DNA of 64,000 bases from Kribbella pratensis. Lineage in GTDB: Bacteria; Actinomycetota; Actinomycetes; Propionibacteriales; Kribbellaceae. The stretch spans positions 3,284,481 through 3,348,480 of the forward strand of contig NZ_SODP01000001.1 in NCBI RefSeq assembly GCF_004365355.1, written 5' to 3'. The notes beneath the pieces were generated by a model. The model did no database searches. It saw nothing but the letters and a program-made list of their open reading frames with translations, and had not been told where the DNA came from. The position numbers were made by a program, and so were the translations under genes. Shown piece by piece: positions 1-64,000 of this stretch (position 1 is its first letter; every line of letters starts with the position of its first letter).

Positions 1-6
1 GCGGAT

Positions 7-927
7 TCACAGGTACACCTCCGCATAACGCGCGTCGATTGCATCCCCGTGAGGCACCGAGGAGATCGCCCCCGCGGCTTGAACACTCAATGAAGCAGCA
101 ACGTTAGCGCGTCGGACGGCGTTCGTCAGGTCGCTTCCCGTGATCGAGTCGTTAGCTGACGCAGCAGCTAACCCGGAAGCCAATGCTGCGGCCAGCACCC
201 CACAGAACGTATCGCCCGCAGCCGTCGTGTCCACCACCTCGACAGGTACCCCGGGAACAGCGATCTCACCCTCGTCCCGGGTCAGGATGACCGCGCCGTC
301 ACCACCCAAGGTGACGATCGCCGCCGGCACCTTCTTCAGCAGCGCCGACCGGTCCGGACCGCCGATGGCCTCCGCCTCGGTCTCGTTCACCACCAGCAGG
401 TCGACCTCGGCGAGCAACTCGGCCGGCAGGTCCGCGGCCGGGGCCGCGTTGAGGATGAAGTACGTCGATGCCGCGGCCGCAGCCTGCACCGTCGGAAACG
501 GGATCTCCAACTGGGAAAGCACGATTTTCGCTTGTCCGATGGCGGCCAGCGCGTCAGCGGACAACGTCAGCTCGCCGTTCGCACCCGGGGCGACCACGAT
601 CGAGTTCTCGCCGCTGTCCTCGACCGTGATGATCGCCGTACCGGTCGGGGCGTCGCCGGTCGTCGCCAGCGAGAGGTCTACCCCGGAGCCGCCGAGCGCA
701 TCGCGCAGGAGCGCGCCGCCATCGTCCGCACCGAACGCGACGACCATCGCCGTCCGTGCACCCGCCCGCGCCGAGGCGACCGCCTGGTTGGCTCCCTTAC
801 CGCCCGGACCACGGCTCATCACACCCGCGAGAACGGTCTCTCCGGGACGCGGAATCCGCTGGACCGGTAACACCAGATCCACATTCGCACTGCCGACCAC
901 GACAACATCCGGAACCTCAGACTGCAC
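7..927 (-). CDS. rbsK: Ribokinase (PfkB family carbohydrate kinase)
   Basis: A 306-aa cytoplasmic sugar kinase predicted to phosphorylate ribose, or a close sugar, at O5 using ATP. Visible are the N-terminal GSANVDLV strand, the PfkB signature GGKGANQA near residue 43, VVNETEAEAI near 178, and the C-terminal anion-hole/catalytic motif TTAAGDTF near 234 with its Asp base. Length matches the family. The start is GTG at 927, with GGAGG about ten bases upstream on the minus strand. It overlaps the end of the upstream glycohydrolase gene by 11 bp, so it is the last gene of the LacI-ABC-glycohydrolase operon. In that setting it probably traps ribose released by the two hydrolases. The PfkB assignment is secure; ribose as the exact substrate is inferred. 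Confidence 0.9.
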   Translation of the reverse strand: MQSEVPDVVVVGSANVDLVLPVQRIPRPGETVLAGVMSRGPGGKGANQAVASARAGARTAMVVAFGADDGGALLRDALGGSGVDLSLATTGDAPTGTAIITVEDSGENSIVVAPGANGELTLSADALAAIGQAKIVLSQLEIPFPTVQAAAAASTYFILNAAPAADLPAELLAEVDLLVVNETEAEAIGGPDRSALLKKVPAAIVTLGGDGAVILTRDEGEIAVPGVPVEVVDTTAAGDTFCGVLAAALASGLAAASANDSITGSDLTNAVRRANVAASLSVQAAGAISSVPHGDAIDARYAEVYL

Positions 928-2215
928 CCCGCGACACCTCCACAGTCCTAGCCGCCAGTTCGTCGATCGCGATCTGGTTCATTCCCGGGAGGCTTGTGGT
1001 CACCCGGTTGTCCAGTGGTGTGGACCACTCTGCCGGAACCCCGCGCGTCGCGCCAAACACGGCACCCACCGTGGCGCCGGCCGAGTCGGTGTCCCAGCCG
1101 CCCATCACCGCGCGACCGATCGCGGTGGTGAAATCCGGAGCCGTCAGCGCGTACGCCGTGAGTGCGGTGTTGTTCACCGCGTGCACCCAGTGCAGGTCGC
1201 CGTACTCCGCATGCAAAGCGTCCAGCGCGTCGTCGAGTTCCGCATCGGCGAGCGTGAGCCCGAAGCGGACGGCGCGGGCGATCGCACCCTGGCCGTTGAC
1301 CACCTCGAGGCCGGCGACAGCGGCCCTGACCGGGTCGTCGAGGACCAGGGCGGCCGCGGACATGGCGGCCACCCAGAGTGCGCCGTCGACCCCGGCGCCG
1401 GTGTGGCTGAGCCGGGCGTCGACGAGGGCCAGCCGTGCGGCCGCAGTACGGTCGCCGGGGTTCGCCCAGCCGTAGGCGTCGGTGCGGATCTGCGCGCCGA
1501 TCCACTCGCGGAACGGGTTCCCGACGACGGCCGCGCGGGCCGGGTCGACACCCTCGAGAAGGTTGCGGTAGGCAACACGTTCCGCGGTGAACACGCGTCC
1601 GGCCGGCAGTTCGTTCAGCCAGCTCAGCGCGACGTCCTCGGTGGTCAGTCCACGACCGTGCCGCTCCAGCATCAGCAGGGCGAGGATGGCGAAGTTGATG
1701 TCGTCGTCCTCGGGCATGCCGTTGATGACCTCGCGCAGGCTGTTCACCTTCGACCGCCGGTTCCACGGCCACCGCTGCTGCACGTCGTCCGGTACGCCGA
1801 CAGCGGTGATGTACTGCGTCAACGGCCACTGCCCTGAGGCGGCGAGGATCTCCCGGATGCCCTCGCGCGGGATCTTCTCCACCGGCTTGCCGAGCAGGTT
1901 GCCCGCACACCGGCCGAGCCACGCGTTCAACGTCCTCGCCTCGAGGTCCACCGCCTCACCGAGCGACGGCAGGTCAGGGATCTCCGGCTCGTGCCACGCC
2001 GCAGTCCGTGCGTCGAGTACGTCGAGCAGCTCGCGGGCCAGTGCGCGCAGTGCCGGTGGCGCGGGGTCGGCGGACGCGCCCGACACGGGAGCGTCCGTCG
2101 TACCGCCTGCTGCCAGCCAGCGGGCCTGGACGTCGGTGACGTCGACACCCTCGGACCGCGCCTGGACCAGCTGGTGCGGGAGCAGGTCCTCCGGCTGGAC
2201 CCAGGTCATTCTCAT
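917..2215 (-). CDS. ADP-ribosylglycohydrolase family protein (long form)
   Basis: A 432-aa protein of the DraG/ARH (ADP-ribosylglycohydrolase) fold, which cleaves N- or O-glycosidic bonds to ribose using a binuclear Mg2+ centre. An extra N-terminal segment of about 95 residues precedes the fold, which starts at AWLGRCAGNLLGKPVE. Metal-ligand motifs are EDDDINF near 170 and GGWDTDSAGATVG near 373, matching the family's T-D-D/E-T and D-x-D-S/T sites. The start ATG at 2215 overlaps the stop of the preceding paralogue (ATGA), indicating translational coupling; a second ATG two codons in is also possible. It is distantly related to that neighbour and differs mainly by its N-terminal extension. The family is clear. 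The substrate is unknown, but the sugar-uptake operon suggests a small ribosylated nutrient rather than ADP-ribosylated protein. Confidence 0.85.
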   Translation of the reverse strand: MRMTWVQPEDLLPHQLVQARSEGVDVTDVQARWLAAGGTTDAPVSGASADPAPPALRALARELLDVLDARTAAWHEPEIPDLPSLGEAVDLEARTLNAWLGRCAGNLLGKPVEKIPREGIREILAASGQWPLTQYITAVGVPDDVQQRWPWNRRSKVNSLREVINGMPEDDDINFAILALLMLERHGRGLTTEDVALSWLNELPAGRVFTAERVAYRNLLEGVDPARAAVVGNPFREWIGAQIRTDAYGWANPGDRTAAARLALVDARLSHTGAGVDGALWVAAMSAAALVLDDPVRAAVAGLEVVNGQGAIARAVRFGLTLADAELDDALDALHAEYGDLHWVHAVNNTALTAYALTAPDFTTAIGRAVMGGWDTDSAGATVGAVFGATRGVPAEWSTPLDNRVTTSLPGMNQIAIDELAARTVEVSRGAV

Positions 2216-3360
2216 CGCGTCAAAGTCTCCAGTACTTCGCTACGTCGCGCCCATCGACGCGCGTCGGCGGCCTGCAGGTCGACGGCCACCGAGGCCATCA
2301 CCCGCCCCGGCTCGATCAGGTCGGTCTTGCTCGCTGCGGCGATCTCGGCGGCCCAGTCCGCGGGTACGCCGTCGCGCCCGCTCAACGCGCCGGTGATCGC
2401 GCCGGCCATCGACGCGATCGAGTCCGCGTCGCGGCCGTAGTTCGTGCCGCCGAGGACCGCCCGGCGTACATCTCCTTCGGAGACCAGCACGAAACCGAGC
2501 GCGACCGGAAGCTCCTCGATCGCCTTAGTCCGGCTCGGACGACGGGCGTCCATCGACAGCTCCCGGTAGTTCGGGCCGACGGTGTCGTAGGGCTCGATCG
2601 CCTTGCGCAGCAAGGGAATCGCCTGCTCCCAGTCGGTCACGCCGTCGCCTTGTGAGACAGCTTCGGCGACCGCCTCGACGGCCCTCCGAGTGCCGTCCTT
2701 GGCCAGGCCGAGCGCGGTCTCGACCGCAGACGCGGGGGTCGCGCCCGGGATCATCGCGGCGGCGACGGCGGCCGCGAACACGCCGGCCGCCTCCCGCCCG
2801 TAGCTCGACTGGTGCGCGCCGGCGACGTCGAGCGCCTCGGCGTACGCGCCCTCGGGATCGCCGGCGTTGGCGATGCCGACCGGCGCCATGTACATCGCCG
2901 CACCGCAGTTGACGATGTTGCCGACGCCGGCCTCGCGCGGATCGACATGCCCGTAGTGCAGCCGGGCGACCAGCCATTTCTCGGCCAGGAACACCCGCTG
3001 CAGCAGCAACGCGTCCGCCTCGAGCTCGGGGACCCAGCGGGTCCCGTTGAGCATCTTCGGCACCAGCGACTCCGCGATCGCGTAGGCGTCGAGGTGGGCG
3101 CGGCGTTCGTCGTACACCTCGACCAGCGCGTGTGTCATCAAGGTGTCGTCGGTGATGTGCCCGTCGCCCTTGTGGTACGGCGCGATCGGACGCGCCGTCC
3201 GCCAGTCGTCGTACCACGGGCCGACGATGCCGGTCACCCAGCCGCCGTGCCGTTCCCGGATCGCCTCCGGGGTCCAGCCCTCGACGGCTCCACCGATCGC
3301 GTCACCGACCGCGGAGCCGACGAGGGCGCCTACCGACTTCTCTTCCAGCACCGACGTCAC
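2212..3360 (-). CDS. ADP-ribosylglycohydrolase family protein (short form)
   Basis: A 382-aa DraG/ARH-fold hydrolase. The N-terminal glycine-rich helix GALVGSAVGDAIGGAVEG is followed by DDTLMTHALVEV (first metal site) and, near the C-terminus, NYGRDADSIASMAGAITG (second metal site, D-x-D-S). The open frame runs upstream to 3468, but the start is placed at GTG 3360 because it overlaps the stop of the binding-protein gene as GTGA and the earlier residues are not family-like. Coupling on both sides puts it mid-operon. With its long paralogue it probably removes aglycones from an imported ribosylated compound, leaving ribose for the kinase. That role is inferred; the fold and metal motifs are seen directly. 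Confidence 0.87.
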   Translation of the reverse strand: MTSVLEEKSVGALVGSAVGDAIGGAVEGWTPEAIRERHGGWVTGIVGPWYDDWRTARPIAPYHKGDGHITDDTLMTHALVEVYDERRAHLDAYAIAESLVPKMLNGTRWVPELEADALLLQRVFLAEKWLVARLHYGHVDPREAGVGNIVNCGAAMYMAPVGIANAGDPEGAYAEALDVAGAHQSSYGREAAGVFAAAVAAAMIPGATPASAVETALGLAKDGTRRAVEAVAEAVSQGDGVTDWEQAIPLLRKAIEPYDTVGPNYRELSMDARRPSRTKAIEELPVALGFVLVSEGDVRRAVLGGTNYGRDADSIASMAGAITGALSGRDGVPADWAAEIAAASKTDLIEPGRVMASVAVDLQAADARRWARRSEVLETLTR

Positions 3361-4640
3361 TGGTTGACCTGACCCCATCCATCGCTCAGCTTCTTGCCCA
3401 GGGCAGCCAGATCGGTCTTGTTCGCCAGGTACTCCTGCAGCGCCGGCGTGGCGATCTGGTCCTTCCACTTCGGGTAGTTCTCGACGCTCTGGAACGGCGC
3501 CTTGGTCAGTTCGGCGCCGCTGGCAAGCGTCTGCTGCCAGCCGTCCTTACCGCCGGTCGTCTTGAGGATCGCGTCCCGGGCCGCCTGCGTGGTCGGGATC
3601 AGCCAGTCGCCCTGGCCGACCGCGGCCAGGTTCTCGGCCTTCATGAAGTAGTCGATGAACTTCGCCGACTGCTCGATGTGCTTGCCCTCGGCCGGCACCG
3701 ACAGGGTCTGCGGGTTCGCGGCCTGCTTGGTGCTGGTTCCCTTCAGCGGCGGCAGCACCTCCCACTGGAAGGTCTTCGGCGCCTCCTCGAGGATCTGCTG
3801 CGCGACATAGTTGCCGGCCACAATCATCCCGTACTTGCCGGCGTAAAACCCGGGCAGTACGTCGGACGCGCTCTGGGTCAGCGAGGTCGGGTCGATCGAC
3901 TTGTCCGTGTAGGCCATGTCATGGATCCGCTTCGGCACCTCGAGCTCGGCGTCGCCGATCGTTGCCTTGGCGTCCTTGCCGGTGCCGTCGAAGAACTTGC
4001 CGTCGAAGTTCATGCCGAGGTTCAGCACGGTCGCGGTCGGGCTCTTCAGACCCCACCCGAGGCCGTACTTGCCGCCGGCCGTCAGCTTCTTCGCGTCCGC
4101 GGCCAGGTCGTCCCAGCTCAGCGAGTCACCGGTCGCGGTGATCCCGGCCTGCTTGAGCATCGCGGAGTTCGCGAGTACGACGTACGACTGCATGAGGGTC
4201 GGCGCGCCGTAGATCTTGCCGTCGTTCGAGACCGTGTCCCAGACGCCCTGCGAGACGGCGTCCTTGGTGCCCTGGCTCAGGTACGGCGAGAGGTCCGCGA
4301 GGTAGCCCTGGTTGATGAAGCCGGTGATGTCGGCGGACTCGTCGTGGATGATGTCCGGCGCGGTCCCGCCCTGGAACTGGGTCACCAGCTGGTCGTGCAC
4401 GGAGTCCCAGCTGCCCTGGACGTACTCGACCTGGATGTTCGGATTGGCGGCGTTCCAGTCGGTGACGATCTTCTTGGTCGCGGCCACCGTCGTCTTCTGG
4501 AAGGCGAGGCTCTGGAACTTCAGCGTCACCTTCTCGTCGGACGACCCCGAGCCACCGGAGCTGTTGTCGCTGTTGCCCCCGCAGGCCGCGAGCGCCACCA
4601 GTGCGCCCGCCGCCGCCAGGGCGGTCAATGCTTTCTTCAT
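3357..4640 (-). CDS. ABC transporter sugar-binding lipoprotein
   Basis: A 427-aa extracellular solute-binding protein (family 1 / MalE-like). The N-terminus is a lipoprotein signal peptide ending in LAAC with Cys20, followed by a Ser/Gly/Asn-rich linker. The mature part has the typical periplasmic-binding layout, with early KITDW-like and GTAPDIIHDE segments and a late PALQEYLANKT segment. A strong Shine-Dalgarno (GAGGAG) sits just upstream of the ATG at 4640. It follows the two permease genes by a 46-bp gap and overlaps the downstream glycohydrolase gene by 4 bp. It captures the imported sugar or glycoside outside the membrane. No ATPase gene is present in the operon, so a shared MsiK-like ATPase elsewhere is likely, as is usual in actinobacteria. 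Confidence 0.93.
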   Translation of the reverse strand: MKKALTALAAAGALVALAACGGNSDNSSGGSGSSDEKVTLKFQSLAFQKTTVAATKKIVTDWNAANPNIQVEYVQGSWDSVHDQLVTQFQGGTAPDIIHDESADITGFINQGYLADLSPYLSQGTKDAVSQGVWDTVSNDGKIYGAPTLMQSYVVLANSAMLKQAGITATGDSLSWDDLAADAKKLTAGGKYGLGWGLKSPTATVLNLGMNFDGKFFDGTGKDAKATIGDAELEVPKRIHDMAYTDKSIDPTSLTQSASDVLPGFYAGKYGMIVAGNYVAQQILEEAPKTFQWEVLPPLKGTSTKQAANPQTLSVPAEGKHIEQSAKFIDYFMKAENLAAVGQGDWLIPTTQAARDAILKTTGGKDGWQQTLASGAELTKAPFQSVENYPKWKDQIATPALQEYLANKTDLAALGKKLSDGWGQVNQ

Positions 4641-4686
4641 TGCATCTCCTCAAACCCAACTACTACGTCTTTTGGTTTTCTTGGTT

Positions 4687-5520
4687 TCAGCCCTTGACTG
4701 CGCCGCTGAGCAGGCCGGATGTCAACCGGCGCTGCAGGAAGGCGAAGAACACCAGGCTTGGGACAGTTGCGAGTACGGACGCGGCCGCCAACGGGCCGAA
4801 CTGCACCTGGCCCTCGGCACCGACGAAGCGGGCGAGCACCAGCGGAAGTGTTTTGAGTTGCGGGTCCTGCAACAGGACCAGGGCGAAGAAGAACTCGTTC
4901 CACGCCGAGATGAAGGTGAACATCGCGGTCGCGATCAGGCCCGGCCGGAGCAGCGGCATCACGATCGACACGATCGTCCGCAGCCGGCTCGCGCCGTCGA
5001 CCGACGCCGCCTCTTCCAGCTCGCGCGGCACGGCAGCGACGTACCCCTGCAGCATCCACAGCGCGAACGGGAGCGACCAGACCATGTAGACGATCACCAC
5101 GCCGGGGATCGTGTTCGTCAGGTGCAGCGGCCGCAGGATCATGAACAGCGGGATCACGATCAGGATCACCGGAAACACCTGGCTGACCAGGATCCAGCCG
5201 TTCGTCAGCGGCCGCAGCCTGCTGCGGAAACGCGCCAGCGCGTACGAGACCGGCAGCGCGACGATCAGCACCAGGATCGTGCTGTAGATCGAGATCTGCA
5301 GGCTGTTGACGAGGCCGCGGACCAGACCCTGTTCGCTCAGCGCGTCGGTGTAGTTGGAGAAGTCGACGTGCTTCGGCAGGATCGACGGCGTGACGCTGGC
5401 GAACTCCCGCGGCGACTTCAGCGAACTCGAGATCAGCCAGAGCAGCGGGAAGCCGAGGAAGATCAGGTACGCGAGGACCGCGAGGTACTGGAGCGCGCGG
5501 GTGGTGGGTCGAGTTCTCAT
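4687..5520 (-). CDS. ABC sugar transporter permease (MalG type)
   Basis: A 277-aa inner-membrane permease with about six hydrophobic helices. The cytoplasmic EAA loop EEAASVDGASRLRTIV, near residue 160, docks with the ATPase. The C-terminus RRLTSGLLSGAVKG is the usual MalG-type ending. The start ATG at 5520 overlaps the stop of the MalF-type permease (ATGA). It forms the translocation pore with that partner and receives substrate from the lipoprotein encoded immediately downstream. The specific substrate cannot be read from this gene. Confidence 0.93.
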   Translation of the reverse strand: MRTRPTTRALQYLAVLAYLIFLGFPLLWLISSSLKSPREFASVTPSILPKHVDFSNYTDALSEQGLVRGLVNSLQISIYSTILVLIVALPVSYALARFRSRLRPLTNGWILVSQVFPVILIVIPLFMILRPLHLTNTIPGVVIVYMVWSLPFALWMLQGYVAAVPRELEEAASVDGASRLRTIVSIVMPLLRPGLIATAMFTFISAWNEFFFALVLLQDPQLKTLPLVLARFVGAEGQVQFGPLAAASVLATVPSLVFFAFLQRRLTSGLLSGAVKG

Positions 5521-6434
5521 GCTTCGCTCCGCAGGCGGTTCCGCAGGTAGAAGAACAGGAACAGGATGATGATGACGACCATCACGTCACCCATCGCGGC
5601 GGCCATTCCGAAGTTCCCGTAGCGGAACGCCTCGTTGTAGGCGAACAGCATCGGCAGCATCGTCTTGCCGCCCGGCCCGCCGGCCGTCAGCACGTAGACC
5701 AGGCCGAACGAGTTGAAGTTCCAGATCATGTCCAGGCTGGTAATCGCGACGATAACGGTCCGCAGCTGCGGAAGCGTGATGTTCCAGAACTGGCTCCAGG
5801 CACCGGCGCCGTCGACCGCGGCCGCTTCGTACAGGGTGCGGTCGATTCCTTGCAGGCCGGCGAGGAGGGTGACCGTGGTCATCGGCATCCCGACCCAGAT
5901 GCCGACCACGATCACGGCCGGCAGCGCCGTACTGAAGTTGCCGAGGAAGTTGATCGGGTGGTCGGTGAGGTGCAGGTTCTGCAGGATCTCGTTGACCGGG
6001 CCGTTGGTCGGGTGCAGCAGCAGGCGCCACATGATCGCGACGACCACCGGGGGCATCGCCCACGGGATCAGCGCGAGCGTCCGCGCGACGCCGCGGAACT
6101 TGATGTCGGTGTTCAGCAGCAACGCGAGACCGAGTGCGGCGACGAACTGCAGGATCGTGACCGACAGCGTCCAGATCACACCGATCCGGAACGAGTCCCA
6201 GAACAGGTTGTTGTGCAACAACTTGCTGAAGTTGTCGAAACCGACGAACTTCGTCTCCACATGCAGACCGGCGCGCGCGTCGGTGAAGCCGAGCGCGATG
6301 CCGCGGATCAGTGGATAGACGCTCAGGATCAGCACCGGCAGCAACGCGGGCAGGAACAGGAAGATCGCTTCCCTGTTCTGCTTGGGCTTACCCGGCTTCT
6401 GCACCTGCGTCGGCGCGGTCAGGGTCGCGGTCAT
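5517..6434 (-). CDS. ABC sugar transporter permease (MalF type)
   Basis: A 305-aa integral membrane permease. A short polar N-terminus (PTQVQKPGKPKQNREA) leads into the first helix LFLPALLPVLILSVYPL. The EAA motif appears as YEAAAVDGAGAWSQFW near 208. A GGGAGG-type ribosome site lies just upstream of the ATG at 6434. It follows the LacI-family gene by 31 bp, so it is probably cotranscribed from the lacI promoter or from one inside that gap. It forms a heterodimer with the MalG-type protein encoded next. Confidence 0.93.
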   Translation of the reverse strand: MTATLTAPTQVQKPGKPKQNREAIFLFLPALLPVLILSVYPLIRGIALGFTDARAGLHVETKFVGFDNFSKLLHNNLFWDSFRIGVIWTLSVTILQFVAALGLALLLNTDIKFRGVARTLALIPWAMPPVVVAIMWRLLLHPTNGPVNEILQNLHLTDHPINFLGNFSTALPAVIVVGIWVGMPMTTVTLLAGLQGIDRTLYEAAAVDGAGAWSQFWNITLPQLRTVIVAITSLDMIWNFNSFGLVYVLTAGGPGGKTMLPMLFAYNEAFRYGNFGMAAAMGDVMVVIIILFLFFYLRNRLRSEA

Positions 6435-6465
6435 GGAGCCTCCCTGCCTGAACTGAGGAGCGCCG

Positions 6466-7482
6466 TCACGGGGTGGACCTCCTGATACTCAACGACGGCT
6501 GCACCACGATGCGTCGCGGCGTCCGGTCGTTGTCCTCGATCCTTGCCAACAGCAACTCGGCCGCCCGCCGCCCCCGCTCGGCCGACCCCAGATTCACACT
6601 CGTCAACGTCGGGAAACACTGCTCAGCCAACTCGCTGTCGTCCATCCCCACCACAGCCACGTCGTCCGGCACTCGCAACCCCAACGCGGCCAGCTCGTGC
6701 ATCAACCCGACGGCGAGCAGGTCGTTCGCGCAGATCACCGCGTCGGGCAGGTGAGCATCGGCTCGAGCCTTCTCGTCTCCCACACCCAGCAGGCCGGGCG
6801 CCGCGACCCGTCCCGCGGTGAACGTGAAGTCGGTCGCCTCGGCTGCCGCAGTTGGCTCGAGGTCGTGTGCCTTGAGAGCTTCGGTGAAACCCTTCGAACG
6901 GGCGGCACCTGGAACGGTGTCCGCCGGGCCGTTCAGGAAGGCAATCCGCGTGCGGCCCTTGGCTACCAGGTGGTCGACGGCCAGGAGCATGCCCTTGGGT
7001 GAGTTCGCGCGCACGGTGTCGACGCCGGCCTTTGCGGGGACGTTACCGGCGACGACCACCGGCACCTCGCACTCGCGGATCGACTTGACCAGGTCTTCGT
7101 CGACGCGGATCGGGCTGATGAGCAACCCGTCGGCGTACCCGCGCGCCATCCCACGCACCAACGCGACCTCGTCGACCACGTCGGGCCCGGTCGTCGTCAC
7201 CACGAGCCGATAACCCGCCGCGGACACGACCTCCTCGACGGCTCGCATCATCGTCACGTAGACCGGGTTACCGACATCCGCGACCGCCAGCGTCAGCTGG
7301 AACGTCCGCCCCACCTTCAGCGACCGAGCCCGCGCATCCGGTACGTACCCCAGCTCCTGCACCGCCCGCTGGACCCGCTCGACCATCTCCTCGGTCGCGG
7401 GCAACCCGTTCAGGACGCGCGACACCGACGCCACCGAGACCCCGGCCGCCCGGGCCACCCCAGCGATCGTCGGACGACTCAC
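6466..7482 (-). CDS. LacI-family transcriptional regulator
   Basis: A 338-aa repressor. The N-terminal helix-turn-helix and hinge read TIAGVARAAGVSVASVSRV at residues 4-22. A periplasmic-binding-like effector domain follows, with ADVGNPVYVTMMRAVEE near 70 and the late AVVGMDDSELAEQCFPTLTS segment. The start is GTG 7482 with GGAGGTC upstream. It lies first in a run of same-strand genes encoding sugar transport and ribosyl-bond hydrolysis, so it probably senses the imported sugar. A LacI-type palindrome 23-36 bp upstream of its start suggests autoregulation and control of the whole operon. Confidence 0.93.
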   Translation of the reverse strand: MSRPTIAGVARAAGVSVASVSRVLNGLPATEEMVERVQRAVQELGYVPDARARSLKVGRTFQLTLAVADVGNPVYVTMMRAVEEVVSAAGYRLVVTTTGPDVVDEVALVRGMARGYADGLLISPIRVDEDLVKSIRECEVPVVVAGNVPAKAGVDTVRANSPKGMLLAVDHLVAKGRTRIAFLNGPADTVPGAARSKGFTEALKAHDLEPTAAAEATDFTFTAGRVAAPGLLGVGDEKARADAHLPDAVICANDLLAVGLMHELAALGLRVPDDVAVVGMDDSELAEQCFPTLTSVNLGSAERGRRAAELLLARIEDNDRTPRRIVVQPSLSIRRSTP

Positions 7483-7492
7483 GCCGACCTCC

Positions 7493-7518
7493 TGTAATCG
7501 TTCTTGTAATCGTTTACA
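7493..7518. promoter_or_regulatory. LacI-type operator plus upstream half-site
   Basis: TGTAATCGTTTACA at 7505-7518 is a near-perfect palindrome around a central CG, matching the LacI/GalR consensus TGNAANCGNTTNCA. A second TGTAATCG half-site lies at 7493-7500, 12 bp away. Both lie in the gap immediately upstream of the lacI-family start. The likely role is repression of the lacI-ABC-hydrolase-ribokinase operon. No clear second full site was seen in the 31-bp gap before the first permease gene. Confidence 0.7.
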
Positions 7519-7604
7519 GGCCAGACATTAGGCCGCCGCTCCAACCCCGTCAACATCTCCCCGGTCACATCCCCGCGGCGAAACCGTTCCGTGACCCACC
7601 GCCG

Positions 7605-7669
7605 GCGACCTTGTGCACCCATCAACCGTCCACGACGCCCCAGAACGGTTGGTGGGTGCACAAAGTCGC
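7605..7669. repeat. 25-bp inverted repeat with 15-nt loop
   Basis: The left arm at 7605-7629 and right arm at 7645-7669 are complementary at 23 of 25 positions, and one of the two exceptions is a G-U wobble. The core contains the palindrome GTGCAC. It lies between the end of the potassium-channel gene and the start of the lacI-type gene, both on the minus strand, so it may terminate channel transcription. There is no T-run. It could also be a dispersed palindromic element, which only a genome search would show. Confidence 0.6.
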
Positions 7670-7723
7670 TGATCGGAGCGCGCGAAGGGACGCGGGGTGG
7701 TACGGATCGGGTGGCGGTGGGAG

Positions 7724-8797
7724 CTACTCGTCGCGCTCGTCAGCGCCGGGGCGCTCGGCCCACGGGGTTTCCTTGGCGGGGCGTACGACGATCAGCTTGT
7801 CGCCGGCCGCGAGCACCGAGACGTTCGAGTCGTAGTAGCGGTGGACCTTGCCGTCGCGGACGACCGAGACGACGCGGTCGGGTACGGCGGACGGCGGCTT
7901 GCCGACCTCGCGGCCGAGGACGGGGCGCTCGGCCACCTCGAGGCCCTCGCCGTACGTGAGGAGGTCCTCCATCACCTCGCCGAGGTTCGGGCTGACCGAC
8001 GTCAGGCCGAGCAGCCGACCGACGGCCTCCGACGAGGTGACGACCGCGTCCGCACCACTCTGCCGGAGCAGGGGCACGTTGTCCTCCTCGCGGACCGCGA
8101 CGACGATATGCGCGTTCGGGTTCAGCTGCCGCACCGCCAGCGTGACCAGCACGGCCGAGTCGTCCCGGTCGGTCGTCACGATCACTTCGCGCGCCGTCAT
8201 CACCTCGGCGCGACGCAGGACGGTCCGGTTGGTCGCGTCGCCGTGGAAGGCGGCCATCTGGTCGTTGCCTGCGTCACCGATCGCCTGCGCCCGCGGGTCG
8301 ATCACCACGATGTTGTCGCGCTGAACCCCGTTGCTGATCAGCGTCTGTACGGCGGAGCGGCCCTTGGTGCCGTAGCCGACGACGATGGTGTGGTCCTTCA
8401 TCCGTTTCCTCCAGCGCGTGTCGCGCATGATCCGGCGACCCTCGTTGGCCAGCACTTCCAGTGTCGTACCGACCAGAACCACCAGGAACGCGATCCGCAG
8501 CGGAGTCACGATGAAGGCGTTCACCAGCCGGGCAGTGGGCGTCACCGGTGTGATGTCGCCGTACCCGGTCGTGGTGAGCGTGACGGTTGCGTAGTAGATG
8601 CTGTCGATCAACCCGACTTTGCCGTCGTAGCTGTCGCGGTACCCGTCACGATCGACCACCACGATCAGCACCATCACGGTCAGCAGCCCCAGCGCGATCA
8701 GAATGCGGCTGAAGAGCTGAAAGAGCGGCGAGCGAGTGCTCGCGGGCAGGTTGACCAGCAGACCGTGGGGGTTCCGACCAGTGGGTAGGGGTGGCAC
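7724..8797 (-). CDS. Potassium channel with RCK (TrkA-N) domain
   Basis: A 357-aa two-TM/pore ion channel. A first hydrophobic helix near residue 33 is followed by the selectivity filter TTGYGDITP, a second TM helix (AFLVVLVGTTLEVLA), then a cytoplasmic Rossmann RCK domain beginning HTIVVGYGTKGRS and a C-terminal RCK lobe. Ligand binding to RCK domains gates K+ flux. The frame is open to 8866, but GTG 8797 is preferred because upstream residues look non-coding. Even so, its first 150 bp overlap the end of the ACT-GNAT gene in another frame, so the true start is uncertain. The last residues are a charged, probably disordered tail. Confidence 0.85.
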   Translation of the reverse strand: MPPLPTGRNPHGLLVNLPASTRSPLFQLFSRILIALGLLTVMVLIVVVDRDGYRDSYDGKVGLIDSIYYATVTLTTTGYGDITPVTPTARLVNAFIVTPLRIAFLVVLVGTTLEVLANEGRRIMRDTRWRKRMKDHTIVVGYGTKGRSAVQTLISNGVQRDNIVVIDPRAQAIGDAGNDQMAAFHGDATNRTVLRRAEVMTAREVIVTTDRDDSAVLVTLAVRQLNPNAHIVVAVREEDNVPLLRQSGADAVVTSSEAVGRLLGLTSVSPNLGEVMEDLLTYGEGLEVAERPVLGREVGKPPSAVPDRVVSVVRDGKVHRYYDSNVSVLAAGDKLIVVRPAKETPWAERPGADERDE

Positions 8798-9758
8798 GCG
8801 TATGACGATATTGCACCACGGGCCGATCCACCGCATGCGACAGGCTCCGCTCGGACAGAGCGACACTCACCATCAGACTGTCGCCGTCCTGGACCACCCG
8901 CGACCGCATCCGCAGCCGCTCCAGTGTCCGGAGCATCGCGTGGTTCTCCGGCTGCACCATGCACACCACCCGGTCGGCGCCCAGCACCCGGGCCTCCTCG
9001 ACCACCTGGCGCAGCAGCCGGAGCCCGAGTCCCTGTCCCTGCCAGCCGTCCTCGACGAGTACGGCGACCTCCATCGTCGTACTGCCCAGCTCTTCCCAGG
9101 GGGCCGCCGTCGCCATCCCGATCACGGCGCCGTCCACGTCCGCGACCACTGACACGCCACCGGCCGGTGCGGACAGGTGCCGCGCGGTACGGCCGGTCAG
9201 CTTCGGCATCGGCACGTGGTACCGCCGGGTGCGGCTCTCGTACGAGCACCGCTCATGCATGGCAACCACAGCGTCGGCGTCCTGGACAGTCGCCTTCCGC
9301 AGCACAGGTACGCCACCGTTACCGGGCCGGGGTCCCTCCACAATGTCGAAACGCTCTGCCAGTCGGCCGGCGATCTCCACGAGCACGTCGGCCCGCGCCC
9401 ACTCTGCCGGCGTGTACTCGTCGAAGCCCTGGAGGTTCCCCAGCTCCTCGTCGACAGACACCGGGTCGTCGATCAACCGCAGTACTGCGCGCAGGTAGCG
9501 CGTCGGCGCGTCACTCAGTACGTCGGCCTGGCACGGGCGGACCGTCGTACCGACGCAGCCGGCCTCGGCCACGAGTGCGGTCAGGTCCTCGGCGCTCCAG
9601 CCGACGCCGGTGGAGACCACCAGCTCGTCGACGGCGCCGGTCTCGGCGGTGAAGACCTCGAGGCTGAGGATGTTGATTTCGTCCGCACCACAGCGTGCAG
9701 CGAGTTCGGCCAGTGCACCGGGCCGGTCGGCGAGTTCGGTCCTGATCTTCCAGAGCAT
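8646..9758 (-). CDS. ACT-GNAT amino-acid-regulated acetyltransferase
   Basis: A 370-aa fusion. Residues 1-80 form an ACT amino-acid-binding domain (MLWKIRTELADRPGALAELA), and a GNAT N-acetyltransferase domain follows from about residue 155 (VPVLRKATVQDADAVVAMHE) with the acetyl-CoA loop near VEDGWQGQGLGLRLLRQV. ACT-GNAT lysine acetyltransferases described in actinobacteria (the Micromonospora AAPatA type) are allosterically controlled by amino acids. The start ATG at 9758 has GAGGGAGGG upstream; the frame extends further but encodes Arg/Cys-rich non-family sequence. The last 55 or so residues are also not GNAT-like and overlap the channel gene. A role in amino-acid-responsive protein acetylation is inferred from architecture. 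Confidence 0.85.
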   Translation of the reverse strand: MLWKIRTELADRPGALAELAARCGADEINILSLEVFTAETGAVDELVVSTGVGWSAEDLTALVAEAGCVGTTVRPCQADVLSDAPTRYLRAVLRLIDDPVSVDEELGNLQGFDEYTPAEWARADVLVEIAGRLAERFDIVEGPRPGNGGVPVLRKATVQDADAVVAMHERCSYESRTRRYHVPMPKLTGRTARHLSAPAGGVSVVADVDGAVIGMATAAPWEELGSTTMEVAVLVEDGWQGQGLGLRLLRQVVEEARVLGADRVVCMVQPENHAMLRTLERLRMRSRVVQDGDSLMVSVALSERSLSHAVDRPVVQYRHTRATPTHWSEPPRSAGQPAREHSLAALSALQPHSDRAGAADRDGADRGGRS

Positions 9759-9840
9759 GCGGACGCCCTCCCTCGTGGAAACGTGCTTCCACTGTGCGTC
9801 TGCCCTGTTGCCCCGCCGGGTCCGGAATGTTACGCCCGCG

Positions 9841-10236
9841 TCAACGTTTGCGCCGCACCGTCGGCAGGTGCGGTCGTGGCTTACGCGCGGCGAGCACGAC
9901 GGCCGGCTCGCGCTTGTCCAGGTCCGCGTGCCGCAGCAGCTCGGGGTACGTCGCCTGCGGCACCGGCGGGTACGTCGTGACGATCGCGTCACCAGAGAAC
10001 ACGAAGAAGATCGCCTGGCCGTCCTTGATCACCTTCAGCAAGGAGCCGTCGCGCACGGTCAGAGCATGCTCGACCGCCTTCCGGCGCGCGGACCGCTTCG
10101 CCCAGGCGGCTTGCACTGCCTGCTGCGCAGGCTCACGCCCGTGCCGCACCGCCTCGACGATCAACGGCCCGTATCGCACGCCGTACTTGACGACGTTCTT
10201 GGCCAGCTTGCTGCTTGGTTTCCCCGCACCCGCCAT
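9841..10236 (-). CDS. Conserved hypothetical protein (131 aa)
   Basis: A 131-aa basic protein with no family I can name with certainty. Its N-terminal half is helical and Lys/Arg-rich (KLAKNVVKYGVRYGPLIVEA). A central beta-rich segment, DGQAIFFVFSGDAIVTTYPP, follows, and the C-terminus PHLPTVRRKR is strongly basic. No signal peptide or membrane helix is visible. It lies 26 bp downstream of the small CarD-like gene on the same strand, so the two may be cotranscribed. Confidence 0.65.
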   Translation of the reverse strand: MAGAGKPSSKLAKNVVKYGVRYGPLIVEAVRHGREPAQQAVQAAWAKRSARRKAVEHALTVRDGSLLKVIKDGQAIFFVFSGDAIVTTYPPVPQATYPELLRHADLDKREPAVVLAARKPRPHLPTVRRKR

Positions 10237-10262
10237 GGGTCGAGCGTACTGACCTCAGGCGG

Positions 10263-10490
10263 TCAGAGCGTATGCAGTTTGTCGAAAGGCGACATGACGC
10301 GCAGCAGCCGGCCGCCGCCCAGGTCGACCACAACCGCGTGAGTGCCCTCGACAGCGCTGATGCGGCCGATGCCCTCCCTGTCGTGGGATACCCGGTCACC
10401 AATCTCGAAGGTCTTGATCGGGGCTGCGGTCCGGGGGGCGAAAGGACTCGTGGGCAGGTGACGACGCGTCGTCGCGCGAGAAGACTCCAT
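10263..10490 (-). CDS. Small CarD/TRCF-interaction-like domain protein
   Basis: A 75-aa protein whose C-terminal 50 residues read as a small beta-barrel of CarD/KOW type: FEIGDRVSHDREGIGRISAV, then a hydrophobic VVVDLGGGRLLRV strand and a PFDKLHTL ending. Similar short actinobacterial proteins (GDRV.HD..G.G.V.....VDFG) are common and mostly unnamed. The chosen start is Met at 10490; an upstream Met at 10523 is possible. It is divergent from the gene at 10604. A role in binding RNA polymerase or nucleic acid is only suggested by the fold resemblance. Confidence 0.6.
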   Translation of the reverse strand: MESSRATTRRHLPTSPFAPRTAAPIKTFEIGDRVSHDREGIGRISAVEGTHAVVVDLGGGRLLRVMSPFDKLHTL

Positions 10491-10603
10491 CAGGACACCA
10501 GTATGCGCTGAACATCGTCTCATCGCTCATTTCGCACCCCTCGCCGACGCATTTCGGGGCACCGGGTCGGGTCGGCATGCGGACGTTCGCCGCGTCAGGC
10601 ACC

Positions 10604-11218
10604 ATGGACGCCGTGACCACCCCCAACCCGCGCCGACCGATCCTGCCGGGCAACAAGTTGTTCGAGTCGCTGCCCGGTGCCGCGGACCCGGCGACCGTCA
10701 CCGAGGCGGCGCACCGGACCGCCGAACTGCTGGTCCGCGGCGTGCGCAAGTCCGAGGACACCGAGGTGCATGCCCGGGTGGTCAAACTCGCCGACGAGTA
10801 CGGTCTCGACGAGCTGGCCGAGCTGTGGTCCGACTCCCCCGCCGACTCGCTGCCGGGCGCGCTGTGGCGGCTCTACGTACTGCGGTCGTGGGTGCACTCG
10901 AACGCCGATGAGGTGTCCCGCGAGTTCGCCACCGGCCGCGAGTACGCCGAGGTGCACGCCGCCGTCGCGGGCGTCGCCGAACCACCCGGTCCGGCCGAGG
11001 TCCGCGCCATGGTCGACGCCGTACTGCGGGGTGTCGCGACCGGTGATTTCGCCACCACTCTCGACCGGGCGGCCGCGTTCGCGCGGATCGTCGCGACCGG
11101 GCGGGCGCACCTCGCCGACGACGGCCACGAGCGGGTGCTGTCCGCGTCGAAACTGGTCGAGACCGCAGATCAGCTGCAGACCGCGGCCCGCGCCGAACGC
11201 GCCGGACACCTGTGGTAG
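10604..11218 (+). CDS. Conserved actinobacterial hypothetical protein
   Basis: A 204-aa, mostly helical soluble protein beginning MDAVTTPNPRRPILPGNKLF. No catalytic motif was recognised. Notable parts are SLPGALWRLYVLRSWVHSN near the middle, which resembles a conserved actinobacterial helical family of unknown role, and a C-terminal run of hydrophobic/acidic helices. The open frame extends to 10577, but ATG 10604 (or GTG 10613) gives a more natural N-terminus. It is divergent from the CarD-like gene, with a 113-bp shared upstream region. Function is unknown. Confidence 0.7.
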   Translation: MDAVTTPNPRRPILPGNKLFESLPGAADPATVTEAAHRTAELLVRGVRKSEDTEVHARVVKLADEYGLDELAELWSDSPADSLPGALWRLYVLRSWVHSNADEVSREFATGREYAEVHAAVAGVAEPPGPAEVRAMVDAVLRGVATGDFATTLDRAAAFARIVATGRAHLADDGHERVLSASKLVETADQLQTAARAERAGHLW

Positions 11219-11270
11219 TTGCGTCCCTCGCGTTCGGATGTTATATGGTCTCGCGGCCCGAGATCCCAAC

Positions 11271-11300
11271 AGGACAAGGGGTTTGGGCACCGGTTACACT
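11271..11300 (+). promoter_or_regulatory. Probable sigma-70-type promoter of the ABC transporter leader
   Basis: AGGACA at 11271-11276 resembles a -35 element and TACACT at 11295-11300 fits the actinobacterial -10 pattern TANNNT, with an 18-bp spacer. Transcription would begin around 11306-11308, exactly at the 5' arm of the structured element that follows. A second weaker candidate is TTGCGT (11219) with TATGGT (11244). Confidence 0.45.
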
Positions 11301-11306
11301 GTTCGA

Positions 11307-11391
11307 GGTGTCGGGCCGGTGCAAGCCCCGGGTCCCAAAATTAGCCGCCACGAGCGGCCACGCGCCGTGAGGCGCTTCCCGGTCCGGCACC
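11307..11391 (+). ncRNA. Possible structured leader RNA (three-way junction)
   Basis: Three nested helices can be drawn. The closing helix pairs 11307-11319 with 11379-11391 (13 pairs, two of them G-U). Inside it are a 5-bp hairpin GCCGC/GCGGC (11344-11358) and a 5-bp hairpin GCGCC-GTGA-GGCGC (11362-11375) capped by a GNRA tetraloop. A single-stranded stretch of about 24 nt precedes the inner hairpins. The 328-bp gap before the ABC genes holds no ORF of merit, and a promoter places the RNA 5' end at the first helix. A further GGGG-AAAA-CCCC hairpin lies near 11454-11465. It matches no riboswitch consensus I can recall; it could be a new cis-regulatory RNA, a small RNA, or chance structure in GC-rich DNA. 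Confidence 0.4.
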
Positions 11392-11546
11392 CTCTCACCC
11401 CCTCCGGATTCCGCGCCGTTCGCCGGCTCGAGTCGACGGTTCAGGGTCGATCCGGGGAAAACCCCCTGTCGGGACGGGCCGATCGCAGTCAGACTCGGAG
11501 GAACTAACCGGACAGGCTGGGGGCCGCTGGATCGCCGAGGGGGGCG

Positions 11547-12296
11547 ATGGTCGGCATGGTGGTGACCACAAGCGAGGTTGTCGAGGCGCGCGAACTCGTT
11601 CGCGTCTACGGCGAAGGGGACACGGCAGTCCAGGCGCTGCGGGGCGTGGATGTCCAGATCGAGGCAGGCCAGCTCACCGCGGTGATGGGACCGTCGGGTT
11701 CGGGCAAGTCGACGCTGATGCACATCCTGGCCGGACTGGACCGTCCGACGTCGGGCTCGGTGCTGATCGACGGCACGGAGATCACCACGCTCGGCGACGA
11801 CGCGCTCACCAAACTGCGACGGCGGCACATCGGCTTCATCTTCCAGTTCTTCAACCTGTTGCCGATGCTCAGCGCGCGGGACAACATCCTGCTGCCGCTG
11901 ACGATCGCCGGTGCGAAGCCGGACCAGCAGTACTTCGACGACCTGGTCCAGCGCGTCGGTCTCACCGACCGCCTCGAGCACCGGCCGGCCGAGCTGTCCG
12001 GCGGCCAGCAGCAGCGGGTCGCGATCGCGCGGGCGCTGGTGTCGCGGCCGACCGTGGTGTTCGCGGACGAGCCGACCGGCAACCTCGACTCCCGGACCAG
12101 CGGCGAGATCCTCACGCTGATGCGGTCCTCGGTCGAGGAGTACGGCCAGACGCTGGTGATGGTGACGCACGACGCCCGGGCGGCCGCGATGGCCGACCGC
12201 GTGCTGTACCTGGCCGATGGCGAGATCGTGAAGGAGACCGGCCGGTCCAGCCAGCACGAGATCCTCCAGATCATCGACACGCTGGACCTGCAGTGA
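11547..12296 (+). CDS. ABC transporter ATP-binding protein (MacB/LolD type)
   Basis: A 249-aa ATPase with Walker A GPSGSGKS near residue 50, Q-loop FIFQFFNLLP, signature LSGGQQQRVAIARAL, Walker B VVFADEPTGNLD and the H-loop MVTHD. The LSGGQ and DEPTGNLDS pattern and the 249-aa length place it in the MacB/LolD/FtsE branch, which drives FtsX-like permeases that work on periplasmic or lipid substrates. ATG 11547 has GAGGGGGG upstream; internal GTG codons at 11559/11562 are alternatives. The stop overlaps the permease start (GTGA). It is preceded by the possible leader RNA. Confidence 0.93.
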   Translation: MVGMVVTTSEVVEARELVRVYGEGDTAVQALRGVDVQIEAGQLTAVMGPSGSGKSTLMHILAGLDRPTSGSVLIDGTEITTLGDDALTKLRRRHIGFIFQFFNLLPMLSARDNILLPLTIAGAKPDQQYFDDLVQRVGLTDRLEHRPAELSGGQQQRVAIARALVSRPTVVFADEPTGNLDSRTSGEILTLMRSSVEEYGQTLVMVTHDARAAAMADRVLYLADGEIVKETGRSSQHEILQIIDTLDLQ

Positions 12297-14950
12297 CCCG
12301 GTTCGCGATACAGGGGCTGCTGGCCCGCAAACTCCGGACGGCGCTGACCGCGATCGGCGTCGTGCTCGGGGTCGCGCTGATCTCGGGCACCTATGTGCTG
12401 ACCGACTCGATCACGTCCGCCTTCGACTCGATCTTCACCCAGAACTACAAGAACACCGACGCCGCGATCACCGGCAAGTCGGCGATCGACGCGTCCCAGG
12501 ACGGTACCGTCGCCGCGCCGTCGTTCCCGGCCGACCTGCTGCAGAAGGTCCGCGACTTGCCCGAGGTCGGCGCGGCCGGCGGTTCGGTCAACGGCGAAGC
12601 GCAGTTGATCGGCAAGGACGGCAAGGCGATCGTGTTCGGCGGCGCGCCGAACCTCGGATTCAGCGTCGACCCGGCGCTGCCGCAGTTCAACTCGCTGGCG
12701 CTCGTCGCGGGATCGTGGCCGGCGGCGGACCAGGTCGTGATCGATACCCAGACCGCGCAGAAGAAGGGCTTCCAGGCCGGCGACGACATCGGCGTACAGG
12801 CCCGCGGATCGGTCGTGCGGATGCGGATCTCCGGCCTGGTCGAGTTCGGCGCCGTCTCGTCGATCGGCGGCGCGACGCTGGCCGGGTTCGACCTGGGTAC
12901 CGCGCAACGCATCTTCGACAAACCGGGCAAGCTCGACCAGATCCTGATCGCCGCGAAGCCGGGCACCGGCAAGCAGCAGCTGATCGACGCCGTCAATCGC
13001 ATCCTGCCCAGCGGCACCCAGGTCCGCAGTGCCGAGGACCAGGCCGCCGAGGACGCCGCCGGCACGACGGACTTCCTGAATTTCCTGCAGACCTTCCTGC
13101 TCGTGTTCGCCGCGATCGCGTTGTTCGTCGGATCGTTCGTGATCGCGAACTCGCTGTCGATCACGATCGCGCAGCGGACCCGGGAGTTCGCGACCCTCCG
13201 CACCCTTGGGGCGTCCCGCCGGCAGATCCTCGGCTCGGTGGTGCTCGAGGCACTCGTCACCGGCATCGTGTCCGCCGTCCTCGGGCTGTTCCTCGGGCTC
13301 GCGATCGCGACCGGGCTGTTCAAGCTGTTCGACGCGATCGGCCTCACACTGCCGAACGACGGCCTGGTGTTCCGGACCCGGACCATCGTCGTCGCGCTGC
13401 TGGTCGGCGTGCTCGTCACGGTCCTCGCCAGTCTGCGTCCGGCCTGGCGGGCCACCCGGGTGCCACCGATCGCGGCTGTCCGCGAAGGCGCGACCCTCGC
13501 GCCCGGACGGTTCAACCGCTTCCGTCCGGTCGGAGCAGCGTTGCTCGCTGCGGCCGGTATCGCCCTGGTCCTCGTCGGCCTGTTCGCCGACGGGCTGAAG
13601 ACGAGCACCCTGCTCTCACTGCTCGGCGCGGGTGTGCTGCTGCTGTTCGTCGGCATCGCCGCGTTCTCGTCCCGGCTCGTCCGTCCACTGGCCGCCTTCG
13701 CGGATCCGGTGGCGCGGTGGGCGGTCGTCGTACTGACAGCTCTGGCCTGGCCGTTCATCCTCGTCCCGGTCTGGGCGGTACGCCGGTTGTTCGGCCGGCA
13801 CCCCGAGTTCCCGCGCGTTCTCCCGGACCGGCCCGCGGTCGCGATCGGCGGGCAGAACAGCCGGCGCGATCCTCAGCGGACCGCATCGACGGCGGCGGCG
13901 CTGATGATCGGCCTGGCGCTGGTCACGCTGGTCGCCACGCTCGGCGCCGGGCTGATCAAGCCGTTCGAGGACGCGGTCGACCGGATCTCGAGCGCCGACT
14001 ACGCGATCACGGCACAGAACAACTTCAGCCCGTTGCCGCCGGCGGTCGCCGCCGCGGTGACCAAGGTGCCATCGGTCGAGGCCGTGACGAGTGTCCGCGG
14101 CGGGCAGGCCCAGGCCTTCGACAAGACCATCCCGATCACCGCGATCGACCGGAGCGCGCCGCAACTGCTGAGGTTCGACTGGAAAGCGGGCTCGCAGGCC
14201 TCGCTGGCCGAGCTCGAGCCCAACGGCGCGATCGTCGACTCCGACTACGCGAAGCAGCACGCACTGAGCCAGGGCTCGACAGTCACGCTGAAGATGGCCA
14301 CCGGCAAGACGCTGCAGTTCCAGGTTCGCGGCATCTTCAAGCCGCCCGCCGGCGGATCGCCGTTCGGGAACGTGACGATCGCGGCGACGACCTTCGACGC
14401 CGCGACTCCCCAGCCGCAGAACCTCTACACGTTCCTGAACATCCGGGGCGGGGTGACGGCGGAGAACACGGCCGCCCTAAACGACGCGCTGAGCTCATTC
14501 CCGAACGCGAAGGCGCTGACGATCGAGCAGTTCAAGAAGGCTCAGACCGACAGCATCAAGAGCCTGCTGAACGTCCTCTACGTGCTGCTGGCGTTGTCGG
14601 TGCTGGTCAGCCTGTTCGGCATCGTCAACACGCTGGTGCTGACCGTCTTCGAACGGACGCGCGAGCTCGGCATGCTGCGCGCGATCGGCCTAACCCGCGG
14701 CCAGGTGAAGCGGATGATCCGGCAGGAGAGCGTGATCACGGCGTTGATCGGTGCGGTGATCGGCATCCTTGTCGGCCTGCTGCTCGCGTGGCTGCTGGCC
14801 GCTCGGCTGGACGAGATCTCGTTCACGGTCCCGGTGTCCCAGCTGGTGATCTTCGCCGTCGTCTCGGTGGTGGTCGGAATCTTCGCCGCGATCTGGCCGG
14901 CCCGGCGCGCGGCCAAGCTGAATCCACTCGAAGCACTCCAGTACGAGTAG
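12293..14950 (+). CDS. FtsX/MacB-like ABC transporter permease
   Basis: An 885-aa permease with duplicated FtsX modules. TM1 near the N-terminus (LTAIGVVLGVALISGTYVLT) leads into an extracytoplasmic MacB_PCD domain (about 40-250) and three TM helices near 265-395. A linker holds two further hydrophobic helices, then comes a second TM (TAAALMIGLALVTLVATLGAG), a second extracytoplasmic domain and three final TMs. The C-terminus is the conserved ARRAAKLNPLEALQYE. GTG 12293 overlaps the ATPase stop. The pair probably exports or mechanically transmits across the membrane; the substrate is unknown. Confidence 0.92.
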   Translation: MTRFAIQGLLARKLRTALTAIGVVLGVALISGTYVLTDSITSAFDSIFTQNYKNTDAAITGKSAIDASQDGTVAAPSFPADLLQKVRDLPEVGAAGGSVNGEAQLIGKDGKAIVFGGAPNLGFSVDPALPQFNSLALVAGSWPAADQVVIDTQTAQKKGFQAGDDIGVQARGSVVRMRISGLVEFGAVSSIGGATLAGFDLGTAQRIFDKPGKLDQILIAAKPGTGKQQLIDAVNRILPSGTQVRSAEDQAAEDAAGTTDFLNFLQTFLLVFAAIALFVGSFVIANSLSITIAQRTREFATLRTLGASRRQILGSVVLEALVTGIVSAVLGLFLGLAIATGLFKLFDAIGLTLPNDGLVFRTRTIVVALLVGVLVTVLASLRPAWRATRVPPIAAVREGATLAPGRFNRFRPVGAALLAAAGIALVLVGLFADGLKTSTLLSLLGAGVLLLFVGIAAFSSRLVRPLAAFADPVARWAVVVLTALAWPFILVPVWAVRRLFGRHPEFPRVLPDRPAVAIGGQNSRRDPQRTASTAAALMIGLALVTLVATLGAGLIKPFEDAVDRISSADYAITAQNNFSPLPPAVAAAVTKVPSVEAVTSVRGGQAQAFDKTIPITAIDRSAPQLLRFDWKAGSQASLAELEPNGAIVDSDYAKQHALSQGSTVTLKMATGKTLQFQVRGIFKPPAGGSPFGNVTIAATTFDAATPQPQNLYTFLNIRGGVTAENTAALNDALSSFPNAKALTIEQFKKAQTDSIKSLLNVLYVLLALSVLVSLFGIVNTLVLTVFERTRELGMLRAIGLTRGQVKRMIRQESVITALIGAVIGILVGLLLAWLLAARLDEISFTVPVSQLVIFAVVSVVVGIFAAIWPARRAAKLNPLEALQYE

Positions 14951-15069
14951 CCGGACCGCTTCCGCTCCGTAGCTATCTGGTCACTTCTTGGCTACCTTGA
15001 CGGAGACGTGGGTACTCCTGGGGCAGACAGCCTCAGGAATGTCCCGCCCCCTCCGGAAGGAACCCCCTC

Positions 15070-16848
15070 ATGCGCCGCCTTCCCCGCGCACTGCTTCCGT
15101 GCGCGCTGATCGCCGGACTGCTGCTTCCGGCCGCCCCGGCCGCCGCCCACCATGGCGATTTCGACATCCAGGGCCACCGTGGTGGCCTCGGGCTCACCGT
15201 CGAGAGCACGATCGCGTCGTTCTCGCACGGTCTGGAGCTCGGCGTCAGCACGCTGGAGCTCGACGTACAGATCACCCAGGACGGGTACGCCGTCGTCACC
15301 CACGACCGCAAGGTCGACGGCAAGAAGTGCCGCGACACCGCGCCGTACACCCCGGACGACCCGGAGTACCCCTACGTCGGCAAGTTCATCAACACGCTGT
15401 CGCTGAAACAGGTCGAGCAGCTGGACTGCGGGTCGCTGCCACAGGCGAACTTCCCGCAGCAGCAGCCCGACCCGGGCGCCCGGATGCCGGAGCTGCGCGA
15501 CATCTTCGCGCTGGTGCACCGCTTCCGCGCGTACGGCGTGAAGCTGAACGTGGAGACCAAGGTCGAGGCCGGTGCGCCGGCGGAGACCGCTCCGCGTGAG
15601 CAGTTCGTCCAGGTGGTCGCCAGTGAGATCCGTAAGGCGAACATCGCCCGCCAGGTGACGATCCAGAGCTTCGACTGGGGTTCGCTGATGCGGATGCACC
15701 AGGTGATGCCGCAGCTGCCGCTGGTCGCGCTGGACAACTTCGACTTCCTGCAGGTCGGCAAGCCGGGCAAGTCGCCGTGGCTGGGCGGTCTCGACATCGA
15801 CGACTTCGGCGGCGACCCGATCAAGGCAGTCAAGTCCGTCGGCGCCTCGGCGATCTCCCCGGTCGACGGTTTCCCGCAGGGCGGCAAGATCACCGACCCG
15901 GCGTTCCGTCCGTACTTCACCAAGGACACCGTGAAGTCGGCGCACAAGGCCGGTCTGAAGGTCATCCCGTGGACGGTCGACGACCCGGCCACCATCAAGT
16001 GGTTCATCGAGCAGGGCGTCGACGGCATCATCAGCGACTACCCGGACCGCGTGCGCGACGTCGTACGGTCCGAGGGCTTCCGGCTCCCGAAGGCGTACGA
16101 CGCTCCCGCCGTACGGGCATTGCCGTCGGCGCACGCGCACAACGACTACGACCACCGGCGGCCGTTGCAGGATGCGCTGGACCGTGGGTTCAACAGCGTC
16201 GAAGCGGATGTGTGGCTGGTCGACGGCGAGCTGCGCGTCGCACACGACCTCGCGGACGCCAAGCCCGGTCGCAACCTGGAGAGCCTGTACCTCAAGCCGC
16301 TCGCAGACCGGGTCCGGCAGAACCACGGTCAGGTGTACAAGCACGGTCAGGACTTCCAGCTGCTGATCGACATCAAGAGCGACGGGCCCTCGACGTACGC
16401 CGCCGTTGACAAGGTGCTGGCGAAGTACCGCGGGATCAGCACTCGTTTTGTCAACGGGCGAGTGCTAGAGGGTGCGGTGACGTCCGTCATCAGCGGCAAC
16501 CGCCCGCTGGACGACATGAAGGCCCAGGAGGTCCGGTACGCGGGCTACGACGGCCGGCTGGGCGACCTGGGGTCGGGCATGCCTGCGTCGTTGATGCCGT
16601 TGGTCAGCGACAACTGGTCCAACGTCTTCGCCTGGCGGGGCGTCGGTCCGATGCCGGAGGCCGATAGGACCAAACTGCACGACATCGTCGTCAGCGCGCA
16701 CCACGCCGGCTACAAGGTCCGCTTCTGGGAGACCCCGGACACCCCGGGCGCCGCCCGCGAGGCACTGTGGCGGGAACTGGTCGCGGCGAACGTCGACTAC
16801 ATCAACACCGACGACCTGCACGGCCTGGAAGACTTCCTGCGCGGCTAG
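15070..16848 (+). CDS. Secreted glycerophosphodiester phosphodiesterase, two-domain
   Basis: A 592-aa secreted protein with signal peptide LLPCALIAGLLLPAAPAAA. Residues 35-330 form a GDPD TIM barrel (IQGHRGGLGLTVESTIASF, ELDVQITQDG, NVETKVE, VIPWTVDDPATIKWFIEQGV, DGIISDYPD) with the catalytic His-Arg and metal Glu/Asp ligands. A second phosphodiesterase-like barrel (about 355-590) starts AHAHNDYDHRRPLQDALD and keeps SVEADVWL and LLIDIKSD, resembling the PI-PLC/GDPD superfamily group that includes AIM6-like proteins. Substrates would be glycerophosphodiesters or related lipids outside the cell. ATG 15070 has GGAAGGA upstream. It converges with, and overlaps by 4 bp, the carboxylate-amine ligase gene. 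Confidence 0.9.
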   Translation: MRRLPRALLPCALIAGLLLPAAPAAAHHGDFDIQGHRGGLGLTVESTIASFSHGLELGVSTLELDVQITQDGYAVVTHDRKVDGKKCRDTAPYTPDDPEYPYVGKFINTLSLKQVEQLDCGSLPQANFPQQQPDPGARMPELRDIFALVHRFRAYGVKLNVETKVEAGAPAETAPREQFVQVVASEIRKANIARQVTIQSFDWGSLMRMHQVMPQLPLVALDNFDFLQVGKPGKSPWLGGLDIDDFGGDPIKAVKSVGASAISPVDGFPQGGKITDPAFRPYFTKDTVKSAHKAGLKVIPWTVDDPATIKWFIEQGVDGIISDYPDRVRDVVRSEGFRLPKAYDAPAVRALPSAHAHNDYDHRRPLQDALDRGFNSVEADVWLVDGELRVAHDLADAKPGRNLESLYLKPLADRVRQNHGQVYKHGQDFQLLIDIKSDGPSTYAAVDKVLAKYRGISTRFVNGRVLEGAVTSVISGNRPLDDMKAQEVRYAGYDGRLGDLGSGMPASLMPLVSDNWSNVFAWRGVGPMPEADRTKLHDIVVSAHHAGYKVRFWETPDTPGAAREALWRELVAANVDYINTDDLHGLEDFLRG

Positions 16849-17900
16849 GGCTTCACCTCCGTGAGGGCGATGAGGTCGTCGCCCTCACGGAACACCTTCT
16901 GTTGTTTCATCGCACCGTTTCCTTCGCGGAACGCTCGCTCGATGCCGTCGTCCACCATCGTCAGCGCGTGGAGCTCACGCAGCGCGGGCTCGACGTGCGC
17001 GCGGAGGTCCTCGATCACCTGCCGCATGGGCTGCTTCTCACCGGTCAGGACGTCCAGCCCGTCAGCCGTCAGCCCGTCCCGGGCAGCCAGCCAGTACGCC
17101 GCTGACAAGATCTGCGGCTCCAGCTCAGGGCCCAGTCCGCCGTCGTCGAGCGCGGTCATCACCAGGGCCCGGGCCAGCGTCGCCAGCAGCACTGTCTCGT
17201 CTACCGTGAGCGGCACGTCACTGACCCGCACCTCGATCGTCGGCAGATGTGAGGAAGGCCGGGCGTCCCAGTAGACCATCTGCTCGTCCATCAAGCTCCC
17301 GGCCGCCAGGTACATGGCCACCAGGGCTTCGTAGTGCTCTACGGACTCGAGGTACGGTGGTGCGCCCGCGGACGGCCAGCGCGACCACATGATCCAGCGC
17401 CAGCTGGCGAACCCGGTGTCCTGGCCCAGGTAGATCGGTGAGTTGGCGGTCAGCGCCAGCAACGCCGGCAGCCACCGTCGCAGGTGGTTCGACACCCGGA
17501 TGGCAGCATGCTTGTCCGGTACGTCGACGTGCACGTGGCAACCGCATACCGCCTGCTCCCGGGCCAGCTGGCCGTACCGCGCTTCCATCTCCTGGTACCG
17601 CGGCTTTTTCGTCACCAACTGCGACGGCTGGCCGTAGAGCGGCACCGCGGTGGCCAGTAGCCGCCCACCTTCGTCGGCTGCCGCAACCGCCAGCGCCGAA
17701 CGCATGTCGGACAGGGCCTGGTGCAGCTCACCCGCCGTCGTGCACACCGGACTGTTCGTCTCCACCTGTGCCCTGGTCAGCTCCAGCGTGATGTCCTGGT
17801 CGCCCAGTTCGTCGACGACCTTCTTGTTCCGCGGCAGGGGCTCACCGGTGGCCGAGACGAGCAGCAGCTCCTCCTCGACCCCGATCTTGGGTTGATTCAC
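16845..17900 (-). CDS. Carboxylate-amine ligase (GCS2 / YbdK family)
   Basis: A 351-aa ATP-dependent ligase of the glutamate-cysteine ligase type 2 family. It begins NQPKIGVEEELLLVS, whose EEE triad binds Mg-ATP. CGCHVHVDVPDKHAAIRVSN is the family's CG.H.HV motif and TIEVRVSDVPLTVDE the late EVR.SD motif. The open frame runs to 18626, but the real start is GTG 17900 because upstream sequence is antisense to the HipA-like gene. It is divergent from that gene with 42 bp between starts. Many actinobacteria carry such ligases although they make mycothiol, so gamma-glutamylcysteine formation should not be assumed. Confidence 0.9.
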   Translation of the reverse strand: MNQPKIGVEEELLLVSATGEPLPRNKKVVDELGDQDITLELTRAQVETNSPVCTTAGELHQALSDMRSALAVAAADEGGRLLATAVPLYGQPSQLVTKKPRYQEMEARYGQLAREQAVCGCHVHVDVPDKHAAIRVSNHLRRWLPALLALTANSPIYLGQDTGFASWRWIMWSRWPSAGAPPYLESVEHYEALVAMYLAAGSLMDEQMVYWDARPSSHLPTIEVRVSDVPLTVDETVLLATLARALVMTALDDGGLGPELEPQILSAAYWLAARDGLTADGLDVLTGEKQPMRQVIEDLRAHVEPALRELHALTMVDDGIERAFREGNGAMKQQKVFREGDDLIALTEVKP

Positions 17901-17942
17901 CCTGGACCGGTACCCGTCGGGTAACCAGTTAGGCTCTCCGGC

Positions 17943-18680
17943 GTGAGTCTGCCTGTGGTTACCGCGACGCGGTACGTCCTGCCGTTGCGTGAGGGCGGGT
18001 CGTTGCCCGGTGTTGTCGAGGGCAACGATCTGGGCACCTACGTGATCAAGTTCCACGGCGCCGGGCAGGGCCCGAAGGCGCTGGTGGCCGAGGTGATCGT
18101 CGGTGAGCTGTTCCGCCGTCTGGGTCTGCGGGTGCCGGAGCTGAAGCTGATCCAGCTCGACCCGGCGATCGGCAAGTCCGAGCCGGACTTCGAGATCCAG
18201 GAGCTGCTGATCCGCAGCGCCGGCCTGAACCTGGCCGTCGACTTCCTGCCGGGCTCCTTCGGGTACGACGGCTCGGCGGGCAACCCCGGTGACGAGGCGA
18301 TGTCGCGGATCCTGTGGCTGGACGCGTTCGTGGCGAACGTGGACCGGTCGTGGCGCAACACGAACATGCTTGTGTGGCACAAGAACCTGTGGCTGATCGA
18401 CCACGGGGCAGCGCTGTACTTCCATCACTCGTGGATGTCCGCCGAGAAGTTCGCTTCGTTGCCGTACGACGCCACCGACCACGTCTTCTCCGTCGCGGTG
18501 CCCGGGGTGGCGAAGGTGGATCGTGAGTTGACGGCAGCGATCACGCCGTCGCTGCTCGAGGAAGTCATCGGGCTGGTGCCGGACGAGTGGATCGCGGACG
18601 GCGATCGCGAGCGGTATCTGGGGCATCTTTTGGCGCGGCTTTCGCAGCGGTCGGCTTGGGTCCCGGGAGGTGCTCGATGA
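17943..18680 (+). CDS. HipA-like kinase (HipA_2 family)
   Basis: A 245-aa protein with the HipA-like kinase core: an N-terminal lobe (GNDLGTYVIKFHGAGQGPKALVAE) with the likely ATP-binding Lys, then LWLDAFVANVDRSWRNTNM (the D...N catalytic loop as N-x-D-R-x-x-x-N-x-N) and WLIDHGAALYFHH supplying the Mg-binding Asp. GTG 17943 is the start. Its stop overlaps the start of the DUF3037 gene (ATGA). HipA_2 and DUF3037 genes are frequent partners; whether the pair is a toxin-antitoxin or a signalling unit is not established here. Confidence 0.82.
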   Translation: MSLPVVTATRYVLPLREGGSLPGVVEGNDLGTYVIKFHGAGQGPKALVAEVIVGELFRRLGLRVPELKLIQLDPAIGKSEPDFEIQELLIRSAGLNLAVDFLPGSFGYDGSAGNPGDEAMSRILWLDAFVANVDRSWRNTNMLVWHKNLWLIDHGAALYFHHSWMSAEKFASLPYDATDHVFSVAVPGVAKVDRELTAAITPSLLEEVIGLVPDEWIADGDRERYLGHLLARLSQRSAWVPGGAR

Positions 18681-19051
18681 GTCCCTTCGACTACGTCATT
18701 CTGCGGGCTGCGCCGAGGATCCAGCGGGGCGAGTTCATCAACGTCGGGGCGGTGCTCTACTGCCGGGAGCTGGACTACCTGGGCGCCGGATGGGATGTGA
18801 AGCCGGAACGCCTGAGGGCCCTCGACCCGGCAGTTGACGTAGACGTCGTGTGTGCGTCGCTGGACCAGATTCGTGCAATCTGCGCGGGTGAGGCCGCTGG
18901 AGGGCCTGCCGCGGGTACCACGATCAGTGAGCGATTCCGGTGGCTGGCTGCGCCTCGCAGTACCGTCGTACACCCCGGGCCGATCCACAGCGGGATCACT
19001 GAGGATCCCGCTGCGGAGCTGGAGCGGTTGCTGGACGCCTTCGTGCGTTAG
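18677..19051 (+). CDS. DUF3037 domain protein
   Basis: A 124-aa DUF3037 protein. The N-terminal signature [19 protein letters not shown] is followed by [17 protein letters not shown] and an ending rich in short helices. The start ATG 18677 overlaps the HipA-like stop, so translation is coupled. Its 3' end overlaps the convergent phosphoglucomutase gene. The partnership with a HipA-type kinase suggests that it regulates, or is modified by, that kinase; this is inference from conserved gene pairing. Confidence 0.8.
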
Positions 19052-20670
19052 GCCAGTGCTTCGGACACGACCTCGCGGGCCTGTTCGAAGACCTGCTCCA
19101 GGTGTTCGGCACCCTTGAAGGACTCGCCGTAGATCTTGTAGAGGTCCTCGGTGCCGGACGGGCGGGCGGCGAACCACGCCGACTCGGTGGTGACCTTGAG
19201 CCCTCCGATCGCGGCACCGTTGCCCGGCGCCTTCGTCAGTCGGTCCACGATCGGCTCACCGGCCAGCTCGGTCGCTGTGACCGCGTCGGCGGACAGCGCC
19301 GACAGCTTGGCTTTCTGCTCGCGCGTGGCGGGCGCGTCCACCCGTGAGTACGCCGATGCACCGAAACGCTCCACCAGCTTGGCGTGGGCCTGCGACGGCG
19401 TCTCCCCTGTCACAGCAGTGATCTCACTCGCCAGCAACGCCAGCAGGATGCCGTCCTTGTCCGTCGTCCACACTGTGCCGTCGAAGCGCAGGAAGCTGGC
19501 ACCGGCAGACTCCTCACCACCGAAGCCGACCGAGCCGTCGATGAGGCCCGGTACGAACCACTTGAAGCCGACCGGTACCTCCCACAGCCGACGGCCCAGG
19601 TCCGCGACCACGCGGTCGATCAGCGACGACGACACGAGCGTCTTGCCGACGGCGACGTCCGCACCCCATTGGCGGTTGCTGAATAGGTACGAGATCGCGA
19701 CGGCCAGGTAATGGTTCGGGTTCATCAGCCCGGCGTCCGGCGTGACGATGCCGTGCCGGTCCGCGTCCGCGTCGTTCCCGGTCGCCACGTCGTACTTGTC
19801 CCGCTGCGCGACCAGCGAGGCCATCGCGTACGGCGAGGAGCAGTCCATCCGGATCTTGCCGTCGTGGTCCAGCGTCATGAACGACCAGGCCGGGTCGATC
19901 CGCGGGTTCACCACGGTCAGGTCGAGACCGTGCCGCTCGGCGATCGCGGACCAGTAGTCGACACTCGCACCACCCAGCGGGTCGGCGCCGATCTTCACGC
20001 CCGCCTCGCGGACCGCGGCCAGATTCACCACCGAGGGCAGGTCGTCGACGTAGTGCCCGACGAAGTCGTAGTCCCCCGCGTGCTGACGCGCCTGCTCGAA
20101 CGGCGTACGGCGCACCTCGCGGTTGCCGCCGGCGATCAACTGGTTGGCGCGGTCGGCGATCCACTTGGTCGCGTCGGAGTCGGCCGGACCGCCGTGCGGC
20201 GGGTTGTACTTGATGCCGCCGTCACGCGGCGGGTTGTGCGACGGTGTGATGACGATGCCGTCCGCGTCCGCACCGGCGCCGCGGTTGAGCCGCAGGATCG
20301 CGTGCGAGACCGCAGGGGTCGGGGTGAGCCGGTCCGCGCTGTCCACGAGCGTCTGTACGTCGTTGCCGGCCAGCACCTCGAGCACCGTGCGCCAGGCCGG
20401 CTCCGACAGGCCATGACTGTCGCGTCCGACGAGCAGCGGTCCCGTCGTACCCTGACCGGCCCGGTACTCACAGACGGCCTGCGTGATCGCCAGGATGTGC
20501 GCCTCGTTGAAGGCGCCGTCAAGACTCGAGCCGCGGTGTCCCGACGTACCGAAGACGACCTTCTGGGCCGGATTGTCCACGTCCGGCGTGATGTCGTCGT
20601 ACGCCGCCAGCATGGCATCGACGTCGACGAGGTCCTCGGGCTGAGCGGGCTGGCCTGCGCGTGGGTGCAT
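19048..20670 (-). CDS. pgm: Phosphoglucomutase (alpha-D-glucose phosphate-specific)
   Basis: A 540-aa enzyme interconverting glucose 1-phosphate and glucose 6-phosphate. Motifs in order: TSGHRGSS near 48, the phosphoserine loop [16 protein letters not shown] near 142, the Mg loop [10 protein letters not shown] near 300, the sugar-recognition loop [11 protein letters not shown] near 385, and the phosphate-binding [16 protein letters not shown] near the end. The frame extends to 20769, but ATG 20670 starts the family-like [16 protein letters not shown]. Length and motifs match the bacterial alpha-PGM group. It links glycogen and cell-wall sugar nucleotides to glycolysis. It is convergent with the DUF3037 gene and divergent from the gene at 20793. 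Confidence 0.95.
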
Positions 20671-20792
20671 GACCACATGCAACCACAAGAGCCTCACCGA
20701 CCGTACGGCGTGAGCAACTCGCCGGCTTCTGACCGACCGGAGCAGCTTCGCCCTTGCCCATCGCGTCACCCTGTCGGTGCAATGTAGACGTG

Positions 20793-21458
20793 ATGGACGC
20801 TACGAGAAGTGCCGAGCTGTACCACGCGGGGCGCGAACGGATGGCAGACGCGGTCCGCGACCTGAGCCTGGAAGACCTGGATCGCCAGGTGCCCGCCTGC
20901 CCGCAGTGGAGCGTGCACAGTCTGGTCTCGCACCTCACTGGTGTGGCGGCCGACTTCGTGGTCGGAAACGTCGTCGGTGCACCACGCCCGCCGTGGACCG
21001 CAGTACAGGTCGAGATGCGTCGCAACCTACCGATCGCAGAGGTGCTGGACGAGTGGGCGACCGTCGGGCCGCTGCTGGAGAAGCTGATCGTCGAAGGCAC
21101 CACCTCGCACCCGCTGGTCTGCAACCCGTACGTCGACGCTGCAGTCCACGAAGCCGATCTGCACGGAGCCATCGGCAGCGGACGGCCGCCCACCGAGCTC
21201 TGGCTGGCCACACTGGACTGGATGCTCGACGAGCCTGGCCCACTGACCGTCATCACGCCGAACGGCACCTACTCGGTCAACTCCGACGGTCCGACCGCTG
21301 TGGCCCACACCGGCTCTTATGAACTCTTCCGGGCGGTCTTCGGTCGCCGGAGCACCACGCAGATCATGGACTGGGAGTGGGACGCACCAGAGCACGCTGC
21401 CAGCTGGAGTAAGGCGATCGCCAGCCTCCCGCAGACGTCTCTGCCGTTGAACGACTAG
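20793..21458 (+). CDS. Maleylpyruvate isomerase / DinB-like family protein (TIGR03083)
   Basis: A 221-aa actinobacterial protein of the mycothiol-dependent isomerase/DinB-like superfamily. The N-terminal four-helix bundle contains [20 protein letters not shown], and [18 protein letters not shown] carries further His residues; these His residues would bind metal. The C-terminal part is a small alpha/beta domain ([12 protein letters not shown]). The start is Met 20793, and earlier in-frame residues look non-coding. Family members range from thiol S-transferases to uncharacterised proteins, so the reaction is unknown. It overlaps the convergent MmcQ/YjbR gene by 4 bp. Confidence 0.8.
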
Positions 21459-21811
21459 ACCTCATCCAGCCGGGCGATCAGAGTCTTCGGTGCGATCTGG
21501 CGGAAGGCGTTCTCGACCAGGTCCTCGAAGTGCTCCCAGTCGACGTCCACGTCCAGGTAGACCCCGAGCCAGCCCCGGTGACCGACGTACGGCGGCCGGT
21601 AGAAGTGCTCCGGGTCCTCGGCGACCAACGCCTCCTGCACGCCGGGTGGCGCTGCCATCCACACGCCGAGGCGGTCGTCGTGGTGGTGGTCGGCGTACAT
21701 GACGAACACCTTCTTGTCGCGTACGAACCAGGTCGGCTCACCGTGACTCGGCCGCTCGGTCGCCTCCGGCATCGCCAGGCACAGGCGGCGTACACGTTCG
21801 AGAACGTCCAT
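21455..21811 (-). CDS. MmcQ/YjbR family protein
   Basis: A 118-aa small alpha/beta protein of the MmcQ/YjbR family. Typical parts are VRRLCLAMPEATERPSHGEP, TWFVRDKKVFVMYADHHHD, the central PYVGHRGWLGVYLD and the C-terminal LVENAFRQIAPKTLIARLDE. Members adopt a CyaY-like/double-wing DNA-binding fold, but function is generally unproven. It lies 4 bp downstream of the response-regulator gene and may be cotranscribed with it. Confidence 0.85.
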   Translation of the reverse strand: MDVLERVRRLCLAMPEATERPSHGEPTWFVRDKKVFVMYADHHHDDRLGVWMAAPPGVQEALVAEDPEHFYRPPYVGHRGWLGVYLDVDVDWEHFEDLVENAFRQIAPKTLIARLDEV

Positions 21812-21815
21812 CGCC

Positions 21816-22481
21816 CTAGTGTCGCGGACCTGGGGTCACGACGCCTGCCTCATAGGCGTAGACGACCGCCTGTGCCCGGTCTCGGAGGTCCAGCTTGGTC
21901 AGGATGTTGCTGACATGCGTCTTCACTGTCTGCTCGGCCAGCACCAACTCGTCAGCAATCTGCCGGTTGGAGAGTCCGCGAGCAACCAGCCGCAGTACGT
22001 CGGTCTCCCGCGGCGTCAGACGCACCGGAGTGATCGGTACGACGGGTTGCGCCCGCGCGAAGTCCTCCACGAGCCGACGGGTGACGGACGGGGCGAGCAG
22101 CGCGTCACCGGCGGCCACCACCCGCACCGCAGCTGCCAGCTCGTCCGGAGTGGAGTGCTTCAGCAAGAACCCGCTCGCACCGGCCCGGAGTGCGGCGTAG
22201 ACGTAGTCGTCGAGATCGAACGTCGTCAGCATCACGATCCGCGGCGGCTCCCCCGGCGTCGAGCCGGCCAGGATGCGCCGGGTTGCGGCCAGTCCGTCGA
22301 GGACCGGCATGCGTACGTCCATCAGGATCACGTCAGGCTTCAGCTCGACGGCCAGCTCGACCGCCTGCGCGCCGTCGCCAGCTTGTCCGACAACCTGCAG
22401 ATCCGGCTGCGCGTCGAGCAGCGCGCTGAACCCGGCCCGCACCATCTCCTGGTCGTCAACGACCATGACCGTGATCGCCAC
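21816..22481 (-). CDS. Two-component response regulator (NarL/LuxR type)
   Basis: A 221-aa regulator. The receiver domain has the acidic pocket VVDDQ, phospho-acceptor Asp in ILMDVRMPVLDG near residue 55, Thr in MLTTFD and the Lys in FLLKHSTP. The C-terminal LuxR helix-turn-helix is LTPRETDVLRLVARGLSN with LAEQTVKTHVSNILTKL. The start overlaps the end of the histidine-kinase gene by 26 bp, so the two form a cognate pair. Targets are unknown; the upstream membrane-protein gene of the same operon is one candidate. Confidence 0.95.
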   Translation of the reverse strand: MAITVMVVDDQEMVRAGFSALLDAQPDLQVVGQAGDGAQAVELAVELKPDVILMDVRMPVLDGLAATRRILAGSTPGEPPRIVMLTTFDLDDYVYAALRAGASGFLLKHSTPDELAAAVRVVAAGDALLAPSVTRRLVEDFARAQPVVPITPVRLTPRETDVLRLVARGLSNRQIADELVLAEQTVKTHVSNILTKLDLRDRAQAVVYAYEAGVVTPGPRH

Positions 22482-23652
22482 TCGCCACCTCCTGTCCGAC
22501 CGGAATGATCGCCTGCACCAGATAACCGCCCTCAGGGGTCGGCGCAGCGCTGACTGTCCCCTCCACGAGGGCCACCCGCTCCCGCATCCCCGTCAGCCCA
22601 TGACCACTCCCAGGGGCCGGCGTAGGACTGCCTGGCGGCTTCGTGTTGTGCACGGTGACCTCGAGCTCGCCACCGCTCCGCTTGACCGACACTTCCACTA
22701 CTGCGTGCGGTGCATGCCGCACTGCGTTGCTCAACGCCTCCTGCACAACTCGGTACGCCGTCAGCTCAACGGTCTGGTCGAAGCCGGTTGCTACGTCACC
22801 TGTCAGCCGCACGTCCGCACCGGCCCGGCGCGTGCTATCGACGAGATCAGCGAGGTCCGCCAGTCCGGGCTGCGGACCCAGCTCCCCCATCGGTGGTTGC
22901 TCGACCGGTTCGCGCAGCAGCCGCAGTACACGACGCATCTCCGTCAGCGAGACACGTGCCGCGTTGGCGATCTCGGTGAACTCCTCCCGGACGTCCTCCG
23001 GTACGTCGGCCAGCCGGTGCGGCGCACTGTCCGCGCGAACCACCACGACGGACAGGTGGTGCGCCACGACGTCGTGCAACTCGCGTGCGATCCGGGCCCG
23101 CTCCTGCAGACGCTCCCGCTCGGCGCGCTCGACCTTGGTGATGGTCTCCTGCTCGGCCAGCCGCCTGTTCGTCTGACCGCGGGTGTGGATCAGGTCGCCC
23201 ACCACGATCGCCACGGCCGAGAGGATCGCCATGGTGATCAGACCGCGCCAACTGCCGCGGTCCGGCGCCAGTTCGACGGCAACCACGCCGACGGCCTGCG
23301 TCGCCACCCACCAACCGATCTGCTCACGCCGTCCGAGTCCACGAGCTCCCACGATCGCGACGACGAACGCGTGGCCGAACGCTGCCGTCGTACCCCATGG
23401 CCACGGTTCACTCGAGCTGACCGGCGTCGTCACCGCCGCGGTGATGGCTGTTGTGATGAGCGAGACCAGCAACGCGGCCCGGGGCCGCAGCCACGCCAGC
23501 CCCAGAGCCAGCGCCCGCGCCATCGCGAGCGCCAGCACCGCGCCGAGCTGCACCTCGTAGTGCTGCCCGAGATCCATGACCGTCAGAACGAGCAGCGCCA
23601 CGACCCCGAGCGCCGCAGCCCACGCCCACCGCCCGCGCGGCCATGTGTTCAC
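22456..23652 (-). CDS. Sensor histidine kinase (NarL-associated, HisKA_3)
   Basis: A 398-aa membrane sensor kinase. Four to five hydrophobic helices occupy residues 10-150 with short loops, so sensing is probably within the membrane. The HisKA_3 box RARIARELHDVVAHHLSVVV carries the phospho-His near residue 212. The HATPase domain includes VQEALSNAVRHAP (N box), TPAPGSGHGLTGMRERV (G boxes) and ends near 385. It is 13 bp downstream of the small membrane-protein gene and overlaps its response regulator. Confidence 0.93.
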   Translation of the reverse strand: MNTWPRGRWAWAAALGVVALLVLTVMDLGQHYEVQLGAVLALAMARALALGLAWLRPRAALLVSLITTAITAAVTTPVSSSEPWPWGTTAAFGHAFVVAIVGARGLGRREQIGWWVATQAVGVVAVELAPDRGSWRGLITMAILSAVAIVVGDLIHTRGQTNRRLAEQETITKVERAERERLQERARIARELHDVVAHHLSVVVVRADSAPHRLADVPEDVREEFTEIANAARVSLTEMRRVLRLLREPVEQPPMGELGPQPGLADLADLVDSTRRAGADVRLTGDVATGFDQTVELTAYRVVQEALSNAVRHAPHAVVEVSVKRSGGELEVTVHNTKPPGSPTPAPGSGHGLTGMRERVALVEGTVSAAPTPEGGYLVQAIIPVGQEVASGDHGHGR

Positions 23653-23665
23653 GGTTGGACCCTAC

Positions 23666-24286
23666 TCACAGTTGTTCGATCCACGACCAGAAGAACGCCA
23701 GGCTCGCGGCCGCCAGCACGATAGTTGCCGGGAGCACCCACTTGCGGGCCGCCAGTCCGTACAGCGGCCGGACGAGCTGGGCCTGCAGCGCGGCGATCCC
23801 CCGCAGCACGAACAGGAACGAGACGACGCACGGTACGGCGATGAGCCCATGCGCTGTCCACGCACCGGCCCGCGTCGGGCCGCCCCACGTGCCGGGCTCG
23901 ATCGGGCCATGGTCGACGAAGCCCCAGAACGGTCCGCGCACCACCGCGGTGACCACCAGCAGCATCAGGAACCAGCTCATCAGCCCGAGCACCGCGCTGA
24001 GCAGCCCGTACCCGAACACGACCCCGGCCGTGGGCTGGCCAACCCGGTCCCCGCCGACCAGACCGCGCCAACCGAGCCGGTACGCCGCCAGCCTGCGCCA
24101 ACGCCGTCCGGCGGTCTGCGGTTCCCCGAGCATCGCGTCCGCCAGCGTCTGCGCACTGACCGGCGCCAGCACAGCGTCGTACGCCAGGGATCTAGCGAGT
24201 GATCGGGCCAGCGACCTTGTCGGCCGCCGGGTCCTGCCGTCCGCCGGTTCTGCGTCCGCCCTGTGGCGGCTGGCTGTGTCCGTCAT
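23666..24286 (-). CDS. Integral membrane protein, possible accessory sensor
   Basis: A 206-aa protein with an Arg-rich cytoplasmic N-terminus (RRPTRSLARSLARSLAY), then about three to four TM helices (VVFGYGLLSAVLGLMSWFLM, GLIAVPCVVSFLFVLRGIAA, LPATIVLAAASLAFFWSW). The arrangement resembles the Sensor domain found alone or fused to actinobacterial kinases. It is the first gene of the operon with the histidine kinase and response regulator. Function is unknown; modulation of the kinase is inferred from position. Confidence 0.72.
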   Translation of the reverse strand: MTDTASRHRADAEPADGRTRRPTRSLARSLARSLAYDAVLAPVSAQTLADAMLGEPQTAGRRWRRLAAYRLGWRGLVGGDRVGQPTAGVVFGYGLLSAVLGLMSWFLMLLVVTAVVRGPFWGFVDHGPIEPGTWGGPTRAGAWTAHGLIAVPCVVSFLFVLRGIAALQAQLVRPLYGLAARKWVLPATIVLAAASLAFFWSWIEQL

Positions 24287-24394
24287 CGTGTCTCCTCGGG
24301 TCTCAAGGTCCTGAGATAGAGGCTAGAAATCGGACACTCCCGGCACATCCAGCCCGGGAGCCAACCATCGATCAGTACCCCGGTAGGGGGTGTC

Positions 24395-24410
24395 TGTGAT
24401 CTAGGTCACA
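24395..24410. promoter_or_regulatory. CRP/FNR-type palindrome
   Basis: TGTGATCTAGGTCACA is an exact match to the TGTGA-N6-TCACA consensus recognised by CRP-family regulators, including actinobacterial Crp. It is 109 bp upstream of the membrane-protein/two-component operon on one side and 116 bp upstream of the lipoprotein gene on the other. It could serve either or both divergent promoters. Confidence 0.65.
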
Positions 24411-24525
24411 GTGACCACGATGCGTGCGACGACGTTACACGGTCAGTGCCGGACGGCGTACACGGCTCGCTGGGCTGCCACGGCACGAGCGGCGAGGCCG
24501 CGCCCAACAGGAGGTACTGGACACC

Positions 24526-25068
24526 ATGCGCATGCGGAACCTGGCGGTGGCCGCCACGCTGATCCCGGTTTTGCTCGTTCCCGGCTGCGGCACCGACGCC
24601 GGCGTCGCCAACGCGGCACCCGCCGCGCAGAAGGCGGCCCGCCCGAGTCTCAGCGACCAGGCGGCCGCGGCGGCGGGCTCCGACGACCCGGTGGTCAATG
24701 CGTACTACGCGTACCGGATCGCGCTCGACGCGATGATGCGCAGCGGCGGCGGGAAGACAGCGGCCCTGCAGCAGGTGATGACGCCGAAGATGTACCAGGC
24801 GATCAGCGCCCAGGCGAAGTACTTCCGGACCAAGAAGCTGCACAACACCGGCACCACGAAGGTCCTCTGGGCGCAGCGGACCATCGCGTCGAACGGCGTC
24901 ATCGTCAGCGCCTGCTACGACACCTCCGCGGCCCGCACGGTGAACTCCCGTGGCCACTCCGTCCTCCCGAACACCACCCCGACCCGCTGGCTGGACCAGA
25001 TGCGCGTCCTCCCCCAGCAGTCCGGCTGGATCGTCGACGGGGGCACCACCACCCCTAACGCCTGCTAG
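24526..25068 (+). CDS. Small secreted lipoprotein, unknown function
   Basis: A 180-aa protein. The signal peptide LAVAATLIPVLLVPGC carries a lipobox (VPGC) with Cys near residue 18, followed by an Ala-rich linker. The mature domain begins DDPVVNAYYAYRIALDAMMR and contains VLWAQRTIASNGVIVSACYDTS, which resembles small exported actinobacterial proteins of NTF2-like or unassigned type. Two Cys in the mature part (SACYD and the terminal NAC) could form a disulphide. ATG 24526 has AGGAGG upstream. Upstream lies a CRP-type site. Function is unknown. Confidence 0.8.
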   Translation: MRMRNLAVAATLIPVLLVPGCGTDAGVANAAPAAQKAARPSLSDQAAAAAGSDDPVVNAYYAYRIALDAMMRSGGGKTAALQQVMTPKMYQAISAQAKYFRTKKLHNTGTTKVLWAQRTIASNGVIVSACYDTSAARTVNSRGHSVLPNTTPTRWLDQMRVLPQQSGWIVDGGTTTPNAC

Positions 25069-25170
25069 TTCGTCCCAGTGCGGTCACGATCGCGCGCCCC
25101 TTGGATTCCGCTTGCCGCCGACGGGAAGACTCACCAGCAAGTGCCGGCTGGGTATGTCTGGGGTCCACCG

Positions 25171-25656
25171 ATGATCGACACGAGTTTCCGCAATTGGCTA
25201 CCGACGTGGTGCGGCGGCCGTCGTACGCCGGAGTCCTTCCGGCGGACGAATTCCCGCGTCAGTCGTCTCGCCGTCCAGTACGACGCCGAGGTCGACGCGG
25301 CGCTGCAACGCCTGTGGCCGAAGGCGCGGATCTATCACGATCGCGAATTCACCCGGGACCGCGCTGACTTCCTGCTCGTCGTGCGCGGCCGCGGCGTGAT
25401 GATCGAGACCAAGGTGAAGAGCGACCCCGGACTGTTCCATGGGTCCACGCTCCCGCCGCTGCTCGATCGCCTGCAACGCGATGGCCGGCGTCTCGTCGTA
25501 CTGCTCAATCAGGGTGACCCGACACCGGCTCGCGACCTGGTCACCACCAAGCTCGGCGACAAGGGCCGCATCGTCGTCTGGTCCGGACCGCACCACGACA
25601 CCGAACTCCGCGAGGCCGTCGAATCGCTCCTGCACCAGACGAGTCGCCACCCCTGA
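25171..25656 (+). CDS. NERD/restriction-endonuclease-like fold protein
   Basis: A 161-aa soluble protein. The core reads DRADFLLVVRGRGVMIETKV, which fits the PD-(D/E)XK pattern of NERD-type nucleases: Asp, then a hydrophobic strand, then E-x-K. A downstream segment RRLVVLLNQGDPTPARDLVT may be the next strand and helix. No helicase or methylase lies nearby. The start at Met 25171 is uncertain; the frame is open to 25078. Nuclease activity is a fold-based guess. It is followed directly by the A-B-B-A repeat block. Confidence 0.6.
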   Translation: MIDTSFRNWLPTWCGGRRTPESFRRTNSRVSRLAVQYDAEVDAALQRLWPKARIYHDREFTRDRADFLLVVRGRGVMIETKVKSDPGLFHGSTLPPLLDRLQRDGRRLVVLLNQGDPTPARDLVTTKLGDKGRIVVWSGPHHDTELREAVESLLHQTSRHP

Positions 25657-25683
25657 ACGCGAGCCCCCACGCCCTTCGTCCCT

Positions 25684-25941
25684 CTCAGGGGTCAACCCCC
25701 GAGATGGTCGGTGGGCACCTCGGAATCCGGGTCCGCAACCGACCATCTGAGGGGTCAACCCCCGAGACGGCCGGCTGGCGCCCCGGATCCGGGTCCGACC
25801 GTCTGAGGGTCAACCCCCGAGAGAGGCCAGCTGGCGCCCCGGATCCGGGTCCGACCGTCTGAGGGGTCAACCCCTGAGACGGCCGGTTGGCACCTCGGAA
25901 TCCGGGTCCGCAACCGACCATCTGAGGGGTTGACCCCTGAG
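25684..25941. repeat. A-B-B-A palindromic repeat block
   Basis: The 309-bp gap between two convergent genes holds five copies of CTGAGGGGTCAACCCC-like palindromes, starting near 25684, 25747, 25803, 25859 and 25922. The four segments between them are a long type (about 63 bp, first and last) and a short type (56 bp, middle two). Each intervening segment also folds on itself, for example GATGGTCGGT with ACCGACCATC. The whole block is close to mirror-symmetric, with CCCTTCGTCC at one edge and its complement at the other. It may act as a bidirectional terminator or be a mobile palindromic element. The long open frames reading through it are repeat artefacts. Confidence 0.8.
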
Positions 25942-25965
25942 ACGGACGAAGGGTCGGCGGTCGGG

Positions 25966-26517
25966 TCAGGCGTTCTTGATGGCCGAGACCTCGAGCTCCA
26001 GCGTGACCTTGTCGCTGACCAGCACGCCGCCACCCTCGAGCGCCGCGTTCCAGCTGACGCCGAAGTCCTTGCGGTTGATCACGACCGAGCCTTCGAGGCC
26101 GACGCGCTGGTTGCCGAACGGGTCGGTCGCCGCACCGGTGTACTCGAACGTCACGTCGACCGGCTTGGTGACGCCACGGATCGTCAGGTCGCCCGACACC
26201 ACGAACTCGCCGTCGCCGCTCGGCTTGACCGCGGTCGACACGAAGGTGATCTCCGGGTGCTCGTCCATCGCGAGGAAGTCGTTGCTGCGCAGGTGCTCGT
26301 CGCGCTGCCCGTTGCGGGTGTTGATGCTCTTGGCCTGGATCGTCACCGTGCCGGACGAGTTCGCCGGGTTCTCGCCGTCGATGTGGAACGAGCCCTCGAA
26401 CTCGTCGAACGCACCGCGAACCTTGGTCACCATCGCGTGCCGGGCGCTGAACCCGATCCGGGTGTGCGCCGCGTCGAGGGTGTAATCGCCGGTCAGTGCG
26501 GCGTACTCGTTGGACAT
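25966..26517 (-). CDS. YceI family protein
   Basis: A 183-aa YceI/lipocalin-like beta-barrel protein, a fold that in characterised members binds polyisoprenoids. The start is GDYTLDAAHTRIGFSARHAM, the middle holds SINTRNGQRDEHLRSNDFLA (the family's N..R..H......F signature), and the end is DKVTLELEVSAIKNA. No signal peptide is present, so it is probably cytoplasmic. ATG 26517 has GGAGGA upstream; the open frame extends to 26595 without a better start. An AGTTGAACT palindrome at about 26537 in the divergent promoter region could be an operator. Confidence 0.9.
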   Translation of the reverse strand: MSNEYAALTGDYTLDAAHTRIGFSARHAMVTKVRGAFDEFEGSFHIDGENPANSSGTVTIQAKSINTRNGQRDEHLRSNDFLAMDEHPEITFVSTAVKPSGDGEFVVSGDLTIRGVTKPVDVTFEYTGAATDPFGNQRVGLEGSVVINRKDFGVSWNAALEGGGVLVSDKVTLELEVSAIKNA

Positions 26518-26665
26518 CGCGGATTCCTCCAGAGGACTAGTTGAACTTTTCACAGTACAGATTTCACCTTTGACGCTCAGAAGTCCACCCCCCACCCGGC
26601 GTGTTCACCTCGTGGACCTGTCGGGGTCGGAGAATGGACGCGATCGACGGGAGAGCGGGGGTTCG

Positions 26666-27055
26666 GTGGAGCGGAAGGTGTTCTGCGCGTCGGAACCGAA
26701 CGACGTCTACCGCGCAGTGAGTACGTCGCTCGGCCGGGAGCGTTTCTGGGCCACGTCGGCGCCGGAATCGGGCGGGGTGATCTCGTTCGTACTCGCCGAC
26801 GGGCGCACCGGCGAGTGCCGGATCGAGGAGGCCGTCCAGGACGAGCTCTACCGATTGCAGTACTTCGGCCGCACGCTCACGTTCGCGCTCGCCGCCGGCG
26901 AGACGGGCGGGACCGAGCTCACGCTCAGCTCGAGCGACCCCGCCGACAGCGCGGAGGTGATCTCGCTGCTGCTGCGGCTGAAGGCATCGGTCGACTTCGG
27001 CGTCGACCTCCGCAACCACGACGAGACCCGGACCACGTCGTACGCCGACTGCTGA
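26666..27055 (+). CDS. SRPBCC-like hypothetical protein
   Basis: A 129-aa soluble protein starting at GTG 26666. The sequence reads as alternating strands (VISFVLADGRTGECRIEEAV, LYRLQYFGRTLTFALA, GTELTLSSSD) followed by a long C-terminal helix (EVISLLLRLKASVDFGVDLR). That strand pattern with a closing helix resembles the START/SRPBCC ligand-binding fold. No catalytic residues are predicted from sequence. It is divergent from the YceI gene and 87 bp upstream of the FBP-domain gene. Function is unknown. Confidence 0.7.
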   Translation: MERKVFCASEPNDVYRAVSTSLGRERFWATSAPESGGVISFVLADGRTGECRIEEAVQDELYRLQYFGRTLTFALAAGETGGTELTLSSSDPADSAEVISLLLRLKASVDFGVDLRNHDETRTTSYADC

Positions 27056-27142
27056 CCGTTGCCCCAAGCAACAGAGTTAATCGGTTGCGGCGGGCCGGTG
27101 GCAGCGGGTCTCATAGGTGGCCGGAGAAACTGGAGGACCGTC

Positions 27143-27631
27143 GTGGAACCGCTCAGCGCCGACGAGATCAGGCGCTCGTTCGTCAATTCGACCAAGAGCC
27201 AGGTGAAGGCGATCGCGCTGCCGTCGCGGTTCACCGAGCTGCCCTGGGAGTCGCTGGACTTCCTCGGCTGGCGCGACGCCAAGGCCCCGAACCGGGGCTA
27301 CCTGGTGGTGCAGCGCGACGGCGGGGTGACCGGGATCGCGGTCAGCACCCAGACCTCCGGAGCCGCGCGCCGGTTCGCCGGACTGTGCGACCTGTGCAAC
27401 ACCGCGCACCACGTCAGTGACGTCGCGTTGTTCGCCGCCCGCCGGGCCGGTTCGGCCGGCCGCGAGGGGAACACCGTCGGTATGTACATGTGCGCCGACC
27501 TCGCCTGCTCGCTGTACATCCGCGGCCTGCGCGAGCTCGACCTGCCCCAGGGCGAAACCGCTACACCGGACGTTCGCGCGGAGCGACTGACAAACCGCCT
27601 GGAGACTTTCGTCCGGCGCGTGCTCAGCTGA
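27143..27631 (+). CDS. FBP-domain (treble-clef zinc finger) protein
   Basis: A 162-aa protein of the actinobacterial FBP family (elongation-factor-G-binding-protein C-terminal type). Two Cys pairs, LCDLCNTAHH and MYMCADLACSLY, would hold a zinc ion in a treble-clef finger. The N-terminal part (VEPLSADEIRRSFVNSTKSQ) is helical and basic. GTG 27143 has TGGAGGA upstream. FBP-family proteins such as FusB bind EF-G and can release fusidic-acid-stalled ribosomes, but chromosomal relatives are mostly uncharacterised, so a resistance role is not claimed. Confidence 0.82.
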   Translation: MEPLSADEIRRSFVNSTKSQVKAIALPSRFTELPWESLDFLGWRDAKAPNRGYLVVQRDGGVTGIAVSTQTSGAARRFAGLCDLCNTAHHVSDVALFAARRAGSAGREGNTVGMYMCADLACSLYIRGLRELDLPQGETATPDVRAERLTNRLETFVRRVLS

Positions 27632-27694
27632 GGTCCTGGGACACTACGCTTGTCCCACTATCGGCCCGCAGAGGACAAGGGAGAGCGAGTCGCG

Positions 27695-27949
27695 ATGACC
27701 GAGTTCCGCATCACGCACGAGATCCACCGGACACACCCGGACATCCGCGAGAAGCTCACCGCCACCACCATCGAGGCGATCAACGAGTCCAGCGCCCGCT
27801 CCGCCGAGGACGCGGCCCGCGTCCTCCGCCACAAACTCGCCGAAATCGGCGTCCAGATGAGCGAGCCCGCCTGCCTGTCCGCCATCGAACGCATCCGCTC
27901 CGGCAAACAACTCCGCTTCGAAATAGAACCCATCCCCGACGAAGGCTGA
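27695..27949 (+). CDS. Small helical hypothetical protein (84 aa)
   Basis: An 84-aa, mainly helical acidic protein starting MTEFRITHEIHRTHPDIREK. GGGAGAG lies upstream of ATG 27695. No motif or homologue is recognised with confidence. It is separated by 63 bp from the FBP-domain gene on the same strand and is the last ORF before the repeat-rich spacer. Confidence 0.6.
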   Translation: MTEFRITHEIHRTHPDIREKLTATTIEAINESSARSAEDAARVLRHKLAEIGVQMSEPACLSAIERIRSGKQLRFEIEPIPDEG

Positions 27950-28779
27950 CCCCCACCACCAACGACCCAGCCGACCGCGGAGTGCTCGCCGGCTCGTTGG
28001 TCGGACGTCCGTCGAGTGGTCGCCGGGCGGTTGGTCGGATGGTCGCCGAGTGATTGGTCGGATGGTCGCCGGGTGATTGGTCGGCTAGTTGGTCGTGGGG
28101 CCGTCGCCGGGTAGTTGGTCGCGCGGTCGCAGGACCGTCGCCGGGTAGTTGGTCGCGCGGTCGCACGACCGTCGCCGGGTAGTTGGTCGCGCGGTCGCAC
28201 GACCGTCGCCGGGTAGTTGGTCGCGCGGTCGCGGGACCGTCGCGGGGCGGTTGATCTGGGGCGGTCGTGGAGCGGTCGCCGGGTGGGTTGCCGGGTTGAT
28301 CGGCCGGTACGCCGCGCCATCGCCCGCCGAGCTGATCGGCCGGTACACCGGGTAGATCGCCGGGCGGTTGATCTGGCGCTTATGGAGCGGTCACCGGGTA
28401 GTTCGCCGGTCGGTCGCCCGGTGACTGGGTCGGTCCGTTGGTCGGCCGGTTCCCGGGTGGCTGGTCGGCCGGTCGTGCGGTGGTTCGCCGGGTGGTCGCC
28501 GCACCGTCGTGAGGCGATCGCTGCGTGGTCGGCCGGATGGTTCGTCGGGAGGTCGCCGCACCGTCGCAGAGCCGTCGCCGGGTGGTGGTTCGCCGGGCGG
28601 TTCGGCGGATGGTTGCCGGATGGCTGGTCGGGCGGTCGCCGATGGTTCGTCGGATGGTTCGCCGGACCGTCCCCCACCGCTTGATCGAGCCGTACGCCGG
28701 GCCGTCACCCACCGCTTGATCGAGCCGAACGCCGGGCCGTCGCCCACTGGTTGGTGGGGCTGTGGTTAGGGTGCGGGGT
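27950..28779. repeat. Repeat-rich gene-free spacer
   Basis: Eight hundred bases without a credible gene, made mostly of degenerate copies of GGTCGCCGGGTGGTT-like words. It includes a precise 34-bp tandem array (see separate entry) and, near the end, a duplicated CGCTTGATCGAGCC word at about 28679 and 28713. Strand composition is skewed, with G and T concentrated on the plus strand. Several Arg/Thr/Pro-rich frames stay open across it only because of the repeat structure. No promoter or operator was recognised apart from whatever drives pyrE at its right edge. Confidence 0.75.
28101..28238. repeat. 34-bp tandem repeat array, four copies
   Basis: The word CCGTCGCCGGGTAGTTGG begins at 28101, 28135, 28169 and 28203, and a decaying fifth copy starts at 28237, giving an exact 34-bp period. 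Units differ at only one or two positions (GCAGGA, GCACGA, GCGGGA). There are no unique spacers, so it is not CRISPR. It is embedded in a larger degenerate repeat-rich spacer between a small hypothetical gene and pyrE. Confidence 0.9.
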
Positions 28780-29298
28780 GTGCAACTAGAGGAACTTGGG
28801 CGGCGGATCTACGCGACGGCTCATCTGACCGGGGAGTTTGTCCTGCGGTCCGGACAGACGACGACGGAGTACTTCGACAAGTACCGGTTCGAGGCCGATC
28901 CGGTACTTCTGGACGAGGTGACCGCGGCCATGGTCCCGCTGATCCCGGAGGGCGCTGAGGTGCTGGCCGGACTGGAGATGGGCGGCATACCGGTCGTGAC
29001 CGCACTGGGCCGCCACACCGGGCTGCCGTGCGCGTTCGTCCGCAAGGAAGCGAAGACTTACGGCACCCGTCGCCTGGCCGAGGGCGCCGACATCGAGGGC
29101 CGCCGCGTCACGATCGTCGAGGACGTCGTCACCACCGGCGGCCAAATCGTGCTGTCGACCAACGATCTCCGCGCTCTCGGCGCGACCATCACCGACGCAC
29201 TCTGCGTCATCAACCGCAACCCCACCACCCCCGCTCCACTCACCGACGCCGGCCTAACCCTCCACGCCCTACTGAACCCAGAACACCTAACCGCCTAA
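28780..29298 (+). CDS. pyrE: Orotate phosphoribosyltransferase
   Basis: A 172-aa PRTase of pyrimidine synthesis that converts orotate and PRPP to OMP. Visible are LAGLEMGGIPVVTAL, the flexible-loop Lys region FVRKEAKTYGT, and the PRPP-binding loop VTIVEDVVTTGGQIV with its two Asp/Glu acids. Alternative upstream GTG codons at 28762 and 28771 would add up to six residues. The length is typical of stand-alone actinobacterial PyrE. It sits alone between two repeat-rich spacers rather than in a pyr operon. Confidence 0.93.
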   Translation: MQLEELGRRIYATAHLTGEFVLRSGQTTTEYFDKYRFEADPVLLDEVTAAMVPLIPEGAEVLAGLEMGGIPVVTALGRHTGLPCAFVRKEAKTYGTRRLAEGADIEGRRVTIVEDVVTTGGQIVLSTNDLRALGATITDALCVINRNPTTPAPLTDAGLTLHALLNPEHLTA

Positions 29299-29891
29299 CC
29301 CTCACCCGGCCTAGCACCCACCCAGCCGCACGCTCACCCCGCCTGATGCTCACCCGGCCACGCTCACCCCGCCTAACACTCACACCGACTTGTGCTCAAC
29401 AGGTCTGACGCCCACCCTGGCTGACGCCCACCCGCCTTGTGCTCAACACGCCTCGTGCTCACCAAGCCTCGTGCTCACTGGGTCTTGTGCTCGCCCGGCC
29501 TTGTGCTCAGCCGGCCCGACGGTCACCCCGCGTTGCCCTCACCCCGCCTGACGCTCACCCCGGCTTGCGCTGATCCCGCCTGGCCCTCACCCGGCCTGCG
29601 CTCACCCGCCTGCCCTCACCCGGCCTGATGCTCACCCGGTCGCGCTCACCAGCCTTGCACTCACCCGGCGTCGCACTCACCCCGCATGACACTCGGCCGG
29701 CCTGCGCTCACCGCGCCTGACGCACCCTGCCGGCGCCCGCCCGACACTCAGCCGGCCTGACGCCCACCCCGCCCGACACTCACCCGGTCTCACCCTCGCG
29801 CACACTCCGCGTTGCGCTCCCCCGCCTGACGCTCACCCCGTGTTGCGCTCTGCCGACTGACGCTCAGCCGGTCTTGCGCTCGGGCCTGTGC
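29299..29891. repeat. Degenerate 16-bp tandem repeat tract
   Basis: About 590 bp made almost wholly of degenerate copies of a roughly 16-bp unit of the form TGACGCTCACCCCGCC. The period stays at 16 through long runs (about 29450-29580) and slips to 14-17 elsewhere. It follows the pyrE stop and ends in the 3' end of the exonuclease gene. No gene is supported within it. All local open frames are Pro/Thr/Arg-rich repeat products. It could be a minisatellite, an RNA element or replication slippage debris. Confidence 0.85.
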
Positions 29892-31133
29892 TCAGCCGGC
29901 CTTGCGTTCGGGGTTTTGGTGGGTTGCTGGGAGTAGTCGGCGGAAGTCGTCTACGGAGATGATCGGGACGTTGAGCTGGCGGGCTGCGCGGGCCTTTACC
30001 GACAGGCTGTCGACGTCGGCGGCTACCAGGAACGTCGTCTCGGGGCGGACGGCCTCCTGGGGAACGAATCCCGCCGCGACCGCGCGATCCCACCACAGCT
30101 CGCGGGGCTCGACCATGTCGCCGGTGAAGACCATCGTGCTTCCCGGGGGAAAGCCGCGCGCCCCAGGACGATCGGGTACGACGTACCGCCCGCCGCTGGC
30201 GCGGAGCAGCGCCTCGTCGACGTCGGTCGCGCGACGGCCGAGCATGACGGCGACCCGGTCGACATCGTTGCGCTGGTCGGGCGTGATCGTTCCGTCGCCC
30301 CAGGACGCCGTCGCCAGCGCAGCGACATACCAGCGATGAAGGCTGTCGACCTGCGGACGGGTCAGCCCCAGCTCGGTTGCCACCTGCACCAACTGATCCG
30401 CGTCCGCTGCCGTGATCTCCCCGTTGGCGAGGATCGTGTCGAGCAGCACGAGGTACGAGTCGGCCTGCGGCGGCTCGGGCACGCGAGGCAGTTGGTCGAC
30501 GAGTCGGCTCATCCAGCCATGACGTCCGCCGGCGTGCACCGGACGAACAGTCGGCGCGACGTCGGTGCCCGGCAACGCCGGCCACGGCAAGCGGCGTACC
30601 TCTTCGTAAGCCCACTGCCAGGGCGGCGGTGACGGGAAAGCCTTCAGATAGTGGGAAAACAACTCAGCGGTCGCCCGTGTGTCAGCCATCGCCGAGTGCC
30701 AGCCCTCGATCGAGATGCCGGCGGCCGTGCAGCAAGCACCGAGCGTCCGCTTCGCACCCGGATAGAGATAGCCGGCCAGCGCCATCGTGCACATCGATCG
30801 CTCGGTGATCAGCGGCACGGTAACACCGAGACGCGCGAACTCCGCGCGCAGGAATCCGAGATCGAACTCGACGTTGTGCCCGACAACCATCCGCCCGGCG
30901 AGCAGATCCCCCAACTGCCGGGCGATATCCCCGAACTCCGGAGCTGCCAGCACGTCGGCGGTCAGAATCCCGTGGATGTGCTGCGGTCCCAAGTCTCGCT
31001 GGGGATTGAGCAACGTCACCCACTCGTGCTCGACCTGCCCGCGGGCGTCCAGCAGCACGACCGCGATCTCGATGACCCGATGCCGATGGCTCGGCAGCAG
31101 GCCGGTCGTCTCAGTGTCGATGACCGCATACAT
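29892..31133 (-). CDS. DnaQ-like exonuclease with TerB-like and BRCT domains
   Basis: A 413-aa three-domain protein. Residues 1-170 form a DEDD exonuclease with YAVIDTETTG (ExoI Asp/Glu), VVGHNVEFDLGFL (ExoII) and WHSAMADTRATAEL (ExoIII H-x5-D). Residues 230-310 look TerB-like (LVLLDTILANGEITAADAD). Residues 335-413 form a BRCT-like domain (MVFTGDM, RPETTFLVAADVDSLSVKAR, PIISVDDFRRLL) as in NAD-dependent ligases. The preferred start is ATG 31133 with GGAGGAGG upstream, although the frame is open to 31178. The architecture suggests nucleic-acid processing or repair. Its promoter region contains a 15-bp tandem array. Confidence 0.85.
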   Translation of the reverse strand: MYAVIDTETTGLLPSHRHRVIEIAVVLLDARGQVEHEWVTLLNPQRDLGPQHIHGILTADVLAAPEFGDIARQLGDLLAGRMVVGHNVEFDLGFLRAEFARLGVTVPLITERSMCTMALAGYLYPGAKRTLGACCTAAGISIEGWHSAMADTRATAELFSHYLKAFPSPPPWQWAYEEVRRLPWPALPGTDVAPTVRPVHAGGRHGWMSRLVDQLPRVPEPPQADSYLVLLDTILANGEITAADADQLVQVATELGLTRPQVDSLHRWYVAALATASWGDGTITPDQRNDVDRVAVMLGRRATDVDEALLRASGGRYVVPDRPGARGFPPGSTMVFTGDMVEPRELWWDRAVAAGFVPQEAVRPETTFLVAADVDSLSVKARAARQLNVPIISVDDFRRLLPATHQNPERKAG

Positions 31134-31210
31134 CCGGGCCTCCTCCGGCTCGATGACCGACTGGAACAACCCAATCACACGCGGCCGACAGTTTCCGCCG
31201 AGCCAGACAT

Positions 31211-31300
31211 CGCCGGGTCACGCATCGCCAGATCACGCATCGCCAGATCACGCATCGCCAGATCACGCATCGCCAGATCACGCATCGCCGGGTCAGGCCT
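31211..31300. repeat. 15-bp tandem repeat array, about six copies
   Basis: CGCCAGATCACGCAT is repeated exactly at 31226, 31241, 31256 and 31271, flanked by variant copies at 31211 and 31286; the pattern then decays toward 31321. Each unit contains one GATC. It fills most of the gap upstream of the exonuclease gene on the minus strand, so it may lie in or near that gene's promoter. Confidence 0.9.
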
Positions 31301-31321
31301 AGCGGTCAGCGCCTCGCCGGG

Positions 31322-31957
31322 TCAGGCGTCGGCGGGGATCTCGACCTCGATCTCTTCGCCCAGCCGCGCGCCGCGCGCCAGCTGGAGTTCATCGCCGCTC
31401 CAGAACCGACCCGGGTCGTACCAGTTCAGCTTCCGCCCCCGCAGCAACCCCATCTCCTCGTACGTCACCGCGACCACCTCGGCGCAGTACGCCGACTCCA
31501 GCTCGAGCTCGCGCGATCCGCGACGGAACGCCGGCACGCGGCCGCGCACCCACCTCGACGCGAGGCGGGCGGTCGACGGGAACGGCGTTCCGTCCAGCCG
31601 CGCCACCGTCCGCAGTACGGCGTCCTCCATCTCCCGCGTGACGGGATGATCGAGCTGCCGCAGCCACGCCTGCTGACCGTACTTGCGCGCCCACACCAAC
31701 ACCGCGTCGCGCAGATTGTGCAGCTGGGCACCGCGCTGATGCTGGCCGGTCCACATGTCCGGCAGCGAACGACCGAGCTCCGCGTGCCACATCAGCGGGG
31801 GAAGGTCCTCGATGACGACCGCCATCCCGACGTGGTTGACCGGGCTGTTCGTGGTCAGTTGGATAGCGCGATCCGCCGCGCTGTCGCCGCGGAACAGCCA
31901 AATGTCACCTGTTCGTGTCAGTTCCGTAGCGTCATCCAGCGAAATCCGGCTGTTCAC
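31322..31957 (-). CDS. Permuted NlpC/P60 (YiiX-like) peptidase-fold protein
   Basis: A 211-aa cytoplasmic protein with the circularly permuted papain-like order. The early segment GDIWLFRGDSAADRAI leads into TNSPVNHVGMAVVIED, supplying the His, and the late SAYCAEVVAVTYEEMGLL supplies the candidate nucleophile Cys. The family includes YiiX/YebB-type amidases and lipid or peptide hydrolases. No signal peptide is seen. It is divergent from the 51-aa membrane gene with 18 bp between starts. Catalysis is inferred from residue order. Confidence 0.75.
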   Translation of the reverse strand: MNSRISLDDATELTRTGDIWLFRGDSAADRAIQLTTNSPVNHVGMAVVIEDLPPLMWHAELGRSLPDMWTGQHQRGAQLHNLRDAVLVWARKYGQQAWLRQLDHPVTREMEDAVLRTVARLDGTPFPSTARLASRWVRGRVPAFRRGSRELELESAYCAEVVAVTYEEMGLLRGRKLNWYDPGRFWSGDELQLARGARLGEEIEVEIPADA

Positions 31958-31975
31958 GTCGCTAGGTTAGTCGTC

Positions 31976-32131
31976 ATGAAGGTATGGAAGGTGGTAGGAC
32001 TTGCGGGGCTCGTCGGCGTGGCCGCAACGGGCGTAGTCATCGCGCGGGGCGAGCGGAAGCGCCGCGCCTACACGCCGGAAGAGGTGCGTGACCGCCTCAA
32101 GACGCGGGTCAAGGAAGCAGCGAACGCCTGA
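31976..32131 (+). CDS. Single-pass small membrane protein (51 aa)
   Basis: A 51-aa protein with one N-terminal TM helix (VVGLAGLVGVAATGVVIA) followed by a basic, charged tail (RGERKRRAYTPEEVRDRLK). ATG 31976 is preferred; upstream in-frame sequence is antisense to the peptidase-like gene. Small actinobacterial membrane proteins of this layout are common and uncharacterised. A strong inverted repeat lies 9 bp past its stop. Confidence 0.65.
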   Translation: MKVWKVVGLAGLVGVAATGVVIARGERKRRAYTPEEVRDRLKTRVKEAANA

Positions 32132-32139
32132 CCTGTCGA

Positions 32140-32196
32140 CCGGGCAGGCCGGACACGCCGTAACTCGGTGGTACGGCGCTGATCTCGCCTGCCCGG
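32140..32196. terminator. Bidirectional terminator-like nested hairpin
   Basis: The outer arms CCGGGCAGGC (32140-32149) and GCCTGCCCGG (32187-32196) pair perfectly. Inside them, CGCCGTA (32156-32162) pairs with TACGGCG (32172-32178). It lies between the convergent 51-aa gene and the phosphoesterase gene, the expected place for a shared terminator. There is no T-run, as is usual in high-GC hosts. Confidence 0.65.
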
Positions 32197-32221
32197 CCGA
32201 GTTCGTTGCAGCACGCAACCA

Positions 32222-32713
32222 TTAAAGGTTGTGGAGGGCAACGTCTTCCAGCCGGCCGGCGGCGATCGTCGCGGTCTGGTACGTGCAGTACGGCTGCTTG
32301 CGCCGATCGGTCGGCGATCCGGGGTTCAACAGCCGCAATCCGCCCGGGCTGGTCGTGTCCCACGGGATGTGACTGTGTCCGAACACGAGCAGATCAACCC
32401 CTGGGTACGCCGCTTCGCAGCGCGCCTCACGCCCCTTGGCCGAGCCAGTCTCATGCACGACGGCGACCGACAGCCCGTCGAGGGTTACGCGCGCGACCTC
32501 AGGCAACCGCGCCCGCAACTCCGGACCGTCGTTGTTGCCCCAGCACCCGATCAGCCGGGTGGCACGAGACTCCAACTGGTCCAGCAATCCGACGCTCACC
32601 CAATCGCCCGCATGGATGACCACGTCGGCACGCTCGATCGCCTCCCAGACCGGCTCCGGCAGCTTCCTCGCCCGAACCGGCAGGTGAGTGTCCGAGATCA
32701 GCACCAGGCGCAT
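32222..32713 (-). CDS. Metallophosphoesterase (YfcE/MJ0936 type)
   Basis: A 163-aa calcineurin-like phosphodiesterase. Motifs in order are LISDTHLP (D-x-H), VVIHAGDWV (GD), GCWGNNDG (GN(N/H)D), AVVHETG and VFGHSHIPW (GH.H), which supply the binuclear metal ligands. MNPGS-type LLNPGSPTDRR follows, typical of YfcE/MJ0936 enzymes that hydrolyse small phosphodiesters. ATG 32713 is the start; the frame extends far upstream into non-coding sequence. It lies 11 bp downstream of the SDR gene. Confidence 0.9.
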   Translation of the reverse strand: MRLVLISDTHLPVRARKLPEPVWEAIERADVVIHAGDWVSVGLLDQLESRATRLIGCWGNNDGPELRARLPEVARVTLDGLSVAVVHETGSAKGREARCEAAYPGVDLLVFGHSHIPWDTTSPGGLRLLNPGSPTDRRKQPYCTYQTATIAAGRLEDVALHNL

Positions 32714-32724
32714 GCGCCCACTCT

Positions 32725-33714
32725 CTACGGGTTCAGTGACTCGATCAACTCCTTCTCCCTCGCCGGGCTCAGCCCCGCGCGTCGCTCCCGGTCCAGGCCG
32801 AGCTCCCGCTCCCATGCGAGCGCATCCACCAGGAACTCCCGGCGCGGCCGGTGCGTCAGGCCGGCCGCAGCCGCCGCCGCGCCGCTCCGCGACGACCAGC
32901 CCTCGTACCCAGGCTCGGTCAACCACATCGCCAACGACTCCGGCCCCATGTACTGCTCGACCTTCTGCTCCTCCAACCACTCCCGCGGCGCGAGCACGAC
33001 CGGACCGGTGTGACCGCCGACCTCACGTGCCAGCTCGATCCACTCGCCGAACGGCACCACCGGACCGCGCGTGTCGAACGTCCCCGTCCGCCCCTCTGTC
33101 GCGTTGTCCAACAGCCAGCCGGCCAGATCCCGCACGTCGATCACCGACGTCGCCAGCTGGGGTGTGTCTGGCACGAGCATGGGCTCCTCCGGCGCATGCG
33201 CCGCCCGCGCCACCCACGCTCCCGAGCGGTCGCTCCGGTCCCCCGGCCCGCCGATCAATCCGGCGCGGGCGATCACCAGCCGATCCCCCACCACTTCCCG
33301 CGATGCGAGCTCACACGCGACCTTCGCCTCGCCGTACAACTCCCGCTCCACCACGTCCAGCTCGGTCGGCTCCCGCAGTACTGCGGTCTCGTCCGCGCCG
33401 GGCGTGTCGTACTTCGCGTAGGCGTTCACCGACGACACATACGTCCAATGCTTCGCCCGCGCGCCGAAGGCGGCCAGAGCACCCCGCACGAACCCTGGCT
33501 GCCAGGACACCTCGAACACGGCATCCCAGTCCCGCGGCGGCACAGCGTCGTACGCATCCGGGCGACTGCGATCGGCCGCGATCAACGTCGCACCGTCCGC
33601 GACCGCCCCACTCTCGCCGCGTGCCACGCACGTCACCGAATGGCCGCGCGCGACCGCTTGCGCGGCGATCTCGCGACCGAGCCACGCCGTACCACCGAGG
33701 ATCAGAATCTCCAT
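32725..33714 (-). CDS. NAD-dependent epimerase/dehydratase family protein
   Basis: A 329-aa extended-SDR protein. The N-terminal Rossmann motif is [17 protein letters not shown]. The central tyrosine region is [17 protein letters not shown] with [14 protein letters not shown], the usual S...Y...-like position lacking the full YxxxK spacing. The C-terminus ends [15 protein letters not shown]. The atypical active site suggests a reductase-like or regulatory member. ATG 33714 is preferred over 33744 because MEILILGG is the canonical fold start. It may be cotranscribed with the phosphoesterase. Confidence 0.85.
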
Positions 33715-33896
33715 GCGGGCAAGCCAATCAGGCCCGACCGACAAAACCCAGACACCTCTGCCGACGGCAGAAACGGCGCGTGATCGCCCTAACCGCGTCA
33801 GGTCACCGTAATCGTTCGGGCCTTGCCACGCAGGCGATCGGGGCGCACTGTCGAAGAAGACACCCAGGGGTGAGTGTCAGACCACAGGGGGAAGAG

Positions 33897-34208
33897 ATGG
33901 CTGGTTTCGTTCAGATCATCGAGTACCGGACGTCGAAGCCGGACGAGATCAAGGCGCTGATGGACGACTACGGCGCCAAACGCGAAGCCGAGGGCGAGGG
34001 GCCTACACCGGTCCGCGGCATCACCTGCGCCGACCGGGACGAGTCCGGACGGTACTTCGCGATCGTCGAGTTCGACTCGTACGAGGACGCGATGGCGAAC
34101 TCCCAGCGGGCCGACACCACCGAGTTCTCGACGCGGATGATGGAGCTCTGCGACGGCCCGGGCAAGTTCTACAACCTCGACCTGGTGGAGGAGATGAAGT
34201 ACCGCTGA
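33897..34208 (+). CDS. Dimeric alpha/beta-barrel protein (ABM-like)
   Basis: A 103-aa small protein of ferredoxin-like fold. FVQIIEYRTSKPDEIKALMD starts the first strand and helix, RYFAIVEFDSYEDAMANSQR is the classic second strand/helix of the antibiotic-biosynthesis-monooxygenase/Dabb superfamily, and YNLDLVEEMKYR ends it. GGGGGAAG precedes ATG 33897. Such proteins dimerise and range from monooxygenases to enzymes without cofactor, so no reaction is claimed. The gene stands alone between terminators. Confidence 0.75.
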   Translation: MAGFVQIIEYRTSKPDEIKALMDDYGAKREAEGEGPTPVRGITCADRDESGRYFAIVEFDSYEDAMANSQRADTTEFSTRMMELCDGPGKFYNLDLVEEMKYR

Positions 34209-34260
34209 CCGGTGCCGGTCCAGGCGTATCGCGAGTCCGCCTGGGCCGGTACCGCGTCCG

Positions 34261-34339
34261 GGTACGGCGTACGCCACCTCGCCGAGGCGCACGCCGTACC
34301 TGGGCCACGACCGGTGCCGGGAGGGGATACGGCACCGGT
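34261..34339. terminator. Two strong hairpins between convergent genes
   Basis: Hairpin 1 pairs GGTACGGCGTACGCC (34261-34275) with GGCGCACGCCGTACC (34286-34300), one mismatch, 10-nt loop. Hairpin 2 pairs ACCGGTGCCG (34310-34319) with CGGCACCGGT (34330-34339) perfectly, 10-nt loop; a further ACCGGTGCCGG copy lies at about 34209. They separate the convergent ABM-like gene and the gene ending at 34399, so they probably act as bidirectional terminators. Confidence 0.7.
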
Positions 34340-34398
34340 GCGCGCTGAGGGCAGCTCGGGTCCGCGGCCCCGGATCCGTTCTGCGAATGGCTGATTGG

Positions 34399-34914
34399 TC
34401 AGCGAAAGACTCGGTACGGCGTCCAGGCGGACGGTGGCGCGGCGCCGCGCCTGCGGAACACGCCCTCCGGTCCGAAGCCCCGGTCCGTGCCGCGATCCCC
34501 GCCGAGACCCGAACCGAGACCCGTACCGAGATCCGTGCCGAGATCGGTACCGCGATCGCTGCGCAACTCCCCGGCGAGATCGCTGTCGGAGTGGAGCGGG
34601 TCGGGGTCCTGGGGTTCGGGCGTCGAGTGCAGGTCCGGCCAGGGCCGGGGTGGTAGGGACTCGCGGGGCGGCAGCCTCAGGTCTGGGTCAGGACCCCGTT
34701 CCGGGTCCAGCCACTCGACCTCGGTGGCGCCGCCGTGGCCGTGAATGGCGATGACGGAGTCGATGCCGTCCCACACGGTCGTGGTCGGATAGTCGCCGTA
34801 CCAGCGCAGCGCGACGGCTCCGTCGGTGAACTGCACACCCTCGGCGACGGGCCCGGTGCCGCTGACACCGGAGACGTCCTGATGACGGATCAAGCGAAAA
34901 CGACGGGAACTCAT
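34399..34914 (-). CDS. Conserved actinobacterial protein with repeat tail
   Basis: A 171-aa protein. The first 75 residues (FRLIRHQDVSGVSGTGPVAE, then ALRWYGDYPTTTVWDGIDSV and IAIHGHGGATEVEWLDPE) match a widespread actinobacterial protein family of unknown role. The remaining half is low-complexity, ending in the short repeat SDRGTDLGTDLGTGLGSG, encoded by an imperfect 12-bp DNA repeat near 34480-34560. The ATG overlaps the stop of the upstream 81-aa gene (ATGA). Function is unknown; the tail is probably disordered. Confidence 0.75.
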   Translation of the reverse strand: MSSRRFRLIRHQDVSGVSGTGPVAEGVQFTDGAVALRWYGDYPTTTVWDGIDSVIAIHGHGGATEVEWLDPERGPDPDLRLPPRESLPPRPWPDLHSTPEPQDPDPLHSDSDLAGELRSDRGTDLGTDLGTGLGSGLGGDRGTDRGFGPEGVFRRRGAAPPSAWTPYRVFR

Positions 34915-35156
34915 TTCGGCGCAACCTCCCAGAGGCGTTCCCCCGGCAACTTCCGCTCCGGACCAGGATCGTGGTCCGGCACCGGGTCGCTCGTCACCCG
35001 CAACCCGGCGAACCTGCGCGACATGGCCGCGGCGTACCGCTCGGCCAGCTCGGCCTCGGCCCGGTAGTCGGCAACCACATGGTCCCCGAACCAGACCCGC
35101 ACCCGCCGCCGCTCCACCCGGGCCGCACCCGGGTGAGGATCACCACCCTCGGCCAT
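34911..35156 (-). CDS. Small hypothetical protein (81 aa)
   Basis: An 81-aa protein, translationally coupled (ATGA) to the downstream repeat-tailed gene. Its core RRRVRVWFGDHVVADYRAEA followed by a helix (ELAERYAAAMSRRFAGLRV) looks like a small beta-beta-alpha domain. No family is recognised. The start codon is not certain; Met 35156 gives the longest form. Confidence 0.62.
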   Translation of the reverse strand: MAEGGDPHPGAARVERRRVRVWFGDHVVADYRAEAELAERYAAAMSRRFAGLRVTSDPVPDHDPGPERKLPGERLWEVAPK

Positions 35157-35308
35157 CTCAATGCACCCGACACCGAGTCGAGCCGTTTCCCATCAGCGAC
35201 CTCGCAACAAAACCCTTCACGTCAATCACTTCCACTTCCCTGTGGGGATGGGTTCACAGGTAGTGACGAGCCTCTCAGCAGTTCATGACGCGACTCCCAA
35301 GAAAAATC

Positions 35309-35800
35309 TCACCCGGCGTGAGGACCCCGGCCCACCCACGGCTGCCATACGTCGATGTCTTCCACGTCCAACGACGTACGAGGCGGGAACGACCGCACAC
35401 CGGCGCCCGGCAGGTATGCCGCGACGATGGTCGACAGCGCATTGGTGAGGACCAGGCCGATGTCAGGCGCAGACGCCGCGAGCTCGTTGAAGATCGCACA
35501 CGCCTCCTGAGTCTGCTCCTGTGCATCCCTCCAACCCGCAAGCCGAACCTTGACCATGCCTGTGCAGTTGTCGATCGCGGACACCTCATCCGGCTCCGGA
35601 TCCACCAGCAGATGGATGTTCCGACGCACCAACAGCAGCACGAATCGCCCCTCGGTCCACCGCGACCGTGTCTTGAAGAAGTGCTCACCTTCTCCGAGGT
35701 CAGGAGGCTCAAGTCGCTCCAGCCCGAGTGTCTGCGCCATCCACTCCGCCACATCCCGAACAGCTCCGCCGGAGAAGAAGATGTCGTCGTCGGTCGACAT
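35309..35800 (-). CDS. Putative immunity protein C (paralogue)
   Basis: A 163-aa acidic protein clearly paralogous to the two genes behind the toxin. Shared features are the N-terminal DDDIFFSGGAVRDVAEWM, the core DPEPDEVSAIDN and the C-terminal LSTIVAAYLPGAGVRSFPP with DVEDIDVWQPWV. Tandem paralogous immunity genes are typical of polymorphic-toxin loci. It overlaps the stop of the frameshifted gene upstream by one base (TGATG). A role in neutralising a BECR-type tRNase is inferred from position and paralogy. Confidence 0.65.
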   Translation of the reverse strand: MSTDDDIFFSGGAVRDVAEWMAQTLGLERLEPPDLGEGEHFFKTRSRWTEGRFVLLLVRRNIHLLVDPEPDEVSAIDNCTGMVKVRLAGWRDAQEQTQEACAIFNELAASAPDIGLVLTNALSTIVAAYLPGAGVRSFPPRTSLDVEDIDVWQPWVGRGPHAG

Positions 35801-36176
35801 CAGCTGATCCTCTGCCTGATCTCGTCGGCGCTCAGTCCAGGGGTGAGCTCAACTGTCCGCATCGAAGCAGGCTCGATCAGGTGCAGACCACTCGACCCCG
35901 GAAGCACCACGCGCACGAACCACTCCGCAAACTCGGCGGCGGCCTCGGCGTCCGCCGGCTCCAGGCTCACCGCCTGCCCGGTCCCGCTCAACGCAACCCC
36001 CAACTCTCGCGTCCCAGGCCCCAGCGGAATCAACGCCTCCAGCCCCGTGGTCGATCCCGCGACCGCCCCACCTCAACCCGCGCCTGCGGCCACCGGTCGC
36101 GCAAAGCCCCAGCGAAGGGCTCCGCATCAACAGTCCAATCCGGCTGTTCCAACGGCGCGACGACGTACTCCGTCAT
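35800..36176 (-). pseudogene. Frameshifted hypothetical gene in toxin locus
   Basis: Reading from ATG 36176 gives MTEYVVAPLEQPDWTVDAEP and continues to about residue 37, where the frame is lost in a run of four C on the plus strand (36066-36069). The other frame then continues naturally (GLEALIPLGPGTRELGVALS) to the stop at 35800. One added base in that run restores a single 125-aa protein. It overlaps the upstream remnant (ATGA) and the downstream immunity paralogue (TGATG), so it was once a coupled gene. Either a real lesion or a sequencing indel is possible. No family is recognised. Confidence 0.7.
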
Positions 36177-36542
36177 GAATCATCCTCTGGTTTGAACGTC
36201 ACGTTTCCCGAGATGTCCAGCGCTCGCATGCGGTCCTGGAAGTATGCAGCCGCATCGCGGTCGTTGGTGATGATTTCGAGCCCTTTCACGGGGTTCGACC
36301 GTCCTCGATGACCTCTCGGTACTTGAGCAGCATGTGATCGTTCTTCTCTTCCGCGATCTGACGCAAGAAGGGTGGTAGCGAGCTCGATCGAACGAAGAGT
36401 CCGATGTCGGAGCGACGAACTTGGCGTCCTGGGCGCGACGCAGGACAGCATCGAGCCCATCCGCCCACACCGCACGTGGAAGCCGCTCATCGACTGTCAG
36501 CAGGAACTCGACAGGTCCGCAGTGTTCGCGCTGGAACTCCAT
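36173..36542 (-). pseudogene. Decayed orphan cassette gene, two frameshifts
   Basis: A protein of about 123 aa can be rebuilt by joining three frames: MEFQREHCGPVEFLLTVDER to about residue 46, then IGLFVRSSSLPPFLRQIAEE, then KGLEIITNDRDAAAYFQDRM to the stop at 36173. Joins fall at about 36408 and in a G run at 36290-36293; adding one base at each restores the frame. In the intact reading it would be a soluble protein, possibly an immunity or accessory protein of an orphan toxin cassette. No named family is recognised. Its stop overlaps the next gene's start (ATGA). Confidence 0.6.
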
Positions 36543-36593
36543 CTCCGTGCCCGAGCCGACAATCGGTCGGACCCGCCCGACCTGGATCAGCTC

Positions 36594-36711
36594 CTACTGA
36601 TAGTCGTCGAAATCGCCGCTCCTTCCGCATGGTGACCATTCGCCCGTCACCGAGTGCGACACCGACTGATCGCAGTCCAGCGCTTCGAGCGGCCACGACG
36701 ACGTACGCCAT
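36594..36711 (-). pseudogene. Orphan toxin C-terminal tail remnant
   Basis: From ATG 36711, overlapping the stop of the immunity-B gene (TGATG), the frame reads MAYVVVAARSAGLRSVGVAL, then DGRMVTMRKE. This matches the extreme C-terminus of the 409-aa toxin upstream (VVHIILGDGRLVTYRKEH) in spacing and residues. Removing one base near 36623 gives a short ending GDFDDYQ and a stop at 36594; as written, the frame runs on to 36487 through sequence that no longer looks like protein. It is best read as the tail of a displaced toxin cassette. Homology is judged by eye over about 15 residues only. Confidence 0.45.
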
Positions 36712-37172
36712 CAAGTCACCCAGGGGCGCCAAGTGTCTAGGTCTGGGTCGTCGAGGGTTGTGCCGGGTTCGAAGGTGTGGGTTCCGTGGCCGGGCAGGTA
36801 TGCCGCCACGAGGAGCTCCACGTTGTGGGACAGCAGGGCCGGCACGTCTCCTAGTGCATCGACCAGCGACTCGAAGGCGAGGCGAGCCTCCTCTGCCTGT
36901 GCAGACTTTCGGTTGCGGGCCTGCACATCGACGACGAACGGATAGTGATCCATGGCCTGTACTTCGTCGGGCTCGGGCTGGAAGGCGTTCGGACCTACGT
37001 AGAAACCGATCGTCCCGTCGAACGTCCGCGCCTGGCCCTTGTACTGCAGTTCACCGGTATCACCCCGCAGGTCACCGTTGAACTCAAGCCCAAGCACCTC
37101 CGCTACCCGCCCGGCGACCTCCTCCAACGACCCATCCGACGACAGAAAGATCTCATCGCTGTCGGCCATCAC
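36711..37172 (-). CDS. Putative immunity protein B (paralogue)
   Basis: A 153-aa acidic cytoplasmic protein, second of the tandem immunity-like paralogues. Shared blocks are ADSDEIFLSSDGSLEEVAGR, PEPDEVQAMDHYPFVVDVQA and the C-terminal VAAYLPGHGTHTFEPGTTLD with DTWRPWVT. Either GTG 37172 or ATG 37169 can start it. It begins two bases after the stop of immunity A and its own stop overlaps a toxin-tail remnant. It probably neutralises the toxin domain encoded upstream or a related variant; this is inferred from context. Confidence 0.7.
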   Translation of the reverse strand: MMADSDEIFLSSDGSLEEVAGRVAEVLGLEFNGDLRGDTGELQYKGQARTFDGTIGFYVGPNAFQPEPDEVQAMDHYPFVVDVQARNRKSAQAEEARLAFESLVDALGDVPALLSHNVELLVAAYLPGHGTHTFEPGTTLDDPDLDTWRPWVT

Positions 37173-37173
37173 G

Positions 37174-37635
37174 TCAGGTGCGGATCCAGTTGTGCCACGT
37201 CTCCAGGTCTTCGGCGTCAGGGCTGACCGGGGGCGTGAAGGTGTGAGTGCCGGCGCCTGGTAGATGAGCCGTCACGAGCGTTTCGAGATTGTGTACGAGC
37301 AACATCGGTACGTCGGCATGCGCGGCCACCAAGGTGTCGAACAAGAGGCCCGCCTCCCGGTGCAGCGCGTCATCACTTGCCCCGCCACGTATTTGGACCT
37401 CGATCGGGTACCCATCCATCGCCTGAACCTCGTCCGGCTCCGGATCGGGGAGCACGTACCCGTTCGGCTGCACCACGATCCCGAGCCAGTCATCTGCCGA
37501 GTGGGCGCGCATGCGCAGCCGGACCGCGTCCCGCTCCGTCGCCATCACCTCGCACCCAGCCTCGGCAACCAACCAATCAGCCACCTCTGAGGAAGCCCCG
37601 GGCACCGCGATGAAGACACTGTCGACGACTGACAT
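37174..37635 (-). CDS. Putative cognate immunity protein A
   Basis: A 153-aa acidic protein encoded directly after the toxin gene, its ATG overlapping the toxin stop (TGATG). Blocks shared with paralogues B and C include DPEPDEVQAMDGYPIEVQI, NLETLVTAHLPGAGTHTF and AEDLETWHNWIRT at the end. The immediate position and tight translational coupling make it the likely cognate antitoxin that protects the producer and its siblings. No known immunity family is recognised from memory, so the assignment rests on context and paralogy. Confidence 0.72.
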   Translation of the reverse strand: MSVVDSVFIAVPGASSEVADWLVAEAGCEVMATERDAVRLRMRAHSADDWLGIVVQPNGYVLPDPEPDEVQAMDGYPIEVQIRGGASDDALHREAGLLFDTLVAAHADVPMLLVHNLETLVTAHLPGAGTHTFTPPVSPDAEDLETWHNWIRT

Positions 37636-38864
37636 CAGTGTTCCTTCCGATAGGTGACGAGACGCCCGTCACCGAGGATGATGTGAACGACGTCCGCAAT
37701 AGTCTTGCCGGGCTGTCCGAGTGCCCTGCGGTAGGCGCGCCAGGCATCTGCCTCGGACAATTCGATGTTCCGTCCGTCGATGACGATCTCGGACGCTTGA
37801 CCGCTCGCGTCGCAGATGTTGCGTCTGACGGTGCTGTTGGAGTTTTTGCTCGGTGTTTTGAACTCGACGATGACGCCACGTTCGGCCCTTCCCTTGCGCA
37901 CCGTCGCGTCGGGATTCTTTTCACCCGATGAGTGGTCCGGTTTCCGCACGTCGATGCGCCAGCCTTCCTGGGCGAGGCGGTCGGCGGTGGCGCGCTCGTG
38001 GGGCTTGAAGACGGTGTCTGGATCGTGGACGCCGGGCGCGAAGTCGACCTCCAGCGGTTGGAGATCGAATGCTGGGTCGAACTCGACTTCGGGCAGTTCG
38101 GGGAGTTCGATGTTGACGATGATCGGTTGGGGGCGGTCTTCTTCGGGGTAGTCGAAGGTGGCTTTTAGCTCGTCGGTGGTGATGGTGAGGGTGGCGTGTT
38201 GCCATTGGTGGTCTGCGGTGGCGGCCATGGAGGCCAGGAGGGCTTTGATTGGTTCGGTGAGGTCTACTTCGATGTCGAAGTCGTCGAGGAGGTGTTCGTT
38301 GCGTTTCTGGTCTTCTTTTTCGTTGCGTTCTTCGAATTCGAGCTCGCCGGTCTCGAGGACGGTGATTTCTACCTCGAGGGGTTCCTGCTCGTCGCGGTCG
38401 TCGTTCTCGTGGGCCTTGCGGTATTTCTCGAAGGCTTTGCGGGCGACGGTGACCAGCGGCGGTTCGTTGTCTTCGGCAACTTCCAGGTCTTCGTAGCTGA
38501 AGCTCAGGCGTTTGGTCCGGCCCAGGGAGTCGAGGTCGCCGGAGCCGCCGGTGGCCTTGTTGCGGTCTGCGGAGTCCGAGGACGGACGGTTCGTCGACGG
38601 GCCCGCCGTACCGACGAGGCCTTCGGCCCAGCCGCGGGCCTTCGGGGGCGCCATCGACAGGTAGTGGGCAGCGGCCTCGCAGGCTCGTGCCGCCGCGTCC
38701 AGTTGCTGGGCGGCGACGGTCGCCTGTCCGCGCGACGCGATCAGGGCGAGTTGTGCGTTCTCCCGGCAGCGTACGGCGGTGCGCTGCAACTGCTCGACCA
38801 CGCGCGGGATCTCGTCGAAGCAATCGACCAGACCGCGCGCGACCCGCTGCAGCTCCGACGGCAT
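37635..38864 (-). CDS. WXG-like polymorphic toxin with CdiA/BECR tRNase-like C-terminus
   Basis: A 409-aa protein. Residues 1-85 form a helical N-terminal domain (SELQRVARGLVDCFDEIPRV, later ARGWAEGLVG with a W-x-x-G turn) like WXG100/LXG secretion domains. A long, charged Glu/Lys-rich linker follows (about 95-300). The last 90 residues look like the CdiA C-terminal BECR tRNase family: a VEFKTPSKNS core with Lys/Thr/Ser, VRRNICDASGQASEIVIDGR, then DAWRAYRRALGQPG and the terminal LGDGRLVTYRKEH. ATG 38864 is preferred to the upstream TTG. Its stop overlaps the immunity start. The prediction is a contact- or T7-delivered RNase; activity is not demonstrated by sequence. Confidence 0.75.
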   Translation of the reverse strand: MPSELQRVARGLVDCFDEIPRVVEQLQRTAVRCRENAQLALIASRGQATVAAQQLDAAARACEAAAHYLSMAPPKARGWAEGLVGTAGPSTNRPSSDSADRNKATGGSGDLDSLGRTKRLSFSYEDLEVAEDNEPPLVTVARKAFEKYRKAHENDDRDEQEPLEVEITVLETGELEFEERNEKEDQKRNEHLLDDFDIEVDLTEPIKALLASMAATADHQWQHATLTITTDELKATFDYPEEDRPQPIIVNIELPELPEVEFDPAFDLQPLEVDFAPGVHDPDTVFKPHERATADRLAQEGWRIDVRKPDHSSGEKNPDATVRKGRAERGVIVEFKTPSKNSNSTVRRNICDASGQASEIVIDGRNIELSEADAWRAYRRALGQPGKTIADVVHIILGDGRLVTYRKEH

Positions 38865-38881
38865 CCCGGCACCCCACAACC

Positions 38882-39142
38882 TCAGATCTGGTCGGCGTAG
38901 TTCTTGCAGCCGGCGGACGCGATCTCGAGGGCCTCGGCGGCCTGTTCGACCGCCTTGCTCGCGGCCTCCAGGATCTCGGTGATGTCGCGATCGATACCGG
39001 TCGCGGTGCCCGCGATCAGGCTCTCCACCAGCTGGCTGTGCTGGGTGAAGCGGAGCTTGAAACCGGCCAGGCCGCCGGCCGCCTGCTTGGCCTCCATCGA
39101 GACCTGGTGCAGCTGTTCCTTGAGCCGCAGTACGTCGGACAC
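38882..39142 (-). CDS. WXG100-like small helical protein
   Basis: An 86-aa, all-helical protein of WXG100 size with two amphipathic helices (VLRLKEQLHQVSMEAKQAAG and ITEILEAASKAVEQAAEALE) separated by a turn. No W-x-G motif is present, so the fold is inferred from length, heptads and position. It lies between the four-TM coiled-coil gene and the toxin gene, with gaps of only 17-18 bp. It may pair with the toxin's N-terminal helices as a secretion chaperone, as EsxB-like partners do. Confidence 0.62.
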   Translation of the reverse strand: MSDVLRLKEQLHQVSMEAKQAAGGLAGFKLRFTQHSQLVESLIAGTATGIDRDITEILEAASKAVEQAAEALEIASAGCKNYADQI

Positions 39143-39160
39143 CTCAACCCACTCCCAAAC

Positions 39161-39838
39161 CTAGTTGCGCTTCTTCGGCAGCACGATCGCCGTACCTGCC
39201 ACCACGACGGGCACCCCGATCCCGATCCACCACGGCAGCCCGGCCGCCATCAGCACGAAGACCGCGACCGCGCCGCCCCAGCCCCACCAGCGCGCGCCGG
39301 GCAGCCGCGGCAGCCCCAGCATCCGCGACGCGGCCAGCATCGTGACGGCCGCGATCGCCGCGGCCTCGACCCCGGCCAGGAACGACCCGCTGAACACCCA
39401 CACCAGCACGAACCCGACCAGCGCCAGGACCGCGCTGATGGTACGCCGTTTGCGCTGCTCCTGGAGCGCCCGGGCCTTCGTCCGCAGCTCCTCCAACTCG
39501 TCGACCGATTCGGCGAGCTGTTTGGTGATGCGCTCGGCAACGGTCTCGAGGTCGTTCAGCGCCCGGATCTCGGGCAGCGTGTGGTTCGCCCGCTTCCCCT
39601 CCGCAGGCAGCCCGGCCCGCTGCAGGCTCGCCGCCGCCGTCTCGGCGAGCGCGTTCAGCCGGGTCTGCAGCTTCAGCCCGCGCTCGGCCATCGCGTCGGC
39701 CTCTGCCGCCGCAGTCGCCTCGGCCTTGGACTTGTGCGCCGTCAACCGGTCCTGCGCCTGCTGGGCATCCGCCCGCGCCATCGCGACCGTGCGCAACGCC
39801 CGCACGTACTCCGACCACTCCTGCTCCACGGTCCTCAT
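39161..39838 (-). CDS. Coiled-coil protein with four C-terminal TM helices
   Basis: A 225-aa protein. Residues 1-135 are strongly helical and charged with coiled-coil character (RTVEQEWSEYVRALRTVAMA, then ESVDELEELRTKARALQEQR). Four hydrophobic helices follow: ISAVLALVGFVLVWVF, VEAAAIAAVTMLAAS, GGAVAVFVLMAAGLPW and IGIGVPVVVAGTAIVLP, ending in PKKRN. ATG 39838 has GAGGTG upstream. It lies 13 bp after the FtsK-like gene and 18 bp before the WXG100-like gene. It is a candidate membrane anchor or channel component for export; no Ecc homology is recognised. Confidence 0.7.
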   Translation of the reverse strand: MRTVEQEWSEYVRALRTVAMARADAQQAQDRLTAHKSKAEATAAAEADAMAERGLKLQTRLNALAETAAASLQRAGLPAEGKRANHTLPEIRALNDLETVAERITKQLAESVDELEELRTKARALQEQRKRRTISAVLALVGFVLVWVFSGSFLAGVEAAAIAAVTMLAASRMLGLPRLPGARWWGWGGAVAVFVLMAAGLPWWIGIGVPVVVAGTAIVLPKKRN

Positions 39839-39851
39839 CTCAGAAGACACC

Positions 39852-42569
39852 TCATCGACGTACCAACTCCACCGTGCGATCCACCTCGTCCGCCCGCAGC
39901 GCGGCGAACGGTACGACGACCTGGGCCTCAGGATGCAGCCCGTCCCACAACAGCCCTCGATGCGGCTCGGAGGCCCACCGCACCAGCGGCCCCGCCACCG
40001 CCCGTACGCCGTCCTGCGGGTGCCGTAGGAAGAGATGAGTCGCCACGTTGGCCCGCCCGTACCCGAGCTGCTCGGTGCAGACATGCATCCGGTTCCACCA
40101 CCCGTACGTGATGAGGCCCTGCGCCGGACCGTCGCGCACGATGTCCTGCAGCGCGTTCGCCGGGCTCTCGAAGTACCCCTCGGCATGCACCTGCATCCGC
40201 GGTACTCCGTGGAACCCGAACCCGAGCAGGTACGTCCCCCCGGCCTGCCCCGTCCGCATCGCCTCCCGCAGCGCGAACAGCCGCGGCGCGATGTCGTCGT
40301 GCTTGTCCACGGTCTCGACCTCACAGCCGAGCTCCCGCAGTACCTGCACCAACGCATCCTTGCCCTCAGCAGCAACCGGCGCCGAGTTCGTCCCGTCCAC
40401 GAACACGAACCGCGGCGGATCGACCGCGGCCGCTGCCGTCGACACCGCCAACCCGGTCAGCACCCCGAGCGCATCCGCCGGACCGTCCCCCAGCACGAGT
40501 ACGCCGGCACCAGGCTCAGGCCGGACCTCAACCGAGACCGGTTCCTCGGTCACCGCGATCGGCAACCCCGTCCACGGCCTCCCGAACTCCGGCTTCACCG
40601 CCGCGGCCGTCTCCGTCAGGTGCGCGGGCTCAGCCAAGTGGAACACCCGAGGCGGATGCGCCTCCGAGCCCGCGCGCGACCAGAGCTCACGCCGCAGCGA
40701 ATCCAGCACCGGCTTGTCCGCGAAGCTCACGAGCACATGCTGGTTGTCGTCCGGCGACCCGAAGTTCGCGTTCAACACCGCCTCGCCGCGGAACTGCAGC
40801 TCGGCCGCCGCCGTGTTCCCACTTCGCAGAATCGCCTGGGAGTCGGCCGGCGTGGTCTTCAGCGCGACCCGATACGGGACCTGCCCGAATATCGAGTCCC
40901 GCCGCGTCGACAGCCGCTTCACGCCCTCGATCGTCTGCGTTGCCAGCACGACGTGAACGCCGTACGCACGCCCGAGCCGGACCAGTCGCTCCAGCAACTT
41001 CGCGGCCTCGTCGGCGAGCTCGTCGTCGTCCTCGAGCAGCACCTGGAACTCATCGAGTACGACGAGAATGCGCGCCGGCCGCTCCGGACCGGGCGCGAGC
41101 TCCGCGATGTCGGCGACGTTGCCGTGCGACTTGAAAATCTCGCTGCGCCGGGCGAGCTCGTCCGACAGATGACGCAGTACGGCGAGACCGAACGCGCGGT
41201 CGCTGTGCACACCGAGCACGCGCACCTGTGGCAACCAGTGCGGCCGATCGGGACCGGGGCCGAGCGCCGAGAACTCGACGCCGTGCTTGAAGTCGAGCAG
41301 GTACATCTCCAGGTCCGCCGGTGCGTAGCGCGCGGCAAGCCCGTGGATCAGCACGAGTAGCAGGTTCGACTTGCCTTGGCCGACCGCGCCGCCGACGAGC
41401 ACGTGCGGGAGCGCCGGGTTGCCGCTGCGCAACCGCACCAATGCCGGCGTGCGGTCGTCGTACCCGATCACGGCGCTGATCTCGTCCTTGACCGGTTGCC
41501 ACCAGGTGGAACGGTCCGGCAGGGTCCGCTCGAAGTCGATGGTCGGGAGGACGGCGATCTCGGCCCGCTCGGCGATCACATCACAGATGCCCGCGGCAAT
41601 GGTCGCGTCGAACGGCGGGTCCAGCCTTGCCGGCGGCAACTGTGCGACCTCGACCCGGTCATTGCTGATGACAACGGGATTGAGGAGCTCGAGCAACTGT
41701 TTCGAGTCCACGTCCAGCTGCGCCGCAGTCGACGCGTCATAGTGCACAAGGAAGCAGATCCCCCGCTTGCCGGCGGTCGCGGCCAACCGGAGCAGGTCGC
41801 GCTGGGCGAGCGTGTCGATGCCGAACGGGTAGTCGAAGAGGATCACGAGCCGGTACGGATCGGTGACCTGACCGGTCTCTTTGAGCAGGTCCTCGAATCG
41901 TTCGTGACCGAGCTGCGCCTGCCGGCTCGCCCGCAGCGAGGAGACGTCCACCAGCCCGGACAGCACGGTGTGCAGCTGCTCCGCCGTGTGCGTTGCCCTC
42001 GGCACCAATTGCGGGTACTTCGTGGTCAGGTGGCCGAGCAGTCCCATCATCCCGGTCAGCCGCGGATCGAACGCGTCGACGCGGAGCCGAAACGGTTCGG
42101 CCGCCGCGATCAACCGCAACGCGGTGCTCTGCAGCAGACGGCGCGCGTTCTCGTTGCGGTCCGCGGTGACCTTCCATCCGTTCGTCTGCAGCAGCGGGGC
42201 GACCACCGGCGTACCGGCGTCCAGCTCACCGACGCGCACGTACGACGGGACGCCCGCGCCGACGAGCTGACGCGAACGCCAGCGTGCGTCGTTCGGCGGG
42301 ATCGATCCCAGGCCGGGCGCGAGCCGGTCGGCGAGCAACCGCGCCTTGGGCTCGGCCTCGGACAAGGCCTCTGCGGTCTTCGCGTCGACCAATGCCCGCG
42401 ATTCGCGCCGCGCGATAGCGGTCTGCTCCTGTAACTGACGATGCAGCCGGACAGCGCGCTGATGCTCGCCTTGGGTCAACCGCCGCGCGTTCTCCAGCAG
42501 CTGCCCCAGCGCGTGCTGCAGACCGCGGATCCGCGCTTCCAGGAGCTCCGGCGAGGCCGATCCGGGCAT
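39852..42569 (-). CDS. FtsK/SpoIIIE-domain ATPase, EccC-like
   Basis: A 905-aa P-loop protein. A helical coiled-coil N-terminus (residues 1-85) is followed by a mixed region with a Rossmann-like stretch (YRLVILFDYPFGIDT), then the FtsK ATPase with Walker A GGAVGQGKS near 393-401 and Walker B RILVVLDEFQVLLED near 500. A second ATPase-like module near 690 has lost its P-loop (GVLVLGDGPADALGVL). No N-terminal TM helices are seen, unlike canonical EccC. ATG 42569 has GGGGGAAG upstream; GTG 42602 would add 11 residues. It is the first gene of the locus and probably powers translocation of the downstream WXG proteins. Confidence 0.82.
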   Translation of the reverse strand: MPGSASPELLEARIRGLQHALGQLLENARRLTQGEHQRAVRLHRQLQEQTAIARRESRALVDAKTAEALSEAEPKARLLADRLAPGLGSIPPNDARWRSRQLVGAGVPSYVRVGELDAGTPVVAPLLQTNGWKVTADRNENARRLLQSTALRLIAAAEPFRLRVDAFDPRLTGMMGLLGHLTTKYPQLVPRATHTAEQLHTVLSGLVDVSSLRASRQAQLGHERFEDLLKETGQVTDPYRLVILFDYPFGIDTLAQRDLLRLAATAGKRGICFLVHYDASTAAQLDVDSKQLLELLNPVVISNDRVEVAQLPPARLDPPFDATIAAGICDVIAERAEIAVLPTIDFERTLPDRSTWWQPVKDEISAVIGYDDRTPALVRLRSGNPALPHVLVGGAVGQGKSNLLLVLIHGLAARYAPADLEMYLLDFKHGVEFSALGPGPDRPHWLPQVRVLGVHSDRAFGLAVLRHLSDELARRSEIFKSHGNVADIAELAPGPERPARILVVLDEFQVLLEDDDELADEAAKLLERLVRLGRAYGVHVVLATQTIEGVKRLSTRRDSIFGQVPYRVALKTTPADSQAILRSGNTAAAELQFRGEAVLNANFGSPDDNQHVLVSFADKPVLDSLRRELWSRAGSEAHPPRVFHLAEPAHLTETAAAVKPEFGRPWTGLPIAVTEEPVSVEVRPEPGAGVLVLGDGPADALGVLTGLAVSTAAAAVDPPRFVFVDGTNSAPVAAEGKDALVQVLRELGCEVETVDKHDDIAPRLFALREAMRTGQAGGTYLLGFGFHGVPRMQVHAEGYFESPANALQDIVRDGPAQGLITYGWWNRMHVCTEQLGYGRANVATHLFLRHPQDGVRAVAGPLVRWASEPHRGLLWDGLHPEAQVVVPFAALRADEVDRTVELVRR

Positions 42570-42641
42570 ACTTCCCCCGTCAGGCTCCTCCGTCACGAGC
42601 ACCGCCCTTTCACCCTTGCCCCGCGACTTGTCTGATTGCCT

Positions 42642-42660
42642 GGTGTAACCATGTCACACC
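42642..42660. promoter_or_regulatory. Inverted repeat upstream of the FtsK-WXG operon
   Basis: GGTGTAAC-CAT-GTCACACC has arms pairing at 7 of 8 positions around a 3-bp centre. It lies about 73 bp upstream of the FtsK-like start and downstream of the VOC gene, both on the minus strand. It looks like an operator for a dimeric regulator; no matching regulator gene lies beside it. Confidence 0.4.
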
Positions 42661-42714
42661 TGTAGTCCCATCCGTCACTCCAGGCATCAGCAGTCTCACC
42701 CAGTAATCCGGCTG

Positions 42715-43110
42715 CTAGTCCGGCGCGACGATCTCGAGCTCGTAGCCGTCGGTGTTGTGGAGGAAGGCGGCGTAATGCTGCGGGCCGCCGGCGTACGGAT
42801 GGCGGTCGGCGAACATCAGCGTCCAGCCGTGGTCGGCGGCCTCGCCGACGACGGTGTCGACCTCGGCCCGGCTGGCCGCGTTCAGCGCGAGGTGGTTCAT
42901 CCCGGGCCGCATCCGGTCGTGCTCGGCGGCCGACATCGCGGGGCTCTGCTCGACCACGACGTACGAGCCGTCGGAGGCGATCCAGGTCATGCCGCCGGGC
43001 CAGCCGTCACCGTCCTTCCAGCCCAGCCGGCTGAGGACCCAGCCCCAGCTTGCGACGGCCCGGGACAGGTCCGGGACCCAGATCTCGACGTGATGCACAG
43101 CGGCGACCAT
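42715..43110 (-). CDS. VOC family (glyoxalase-like) protein
   Basis: A 131-aa protein of the vicinal-oxygen-chelate superfamily. Two beta-alpha-beta-beta-beta modules are visible: VAAVHHVEIWVPDLSRAVAS with WKDG..., then MNHLALNAASRAEVDTVVGE with HYAAFLHNTDGYELEIVAPD. Metal-site candidates are His in VHHVEIW, Glu in VVVEQSP, His in NHLAL and Glu in YELEIV. The open frame extends to 43290, but ATG 43110 starts the fold. Members include glyoxalases, dioxygenases and resistance proteins, so the reaction is unknown. Confidence 0.87.
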   Translation of the reverse strand: MVAAVHHVEIWVPDLSRAVASWGWVLSRLGWKDGDGWPGGMTWIASDGSYVVVEQSPAMSAAEHDRMRPGMNHLALNAASRAEVDTVVGEAADHGWTLMFADRHPYAGGPQHYAAFLHNTDGYELEIVAPD

Positions 43111-43117
43111 CGCAGCA

Positions 43118-43330
43118 TTATCTGTGCTCGGCAGAACGGTTCGATGCAGTACGGTTCGACACTGCCATCGAGATCGCCCCGGCGACCAGCAGCCAGACCA
43201 GGGCAGCGACCAGCCACGGCCACCACGGACGGGCCTGGGCGGCCTCCGCGACCGCCTTGCCGAACAGGCCGCCGCCAGGCGCGAAGACAAACACGAGCAA
43301 CACCCGTGCGATCGTCGTCTCCCTGGTCAT
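43118..43330 (-). CDS. Small two-TM membrane protein (70 aa)
   Basis: A 70-aa protein with two hydrophobic segments (ARVLLVFVFAPGGGLFGK and WWPWLVAALVWLLVAGAISM) and a basic C-terminus (NRTASNRSAEHR). No signal peptide cleavage site or domain is recognised. It lies 7 bp upstream of the VOC gene on the same strand. The start at 43330 has only a weak ribosome site, so it is uncertain. Confidence 0.55.
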   Translation of the reverse strand: MTRETTIARVLLVFVFAPGGGLFGKAVAEAAQARPWWPWLVAALVWLLVAGAISMAVSNRTASNRSAEHR

Positions 43331-43456
43331 TTCTTCATTGTGAGAGGCAGCCGCCGACCCTGCAGAAACCTTGGCGTTTCGCGCCCCTTCACCTTTCTGT
43401 CTGTGGCAGGGTCTACCGTCTGCGATGACAGTCGGATCACGAGATCGGGGGCTGTG

Positions 43457-46400
43457 GTGAGTACCACCCGGATCGAAAGCACGGCGTACGGCGCCGCGGC
43501 GCTGGAGTGCCTGCAAGCCGTCGTCGCGCGGCTCAAGGCCGACGATCCGATGACCCCTGTCACCTTGCTGCTGCCCAACAACCTGTCCGGCGTCGTCGCC
43601 CGCCGGCACCTCGCCGTCTCCGGGATCGCCGGTCTCTACCTGGCGACGCTCGAGCGGCTGGCCGAGCAGATCGCAGCCGGCATGCTGTCACCGCGCCGTC
43701 CCGCCACCCGTCCGATCGTCGCCGCCACCTGGCGAACGGCGCTCGCGAAGGCGCCCGGCATCTTCCAGGAAGTCGCCGAGCACCCGTCCACCATCCAAGC
43801 GCTTGCATCGGCCCATCGCGAGCTCCGCGACCTCACAGATCCCGCGCTCGACAAGGTCGCGCACACATCCGCGCTCGGGCCGGATCTGGTGCGCCTGCAC
43901 CGCCACGTCACCGACGAGCTGGCCTCGGATTGGTACGACGAGACCGACCTGCTTCGAGCTGCCGCCGCGCGGATCGCATCCTCGCCGGAGGTCGTCCGTG
44001 AGCTCGGCGCGCTCGTCCTCTATCTTCCGCAGGAGCTGACGCAGTCCGAGGCTGCCTTCGTCGCAGCGCTCGGAGACGCGGCGGCGGATCTCACCGTGAT
44101 CGTTGGCCTGACCGACGTACGCCGTGCCGACCGCGCCGTCCGGCGATCGCTCGAACGGATCGGGATCGACCTGCCGCGGTCGATCTCGAAGAACTACCCG
44201 GTCGCGACCGAGATCCTCAACGCGTCCGACGCCGACGACGAGGTGCGCTGCGTCGTGCGAGATGTGGTCTCGGCGTTGGAGCACACGCCCGCGCATCGGA
44301 TCGCGGTGCTCTACTCAGCCGCTTCGCCGTACGCGCGGCTGCTGCATGAGCACCTCGGCGCCGCGAAGATCGAGGTCAACGGCCCGGGGACGCGACCGGT
44401 GCACGAGCGGGCGATCGCGCGGACGCTGCTCGAAGTGCTGGCGTTGGTCGATCAGGATCTGCCGCGTGCAGACGTGTTCCGGGCGCTGGCGAATGCGCCG
44501 ACACGCGACTTCGGCGGCGAGCGGATCCCGGTGCCGCAGTGGGAACGGATGTCCCGGGCGGCCGGCGTGGTGCGTGGGGACGACTGGGACACGCGACTCG
44601 CGCGGTATGCCCAGTCCGAGCGACGGACCGCTGATCAGGAAGAGGCCGACGAGGATCCGCGACCGGCTGCGGTGCGGCGTGCGCAGTACAACGCGACGAC
44701 GGCTGAGCGGTTGCATGCATTCGCTTCGACATTGCGGCGTCGGTTGAGCGCGCTCGCGGAGCTGGAGACCTGGGCCGGGCTGTCGGAAGGCGTGCTGCAA
44801 CTCTTCCACGATCTGCTGGGTGACTACTCGTCTCTGCCGATCGAGGAGCAGTACGCCGCGGCTGCGGTCGAGGGATCGTTGACAGGGCTGTCGACGTTGG
44901 ATGAGCTCGGGACGCCGGCGAGCCTGGCGGTGCTGCGCGACGTGCTGGATCTGGAGCTGCAGCAGTCGCTGCCTCGGGTCGGGACGTTCGGGACGGGCGT
45001 GCTGGTCGCGCCGCTGTCCGCGAGCGTCGGGTTGTCCGCGGACGTCGTGTACGTCGTCGGGCTGTCGGAGGACTTGTATCCGGGGCGGGTGCATGAGGAT
45101 GCGCTCCTCCCCCATCGGGTGCGCGAGGCGGCCGCGCCGGAGCTGGCGTCGTTCCGGGATCGATTGGACGAGAAGCAACGGCATCTGCTGGTTGCCTTCT
45201 CGGCGGGTGCGCGAGTCGTGGCGGCGTTCCCACGTGGCGATCTGAGGCGGTCTTCACGCCGGTTGCCGACGCGTTGGTTGCTCGGGTCGTTGCGGGAGCT
45301 GACCGGCGATCATGCGCTGCCGGCGACCCAGTGGGACAGGCACGACGAGGTGCTGCAGACGTCGGCGTCGTACGCCGGATCGTTGACTAAGGCAACGATG
45401 CCGGCAACGGAGCAGGAGTGGCAGACACGCGCCGCCGCGGCCGGGTTGTGGGTGCAGGACGGCGTGCTGGTGCGGGCCCGGGAGCTGTTGCGCGGCCGCG
45501 GTTCGAATGCGTTCACGCGTTTCGACGGGGACCTGTCCGGTGTGTCCGGCCTGCCTGAGTACGCGGTCGAAGATCGGATCGCGTCGCCGACGTCGCTCGA
45601 GTCCTATGCGACCTGCCCGCACGCGTACTTCGTCGAACGGTTGCTTCAGGTGGAGCCTCTGGAAGCGCCCGAGGACCTGCTGGTGATCTCACCGGTGCAG
45701 ATCGGGAACCTGATCCACAACAGTCTCGATGCGTTCGTGACCCGCCTGGCCGGCTCGCTCCCGACGAACGGCGAGCCGTGGACGGCGGACCAACGCCAGC
45801 TGCTGCTGGCGATCGGGGCTGATCTGGCCGATCAGTTCGAGGCCGAAGGACTGACCGGGCATCCGCGCTTGTGGCAACGCGAGCGGTTGCGGATCCTCGG
45901 CGACCTGATGGTCCTGTTGACCGACGATGACCGGTGGCGGGCGGAGCGGTCCGCGTCGGTCGTGGCGAGTGAGCTCCGGTTCGGGTTCGACAGTGAGCGG
46001 CCGGTGGAGATCCCGGTGCCGTCCGGTCGGGTGCTGTTGCGTGGGTCGGCCGACAAGGTGGACCTCGGCGCGGACGGCACGATCTACGTGACGGATGTGA
46101 AGACCGGCGGTTTCTCGCGGTACGAGGGCATTGAGTCGGACCCTGTCGCGGGTGGGACGAAGCTGCAACTTCCGGTGTACGCGTACGCGGCCCGGGCCCG
46201 GCTGGGCGAGCCGTCCACTCCGGTCGAGGCGTCGTACTGGTTCGTGCGGCGCGGCGGCAAACGGATCCCCGTTCCTCTGACCCCCGAGGTCGAGGAGCGG
46301 TACGTCGACACGCTCGACGTGATCGTGTCGTCGATCGCAGCCGGGTACTTCCCGCCGAAGGCGCCTGAGGTGCCAGACTTCCTCTGGGTGCAATGCCCGT

Positions 46401-46528
46401 ACTGCAACCCCGACGGCATCGGGCACAGCGAGGTCCGCGCGCGCTGGGACCGGAAGCGTCACGACCCCGTTCTGGAGCGGCTGGTCCGGCTCATCGACCC
46501 GACTGCGTTGGAGGCCGGCGATGAGTGA
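43457..46528 (+). CDS. AddB-like PD-(D/E)XK nuclease protein
   Basis: A 1023-aa protein starting STTRIESTAYGAAALECLQA. The N-terminal helicase-like region lacks a clear P-loop, as expected for an inactive AddB-type motor. The C-terminal RecB-family nuclease has SPTSLESYATCPHAYFVERL, then a metal-site Asp in GSADKVDLGADGTIYVTDVK with the D-x-K pair. One Cys in YATCPH and two in VQCPYC may form part of a reduced iron-sulphur site, though the fourth Cys seen in canonical AddB is absent. It overlaps the UvrD-like gene by 8 bp. The pair should process DNA ends for recombination. Confidence 0.83.
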   Translation: MSTTRIESTAYGAAALECLQAVVARLKADDPMTPVTLLLPNNLSGVVARRHLAVSGIAGLYLATLERLAEQIAAGMLSPRRPATRPIVAATWRTALAKAPGIFQEVAEHPSTIQALASAHRELRDLTDPALDKVAHTSALGPDLVRLHRHVTDELASDWYDETDLLRAAAARIASSPEVVRELGALVLYLPQELTQSEAAFVAALGDAAADLTVIVGLTDVRRADRAVRRSLERIGIDLPRSISKNYPVATEILNASDADDEVRCVVRDVVSALEHTPAHRIAVLYSAASPYARLLHEHLGAAKIEVNGPGTRPVHERAIARTLLEVLALVDQDLPRADVFRALANAPTRDFGGERIPVPQWERMSRAAGVVRGDDWDTRLARYAQSERRTADQEEADEDPRPAAVRRAQYNATTAERLHAFASTLRRRLSALAELETWAGLSEGVLQLFHDLLGDYSSLPIEEQYAAAAVEGSLTGLSTLDELGTPASLAVLRDVLDLELQQSLPRVGTFGTGVLVAPLSASVGLSADVVYVVGLSEDLYPGRVHEDALLPHRVREAAAPELASFRDRLDEKQRHLLVAFSAGARVVAAFPRGDLRRSSRRLPTRWLLGSLRELTGDHALPATQWDRHDEVLQTSASYAGSLTKATMPATEQEWQTRAAAAGLWVQDGVLVRARELLRGRGSNAFTRFDGDLSGVSGLPEYAVEDRIASPTSLESYATCPHAYFVERLLQVEPLEAPEDLLVISPVQIGNLIHNSLDAFVTRLAGSLPTNGEPWTADQRQLLLAIGADLADQFEAEGLTGHPRLWQRERLRILGDLMVLLTDDDRWRAERSASVVASELRFGFDSERPVEIPVPSGRVLLRGSADKVDLGADGTIYVTDVKTGGFSRYEGIESDPVAGGTKLQLPVYAYAARARLGEPSTPVEASYWFVRRGGKRIPVPLTPEVEERYVDTLDVIVSSIAAGYFPPKAPEVPDFLWVQCPYCNPDGIGHSEVRARWDRKRHDPVLERLVRLIDPTALEAGDE

Positions 46529-49500
46529 GCAATTGCTGGACGGAGCGGCTCGTGATCGCATCCGTTCCGACACCGAGACCACGCTGTTCGTCGAGGCGGG
46601 CGCGGGATCCGGGAAGACGCATGCGTTGGTCGATCGCGTGACCACCTTGGTGTTGCGGGACGGCGTACCGCTGCGGACCATCGCGGCCGTCACCTTCACC
46701 GAGAAGGCGGGCGCGGAGTTGCGGGATCGGCTGCGGGTCGAGTTCGAGCGGGCGCGGAAGGGTGATGCCCGTGAGCTGGCCGACGCGGCGTTGGACGACC
46801 TGGACTCCGCCTCGATCGGCACGCTGCATGCCTTTGCGCAGCAGATCCTGCTCGCGCATCCGATCGAGGCCGGCCTGCCCCCGCTGATCGACGTACTCGA
46901 CGAGGTCGGGTCGTCGGTTGCGTTCGAGGAGCGCTGGGCCGAGTTGCAGCAGCAGTTGCTCGATGACGATTCCATCGCTGAGCCGCTGTTGCTCGCCATG
47001 GCCGTCGGGGTTGAACTGAAGCATCTTCGGTCACTCGCACGGCTGTTCGGGAACGACTGGGACTTGATTGCCGAACGCGTGCTGGTCGATCCGCCTGAGC
47101 TGGTGGCGATGCCGGATCTGACCGGGTTGGTTGCCGCGGCCGCGCAGATCGGCGGGGTGGTTGAGTCCTGTCTTGATCCGGAGGACCGGCTGCTGCCCAA
47201 GCTCGTGCAGATTCGCGAGCTCGGTCTGATGCTCGATGCCGCCACTGACCAGGAGTCGCAGCTGGCGATCCTCCAGACCCTGCGCGGGTTGAAGGTCGGG
47301 CGGATCGGGCGCAAGGAGAACTGGCCGGACGTCGCCAAGGTGCGGGGCGACTGCACCGAGGTGGTCGAGGTCGCGGGTTCGCTCGTCGAGCTGCTGCTTG
47401 ATGCTTGCCTTCGGCATCTTTCTCACTGGATCGCGGAGCGGGTGCTGGAATCGGCCGAACTTCGCCGCGCCGAGGGACGGCTGGAGTTCCACGACCTTCT
47501 GGTGCTGGCGCGTGATCTGCTGCGGCGGGACGCGGCGGTTCGCGGGGACCTTCAGGAGCGGTTCGAGCGGCTGCTGCTGGACGAGTTCCAGGACACCGAC
47601 CCGATCCAGATCGAGCTCGCGGTCCGCATCGCCGGCGGGGTCGAGGCCGACGCCGAGGACTGGCGCGACGTCGAGGTGCCCGAGGGCCGGTTGTTCGTGG
47701 TGGGCGACCCGAAGCAGTCCATCTACCGATTCCGGCGCGCCAACATCGCGACGTACCTCACCGCGCAGGACCTTCTCGGCGAGACCGTCGCCCTCACCAC
47801 CAACTTCCGTACGGTGCCCCCGATCCTGACCTGGATCAACACCGTCTTCGCCACCCTGATCCAACCCCAGGAAGCGGCCCAGCCGGCGTACCAGTCCCTG
47901 TCGCCCCACCGCACCAACCCCACCTTGTCCACCCAGCCGGGCGGTCCTGGGAGCTCGTCATCGGATCGTCCGGGTACGGGGCTTCGTCACCGAGGAGCCG
48001 ACCGGCCCGCCGAACGCAGCCCTGCCGAGCCCAGCCCTGCCGAGCCCAGCGCCGTCAGGGCTAGCTCGGTCAAGCCCAACGCCATGAAGTCCGGCGCCGT
48101 CGAGCCCAGCCCAGTCAAGGGCGATCAGCTGTCCATGTTCGACGAGGGCGATGACGCCCCGACCCTCTTCGACGAGGACCCGACGCCCGCGCAGCCGGAC
48201 GACAGCGAGCAGCTTGCCGACGTCGCGACCGTACTGCCGTTCCGTCGGCGCGACGACTCCGTGTCCGCCGACGTACCCGCGGGCCTGGCACCGGACCTGT
48301 CACCGGCCGTGTCATCAGGGCTGGCACCGGACCTGTCATCAGGCTTGTCACCGGAGGAGGACGACCCGTCCGCCGGCCCCGCCGTCACCATCCTCGGTCC
48401 GGAGCCACACGACGATCTCCCCCGCGCCCAAGCCTCCGTCCTCCGCGAACGCGAAGCCACCGACGTCGCGTCGGTCATCGAGCAGGCCCTGCGCGACGGC
48501 TGGCTGGTGTACGACGACCGTGCCGAAACCTGGCGTCCCGCAGAGGCCGGCGACATCGCCGTACTCGTCCCGGCCCGCACCTCCCTTCCGTTCCTGGAAG
48601 ACGCTCTCGACCGCGCCGACATCCCGTACCGCGCCGAGGCCAGCTCCCTCGTCTACCAAACGGCCGAGGTCCGCAACCTGCTCGCCTGCGCCCGCGCGCT
48701 CGGCGATCCCAGCGACCAGCTCGCCCTCGTCACCACCCTGCGCTCGCCGCTGTTCGGCTGCGGCGACGACGACCTCTACACCTGGAAGCGCTCCGGCGGT
48801 TCGTTCACGCTGACCGCCCCCGTCCCCGACCAGCTGTTGACCCACCCGGTCGGCGACGCGATGGAATGGCTCCGCCGCACGCACTATGCCGCCCGCTGGC
48901 TCACCCCCAGCGAGGTTCTCGCCAAGATTGTCGCCGACCGCCGCATGCTCGAAGTCGCCGCGATCGGCCCGCGAGCCCGCGACGCCTGGCGCCGGATCCG
49001 GTTCGTCGTCGACCAGGCCCGCGCGTGGTCCGAGGTCGAGCACGGCGGCCTGCGTTCGTACCTCGCCTGGGCCGCGCACCAGGGCGAAGAAACCTCCCGC
49101 GTCGCCGAGGCCGTGCTCCCCGAGACCGACGCCGACGCCGTCCGCGTGATGACCATCCACGCCGCGAAGGGTCTCGAGTTCCCAATCGTCATCCTCTCCG
49201 GCATGACCGCGGCCCCGAACCGTCAGCGCGGCGTCCAGGTCCTGTGGCCGCCGGACGGTGGGTACGCCGTGAAGCTCAAGTCGTCGGTGCAGACCGAGGA
49301 CTTCGACCTCGTGCAACCGGTCGATGAGCAGATGGACGACTTCGAACGCCGCCGCCTGCTGTACGTCGCCGCGACGCGCGCCCGCGACCACCTGATCGTC
49401 TCGCTGCACCGCTCGGGCAATCGCCGCCACTCCAGCAACGCCGAGCTGCTCGCATCAGCCGGCGGTGTCGAGGCGCCGCACTCGACCTTGTTCACCAGCC

Positions 49501-50186
49501 CACCTGTCCCCGACCGCGAACCGTCCGGCAGCCCCGACGTCACCCCGCCGATCTCTCGAACTGAGTGGGAGGCCCGAGCCTCCGCCGCCCAGGCCGCAAG
49601 TCGCGCCCGCTCCGCCCAGAGCGCCTCCGGTCTGGAGGGCACCGGCCCCGAGGTCGCGCTCGACGACATCGACCCCGGTACGGCGAAGGCCGCGCGCGAC
49701 CTGGAGCTCCCGCCGTGGACCAAGGGACGCTACGGCACCGCGATCGGCCGCGCGGTCCACGCCGTACTGCAGGTCGTCGACCTCTCCACGGGCGCAGGCC
49801 TCGAATCCGCCGTCTCCGCGCAGTGCCTGGCTGAAGGCGTTCTCGAGTACGCCGATGTCGTGACCGCGCTCGTCCGATCGGCGCTGGCGTCCGACGTGGT
49901 GAAACGAGCCGCAGCCCGCGAGCACTGGCGCGAGTCGTATGTCGGCACGGTCCAGCCTGACGGCACTGTGCTCGAGGGTTTCGTCGACCTCATCTACCGC
50001 GAGGACGACGGCCGTCTCACCATCGTCGACTACAAGACGGACGCCATCCCCGCAGCGGCCCTGGACAGCCGAGTCGCCTATTACGCCCCACAGCTCCAGG
50101 CGTACTCGGCCATCCTGCCCAACACCGGACCGCCGATCCTGCTGTTCCTCAACCCCAGCGGGGCAATCGAGCGACAGGTGCCCTAG
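46521..50186 (+). CDS. AddA-like UvrD helicase-nuclease
   Basis: A 1221-aa protein. The SF1A helicase core has Walker A EAGAGSGKTHALVDRV near 25, VTFTEKAGAELRDRL, motif II LLLDEFQDTDPIQIEL near 350, VVGDPKQSIYRFRRA near 390, motif V VMTIHAAKGLEFPIVILSG near 875 and LLYVAATRARDHLIVSL near 945. A long Pro/Ser/Asp-rich segment (about 465-635) interrupts the helicase. The C-terminal RecB nuclease reads EGFVDLIYREDDGRLTIVDY with the YKTD metal site. Together with the AddB-like partner it resembles AddAB rather than the mycobacterial AdnAB order. ATG 46521 sits 8 bp before the partner's stop. Confidence 0.87.
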   Translation: MSEQLLDGAARDRIRSDTETTLFVEAGAGSGKTHALVDRVTTLVLRDGVPLRTIAAVTFTEKAGAELRDRLRVEFERARKGDARELADAALDDLDSASIGTLHAFAQQILLAHPIEAGLPPLIDVLDEVGSSVAFEERWAELQQQLLDDDSIAEPLLLAMAVGVELKHLRSLARLFGNDWDLIAERVLVDPPELVAMPDLTGLVAAAAQIGGVVESCLDPEDRLLPKLVQIRELGLMLDAATDQESQLAILQTLRGLKVGRIGRKENWPDVAKVRGDCTEVVEVAGSLVELLLDACLRHLSHWIAERVLESAELRRAEGRLEFHDLLVLARDLLRRDAAVRGDLQERFERLLLDEFQDTDPIQIELAVRIAGGVEADAEDWRDVEVPEGRLFVVGDPKQSIYRFRRANIATYLTAQDLLGETVALTTNFRTVPPILTWINTVFATLIQPQEAAQPAYQSLSPHRTNPTLSTQPGGPGSSSSDRPGTGLRHRGADRPAERSPAEPSPAEPSAVRASSVKPNAMKSGAVEPSPVKGDQLSMFDEGDDAPTLFDEDPTPAQPDDSEQLADVATVLPFRRRDDSVSADVPAGLAPDLSPAVSSGLAPDLSSGLSPEEDDPSAGPAVTILGPEPHDDLPRAQASVLREREATDVASVIEQALRDGWLVYDDRAETWRPAEAGDIAVLVPARTSLPFLEDALDRADIPYRAEASSLVYQTAEVRNLLACARALGDPSDQLALVTTLRSPLFGCGDDDLYTWKRSGGSFTLTAPVPDQLLTHPVGDAMEWLRRTHYAARWLTPSEVLAKIVADRRMLEVAAIGPRARDAWRRIRFVVDQARAWSEVEHGGLRSYLAWAAHQGEETSRVAEAVLPETDADAVRVMTIHAAKGLEFPIVILSGMTAAPNRQRGVQVLWPPDGGYAVKLKSSVQTEDFDLVQPVDEQMDDFERRRLLYVAATRARDHLIVSLHRSGNRRHSSNAELLASAGGVEAPHSTLFTSPPVPDREPSGSPDVTPPISRTEWEARASAAQAASRARSAQSASGLEGTGPEVALDDIDPGTAKAARDLELPPWTKGRYGTAIGRAVHAVLQVVDLSTGAGLESAVSAQCLAEGVLEYADVVTALVRSALASDVVKRAAAREHWRESYVGTVQPDGTVLEGFVDLIYREDDGRLTIVDYKTDAIPAAALDSRVAYYAPQLQAYSAILPNTGPPILLFLNPSGAIERQVP

Positions 50187-50800
50187 GCAACGAGACGGAC
50201 GGCCAGCACCACGATCAGCACGGTCGATGCCAGCGCGGTCACCAACTTCCCGAGGTGACCAGTCAGCAGACGCCCCAGCAATGCCCCACCGCCGGCAAGC
50301 AACAGCTGCCAACTCGCTGACGCCGCAAACGCCGCGACGACGAACACAACCCGCTCACCGAACCCCGCGACACCCGACCCGCCCAGCACGAGAGCGGCGA
50401 AGTAGATCACTGTCCACGGGTTGAGCATCGTCATCCCGAGCATCCCGAAGTACGCCGTCCGTACGCCGACCGGCGTCTCCTGCTCGATCACAGCCATCCG
50501 CTGCACGCGATACCGCCGTACGGCCTTGACCGCACCCATCACCGCGAGCCCGATCAGCACGACAACAGACGTCCAACGCAAGGGTCCGACGACAGGCACC
50601 AGCAACGGGGCCAACGCCGTACCAGCGACTGCTGCGACCGCGGCGTACACGCCATCGGCCGAGGCGACCCCGAGCGCCGCGAACATTCCGATGCGCAACG
50701 AGGTCCGCGCAGTCAACACCACCAGGTAGGTCCCGACAGGCCCGACCGGCATGGCAACCCCATACCCAGCCAGAAGCCCCGCGACCACTACCCCGATCAC
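50183..50800 (-). CDS. LysE/RhtB family amino-acid exporter
   Basis: A 205-aa membrane protein with six hydrophobic helices. The first helix AGLLAGYGVAMPVGPVGTYL carries the family's G...P.GP motif, and ASADGVYAAVAAVAGTAL and YFGMLGMTMLNPWTVIYFAA (NP motif) are typical. It exports amino acids or similar metabolites. GTG 50800 is the start. It converges with and overlaps the AddA-like gene by 4 bp. Confidence 0.9.
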   Translation of the reverse strand: MIGVVVAGLLAGYGVAMPVGPVGTYLVVLTARTSLRIGMFAALGVASADGVYAAVAAVAGTALAPLLVPVVGPLRWTSVVVLIGLAVMGAVKAVRRYRVQRMAVIEQETPVGVRTAYFGMLGMTMLNPWTVIYFAALVLGGSGVAGFGERVVFVVAAFAASASWQLLLAGGGALLGRLLTGHLGKLVTALASTVLIVVLAVRLVA

Positions 50801-50941
50801 AACTGACCGAGCGTCGACCCCAATCCATGACCCGCCTGCTGCTGAACCCGAGCCACCGCGGCCGCAGGTTCATTCAGCAACAGTCCAAAGATCGTAGTCA
50901 TGCGCACATCATGAGCAGCCGCGCGTCAAGGCTCAACCGAA

Positions 50942-51559
50942 TTAGCCGGCCGGATGTGCACCCCGGCTTGCGGCGATCTGCGCGGCGAGCTCGTCGTTGA
51001 CGGGATACGGCCGCTCAGGTGGCAGCTCTGCCTCCGCCGCCTCCGGGGACACCTGCGCCAGGTCACGGATTCGTTGCATCTCCGCGGTGACGTCCTCCAG
51101 CCCGCTGATCCACTCGCCGACGTACCGGCGCACGGCCTCTCCTGACAGGCCGATCTGAATCGACCGGACCTCGGGGGTCGGGGTCAGCTTGATCGTCTGC
51201 TCCGGATCCCACTGGATCCGGACCGGTGCGGACTCCATCGCCTTCCGCCACGCGTCCTCGGACTCGTGGAACCCGGCCTCGTAGTACGACAGCGCCCCGT
51301 GCGCCAACGCCCACTCGAACCCCGCGCGCGTCAGGCGAACCCGCAACACTCGGGTCTGCCCAGGCTTGGTCCCCCACCCCGATCGGTACGCCATCCACAG
51401 GAACGACGGCTTGATCCACGTCATCCGTCCCATCCCGAACGGCTCGACGAACGTCCCCGCCGCCAAGGCCGGATCGGCGATCTCCGGCGGGTACGCCTGG
51501 TACACCGCAACCGTCTCGTCGTCGTACATCGCCCGGACCTGCCGGAACACCGCCGCCAT
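50942..51559 (-). CDS. DUF4291 domain protein
   Basis: A 205-aa soluble protein of the DUF4291 family. Signature parts are FRQVRAMYDDETVAVYQAYP, MGRMTWIKPSFLWMAYRSGW and the basic VRIQWDPEQTIKLTP segment. The C-terminus is helical and Ala-rich. Function is unknown in all members I know. It is transcribed away from the DUF6308-like gene, with a perfect 8-bp inverted repeat in the shared upstream region. Confidence 0.87.
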   Translation of the reverse strand: MAAVFRQVRAMYDDETVAVYQAYPPEIADPALAAGTFVEPFGMGRMTWIKPSFLWMAYRSGWGTKPGQTRVLRVRLTRAGFEWALAHGALSYYEAGFHESEDAWRKAMESAPVRIQWDPEQTIKLTPTPEVRSIQIGLSGEAVRRYVGEWISGLEDVTAEMQRIRDLAQVSPEAAEAELPPERPYPVNDELAAQIAASRGAHPAG

Positions 51560-51581
51560 GCCGCCGATCCTCGCATGCCTC

Positions 51582-51609
51582 CTCTCAGTGCGTGAGCTGT
51601 TACTGAGAG
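51582..51609. promoter_or_regulatory. 8-bp inverted repeat in divergent promoter region
   Basis: CTCTCAGT (51582-51589) and ACTGAGAG (51602-51609) are perfectly complementary with a 12-nt centre. It lies 23 bp upstream of the DUF4291 start and about 180 bp upstream of the opposite gene. It may be an operator or a 5' UTR hairpin. Confidence 0.35.
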
Positions 51610-51787
51610 TCTATAGAGATTCAAGACTGCGGGGCCGGATGGTTACAGGTTGTGGATAACGGGAAGTGAGAGTGGCGTGCGGGGGGCCGTGGAGTCGCTA
51701 CGATCTGCGGAAACAGTGTGTGAGGAACGTTCGAATGATGGTCCGCCCGCTGGCGGGTCTGCCACCACAAGTGTGAGGGTGTGGCTC

Positions 51788-52414
51788 ATGAACATCGGTA
51801 CCCGGAAGATCGTCGTCGACGAGGCGATCGCGCAGCTGCGGCTGTACGCCGAAACGAACGGCGCCGTGCTGCAGTACTACGACGGGCTGCCGGGGATGAC
51901 CACCGTCGGTGGCTCCGACCCGAACCGGGTCACGCTCGAGGATCTCGGCCGGACGATGGTGATCGGCAGCGATCTGCGCGCGCTCGACATCCCGTGGCTG
52001 CTCGAGGTCGAGGCGGAGAAAGAGTTCGCCGCGATCCCGGTGGACGCGCGGCTGGAGGACGCGGAGCGGGGCAGCGCACTCTTCGAGGCGGCGATGGCGC
52101 TGGACGAGAAGTTCACCGGCCACCGCGGGTTCGGGCACGCCAAGAAGTCCAAGCTGCTGCACCTCAAGCGGCCATACCTCTTCCCCGTGACCGACAGCTT
52201 CATCCGGATGACCTACGGCTCAGCCTCGGCGGGATCGGAGTTCCTGTCCGCCGTCCGCGACGACCTGGTCAACCCGGCGAACGTCCGCGACTTCAAGTTG
52301 CTGCAGGTCCGGCTGATCGCGGAGCCGGCCACGAGCGCGGCCCGCCTGCTCGGCGAGGTGCCGACGCTCCGTCTGCTCGACATCCTCGCCTCATTGCTGG
52401 GCGAAGCGAAGTAA
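51788..52414 (+). CDS. DUF6308-like hypothetical protein
   Basis: A 208-aa soluble protein. Characteristic stretches are IVVDEAIAQLRLYAETNGAV, LRALDIPWLLEVEAEKEFA, GFGHAKKSKLLHLKRPYLFP and VTDSFIRMTYGS. The KKSKLLHLKRP block and the following D-S-F suggest a helix-hairpin-helix-like nucleic-acid-associated fold found in DUF6308-type proteins. An ATG at 51788 is chosen; GTG codons just upstream are possible. Function is unknown. Confidence 0.68.
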   Translation: MNIGTRKIVVDEAIAQLRLYAETNGAVLQYYDGLPGMTTVGGSDPNRVTLEDLGRTMVIGSDLRALDIPWLLEVEAEKEFAAIPVDARLEDAERGSALFEAAMALDEKFTGHRGFGHAKKSKLLHLKRPYLFPVTDSFIRMTYGSASAGSEFLSAVRDDLVNPANVRDFKLLQVRLIAEPATSAARLLGEVPTLRLLDILASLLGEAK

Positions 52415-52435
52415 CTGCTGGGTCAAGCGGAGTAG

Positions 52436-53965
52436 CTAGAGCACGCCGAGTCGCGCGAGCGGCTCGACCAGTTCGCGCTCTTCGTAGGACAGGTGCGAGA
52501 GCAGCGTGTCGTCGAGCAGGTCCACGGCGGCACGCAGTCCGTCGATGCTGCCTGACCCGTCAACCAGCGCGACGAGAGCCTTGTCGACACCTTCGAGTAC
52601 GTCGTGGATGATCTTGTGCTCCTCCTGCAGCCGATCGACGACCGGGACCAGCTCCGGATCGGCGCGACGCAGGTGCGGGAAGAGTGAGGCGTCCTCGATC
52701 GAATGGTGTGTGGTGACGAGGCGGCAGTAGGACTCGCAGTACGTGCCGAGGGTCCAGTTGTTCTGTCGCATGGTCATCGTGTTGATCGCCGAACGCGCCG
52801 CACCGACGCCGAGCGTCCCTGCGGCGACCTGCTCGACCAGATCGCGCACTTGCTCGAGCTCAGCCCGCAGATGGTCGTGTACGTCGATCAGGTGCTGACC
52901 GGACTGCAGCTGGTACGGCGTGTAGGTTCGCGACGGGTCCTGCACCGGACCGGTCGGCCGCGCCGACTCGTCCAGCAGCTGGACTGCACTGCGCTTGACC
53001 GCCGGCGGTGGCGTCGGGACGACGCTGAAACCACCTGCGCCCTGAGAAACCGCCACAGGAGCAGCACTCCGGACGGCGTCGACCGGCAGCCGACGGGCAG
53101 CGTCGACCGCCTCACGAACGCCTGCTGCCACCTCAGCGAACCGCCGGATGTCGTCAGGGTCGTCGGACGCGAGGATGTACGTGCTCATCCCCTCCCCCAG
53201 CGTCAGCTCGGCGAGCTGGTCGATCCACAGCTCCTCCGGTCCCTGCAGGAACCCGCCGTTGCCACTGAAGCGACCGGAGACGTTGTACAGCCGCCGTACC
53301 GCAGAAGGATCGCGCCCGGCCTCCAGAGCGGCCTCGTCGATCAGTTTGTTCATAGCCGTCAGCTGATCCGGACCGGCGTACCCGCTGCTCGGCAGCCACC
53401 CGTCCGCGAGCCGCCCGGTGACCGCAAGCATCCGCGGCTTGTACGCACCCAGCCAGATCGACACGTCATGCGCGGGCTCCGGACCGCGCTTCGCGCCGGC
53501 CACCGTGTAGTGCTTCCCGGCCAGCCGGATACCGCCGCCGGTAGGTGTCCAGACCTCGCGGATGATCGCGATGGCCTCCTCCAGAGCGGTGATGCTCTGT
53601 CCGGTCGTCAGCCGCGGTCCGCCGTTCGCCGCGACCGCGTCCAGGAAGCCACCGGCACCGAGTCCGAGTTCAACTCGCCCACCGGTGATCAGGTCGAGCG
53701 TCGCGACACTGCGTGCGAGGACGACCGGGTGGCGCAGCGGGAGGTTGGCGACATTGGTGGTCACCTTGATGCGCTGCGTCTGAACCGCGACGACCGACAG
53801 CAAGGTCCACGCATCCATCAGGCGCGGCTGGTACGGGTGGTCCTGGAAGCTCACCAGGTCCAGGCCGACCTGCTCGGTCAGCTGGGCCAGCGCGATCACG
53901 CGATCCGGATTGTCGACCGCGGGGGTCAGGAACGTGCCGAAGACCAGCTCGTGGCCGTAGTCCAT
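52436..53965 (-). CDS. LLM-class F420/flavin oxidoreductase fused to hemerythrin domain
   Basis: A 509-aa fusion. Residues 1-290 form a luciferase-like TIM barrel (FGTFLTPAVDNPDRVIALAQ, FQDHPYQPRLMDAWTLLSVV, VELGLGAGGFLDAVAANGG) typical of the F420-dependent monooxygenase/reductase class. A Pro/Val-rich linker follows (about 300-330). Residues 345-509 are a hemerythrin-like HHE four-helix bundle with LIDVHDHLRAELEQV, VTTHHSIEDASLFPHLR and LQEEHKIIHDVLEG supplying His and Glu ligands for a di-iron or haem-free oxygen site. ATG 53965 is followed by the barrel immediately. The fusion suggests coupled redox or oxygen/NO sensing; the substrate is unknown. Confidence 0.88.
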   Translation of the reverse strand: MDYGHELVFGTFLTPAVDNPDRVIALAQLTEQVGLDLVSFQDHPYQPRLMDAWTLLSVVAVQTQRIKVTTNVANLPLRHPVVLARSVATLDLITGGRVELGLGAGGFLDAVAANGGPRLTTGQSITALEEAIAIIREVWTPTGGGIRLAGKHYTVAGAKRGPEPAHDVSIWLGAYKPRMLAVTGRLADGWLPSSGYAGPDQLTAMNKLIDEAALEAGRDPSAVRRLYNVSGRFSGNGGFLQGPEELWIDQLAELTLGEGMSTYILASDDPDDIRRFAEVAAGVREAVDAARRLPVDAVRSAAPVAVSQGAGGFSVVPTPPPAVKRSAVQLLDESARPTGPVQDPSRTYTPYQLQSGQHLIDVHDHLRAELEQVRDLVEQVAAGTLGVGAARSAINTMTMRQNNWTLGTYCESYCRLVTTHHSIEDASLFPHLRRADPELVPVVDRLQEEHKIIHDVLEGVDKALVALVDGSGSIDGLRAAVDLLDDTLLSHLSYEERELVEPLARLGVL

Positions 53966-54041
53966 GGTTCACCTTCACCTGTCGAAGTTGGCTCGGGAGC
54001 AAAACTACTTCGGCAGACCAATAATCTCAACTACAGAACAT

Positions 54042-57000
54042 CTACTGGCGGACGAGCAGGGCGAAGGCTTCGGCCGGGCTCAGGGTGGCCCCGCGCGCGT
54101 ACGCCGTCTCGTAGGCTGCCTCGCCCAGGACACCGGCGGCGGCGACGGCCCGGTCGAGATCCTCGGTCTCGGTGGCGGCCATCAGGTAGTTCTTCGACGC
54201 CCGCGTGGCAGCCGCGCACCCCAGCAGGACAGCCGCCAGGGTCTTGTCCGGATGACAGGCGGCGATCCCCTCCAGCGCCCAGCACATGCCGCGCAGCGAG
54301 TCGAAGTCCACCGACACCTGGAAGGCTTCCGTGTGCAGCGCCAGCGCGTCCTCCGGGCGGCCCTGGAGTTCTCTGACGAACCCCAGCTCCTCCAACACGA
54401 TCGACAGATAGAGGACCGACTCTTTCTGCAACCGCGCGGCGTCGATCAACGCCTGCAACCGTTCCGACGCCTCGTCCAGAGCTCCGGTACGACGTGCCGC
54501 GAAGCCGAGCACGAGCTCCGCCAGCGCCTGCGTCGCGCGCTGCCCTTGTTCGGTGGCCAGCCGCAGCGCACGCTCGCCGTACGTCCGGGCCGACTCGTAA
54601 TCGGCCTGCCGGATCGACGTCCAGCCGAGCATGCCCAACGCGCTGGCGACCTCCGGCCAGAGTCCGAGTTCCTCAGCGGCCTGCACACCCTCCAGATGGA
54701 GCCGCTGGGCCTCGTCGAAGTCGCCGACGAGTTCCGCGTGCGCGCCGAACCAGCCCGTTGCCTGCAGCACACCCCACCGGTCCCCCAGCGCACGGAAGAT
54801 CGTGATGCTCTCGCACGCACTGTCGTAGAGAGCCGGCAGATCCGCTCGTACATGTGCATGTTTCGCACGCGCAGCCAGCACGGCCGCGACACCCCACTGG
54901 TCCTCGTCGGCCTCGAACCTCTTCAACGCGCGGTCCAGCATCGCCTCGCACGTCGGAAGATCCCCGGCGTCACTGGCAGCATTGGCGATCCACCACAGCC
55001 CCATCGCGTCTGCAGCATCCACCCAGCGATCGCGCTCGACTGGAGCGTCAGGGTGACCGAGCAAGTACATGTACCCGGCCCGCCACGCTCCAGCCCGAGC
55101 AGAGCCCGGTACGGCCTCCAGAGACCGCAGGGCCTCGAGATGACGTCCACGCAGGAACCAGTACCAGGCCAGTGCATCAACAAGCCGTTCAGCCAGGTCC
55201 AGCTGCCCAGTGGCCACAGCTCGATCCAGTGCGGTCCGGAAGTTGGCGGAGTCATCGTCCAGCAGTTGTAGCCACCGACTCTGCTCGCCGCCGAACAGTC
55301 CAGGCCGCGCAGCCTCAGCCAGCGACACGTAGTACGAGAAGTGCCGCTGACGTGCGGACTCCAGCTCGCCTGCGGCTCGCAGCTTGTCGACGCAGTACGC
55401 CGCGACCGACTCGAGCAGCCGGAAGCGAGTCCCCTCGACCGGTACGACAAGCGACCGGTCGACCAATCGCACCAGCACATCCAGTACGTCGTCCTCGCCG
55501 CAGACAGCCGCCGCAGCTTCCGCAGTACAGCCGTCTGCGTGTACTGCGAGGCGCCGCAGGACGGACTGCTCGTCCGATGCGAGCAGCTCCCAGCTCCAGT
55601 CGATCATCGCGTGCAGTGTCTGCTGCCGCGGCGCAGCGCCCCGATGGCCTGTCGCCAGCAACCGGAACCGGTCGTCCAGCCGCGCAACGAGTCCACGTAC
55701 GCCCAACGCTCGCACCCGCGTCGCAGCGAGCTCCAACGCCAACGGGATGCCATCCAGCCGGCGGCAGAGGACTGCAACGTCAGCCACGGTCTCGTCGGTC
55801 AGTGCGAACCCACGTGACGCTGCAGCAGCGCGCGTCGCAAACAGCTGCACCGCACTGCACTCACTTGCCTCCTCCAGGCGGAGCGAAGGCACCGGCACCT
55901 CCAGCGGTGGAACGCTCCACACGACCTCACCGGCCAGTCCGAGCGGCTCGCGACTCGTTGCCAGCACACGCAGTCCCGGAGCAGCGGCAAGCAGCCGGTC
56001 CGTCAACGCAGCAACGTCTTCGATCACCTGCTCGCAGTTGTCCAGGACCAGCAGGCGTGACCCCATCACTGCAGCCAGCCGGTCGACTGCGGACGAGCCG
56101 CTGGTGTCGCGGAGGTCCAGCGCGGCCTGCACAGCGTCGGTCAGCGAGTTGGCGACCGACAACGCATCAGGTGTGATGGCAGCCAGCTCGACCAGCACAA
56201 CCCCGTCGGCGAACCGGAGTGCCGACGCAGCGGCCGCGGCCAGAGCTAGGCGGGTCTTGCCCACTCCACCGGGCCCGGTCAGGGTGACCAACCGCGAACT
56301 CGCCAGACTGGCGTCAACCTCAGCCACGGCATCATCGCGACCGATCAGCTCGCTCAACGCTGCCGGCAGGTTGTTGCGGGCGTGCGGCAGGTCCTGGGTG
56401 AGGATCGACTGCTGCAGAGCGACAAGCTCAGGGCTGGGGTCCAGACCGAGCTCATCGAGCAGCAGGTCGCGCAGCTCTGCATAGCTGTCCAGAGCCTCAC
56501 TCTGACGGCCGGCGCGGTACAGCGCCTTCATATGCGCGGCTCGCAAGCCCTCGCGGAGTGGGTGCTCCTTGACCAGCGCTGCGAGATCGACAACGGGCAA
56601 GTCTGCCTGTTCGAGCACAGTCAGGCGGAGATCCGTCAGCCGAGCCACAGCTGTCTCCACAAAGGCGTTGTCCGCAAAGTCGGCGTACGCCGGACCGCGC
56701 CACAACGCCAGCGCCTCGTCGAGCGAACCTGCGGCGACCAGCTCAGCGAAACGCAGCGCGTCGCAGTTGGCGCTTGAGACCGACAGCGAATAGCCGGCCG
56801 GACCAGACTGCACCAGCGAGCGACTACCCGGCTCAGCGTCCTCAAAAGCCCGGCGTAGCTGGGACACCTTGGCAGACAGTGTCCCTGCCGGGTTACCCGG
56901 CACGTTGGAGCCCCACAGGTCGTCGATGAGCCGGTCCGCCGGCACCGGACGCCCCTCGTGGACGAGCAGGTCGGCCAGGAGCGCACGCACCTTGAGGCCC

Positions 57001-57065
57001 TGGATGACTACAGGCTCCCCTGCGTCTGTCCACGCCGTCACCGGTCCCAGCACCCCGAAACGCAT
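54042..57065 (-). CDS. SARP/AfsR-type transcriptional regulator (wHTH-BTAD-NB-ARC-TPR)
   Basis: A 1007-aa regulator. The N-terminal winged helix (RFGVLGPVTAWTDAGEPVVI, then LLADLLVHEGRPVPADRLID) with a BTAD domain (about 95-240) is the SARP pair. An NB-ARC ATPase follows with Walker A TGPGGVGKTRLALAAA near 265 and RLLVLDNCEQVIEDV as Walker B. The C-terminal 450 residues are TPR-like helices (ARTYGERALRLATEQGQRAT, DEASERLQALIDAARLQKES). Such proteins sense nucleotides or peptides and activate secondary-metabolite or stress genes. ATG 57065 is divergent from the FMN reductase gene, 104 bp away, a plausible direct target. Confidence 0.92.
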   Translation of the reverse strand: MRFGVLGPVTAWTDAGEPVVIQGLKVRALLADLLVHEGRPVPADRLIDDLWGSNVPGNPAGTLSAKVSQLRRAFEDAEPGSRSLVQSGPAGYSLSVSSANCDALRFAELVAAGSLDEALALWRGPAYADFADNAFVETAVARLTDLRLTVLEQADLPVVDLAALVKEHPLREGLRAAHMKALYRAGRQSEALDSYAELRDLLLDELGLDPSPELVALQQSILTQDLPHARNNLPAALSELIGRDDAVAEVDASLASSRLVTLTGPGGVGKTRLALAAAAASALRFADGVVLVELAAITPDALSVANSLTDAVQAALDLRDTSGSSAVDRLAAVMGSRLLVLDNCEQVIEDVAALTDRLLAAAPGLRVLATSREPLGLAGEVVWSVPPLEVPVPSLRLEEASECSAVQLFATRAAAASRGFALTDETVADVAVLCRRLDGIPLALELAATRVRALGVRGLVARLDDRFRLLATGHRGAAPRQQTLHAMIDWSWELLASDEQSVLRRLAVHADGCTAEAAAAVCGEDDVLDVLVRLVDRSLVVPVEGTRFRLLESVAAYCVDKLRAAGELESARQRHFSYYVSLAEAARPGLFGGEQSRWLQLLDDDSANFRTALDRAVATGQLDLAERLVDALAWYWFLRGRHLEALRSLEAVPGSARAGAWRAGYMYLLGHPDAPVERDRWVDAADAMGLWWIANAASDAGDLPTCEAMLDRALKRFEADEDQWGVAAVLAARAKHAHVRADLPALYDSACESITIFRALGDRWGVLQATGWFGAHAELVGDFDEAQRLHLEGVQAAEELGLWPEVASALGMLGWTSIRQADYESARTYGERALRLATEQGQRATQALAELVLGFAARRTGALDEASERLQALIDAARLQKESVLYLSIVLEELGFVRELQGRPEDALALHTEAFQVSVDFDSLRGMCWALEGIAACHPDKTLAAVLLGCAAATRASKNYLMAATETEDLDRAVAAAGVLGEAAYETAYARGATLSPAEAFALLVRQ

Positions 57066-57169
57066 GAGGGCACCCTATTCCGGCGTCGGCAGCAAGAACC
57101 GGAAAGAAACCGTAAACGCCTTCCGGCAGAGTCTGTGCCAGACGGAACCGGACGGAAGGGAGGCGGGAA

Positions 57170-57733
57170 ATGCGACTGGCAGTGATCATCGGCAGCACCC
57201 GGCGTGGCCGGTTCGGCCCGACCGTGGCGGGCTGGCTGGCACACCAGGCGGCAAAGCAGTTCGAGGTCGATCTCCTCGACCTCGCCACCGTGGACCTCCC
57301 GACGACCCTGCCGGACACCGACGACGAGCCCCCGCCACAGGTCGCCGTACTGGCTCCGAGGTTGGCCGCGGCGGATGCGTTCGCGGTCGTCACCCCGGAG
57401 ATCAACTGCAGCTTCCCGGCATCACTGAAGACCGCACTGGACTGGTACTACGAGGAATGGCACGCCAAGCCGGTCGCGATCGTCAGCTACGGCCGGGAGA
57501 GCGGCGGCTGCTACGCCACTGCTCAGCTGCGTCAGGTCTTCACCGAGCTCCAGGCCGTCACGATTCGCAACACCGTCGCACTGCCCTGCTACTGGGAGCA
57601 GTTCACCGCCGACGGCTGCTGGCCCAAGCCGTCCGCCGGCTACGAGGCGCAAGCCAAACTCATGCTCGACCAGCTCGTCTGGTGGGCCGAAGCACTCCGG
57701 GACGCCCGAGCCACGCGTCCGTACAAACACTGA
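57170..57733 (+). CDS. NADPH-dependent FMN reductase
   Basis: A 187-aa flavodoxin-like enzyme. LAVIIGSTRRGRFGPTVAGW is the N-terminal FMN phosphate-binding loop, TPEINCSFPASLKTALDWYY the central conserved P-E-(Y/I)-N...LK.A.DW motif, and YGRESGGCYATAQLRQVFTE the third loop. It transfers hydride from NAD(P)H to FMN or quinones. GGAAGGGAGG precedes ATG 57170. It is divergent from the SARP regulator and 13 bp upstream of a RibD/DHFR-like reductase, so it probably shares that operon. Confidence 0.92.
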   Translation: MRLAVIIGSTRRGRFGPTVAGWLAHQAAKQFEVDLLDLATVDLPTTLPDTDDEPPPQVAVLAPRLAAADAFAVVTPEINCSFPASLKTALDWYYEEWHAKPVAIVSYGRESGGCYATAQLRQVFTELQAVTIRNTVALPCYWEQFTADGCWPKPSAGYEAQAKLMLDQLVWWAEALRDARATRPYKH

Positions 57734-57746
57734 AAGGAACAGACCC

Positions 57747-58286
57747 ATGAGGAAGCTGATCGAAACCACGTTCGTCACGTTGAACGGCGTCATCGAGGAG
57801 CCGCAGCGCTGGAGCCCGCCGTACTGGGACGACGAGCACTCGGCGTACTCGCAAGGCCTGATGGAAGGCGTCGACGCACAGGTGCTCGGCCGCGTCACGT
57901 ACGAAGGCTTCGCGGACGCGTGGATGCAGCGCGGCGGGGATCCTTTCACGGATCACTTCAACGCGATGCCGAAGTACGTCGCCACTCGCACACTGACCGA
58001 CTGGAAGTGGAACGCGCAGCCGCTCGAAGGTGACGCGGCCGACGCCGTCCGCCGGCTGAAGGAGGAGGACGGCGGCAACCTGATCAAGTACGGCACCGGC
58101 TCGTTCTCGAAGACCCTGCTGGAGCACAAGCTCGTCGACGAGTACCACTTCTGGATCTTCCCGGTGGTGGCCGACGGCGCAAACATGTTCCGCGGCGACA
58201 ACATCGACATCACCCACCTCGAACTGCTCGGTACGACGGCGTTCAAGTCCGGCATCGTCGTCCACAAGCTCGCTCCGAAGGCCTGA
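57747..58286 (+). CDS. Dihydrofolate-reductase-family protein (RibD_C type) 1
   Basis: A 179-aa reductase of the RibD C-terminal/DHFR-like superfamily. LIETTFVTLNGVIEEPQRWS starts the fold, QVLGRVTYEGFADAWMQRGG contains the NADPH-binding LGR.TYE motif, and YGTGSFSKTLLEHKLVDEYH leads to the WIFPVV strand. The exact substrate is unknown. It is 13 bp after the FMN reductase gene and is followed by a strong hairpin terminator. A related but distinct family member lies at 61345. Confidence 0.9.
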   Translation: MRKLIETTFVTLNGVIEEPQRWSPPYWDDEHSAYSQGLMEGVDAQVLGRVTYEGFADAWMQRGGDPFTDHFNAMPKYVATRTLTDWKWNAQPLEGDAADAVRRLKEEDGGNLIKYGTGSFSKTLLEHKLVDEYHFWIFPVVADGANMFRGDNIDITHLELLGTTAFKSGIVVHKLAPKA

Positions 58287-58300
58287 GCCGGCGTTCCCCA

Positions 58301-58334
58301 CCGGCCCGCACACCGCGAAAGGTGTGCGGGCCGG
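58301..58334 (+). terminator. Rho-independent-like hairpin, 14-bp perfect stem
   Basis: CCGGCCCGCACACC (58301-58314) and GGTGTGCGGGCCGG (58321-58334) form a perfect 14-bp stem around a GCGAAA loop, 15 bp after the reductase stop. No T-run follows, which is usual in high-GC actinobacteria. It probably ends the FMN-reductase/DHFR-like transcript. Confidence 0.8.
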
Positions 58335-58476
58335 ACGCTTGCGTCCGATTGTCGTGGGTACCGGACGGTCCACGGGGGACGTAAGGCGGCGCTGGGGACC
58401 GTCTGCCCGGGGGTCTGCTCGATCGCTGCGCCCTGCGCGATCGCAGACCCGTTCAGCCAATCGCACTGGAGTTCTG

Positions 58477-59049
58477 ATGGGTACCGTCCTGACCATCGTC
58501 ATCATCGTCGTCGTGGTACTCGCGGCGGCCGCGCTGTTGTTCATGTACCAGCGCAGACGTTCCGGCGAGCTGCAGCAGCGGTTCGGCCCGGAGTACGAAC
58601 GCACGCTCGAGGAGTCGGGTGACCGGCGCGGCGCGGAACGCGAACTGCGCAGCCGGGAACGCCGCGTGTCGCAGCTCGACATCACGCCGCTGAGCCGGGG
58701 ATCCGCGGCCGCCTACGAGGTGGAGTGGGCCGAAATACGACAGAGCTTCGTGGATCGTCCGGCCGGTGCGGTCGCCGACGCGGATCGCCTTGTACTGCGG
58801 ATGATGCGCGAGTCCGGCTACCCGGTCGACGACTTCGACCAGCGGGTCAACGACATCTCGGTCGACCACCCGGAGGTCGCGGCGCACTACCGCGACGCGC
58901 ACCGGGTCGCCGTCGCCGACACCCGCGGTGAGGCCGGCACCGAAGACCTGCGCCAGGCGGTCACCGCCTACGGTCAGCTGGTTGACGCCTTGCTGCAGGA
59001 CAGCACAGCCCGCCACAGCCGCCAGACGAACGCCGAGGAGCAAGCATGA
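58477..59049 (+). CDS. Membrane-anchored protein with a WAEIRQ-type helical domain
   Basis: A 190-aa protein. One N-terminal TM helix (VLTIVIIVVVVLAAAALLFM) is followed by a basic stretch and a cytoplasmic helical domain: EVEWAEIRQSFVDRPAGAVA, LRMMRESGYPVDDFDQRVND and DLRQAVTAYGQLVDALLQD. The domain is related by eye to the C-terminal domain of the next protein (W..I...FVD.P..AV..AD.LV). ATG 58477 has CTGGAG upstream. The stop overlaps the downstream start (ATGA). Function is unknown; the pair may form a membrane-cytoplasm complex. Confidence 0.78.
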   Translation: MGTVLTIVIIVVVVLAAAALLFMYQRRRSGELQQRFGPEYERTLEESGDRRGAERELRSRERRVSQLDITPLSRGSAAAYEVEWAEIRQSFVDRPAGAVADADRLVLRMMRESGYPVDDFDQRVNDISVDHPEVAAHYRDAHRVAVADTRGEAGTEDLRQAVTAYGQLVDALLQDSTARHSRQTNAEEQA

Positions 59050-59627
59050 CCATGTCAGACGTGCCGAACGACCGCCGCTACGACACCGACCTCGACTCCG
59101 CCGCCGGCAACTCCGCCCTGGACGACCGCCGGATGCCTGACAACGACCGCCTCCGCGACGACCGCATGGCCGACAACCGCATGGCTGACGACCGGATGCC
59201 AGGGGACCAGATGGCCGATGACCGCATGGCCGGCGACCGGATGACCGAGGACCGTTTTGCTGACGACCGCGTCGGCGATGGCGCCCTAGCCGATGACCGC
59301 CTCGCTGATGACCGCGTGGTGGACCGGCCGGACGGCGGAATGACGGCCACGCCGGCGGCCGATGAGCCGTTGGTGGCCGAGGAAGCGGTGGTCGACTACC
59401 GGGCTCGCTGGGATGTCATCCAGCAAGGGTTCGTGGACGACCCGCGTAAGGCCGTCACCGAGGCCGACTCGCTGGTCGACGACGTGCTGAAGAACCTGGC
59501 GGACAGCTTCGACCGCCAGCGCCAGGGCCTCGAGCAGCAGTGGTCCGGCGGCGAGCCGTCGACCGAGGACCTGCGCTCGGCGCTCCAGCGCTACCGTGCG
59601 TTCTTCCAGCGCCTCCTGACTCTCTGA
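59046..59627 (+). CDS. Pentad-repeat protein with a WAEIRQ-like helical domain
   Basis: A 193-aa soluble protein. Residues 37-91 are eleven consecutive 5-residue units of the form D-D-R-M-A with a hydrophobic residue every fifth position (Met, Phe, Val or Leu). An Ala/Glu-rich linker follows, then a helical domain (RARWDVIQQGFVDDPRKAVT, DVLKNLADSFDRQRQG, RSALQRYRAFFQRLL) paralogous to the membrane protein upstream. The repeat is unlike the A-(D/N)-L-x-x pentapeptide fold. ATG 59046 is translationally coupled to the upstream gene. A strong hairpin follows the stop. Confidence 0.78.
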   Translation: MTMSDVPNDRRYDTDLDSAAGNSALDDRRMPDNDRLRDDRMADNRMADDRMPGDQMADDRMAGDRMTEDRFADDRVGDGALADDRLADDRVVDRPDGGMTATPAADEPLVAEEAVVDYRARWDVIQQGFVDDPRKAVTEADSLVDDVLKNLADSFDRQRQGLEQQWSGGEPSTEDLRSALQRYRAFFQRLLTL

Positions 59628-59652
59628 CACGCTGGCAAGTTCGACAACGGCT

Positions 59653-59692
59653 CGGGGTGCGACCGGTACAACGACGTACCGGCCGCACCTCG
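59653..59692. terminator. Bidirectional terminator-like hairpin
   Basis: GGTGCG and CCGGTAC (59656-59669) pair with GTACCGG and CGCACC (59676-59689) with a single internal mismatch and a short loop; two or three outer pairs extend the stem. It lies between convergent genes ending at 59627 and 59701 and probably terminates both. Confidence 0.75.
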
Positions 59693-59700
59693 TTAGTTGC

Positions 59701-61065
59701 CTAGGGCACGATGTTCTGGTTGAGGTGGAACACGTTGGCGGGGTCGTACTTGCGTTTGACCTCGGCCAGCCGGTCGTAGTTCTGCCGGTAGTTCTCCCGG
59801 ATCCGGCCCTGGTCGTCCTCGGCCATGAAGTTGATGTACCCGCCGGCCTCGGAGTGCGGCGCCACGTCGTCGTAGTACGAACGCACCCACTCGATCCCGG
59901 CTTCGTTCTGCGCCGGGTCCGGCCACATGCCGGCGATCACCGTGGCGAAGTTCGCGTCGCGGTAGGCGAACGCGGTCGCGTCCGGTGTGACCCGGTGGCA
60001 GGCGCCGTTGATCGGATAGATGTGCACGGTCGAGTTCACCGCCGGGAGACCGGGCGCGTGCCGCAGGTGCGCCTGGATCGCCTCGTCGGTCAGCTCGGTG
60101 ACGAAGTTCGCCTTCCAGTAGTGCTGCAGACCGGGCGGCACCAGCGCGTCGAATGCGCTGTTCAGGGCCGGGTACGGCATCGGTCCGACCATCTCGGCCA
60201 TCACCGGCGCGAACTCGCGGAACTTCGAGATCTGCGCCTCGCCCTCGTCGAGGTCGCCGGCCCAGCAGCCGACGATCGCGGCGAACGGCTCGCCGTGCCG
60301 GTTCTCCGGGATGAACGGCAGCGGCGGCGCGATCTGGAACGCCGGGAACCCGCCCAACTGCTCCGGCGCGTCCTTGATCAGCTCCCGGAATCCCGTGAGT
60401 ACGGCGGCCGCGTCGGACAGCTCGAAGAACATCGGGCCGCCGTAGATCGTCGACACCGGCGCGAGCCGGAACTCCAGGGCGGTCACGACGCCGAAGTTGC
60501 CGCCACCACCCCGAAGCGCCCAGAAGAGGTCGTCGTTCTCCTTCTCGCTCGCGATCAGGAACTTCCCGTCCGCGGTCACCACGTCGGCCGAGATCAGGTT
60601 GTCGCAGGACAACCCGAGGCCGCGGGCCAGGTACCCGATCCCGCCGCCGAGCGTCAGTCCGCCGACGCCGGTGGTCGAGATGATGCCGCCGGTCGTCGCC
60701 AGCCCGAACGCGTGCGTCGCCGCGTTGAAGTCGCCCCACGTCGCGCCGCCGCCGGCCCGTGCGGTCCGGGTCACCGGATCGACCCGTACGTTGCGCATCC
60801 CGCTCAGGTCGATGACGACACCGCCGTCGACCGTGCCGAAGCCCGGCACACTGTGTCCGCCGCCGCGCACCGCGAGCTCGAGCTCCTGGGTGCGGGCGTA
60901 GTCGATGGCCGTCATCACGTCGCCGGCGTTCTCACACCGGACGATCACCTGCGGCCGCTTGTCGTGCATCCAGTTGTTGACGCGGCGCGCCGCGTCGTAC
61001 CCCTCGTCACCTACGGTGAAGACCTGTCCTCTGGTGCGTTCCCGCAGGTCGTCTATCGCACTCAT
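59701..61065 (-). CDS. FAD-binding oxidoreductase (BBE family)
   Basis: A 454-aa flavoprotein. The FAD_binding_4 domain has ELAVRGGGHSVPGFGTVDGG, whose His is the usual site of covalent FAD attachment, and ATTGGIISTTGVGGLTLGGG and LFWALRGGGGNFGVVTALEF. The C-terminal BBE signature is YDPANVFHLNQNIVP. It oxidises alcohols, sugars or alkaloid-like substrates with O2 as acceptor; no signal peptide is seen, so it is probably cytoplasmic. ATG 61065 is chosen although the frame is open to 61557. It is divergent from the second DHFR-family gene. Confidence 0.92.
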   Translation of the reverse strand: MSAIDDLRERTRGQVFTVGDEGYDAARRVNNWMHDKRPQVIVRCENAGDVMTAIDYARTQELELAVRGGGHSVPGFGTVDGGVVIDLSGMRNVRVDPVTRTARAGGGATWGDFNAATHAFGLATTGGIISTTGVGGLTLGGGIGYLARGLGLSCDNLISADVVTADGKFLIASEKENDDLFWALRGGGGNFGVVTALEFRLAPVSTIYGGPMFFELSDAAAVLTGFRELIKDAPEQLGGFPAFQIAPPLPFIPENRHGEPFAAIVGCWAGDLDEGEAQISKFREFAPVMAEMVGPMPYPALNSAFDALVPPGLQHYWKANFVTELTDEAIQAHLRHAPGLPAVNSTVHIYPINGACHRVTPDATAFAYRDANFATVIAGMWPDPAQNEAGIEWVRSYYDDVAPHSEAGGYINFMAEDDQGRIRENYRQNYDRLAEVKRKYDPANVFHLNQNIVP

Positions 61066-61344
61066 GTCCGCTCCCCGAAACTGTCGCCTGTCCCAGATCG
61101 GCGCGCGCGTGCACCACACACACGCACACCGCGCAGACCGGTCGTCGCCGTCGAGTGCAGCGCGAATACATCTCCCCCAGAGAGCGTCTGAACCCCCGAC
61201 GGGCACACCCGGCCCTCCCCCAGACCCCGCCCGTTCACCACGACCTTCCCAAGCCGGACGGGTTTCGTCAATCCCGTGCCAGTCCCGTGTCAAGGCGGGC
61301 CGGTTGGCTCCGACCACGGGGTAAACCATCACTTGGAGGACATC

Positions 61345-61896
61345 ATGCGGAAGATCATGTACTACGTGCACCAGTCGCTCGACGGCTTCATCGAGGGCCC
61401 GAACGGTGAGTTCGACTGGGCGCAGCTCGGTCCGGAGCTCGGCGACTACTCGATGGGTCTGACCGACCGCGCCGACCTGTTCCTGTACGGACGGACGGTC
61501 TGGACCATGATGTCGTCGTACTGGCCGAACGCCGAGTCGATGAACCCGGACGAGCACGCGATCCAGTTCGCACCGGTCTGGCGCAGTACGCCGAAGGTCG
61601 TGCTGTCGACGACGCTGGAGAGCGCCGACTGGGACACCCGGATCGTGCGGTCGGCCGAGGAGATCAGGGCGATCAAGGAGGAGCCGGGCAAGGACATTCT
61701 GCTGACCGGTAGCGCGAGCGTGGCCGCGGCGCTGACCGAGCTAGAGTTGCTCGACGAGTACCACGTGATCGTGCACCCGGTGATCCTCGGCGGCGGCAAG
61801 CCCGTCTACCAGCCCACCGAACGCCGCAACCTCCGCCTCGCGGAGACCCGCTCGTTCGACAACCGCACCGTGCTGCTGCGTCACGACCTCGTCTGA
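61345..61896 (+). CDS. Dihydrofolate-reductase-family protein (RibD_C type) 2
   Basis: A 183-aa RibD_C/DHFR-like reductase. KIMYYVHQSLDGFIEGPNGE starts the fold, FLYGRTVWTMMSSYWPNAES contains the YGR.T motif, ILLTGSASVAAALTELELLD the NADPH helix and HPVILGGGKPVYQP the closing strand. TTGGAGGA precedes ATG 61345. It is only distantly similar to the paralogue at 57747. It converges with the GntR gene, overlapping its 3' end by 16 bp. Substrate unknown. Confidence 0.9.
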   Translation: MRKIMYYVHQSLDGFIEGPNGEFDWAQLGPELGDYSMGLTDRADLFLYGRTVWTMMSSYWPNAESMNPDEHAIQFAPVWRSTPKVVLSTTLESADWDTRIVRSAEEIRAIKEEPGKDILLTGSASVAAALTELELLDEYHVIVHPVILGGGKPVYQPTERRNLRLAETRSFDNRTVLLRHDLV

Positions 61897-62552
61897 GGCA
61901 GCGTGCTGAGAAGGCGTGCTTCGGCCTGTTCGAGGTGGTGTGCGAGGTGGTCGGCGGCAGCGGCGGGGTCACCGGCCGCGATGGCTTCCAGTACGGCGGC
62001 GTGCTCCGAGGCGACCGTCGACGGATCAACCTTCCGGTGGGCCTTGTACTGGCCCATCGACAGGTGGACCTCGCCGATGATCAGCTCGTGCATCCGGGAC
62101 AGGCGCCGGCTCCCGACCGCGGCGACGAGGGCGGTGTGGAACGAGATGTCCGCGTCGACCTGGTTCTCGAACAGGCGGTCGCGGGCGGCGTACTCGATCG
62201 CGACCTGGGCCCGCGCCGCGTCGGCCGGCACCTCGCCGGTCGCGGCGAGCGCGGAGACCGCGGCCTTCTCGATCGTGATCCGGCTGAAGAACAGGTCCCG
62301 GATCTCGGCCTCGTCGAGCACCGGGACGACCGCGGTCTTGTGCGCCGTACGCCGCAGCAGCCCGACCCCGGTGAGCCGCTCGAGTGCTGCCTTGGCGGTC
62401 GGCCGGGCCACGTTGTACTCCGTGGCCAGCCGGACCTCCGTCAGCTTCTCCCCCTGCGGGATCTCACCGTTCACGATGCGCTTGCGGATCGACTCGTAGA
62501 GTGCGTCGGTCAGCGACGACGGCCCGAGCTCCAGATGCGCTTCGCTACTCAC
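61881..62552 (-). CDS. GntR family (FadR-type) regulator
   Basis: A 223-aa repressor-type regulator. The N-terminal winged helix reads LTDALYESIRKRIVNGEIPQ with NVARPTAKAALERLTGVGLL. The C-terminal all-helical FCD domain contains FFSRITIEKAAVSALAA, DADISFHTALVAAVGSRRLS and SEHAAVLEAIAAGDPAAAAD, with Asp/His ligands for a metal-linked carboxylate effector. The start is GTG 62552 with GAGGGGT upstream; the open frame extends to 63152 but is antisense-like. It lies 8 bp after the hydroxyacid dehydrogenase gene and probably controls it. Confidence 0.9.
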   Translation of the reverse strand: MSSEAHLELGPSSLTDALYESIRKRIVNGEIPQGEKLTEVRLATEYNVARPTAKAALERLTGVGLLRRTAHKTAVVPVLDEAEIRDLFFSRITIEKAAVSALAATGEVPADAARAQVAIEYAARDRLFENQVDADISFHTALVAAVGSRRLSRMHELIIGEVHLSMGQYKAHRKVDPSTVASEHAAVLEAIAAGDPAAAADHLAHHLEQAEARLLSTLPQTRS

Positions 62553-62560
62553 GACACCCC

Positions 62561-63475
62561 TCAATACCCGTGGATCTTGTCGACTACATTGTGCAACGGA
62601 TCGCCGGCGACGAACCGGCGGATGTTGTCGGCAACGATCTCGCGCGAGCGACGGAGATTGCCGTCGCTGGTGGCGCCGTTGTGTGGCGTGACGACGACGT
62701 TCGGCAGCGACCAGAACGGGCTCTCCGGCGGCAACGGCTCCACGCCGTGCGCATCCAGGCCGGCGCCCGCGATCTGCCCTGTCCGCAGGGCGTCCAGCAG
62801 CGCGTCGTCGTCCGCGATCCCGCCGCGCGAGATACAGATGAAGTACGCCGACGGCTTCATCCGCGCGAACGCGTCCCGGTCGAACACCCCGGCGGTCGCC
62901 GGCGTCCGCGGCACCGTCACGACCACGAAGTCGGACTCCGCCAGTAGCCGGTCGAGATCGCACAGCTCGTCGACGTACGGCGACGGCTGGTCCGGGCGCC
63001 GTCGTACGCCGAGCGTCCGCATGTGGAACGCCTTCGCCTTCTGCGCAAGATCGATGCCCGAGTTGCCGAGGCCGTAGATACCGACGGTCCGCCCGGCCAG
63101 TTCGGCGTGCCGGTAGTGGTCCCAGCGGTGCTCGGCCTGCGCCCGCATCCACCGCGGTACGTCGCGGCTCAGCATGAGCATCAGCAACATCGAGTGCTCG
63201 GCCAGCGGGATCCCGCCGTTCCCGGCGCTCGACGTCAGGACGACCGGCGAGGACCGCATCTCCGGCGTGAGATCGGAGTCCACACCGGCTGACGGGCTGT
63301 GCACCCAGCGCAGCTTCGGCGCCTTCGCCAGCACGTCCGGCGACACGTGCCCGACCACCGCTTCCATCTCGCCGAAGACGTCGGCCGCATCGTCGAGCGA
63401 GTCGACGAACCGCACCTGGGTGCCCGCGGCCGCTTCGACGTACGCCGGTGATTCCTTGCCAACAACAACGATCAT
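62561..63475 (-). CDS. D-2-hydroxyacid dehydrogenase
   Basis: A 304-aa NAD(P)-dependent enzyme. GRTVGIYGLGNSGIDLAQKA is the cofactor-binding Rossmann loop, FICISRGGIADDDALLDALR carries the catalytic Arg, and VVVTPHNGATSDGNLRRSRE carries the catalytic His and its loop. The N-terminal substrate domain starts IVVVGKESPAYVEAA. It probably reduces glyoxylate or hydroxypyruvate. It sits between the partial tartronate-semialdehyde-reductase-like gene upstream (19-bp gap) and its GntR regulator. Confidence 0.9.
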   Translation of the reverse strand: MIVVVGKESPAYVEAAAGTQVRFVDSLDDAADVFGEMEAVVGHVSPDVLAKAPKLRWVHSPSAGVDSDLTPEMRSSPVVLTSSAGNGGIPLAEHSMLLMLMLSRDVPRWMRAQAEHRWDHYRHAELAGRTVGIYGLGNSGIDLAQKAKAFHMRTLGVRRRPDQPSPYVDELCDLDRLLAESDFVVVTVPRTPATAGVFDRDAFARMKPSAYFICISRGGIADDDALLDALRTGQIAGAGLDAHGVEPLPPESPFWSLPNVVVTPHNGATSDGNLRRSREIVADNIRRFVAGDPLHNVVDKIHGY

Positions 63476-63494
63476 GAGGTGAGTCCTGTCGTCA

Positions 63495-64000
63495 TCACGG
63501 ACGGTCCCAGCGCAACGTCCGGTACAGCGCGGAGTGGTCCAGCTCGCCGTCGCCGTTCGCGACCGCGGCGTTCATCAACTGTTGCGTCATCGCAGTATTG
63601 GGCAGAGCGAGATCGAGCTCGGCCGCGGCCTGGATCGCCAGGCCGAGATCCTTACGGTGCAGGCGGATCCGGAACCCGGGCTCGAAGGTCTCCTCGACCA
63701 TCCGCTCGCCGTGCACCTCGAGGATCCGCGAGCTCGCGAAGCCGCCCATCAGCGCCTGGCGGACGACGGCCGGATCCGCGCCCGCCCGTTCCGCGAACAG
63801 CAGCCCCTCGGCCACCGCTTCGATGGTCAGCCCAACGATGATCTGGTTCGCGACCTTCGCGGTCTGCCCCGCGCCGGCGCCGCCGATCAACGTGATGTTC
63901 TTCCCGAGTACGTCGAAGATCGGCCGCGCCCGCTCGAACACCTCGGGCCGCCCGCCGACCATGATCGTCAGCGTCCCGTCCCGGGCGCCGAGCTCGCCGC
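63495..64000 (-). CDS. 2-hydroxy-3-oxopropionate reductase / HIBADH family (partial)
   Basis: The C-terminal 168 residues of a beta-hydroxyacid dehydrogenase; the gene continues beyond the right edge of the window. Seen are MVGGRPEVFERARPIFDVLG, the catalytic-Lys motif GAGAGQTAKVANQIIVGLTI and the late KDLGLAIQAAAELDLALP. Tartronate semialdehyde reductase (GarR/GlxR) is the best match by motif, but 3-hydroxyisobutyrate dehydrogenase relatives cannot be excluded. It is the first visible gene of the operon with the hydroxyacid dehydrogenase and GntR regulator. Confidence 0.85.
   Translation of the reverse strand, partial: GELGARDGTLTIMVGGRPEVFERARPIFDVLGKNITLIGGAGAGQTAKVANQIIVGLTIEAVAEGLLFAERAGADPAVVRQALMGGFASSRILEVHGERMVEETFEPGFRIRLHRKDLGLAIQAAAELDLALPNTAMTQQLMNAAVANGDGELDHSALYRTLRWDRP

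Follow-up and report, generated by a model that had tools for sequence, protein, structure and literature searches.

We identify, at 25657–25965 of the window (the whole stretch of 64,000 nucleotides of Kribbella pratensis DNA that was analysed), a block of palindromes in which four copies of a dispersed, non-coding repeat lie side by side, probably as the local amplification of a non-autonomous mobile element of the REPIN/MITE-like kind. The units belong to a genus-wide repeat system of this kind in Kribbella, in which shape is conserved. Mobility of the element is inferred from its dispersal and from its presence or absence at orthologous sites.

A palindrome array between two gene ends

The 309-bp gap between two stop codons is almost filled by five near-palindromes of 19–20 bp, laid out as follows:

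25078–25656, + strand: upstream gene, whose stop codon borders the gap; no match in Pfam; exact start uncertain
25657–25965, no strand: tail-to-tail intergenic gap with the array, 309 bp
25684–25703, no strand: palindrome P1 (CTCAGGGGTCAACCCCCGAG)
25704–25746, no strand: spacer A1, 43 bp, an inner stem with a GAATC apex; P1-A1-P2 is a full unit of 83 bp
25747–25766, no strand: palindrome P2
25767–25802, no strand: spacer B1 of a shortened unit, 36 bp, with its palindromes spaced at 56 bp
25803–25821, no strand: palindrome P3, one G shorter
25822–25858, no strand: spacer B2, 37 bp; shortened unit
25859–25878, no strand: palindrome P4
25879–25921, no strand: spacer A2, the middle of the second full unit, P4-A2-P5
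25922–25941, no strand: palindrome P5 (CTGAGGGGTTGACCCCTGAG)
25966–26595, − strand: YceI-like gene (PF04264, E = 4.5e-53), whose stop codon borders the gap; exact start uncertain

An earlier note on this DNA had described five palindromes bounding segments of 63, 56, 56 and 63 bp, and they are found with exactly that spacing, starting at 25684, 25747, 25803, 25859 and 25922; the two inner units are shortened, with spacers of 36 and 37 bp compared with 43 bp. The note had also read the block as an inverted copy of itself. This holds in part, as the outer units are 78% complementary as inverted repeats (103 nt), but they match more closely as direct repeats (89% identical over 97 nt, 175 bp apart), and TRF calls a direct tandem array of period 56. 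A direct tandem array of four units is therefore the more accurate description. The block looks mirrored because each unit is itself a palindrome, and the inverted symmetry is largely a by-product. Self-complementarity of the block in its best register is 0.66, whereas 2,000 mononucleotide shuffles average 0.38 and reach 0.46 at most, and the array RNA (286 nt) folds at −201 kcal/mol, compared with −137 ± 5.8 kcal/mol for 200 dinucleotide-preserving shuffles.

The window has no Rfam match at gathering score; the search against Rfam gives only weak matches to unrelated families, mostly microRNAs, that fall far under the cut-offs, and one unit compared with phage and plasmid collections had no match there. 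Further tandem arrays lie near the block, at 27975–28747 (periods of 23–36 bp), 29301–29881 (16–45 bp) and 31208–31295 (15–30 bp).

The repeat unit and its shape across Kribbella

The palindrome recurs throughout the genome that holds the window (8.37 Mb, 6 contigs). A neighbouring gene has its closest named relatives in Kribbella species, with K. rubisoli at 96%. One 20-bp consensus finds 72 sites at up to 3 mismatches and a more degenerate consensus finds 79 at up to 2, with 0 sites for the reversed pattern in either case, so the core is not confined to the block, as the earlier note had allowed it might be. The loci fetched for analysis contain all 72 and all 79 palindromes, and the sole overlap noticed between the fetched stretches holds none. 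A partner at 63 ± 2 bp (up to 6 mismatches) is present for 77 of the 79; those without one number 1 of 72 for the first consensus and 2 of 79 for the degenerate one. Because nearly all palindromes are paired, the doublet is the unit: a hairpin-forming repeat of ~90 bases in which two near-identical 20-bp palindromes fold into one long hairpin with an AT-containing apex. The element is short and non-coding, with inverted-repeat ends.

Aligned units of this first family number 42 at 37 loci, three of 45 starting candidates having been removed as spurious pairings within tandem arrays at L011 and L028. Their palindromes are spaced at 63 bp in 37 units, 62 in 4 and 61 in 1, and the core GGG/CCC columns are invariant across all 42. 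The consensus has CCGTCT ahead of the palindrome core, with G/A and C/T variable. GAATC or GATTC lies at the apex, within the central 13 nt, in 28 of the 42 units, in 13 of 21 family-2-like units and in 11 of 29 units from other Kribbella genomes, where ~1% would be expected by chance. No two copies from different loci are more than 91% identical (37 family-1 and 18 family-2 copies compared), and so there is no sign of recent movement. Tandem arrays with periods of ~62, 31 and 172 bp lie beside or include family-1 units at L011:3778–4028, L028:3878–4003 and L009:4004–4534, respectively; each repeats part of the element plus flank, which suggests slippage at the hairpin.

A covariance model built from the 42 units has at least 137 matches in this genome, both strands counted (150 of 4,439 candidates scored), with a step in the score distribution between 70.5 and 62.6 bits. 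We examined 21 places, spread over 20 stretches: those below the step down to 44.6 bits, and one at 70.6. Most of these have a different outer palindrome (TTTGGTGGGTATACCCACCAAA type) and inner stem with the same overall length and fold, whereas L089 and L099 look different. This second family is unrelated to the first in sequence and has the same geometry: median identity is 0.58 between the families, compared with 0.73 and 0.76 within them (37 and 18 copies, leaving out L089, L099 and one L093 copy). The geometry extends through the genus. Representative units, one from each of 29 other Kribbella genomes, form a nested hairpin in most cases, often with other palindromes, and two other genomes have pairs of such other palindromes at 62 or 63 bp. 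With at most 35 candidates scored per genome, this genome has model matches at E ≤ 0.001; beyond it, the model matches 33 of the 37 other Kribbella genomes, the exceptions being G010, G004, G008 and G037, and, weakly, 1 of 79 other relatives. In a class sample of 296 genomes, where 13 candidates per genome were scored behind strict filters that lose weak matches, only this genome matched at E ≤ 1e-4 (0 of 295 others).

The doublet could also be viewed as a paired DNA-binding site, with two palindromes six helical turns apart recognised by a nucleoid or chromosome-organising protein. The near-constant spacing, the invariant core columns and the 62- or 63-bp pairs of other palindromes in two other genomes fit such a site. 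Pairing within the unit does not: in the 37 units of exact spacing, palindrome self-pairing falls slightly below independent expectation (0.792 vs 0.811 and 0.849 vs 0.873) and cross-arm pairing slightly above it (0.803 vs 0.772), which points to one long hairpin and away from a pair of independent symmetric sites. The palindrome sequence also differs between families of one genome, and the close relative G010 is without a match. We consider a paired binding site very improbable.

The long hairpin itself carries a signal of covariation. Across the 42 units, 79.1% of cells in the full hairpin are paired (76.2 ± 0.6% in shuffles), 131 cells are changed on both sides (95.7 ± 6.7), and the covariation score is 0.175 (0.136 ± 0.008); for each measure, 0 of 500 shuffles is as high, although relatedness of the copies inflates this set of measures. 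Two other measures are not unusual: double-changed pairs number 24 (22.3 in shuffles, 98 of 500 reaching that count), and there are 56 further pair types (55.6 in shuffles). Cross-arm covariation thus exceeds the shuffles modestly, the paired-cell excess being 3 percentage points. Among 16 comparisons of orthologous gaps (two of them unrelated hairpins, two pairs run both ways, whole gaps folded with their flanks), broken pairs outnumber those changed on both sides and still paired in 13, with 3 ties. Given covariation at the level of copies and broken pairs at orthologous sites, the hairpin constraint seems to act more on lineages of spreading copies than on each resting copy.

Insertion into the loop of existing hairpins was considered and rejected, as flank duplex energy is no better in true than in mismatched pairs of flanks (permutation p 0.15–0.41 for 37 loci at skips of 4–15 nt; p 0.15–0.52 for 19 family-2 loci at skips of 0–12 nt). 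Closer in, complementary runs starting 4 nt out average 3.1, compared with 1.7 in mismatched pairs, and positions 5–8 nt outside the palindromes pair at 0.62, compared with 0.47 expected. Locus-specific outer stems are rejected beyond ~8 nt; inside ~8 nt, the complementarity is that of the element or its edge.

Gene ends, skew and orthologous junctions

Gene contexts were assigned with a purpose-built, simple codon-based gene caller. The 37 family-1 loci comprise 16 convergent, 16 tandem and 4 divergent sites and 1 inside a predicted ORF, such that 32 lie behind gene ends (convergent or tandem); of the 21 family-2-like sites, 14 are tandem and 7 convergent. The stretches that hold these sites, of which L039 and L089 share ~1 kb, also contain gaps without an element: 57 convergent, 243 tandem and 72 divergent. 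Relative to these, element sites are richer in convergent gaps and poorer in divergent ones.

Approaching an element from either side, C exceeds G, and the elements sit where the C/G skew flips. Mean skew over 80 nt is +0.28 for the 37 family-1 loci (36 positive), +0.29 for the 21 family-2-like sites (19 positive) and +0.32 for 25 elements of 25 other genomes (24 positive). Of the 29 elements fetched for the last set, four were omitted, three because a contig end was near and one because another unit lay close by; three more with such a neighbouring unit were kept. The skew has faded by ~300 nt, and at the midpoints of other gaps it is +0.02 (tandem), +0.06 (divergent) and +0.09 (convergent). 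At four orthologous sets, coding-flank skew is 0.190 where the gap is 80–340 bp (n = 37) and 0.123 where it is ≤30 bp (n = 28), in a comparison that sets occupancy by gap length only, mixes loci and draws on non-independent species; at gene ends away from elements it is 0.057. Since the skew at empty orthologous junctions falls in between, it may reflect a preference for certain targets as well as change after insertion.

Position behind genes, with a C-rich lead-in, raises the alternative that the hairpins are host-encoded bidirectional transcription terminators, selected at tail-to-tail gene ends, whose sequence is shared through gene conversion or ancestry. Intrinsic bidirectional terminators are strong GC-rich hairpins between convergent genes, as the array is, and C-rich sequence running into a hairpin resembles Rho-utilisation sites. 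The distribution of sites relative to non-element gaps, and the unrelated hairpins that relatives have in the gap beside yceI, are also consistent with this view. Several features argue against it. The element is longer than an intrinsic terminator and repetitive, and it is missing at orthologous junctions of relatives; a scan for a hairpin plus U-tract, which does not cover terminators lacking a U-tract, found 0 sites (0.6 in shuffles). Four family-1 loci are divergent. At tandem sites the C-rich flank is about equal on the side transcribed into the element and on the far side (0.37 upstream and 0.28 downstream at 17 family-1 loci; 0.31 and 0.33 at 14 family-2-like sites). Selection at the RNA level on the transcribed strand is not supported either: in tandem contexts, G-U pairs do not significantly exceed A-C mismatches (49 vs 42, p = 0.53), nor do they in family 2 alone (26 vs 15, p = 0.12). 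This also weighs against the earlier suggestion of an RNA processing target, as do orthologous gene pairs without the element at another locus, L039. We regard host-encoded terminators as unlikely.

At L039, the convergent gene pair is readable in 23 of 30 genomes; the gap is 87–183 bp with a hairpin in 7, 45 bp in 1 and ≤26 bp in 15, a further point against terminators that the host needs there. In four relatives (G007, G010, G015 and G029) the stop codons are one base apart. The gap is 102 bp in this genome (G000) and 118 bp in G002, both with related units, the two gaps having an aligned identity of 0.86, and G012, G018, G020, G009 and G030 have other hairpins. At L104 and L021, by eye, gaps of 0–30 bp in some species stand against several kinds of hairpin in others. 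Presence of the element is thus polymorphic at orthologous gene junctions. G007 is usually the closest relative, its flanks being at least as similar to this genome as those of any other in 18 of 24 windows, but over the 150 bp right of the L039 gap its identity is 0.82, the lowest of five. Since the L039 unit occurs in this genome and in G002 and is missing from G007, loss, introgression or two insertions would be needed, and the pattern does not fit a single simple insertion. As separate observations, the gap orthologous to L021 holds an extra 956, 958 and 987 bp in L156, L159 and L161 (G008, G024 and G027), and that orthologous to L104 an extra 1,043 bp in L185 (G021); these stretches may be coding.

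The yceI gap holds one unit in G007 and four here, and the unit is also a dispersed repeat across the genome, both of which bear out the earlier proposal that a palindromic element was duplicated. An unrelated short hairpin is common to G010, G002 and G015, and further hairpins occur elsewhere, such that the picture of a single simple hairpin in orthologous gaps, which the earlier note had named as a finding that would refute its reading, applies only in part: G007 has one unit of the repeat, and the other relatives have simple or unrelated hairpins. Copy number, which that note proposed comparing, differs sharply between close relatives: G007 has 91 palindromes, this genome 79, G029 66, G015 55, G002 7 and G010 0, a range that is also hard to reconcile with host terminators. 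At the thresholds applied, G010 has neither a family-1 nor a family-2 palindrome, and the model does not match it, while sister species carry dozens; genome-wide loss of the repeats is possible. Overall, the interpretation in the earlier note is partly supported. In the fragmented assembly of G021, many of the palindromes listed lie within ~300 bases of a contig start (C300, C175, C182, C166, C299, C119, C200 and C331), as if hairpins or repeats break assemblies.

Possible mobilisation and relation to known systems

We propose that copies spread as hairpin units through an enzyme acting in trans that would not be a recognisable RAYT, and that surviving copies would collect in the gaps behind genes. 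Slippage or recombination at the shared palindromes could then have taken one unit, as in G007, to the four present here. Resting copies may act as bidirectional terminator-like hairpins, which gene pairs can do without.

In a search that was positive for 5 of 14 control genomes, Escherichia coli included, no RAYT-type Y1 transposase (PF01797) was found in this genome, and G031 was the only one of 38 Kribbella genomes with a member of the family. The 3,339 bases around the G031 transposase contain no unit of the model. As regards a parent insertion sequence, only 2 of the 79 palindromes in this genome are unpaired at ≤2 mismatches.

MITEs and ERIC-type palindromic repeats are small, non-coding, palindromic and dispersed in intergenic DNA, as the Kribbella element is, but for the Kribbella element no parent insertion sequence or target duplication was recognised. 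The duplication was looked for by eye at one clean empty site, the 1-bp gap at L039. The element might nonetheless be what remains of a MITE family whose parent, an ordinary DDE-type insertion sequence, has since been lost, a history that would agree with its size, inverted-repeat ends, intergenic sites, insertion polymorphism and diverged copies. With so few palindromes unpaired, this genome shows no element that has these ends further apart, and families of different sequence keep one geometry, which an ordinary MITE would not predict. Together with the lack of a recognised target duplication at that one site, this makes such an origin distinctly unlikely.

REPINs of Pseudomonas are REP doublets that form hairpins and are tied to RAYT transposases, in a system where the text available of PMC3116915 describes singlets as a notable feature. 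As far as that text goes, the Kribbella elements resemble REPINs in being inverted doublets of short palindromes at fixed spacing that form a hairpin with compensatory changes, lie extragenically and occur in tandem clusters; they differ in that no RAYT-type Y1 transposase was found in this Kribbella genome and that its singlets number only 2 of 79, that families of different sequence share one geometry within the genus, and that a skew switch surrounds the elements (PMC3116915). CGTC-tagged REPs, in the portion of PMC3733652 available, are reported to have no dedicated transposase, lie mainly between co-directional and convergent genes, and have stems of 8–9 bp with loops mostly of 4–5 nt and tails that mostly fit CCA; they come mostly from alpha-Proteobacteria, and that text does not mention Actinobacteria, Kribbella or Streptomyces. 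Judged by the same text, the Kribbella element is likewise a palindromic repeat for which no dedicated transposase was recognised, is likewise found mostly at tandem and convergent gene junctions, and has a CGTC-like string at the outer edge of its consensus, but its palindromes are ~20 bp with no loop, and the tag is variable (PMC3733652). A literature search with few subscription journals returned nothing on palindromic repeats in Kribbella or on the comparative genomics of its repetitive elements, and no REPIN/RAYT work on Actinobacteria; among the matches listed, those for REPIN with Actinobacteria looked unrelated.

These comparisons raise the possibility, which we advance tentatively, that the palindromes of Kribbella form a class of mobile element not described before, REPIN-like but without a RAYT, whose copies inherit their shape and not their sequence. 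Such elements would be doublets 62–63 bp apart that form one long hairpin with an AT-containing apex at a C/G skew flip, and their families would undergo turnover within groups of species, settling again and again at the same junctions between genes. Parallel families conserved in shape would imply an unknown mobiliser, a single-strand or structure-specific enzyme. The work on REPs and REPINs considered here deals mostly with Proteobacteria, in examples whose transposase is known; an actinobacterial genus rich in doublets of one geometry without that transposase would allow a structure-specific enzyme to be tested against hairpin replication errors, and the close pair of G007, with its 91 palindromes, and G010, with 0, offers a natural contrast for finding the mobilising factor.

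Other hairpins share the gaps of these genomes. Folding the non-element gaps revealed ordinary shorter hairpins in many, an extra family-2 copy (at L010, from among seven weaker places of the model search) and a third repeat; an ungapped palindrome scan of these gaps, with scoring too strict to be informative, had no match anywhere, coding sequence included. The third repeat is a dispersed hairpin of ~115–130 bp (GAGGAGGTGCTCGGTGCGGT...CGAGTGCCCCGCAGTAGGCG type), found in this genome and at other Kribbella loci: L092:161–343, L026:4730–4897, near 501 in L032, L047:16190, L048:8602 (the same copy as L112:2821), L051:1617 and L052:8763.
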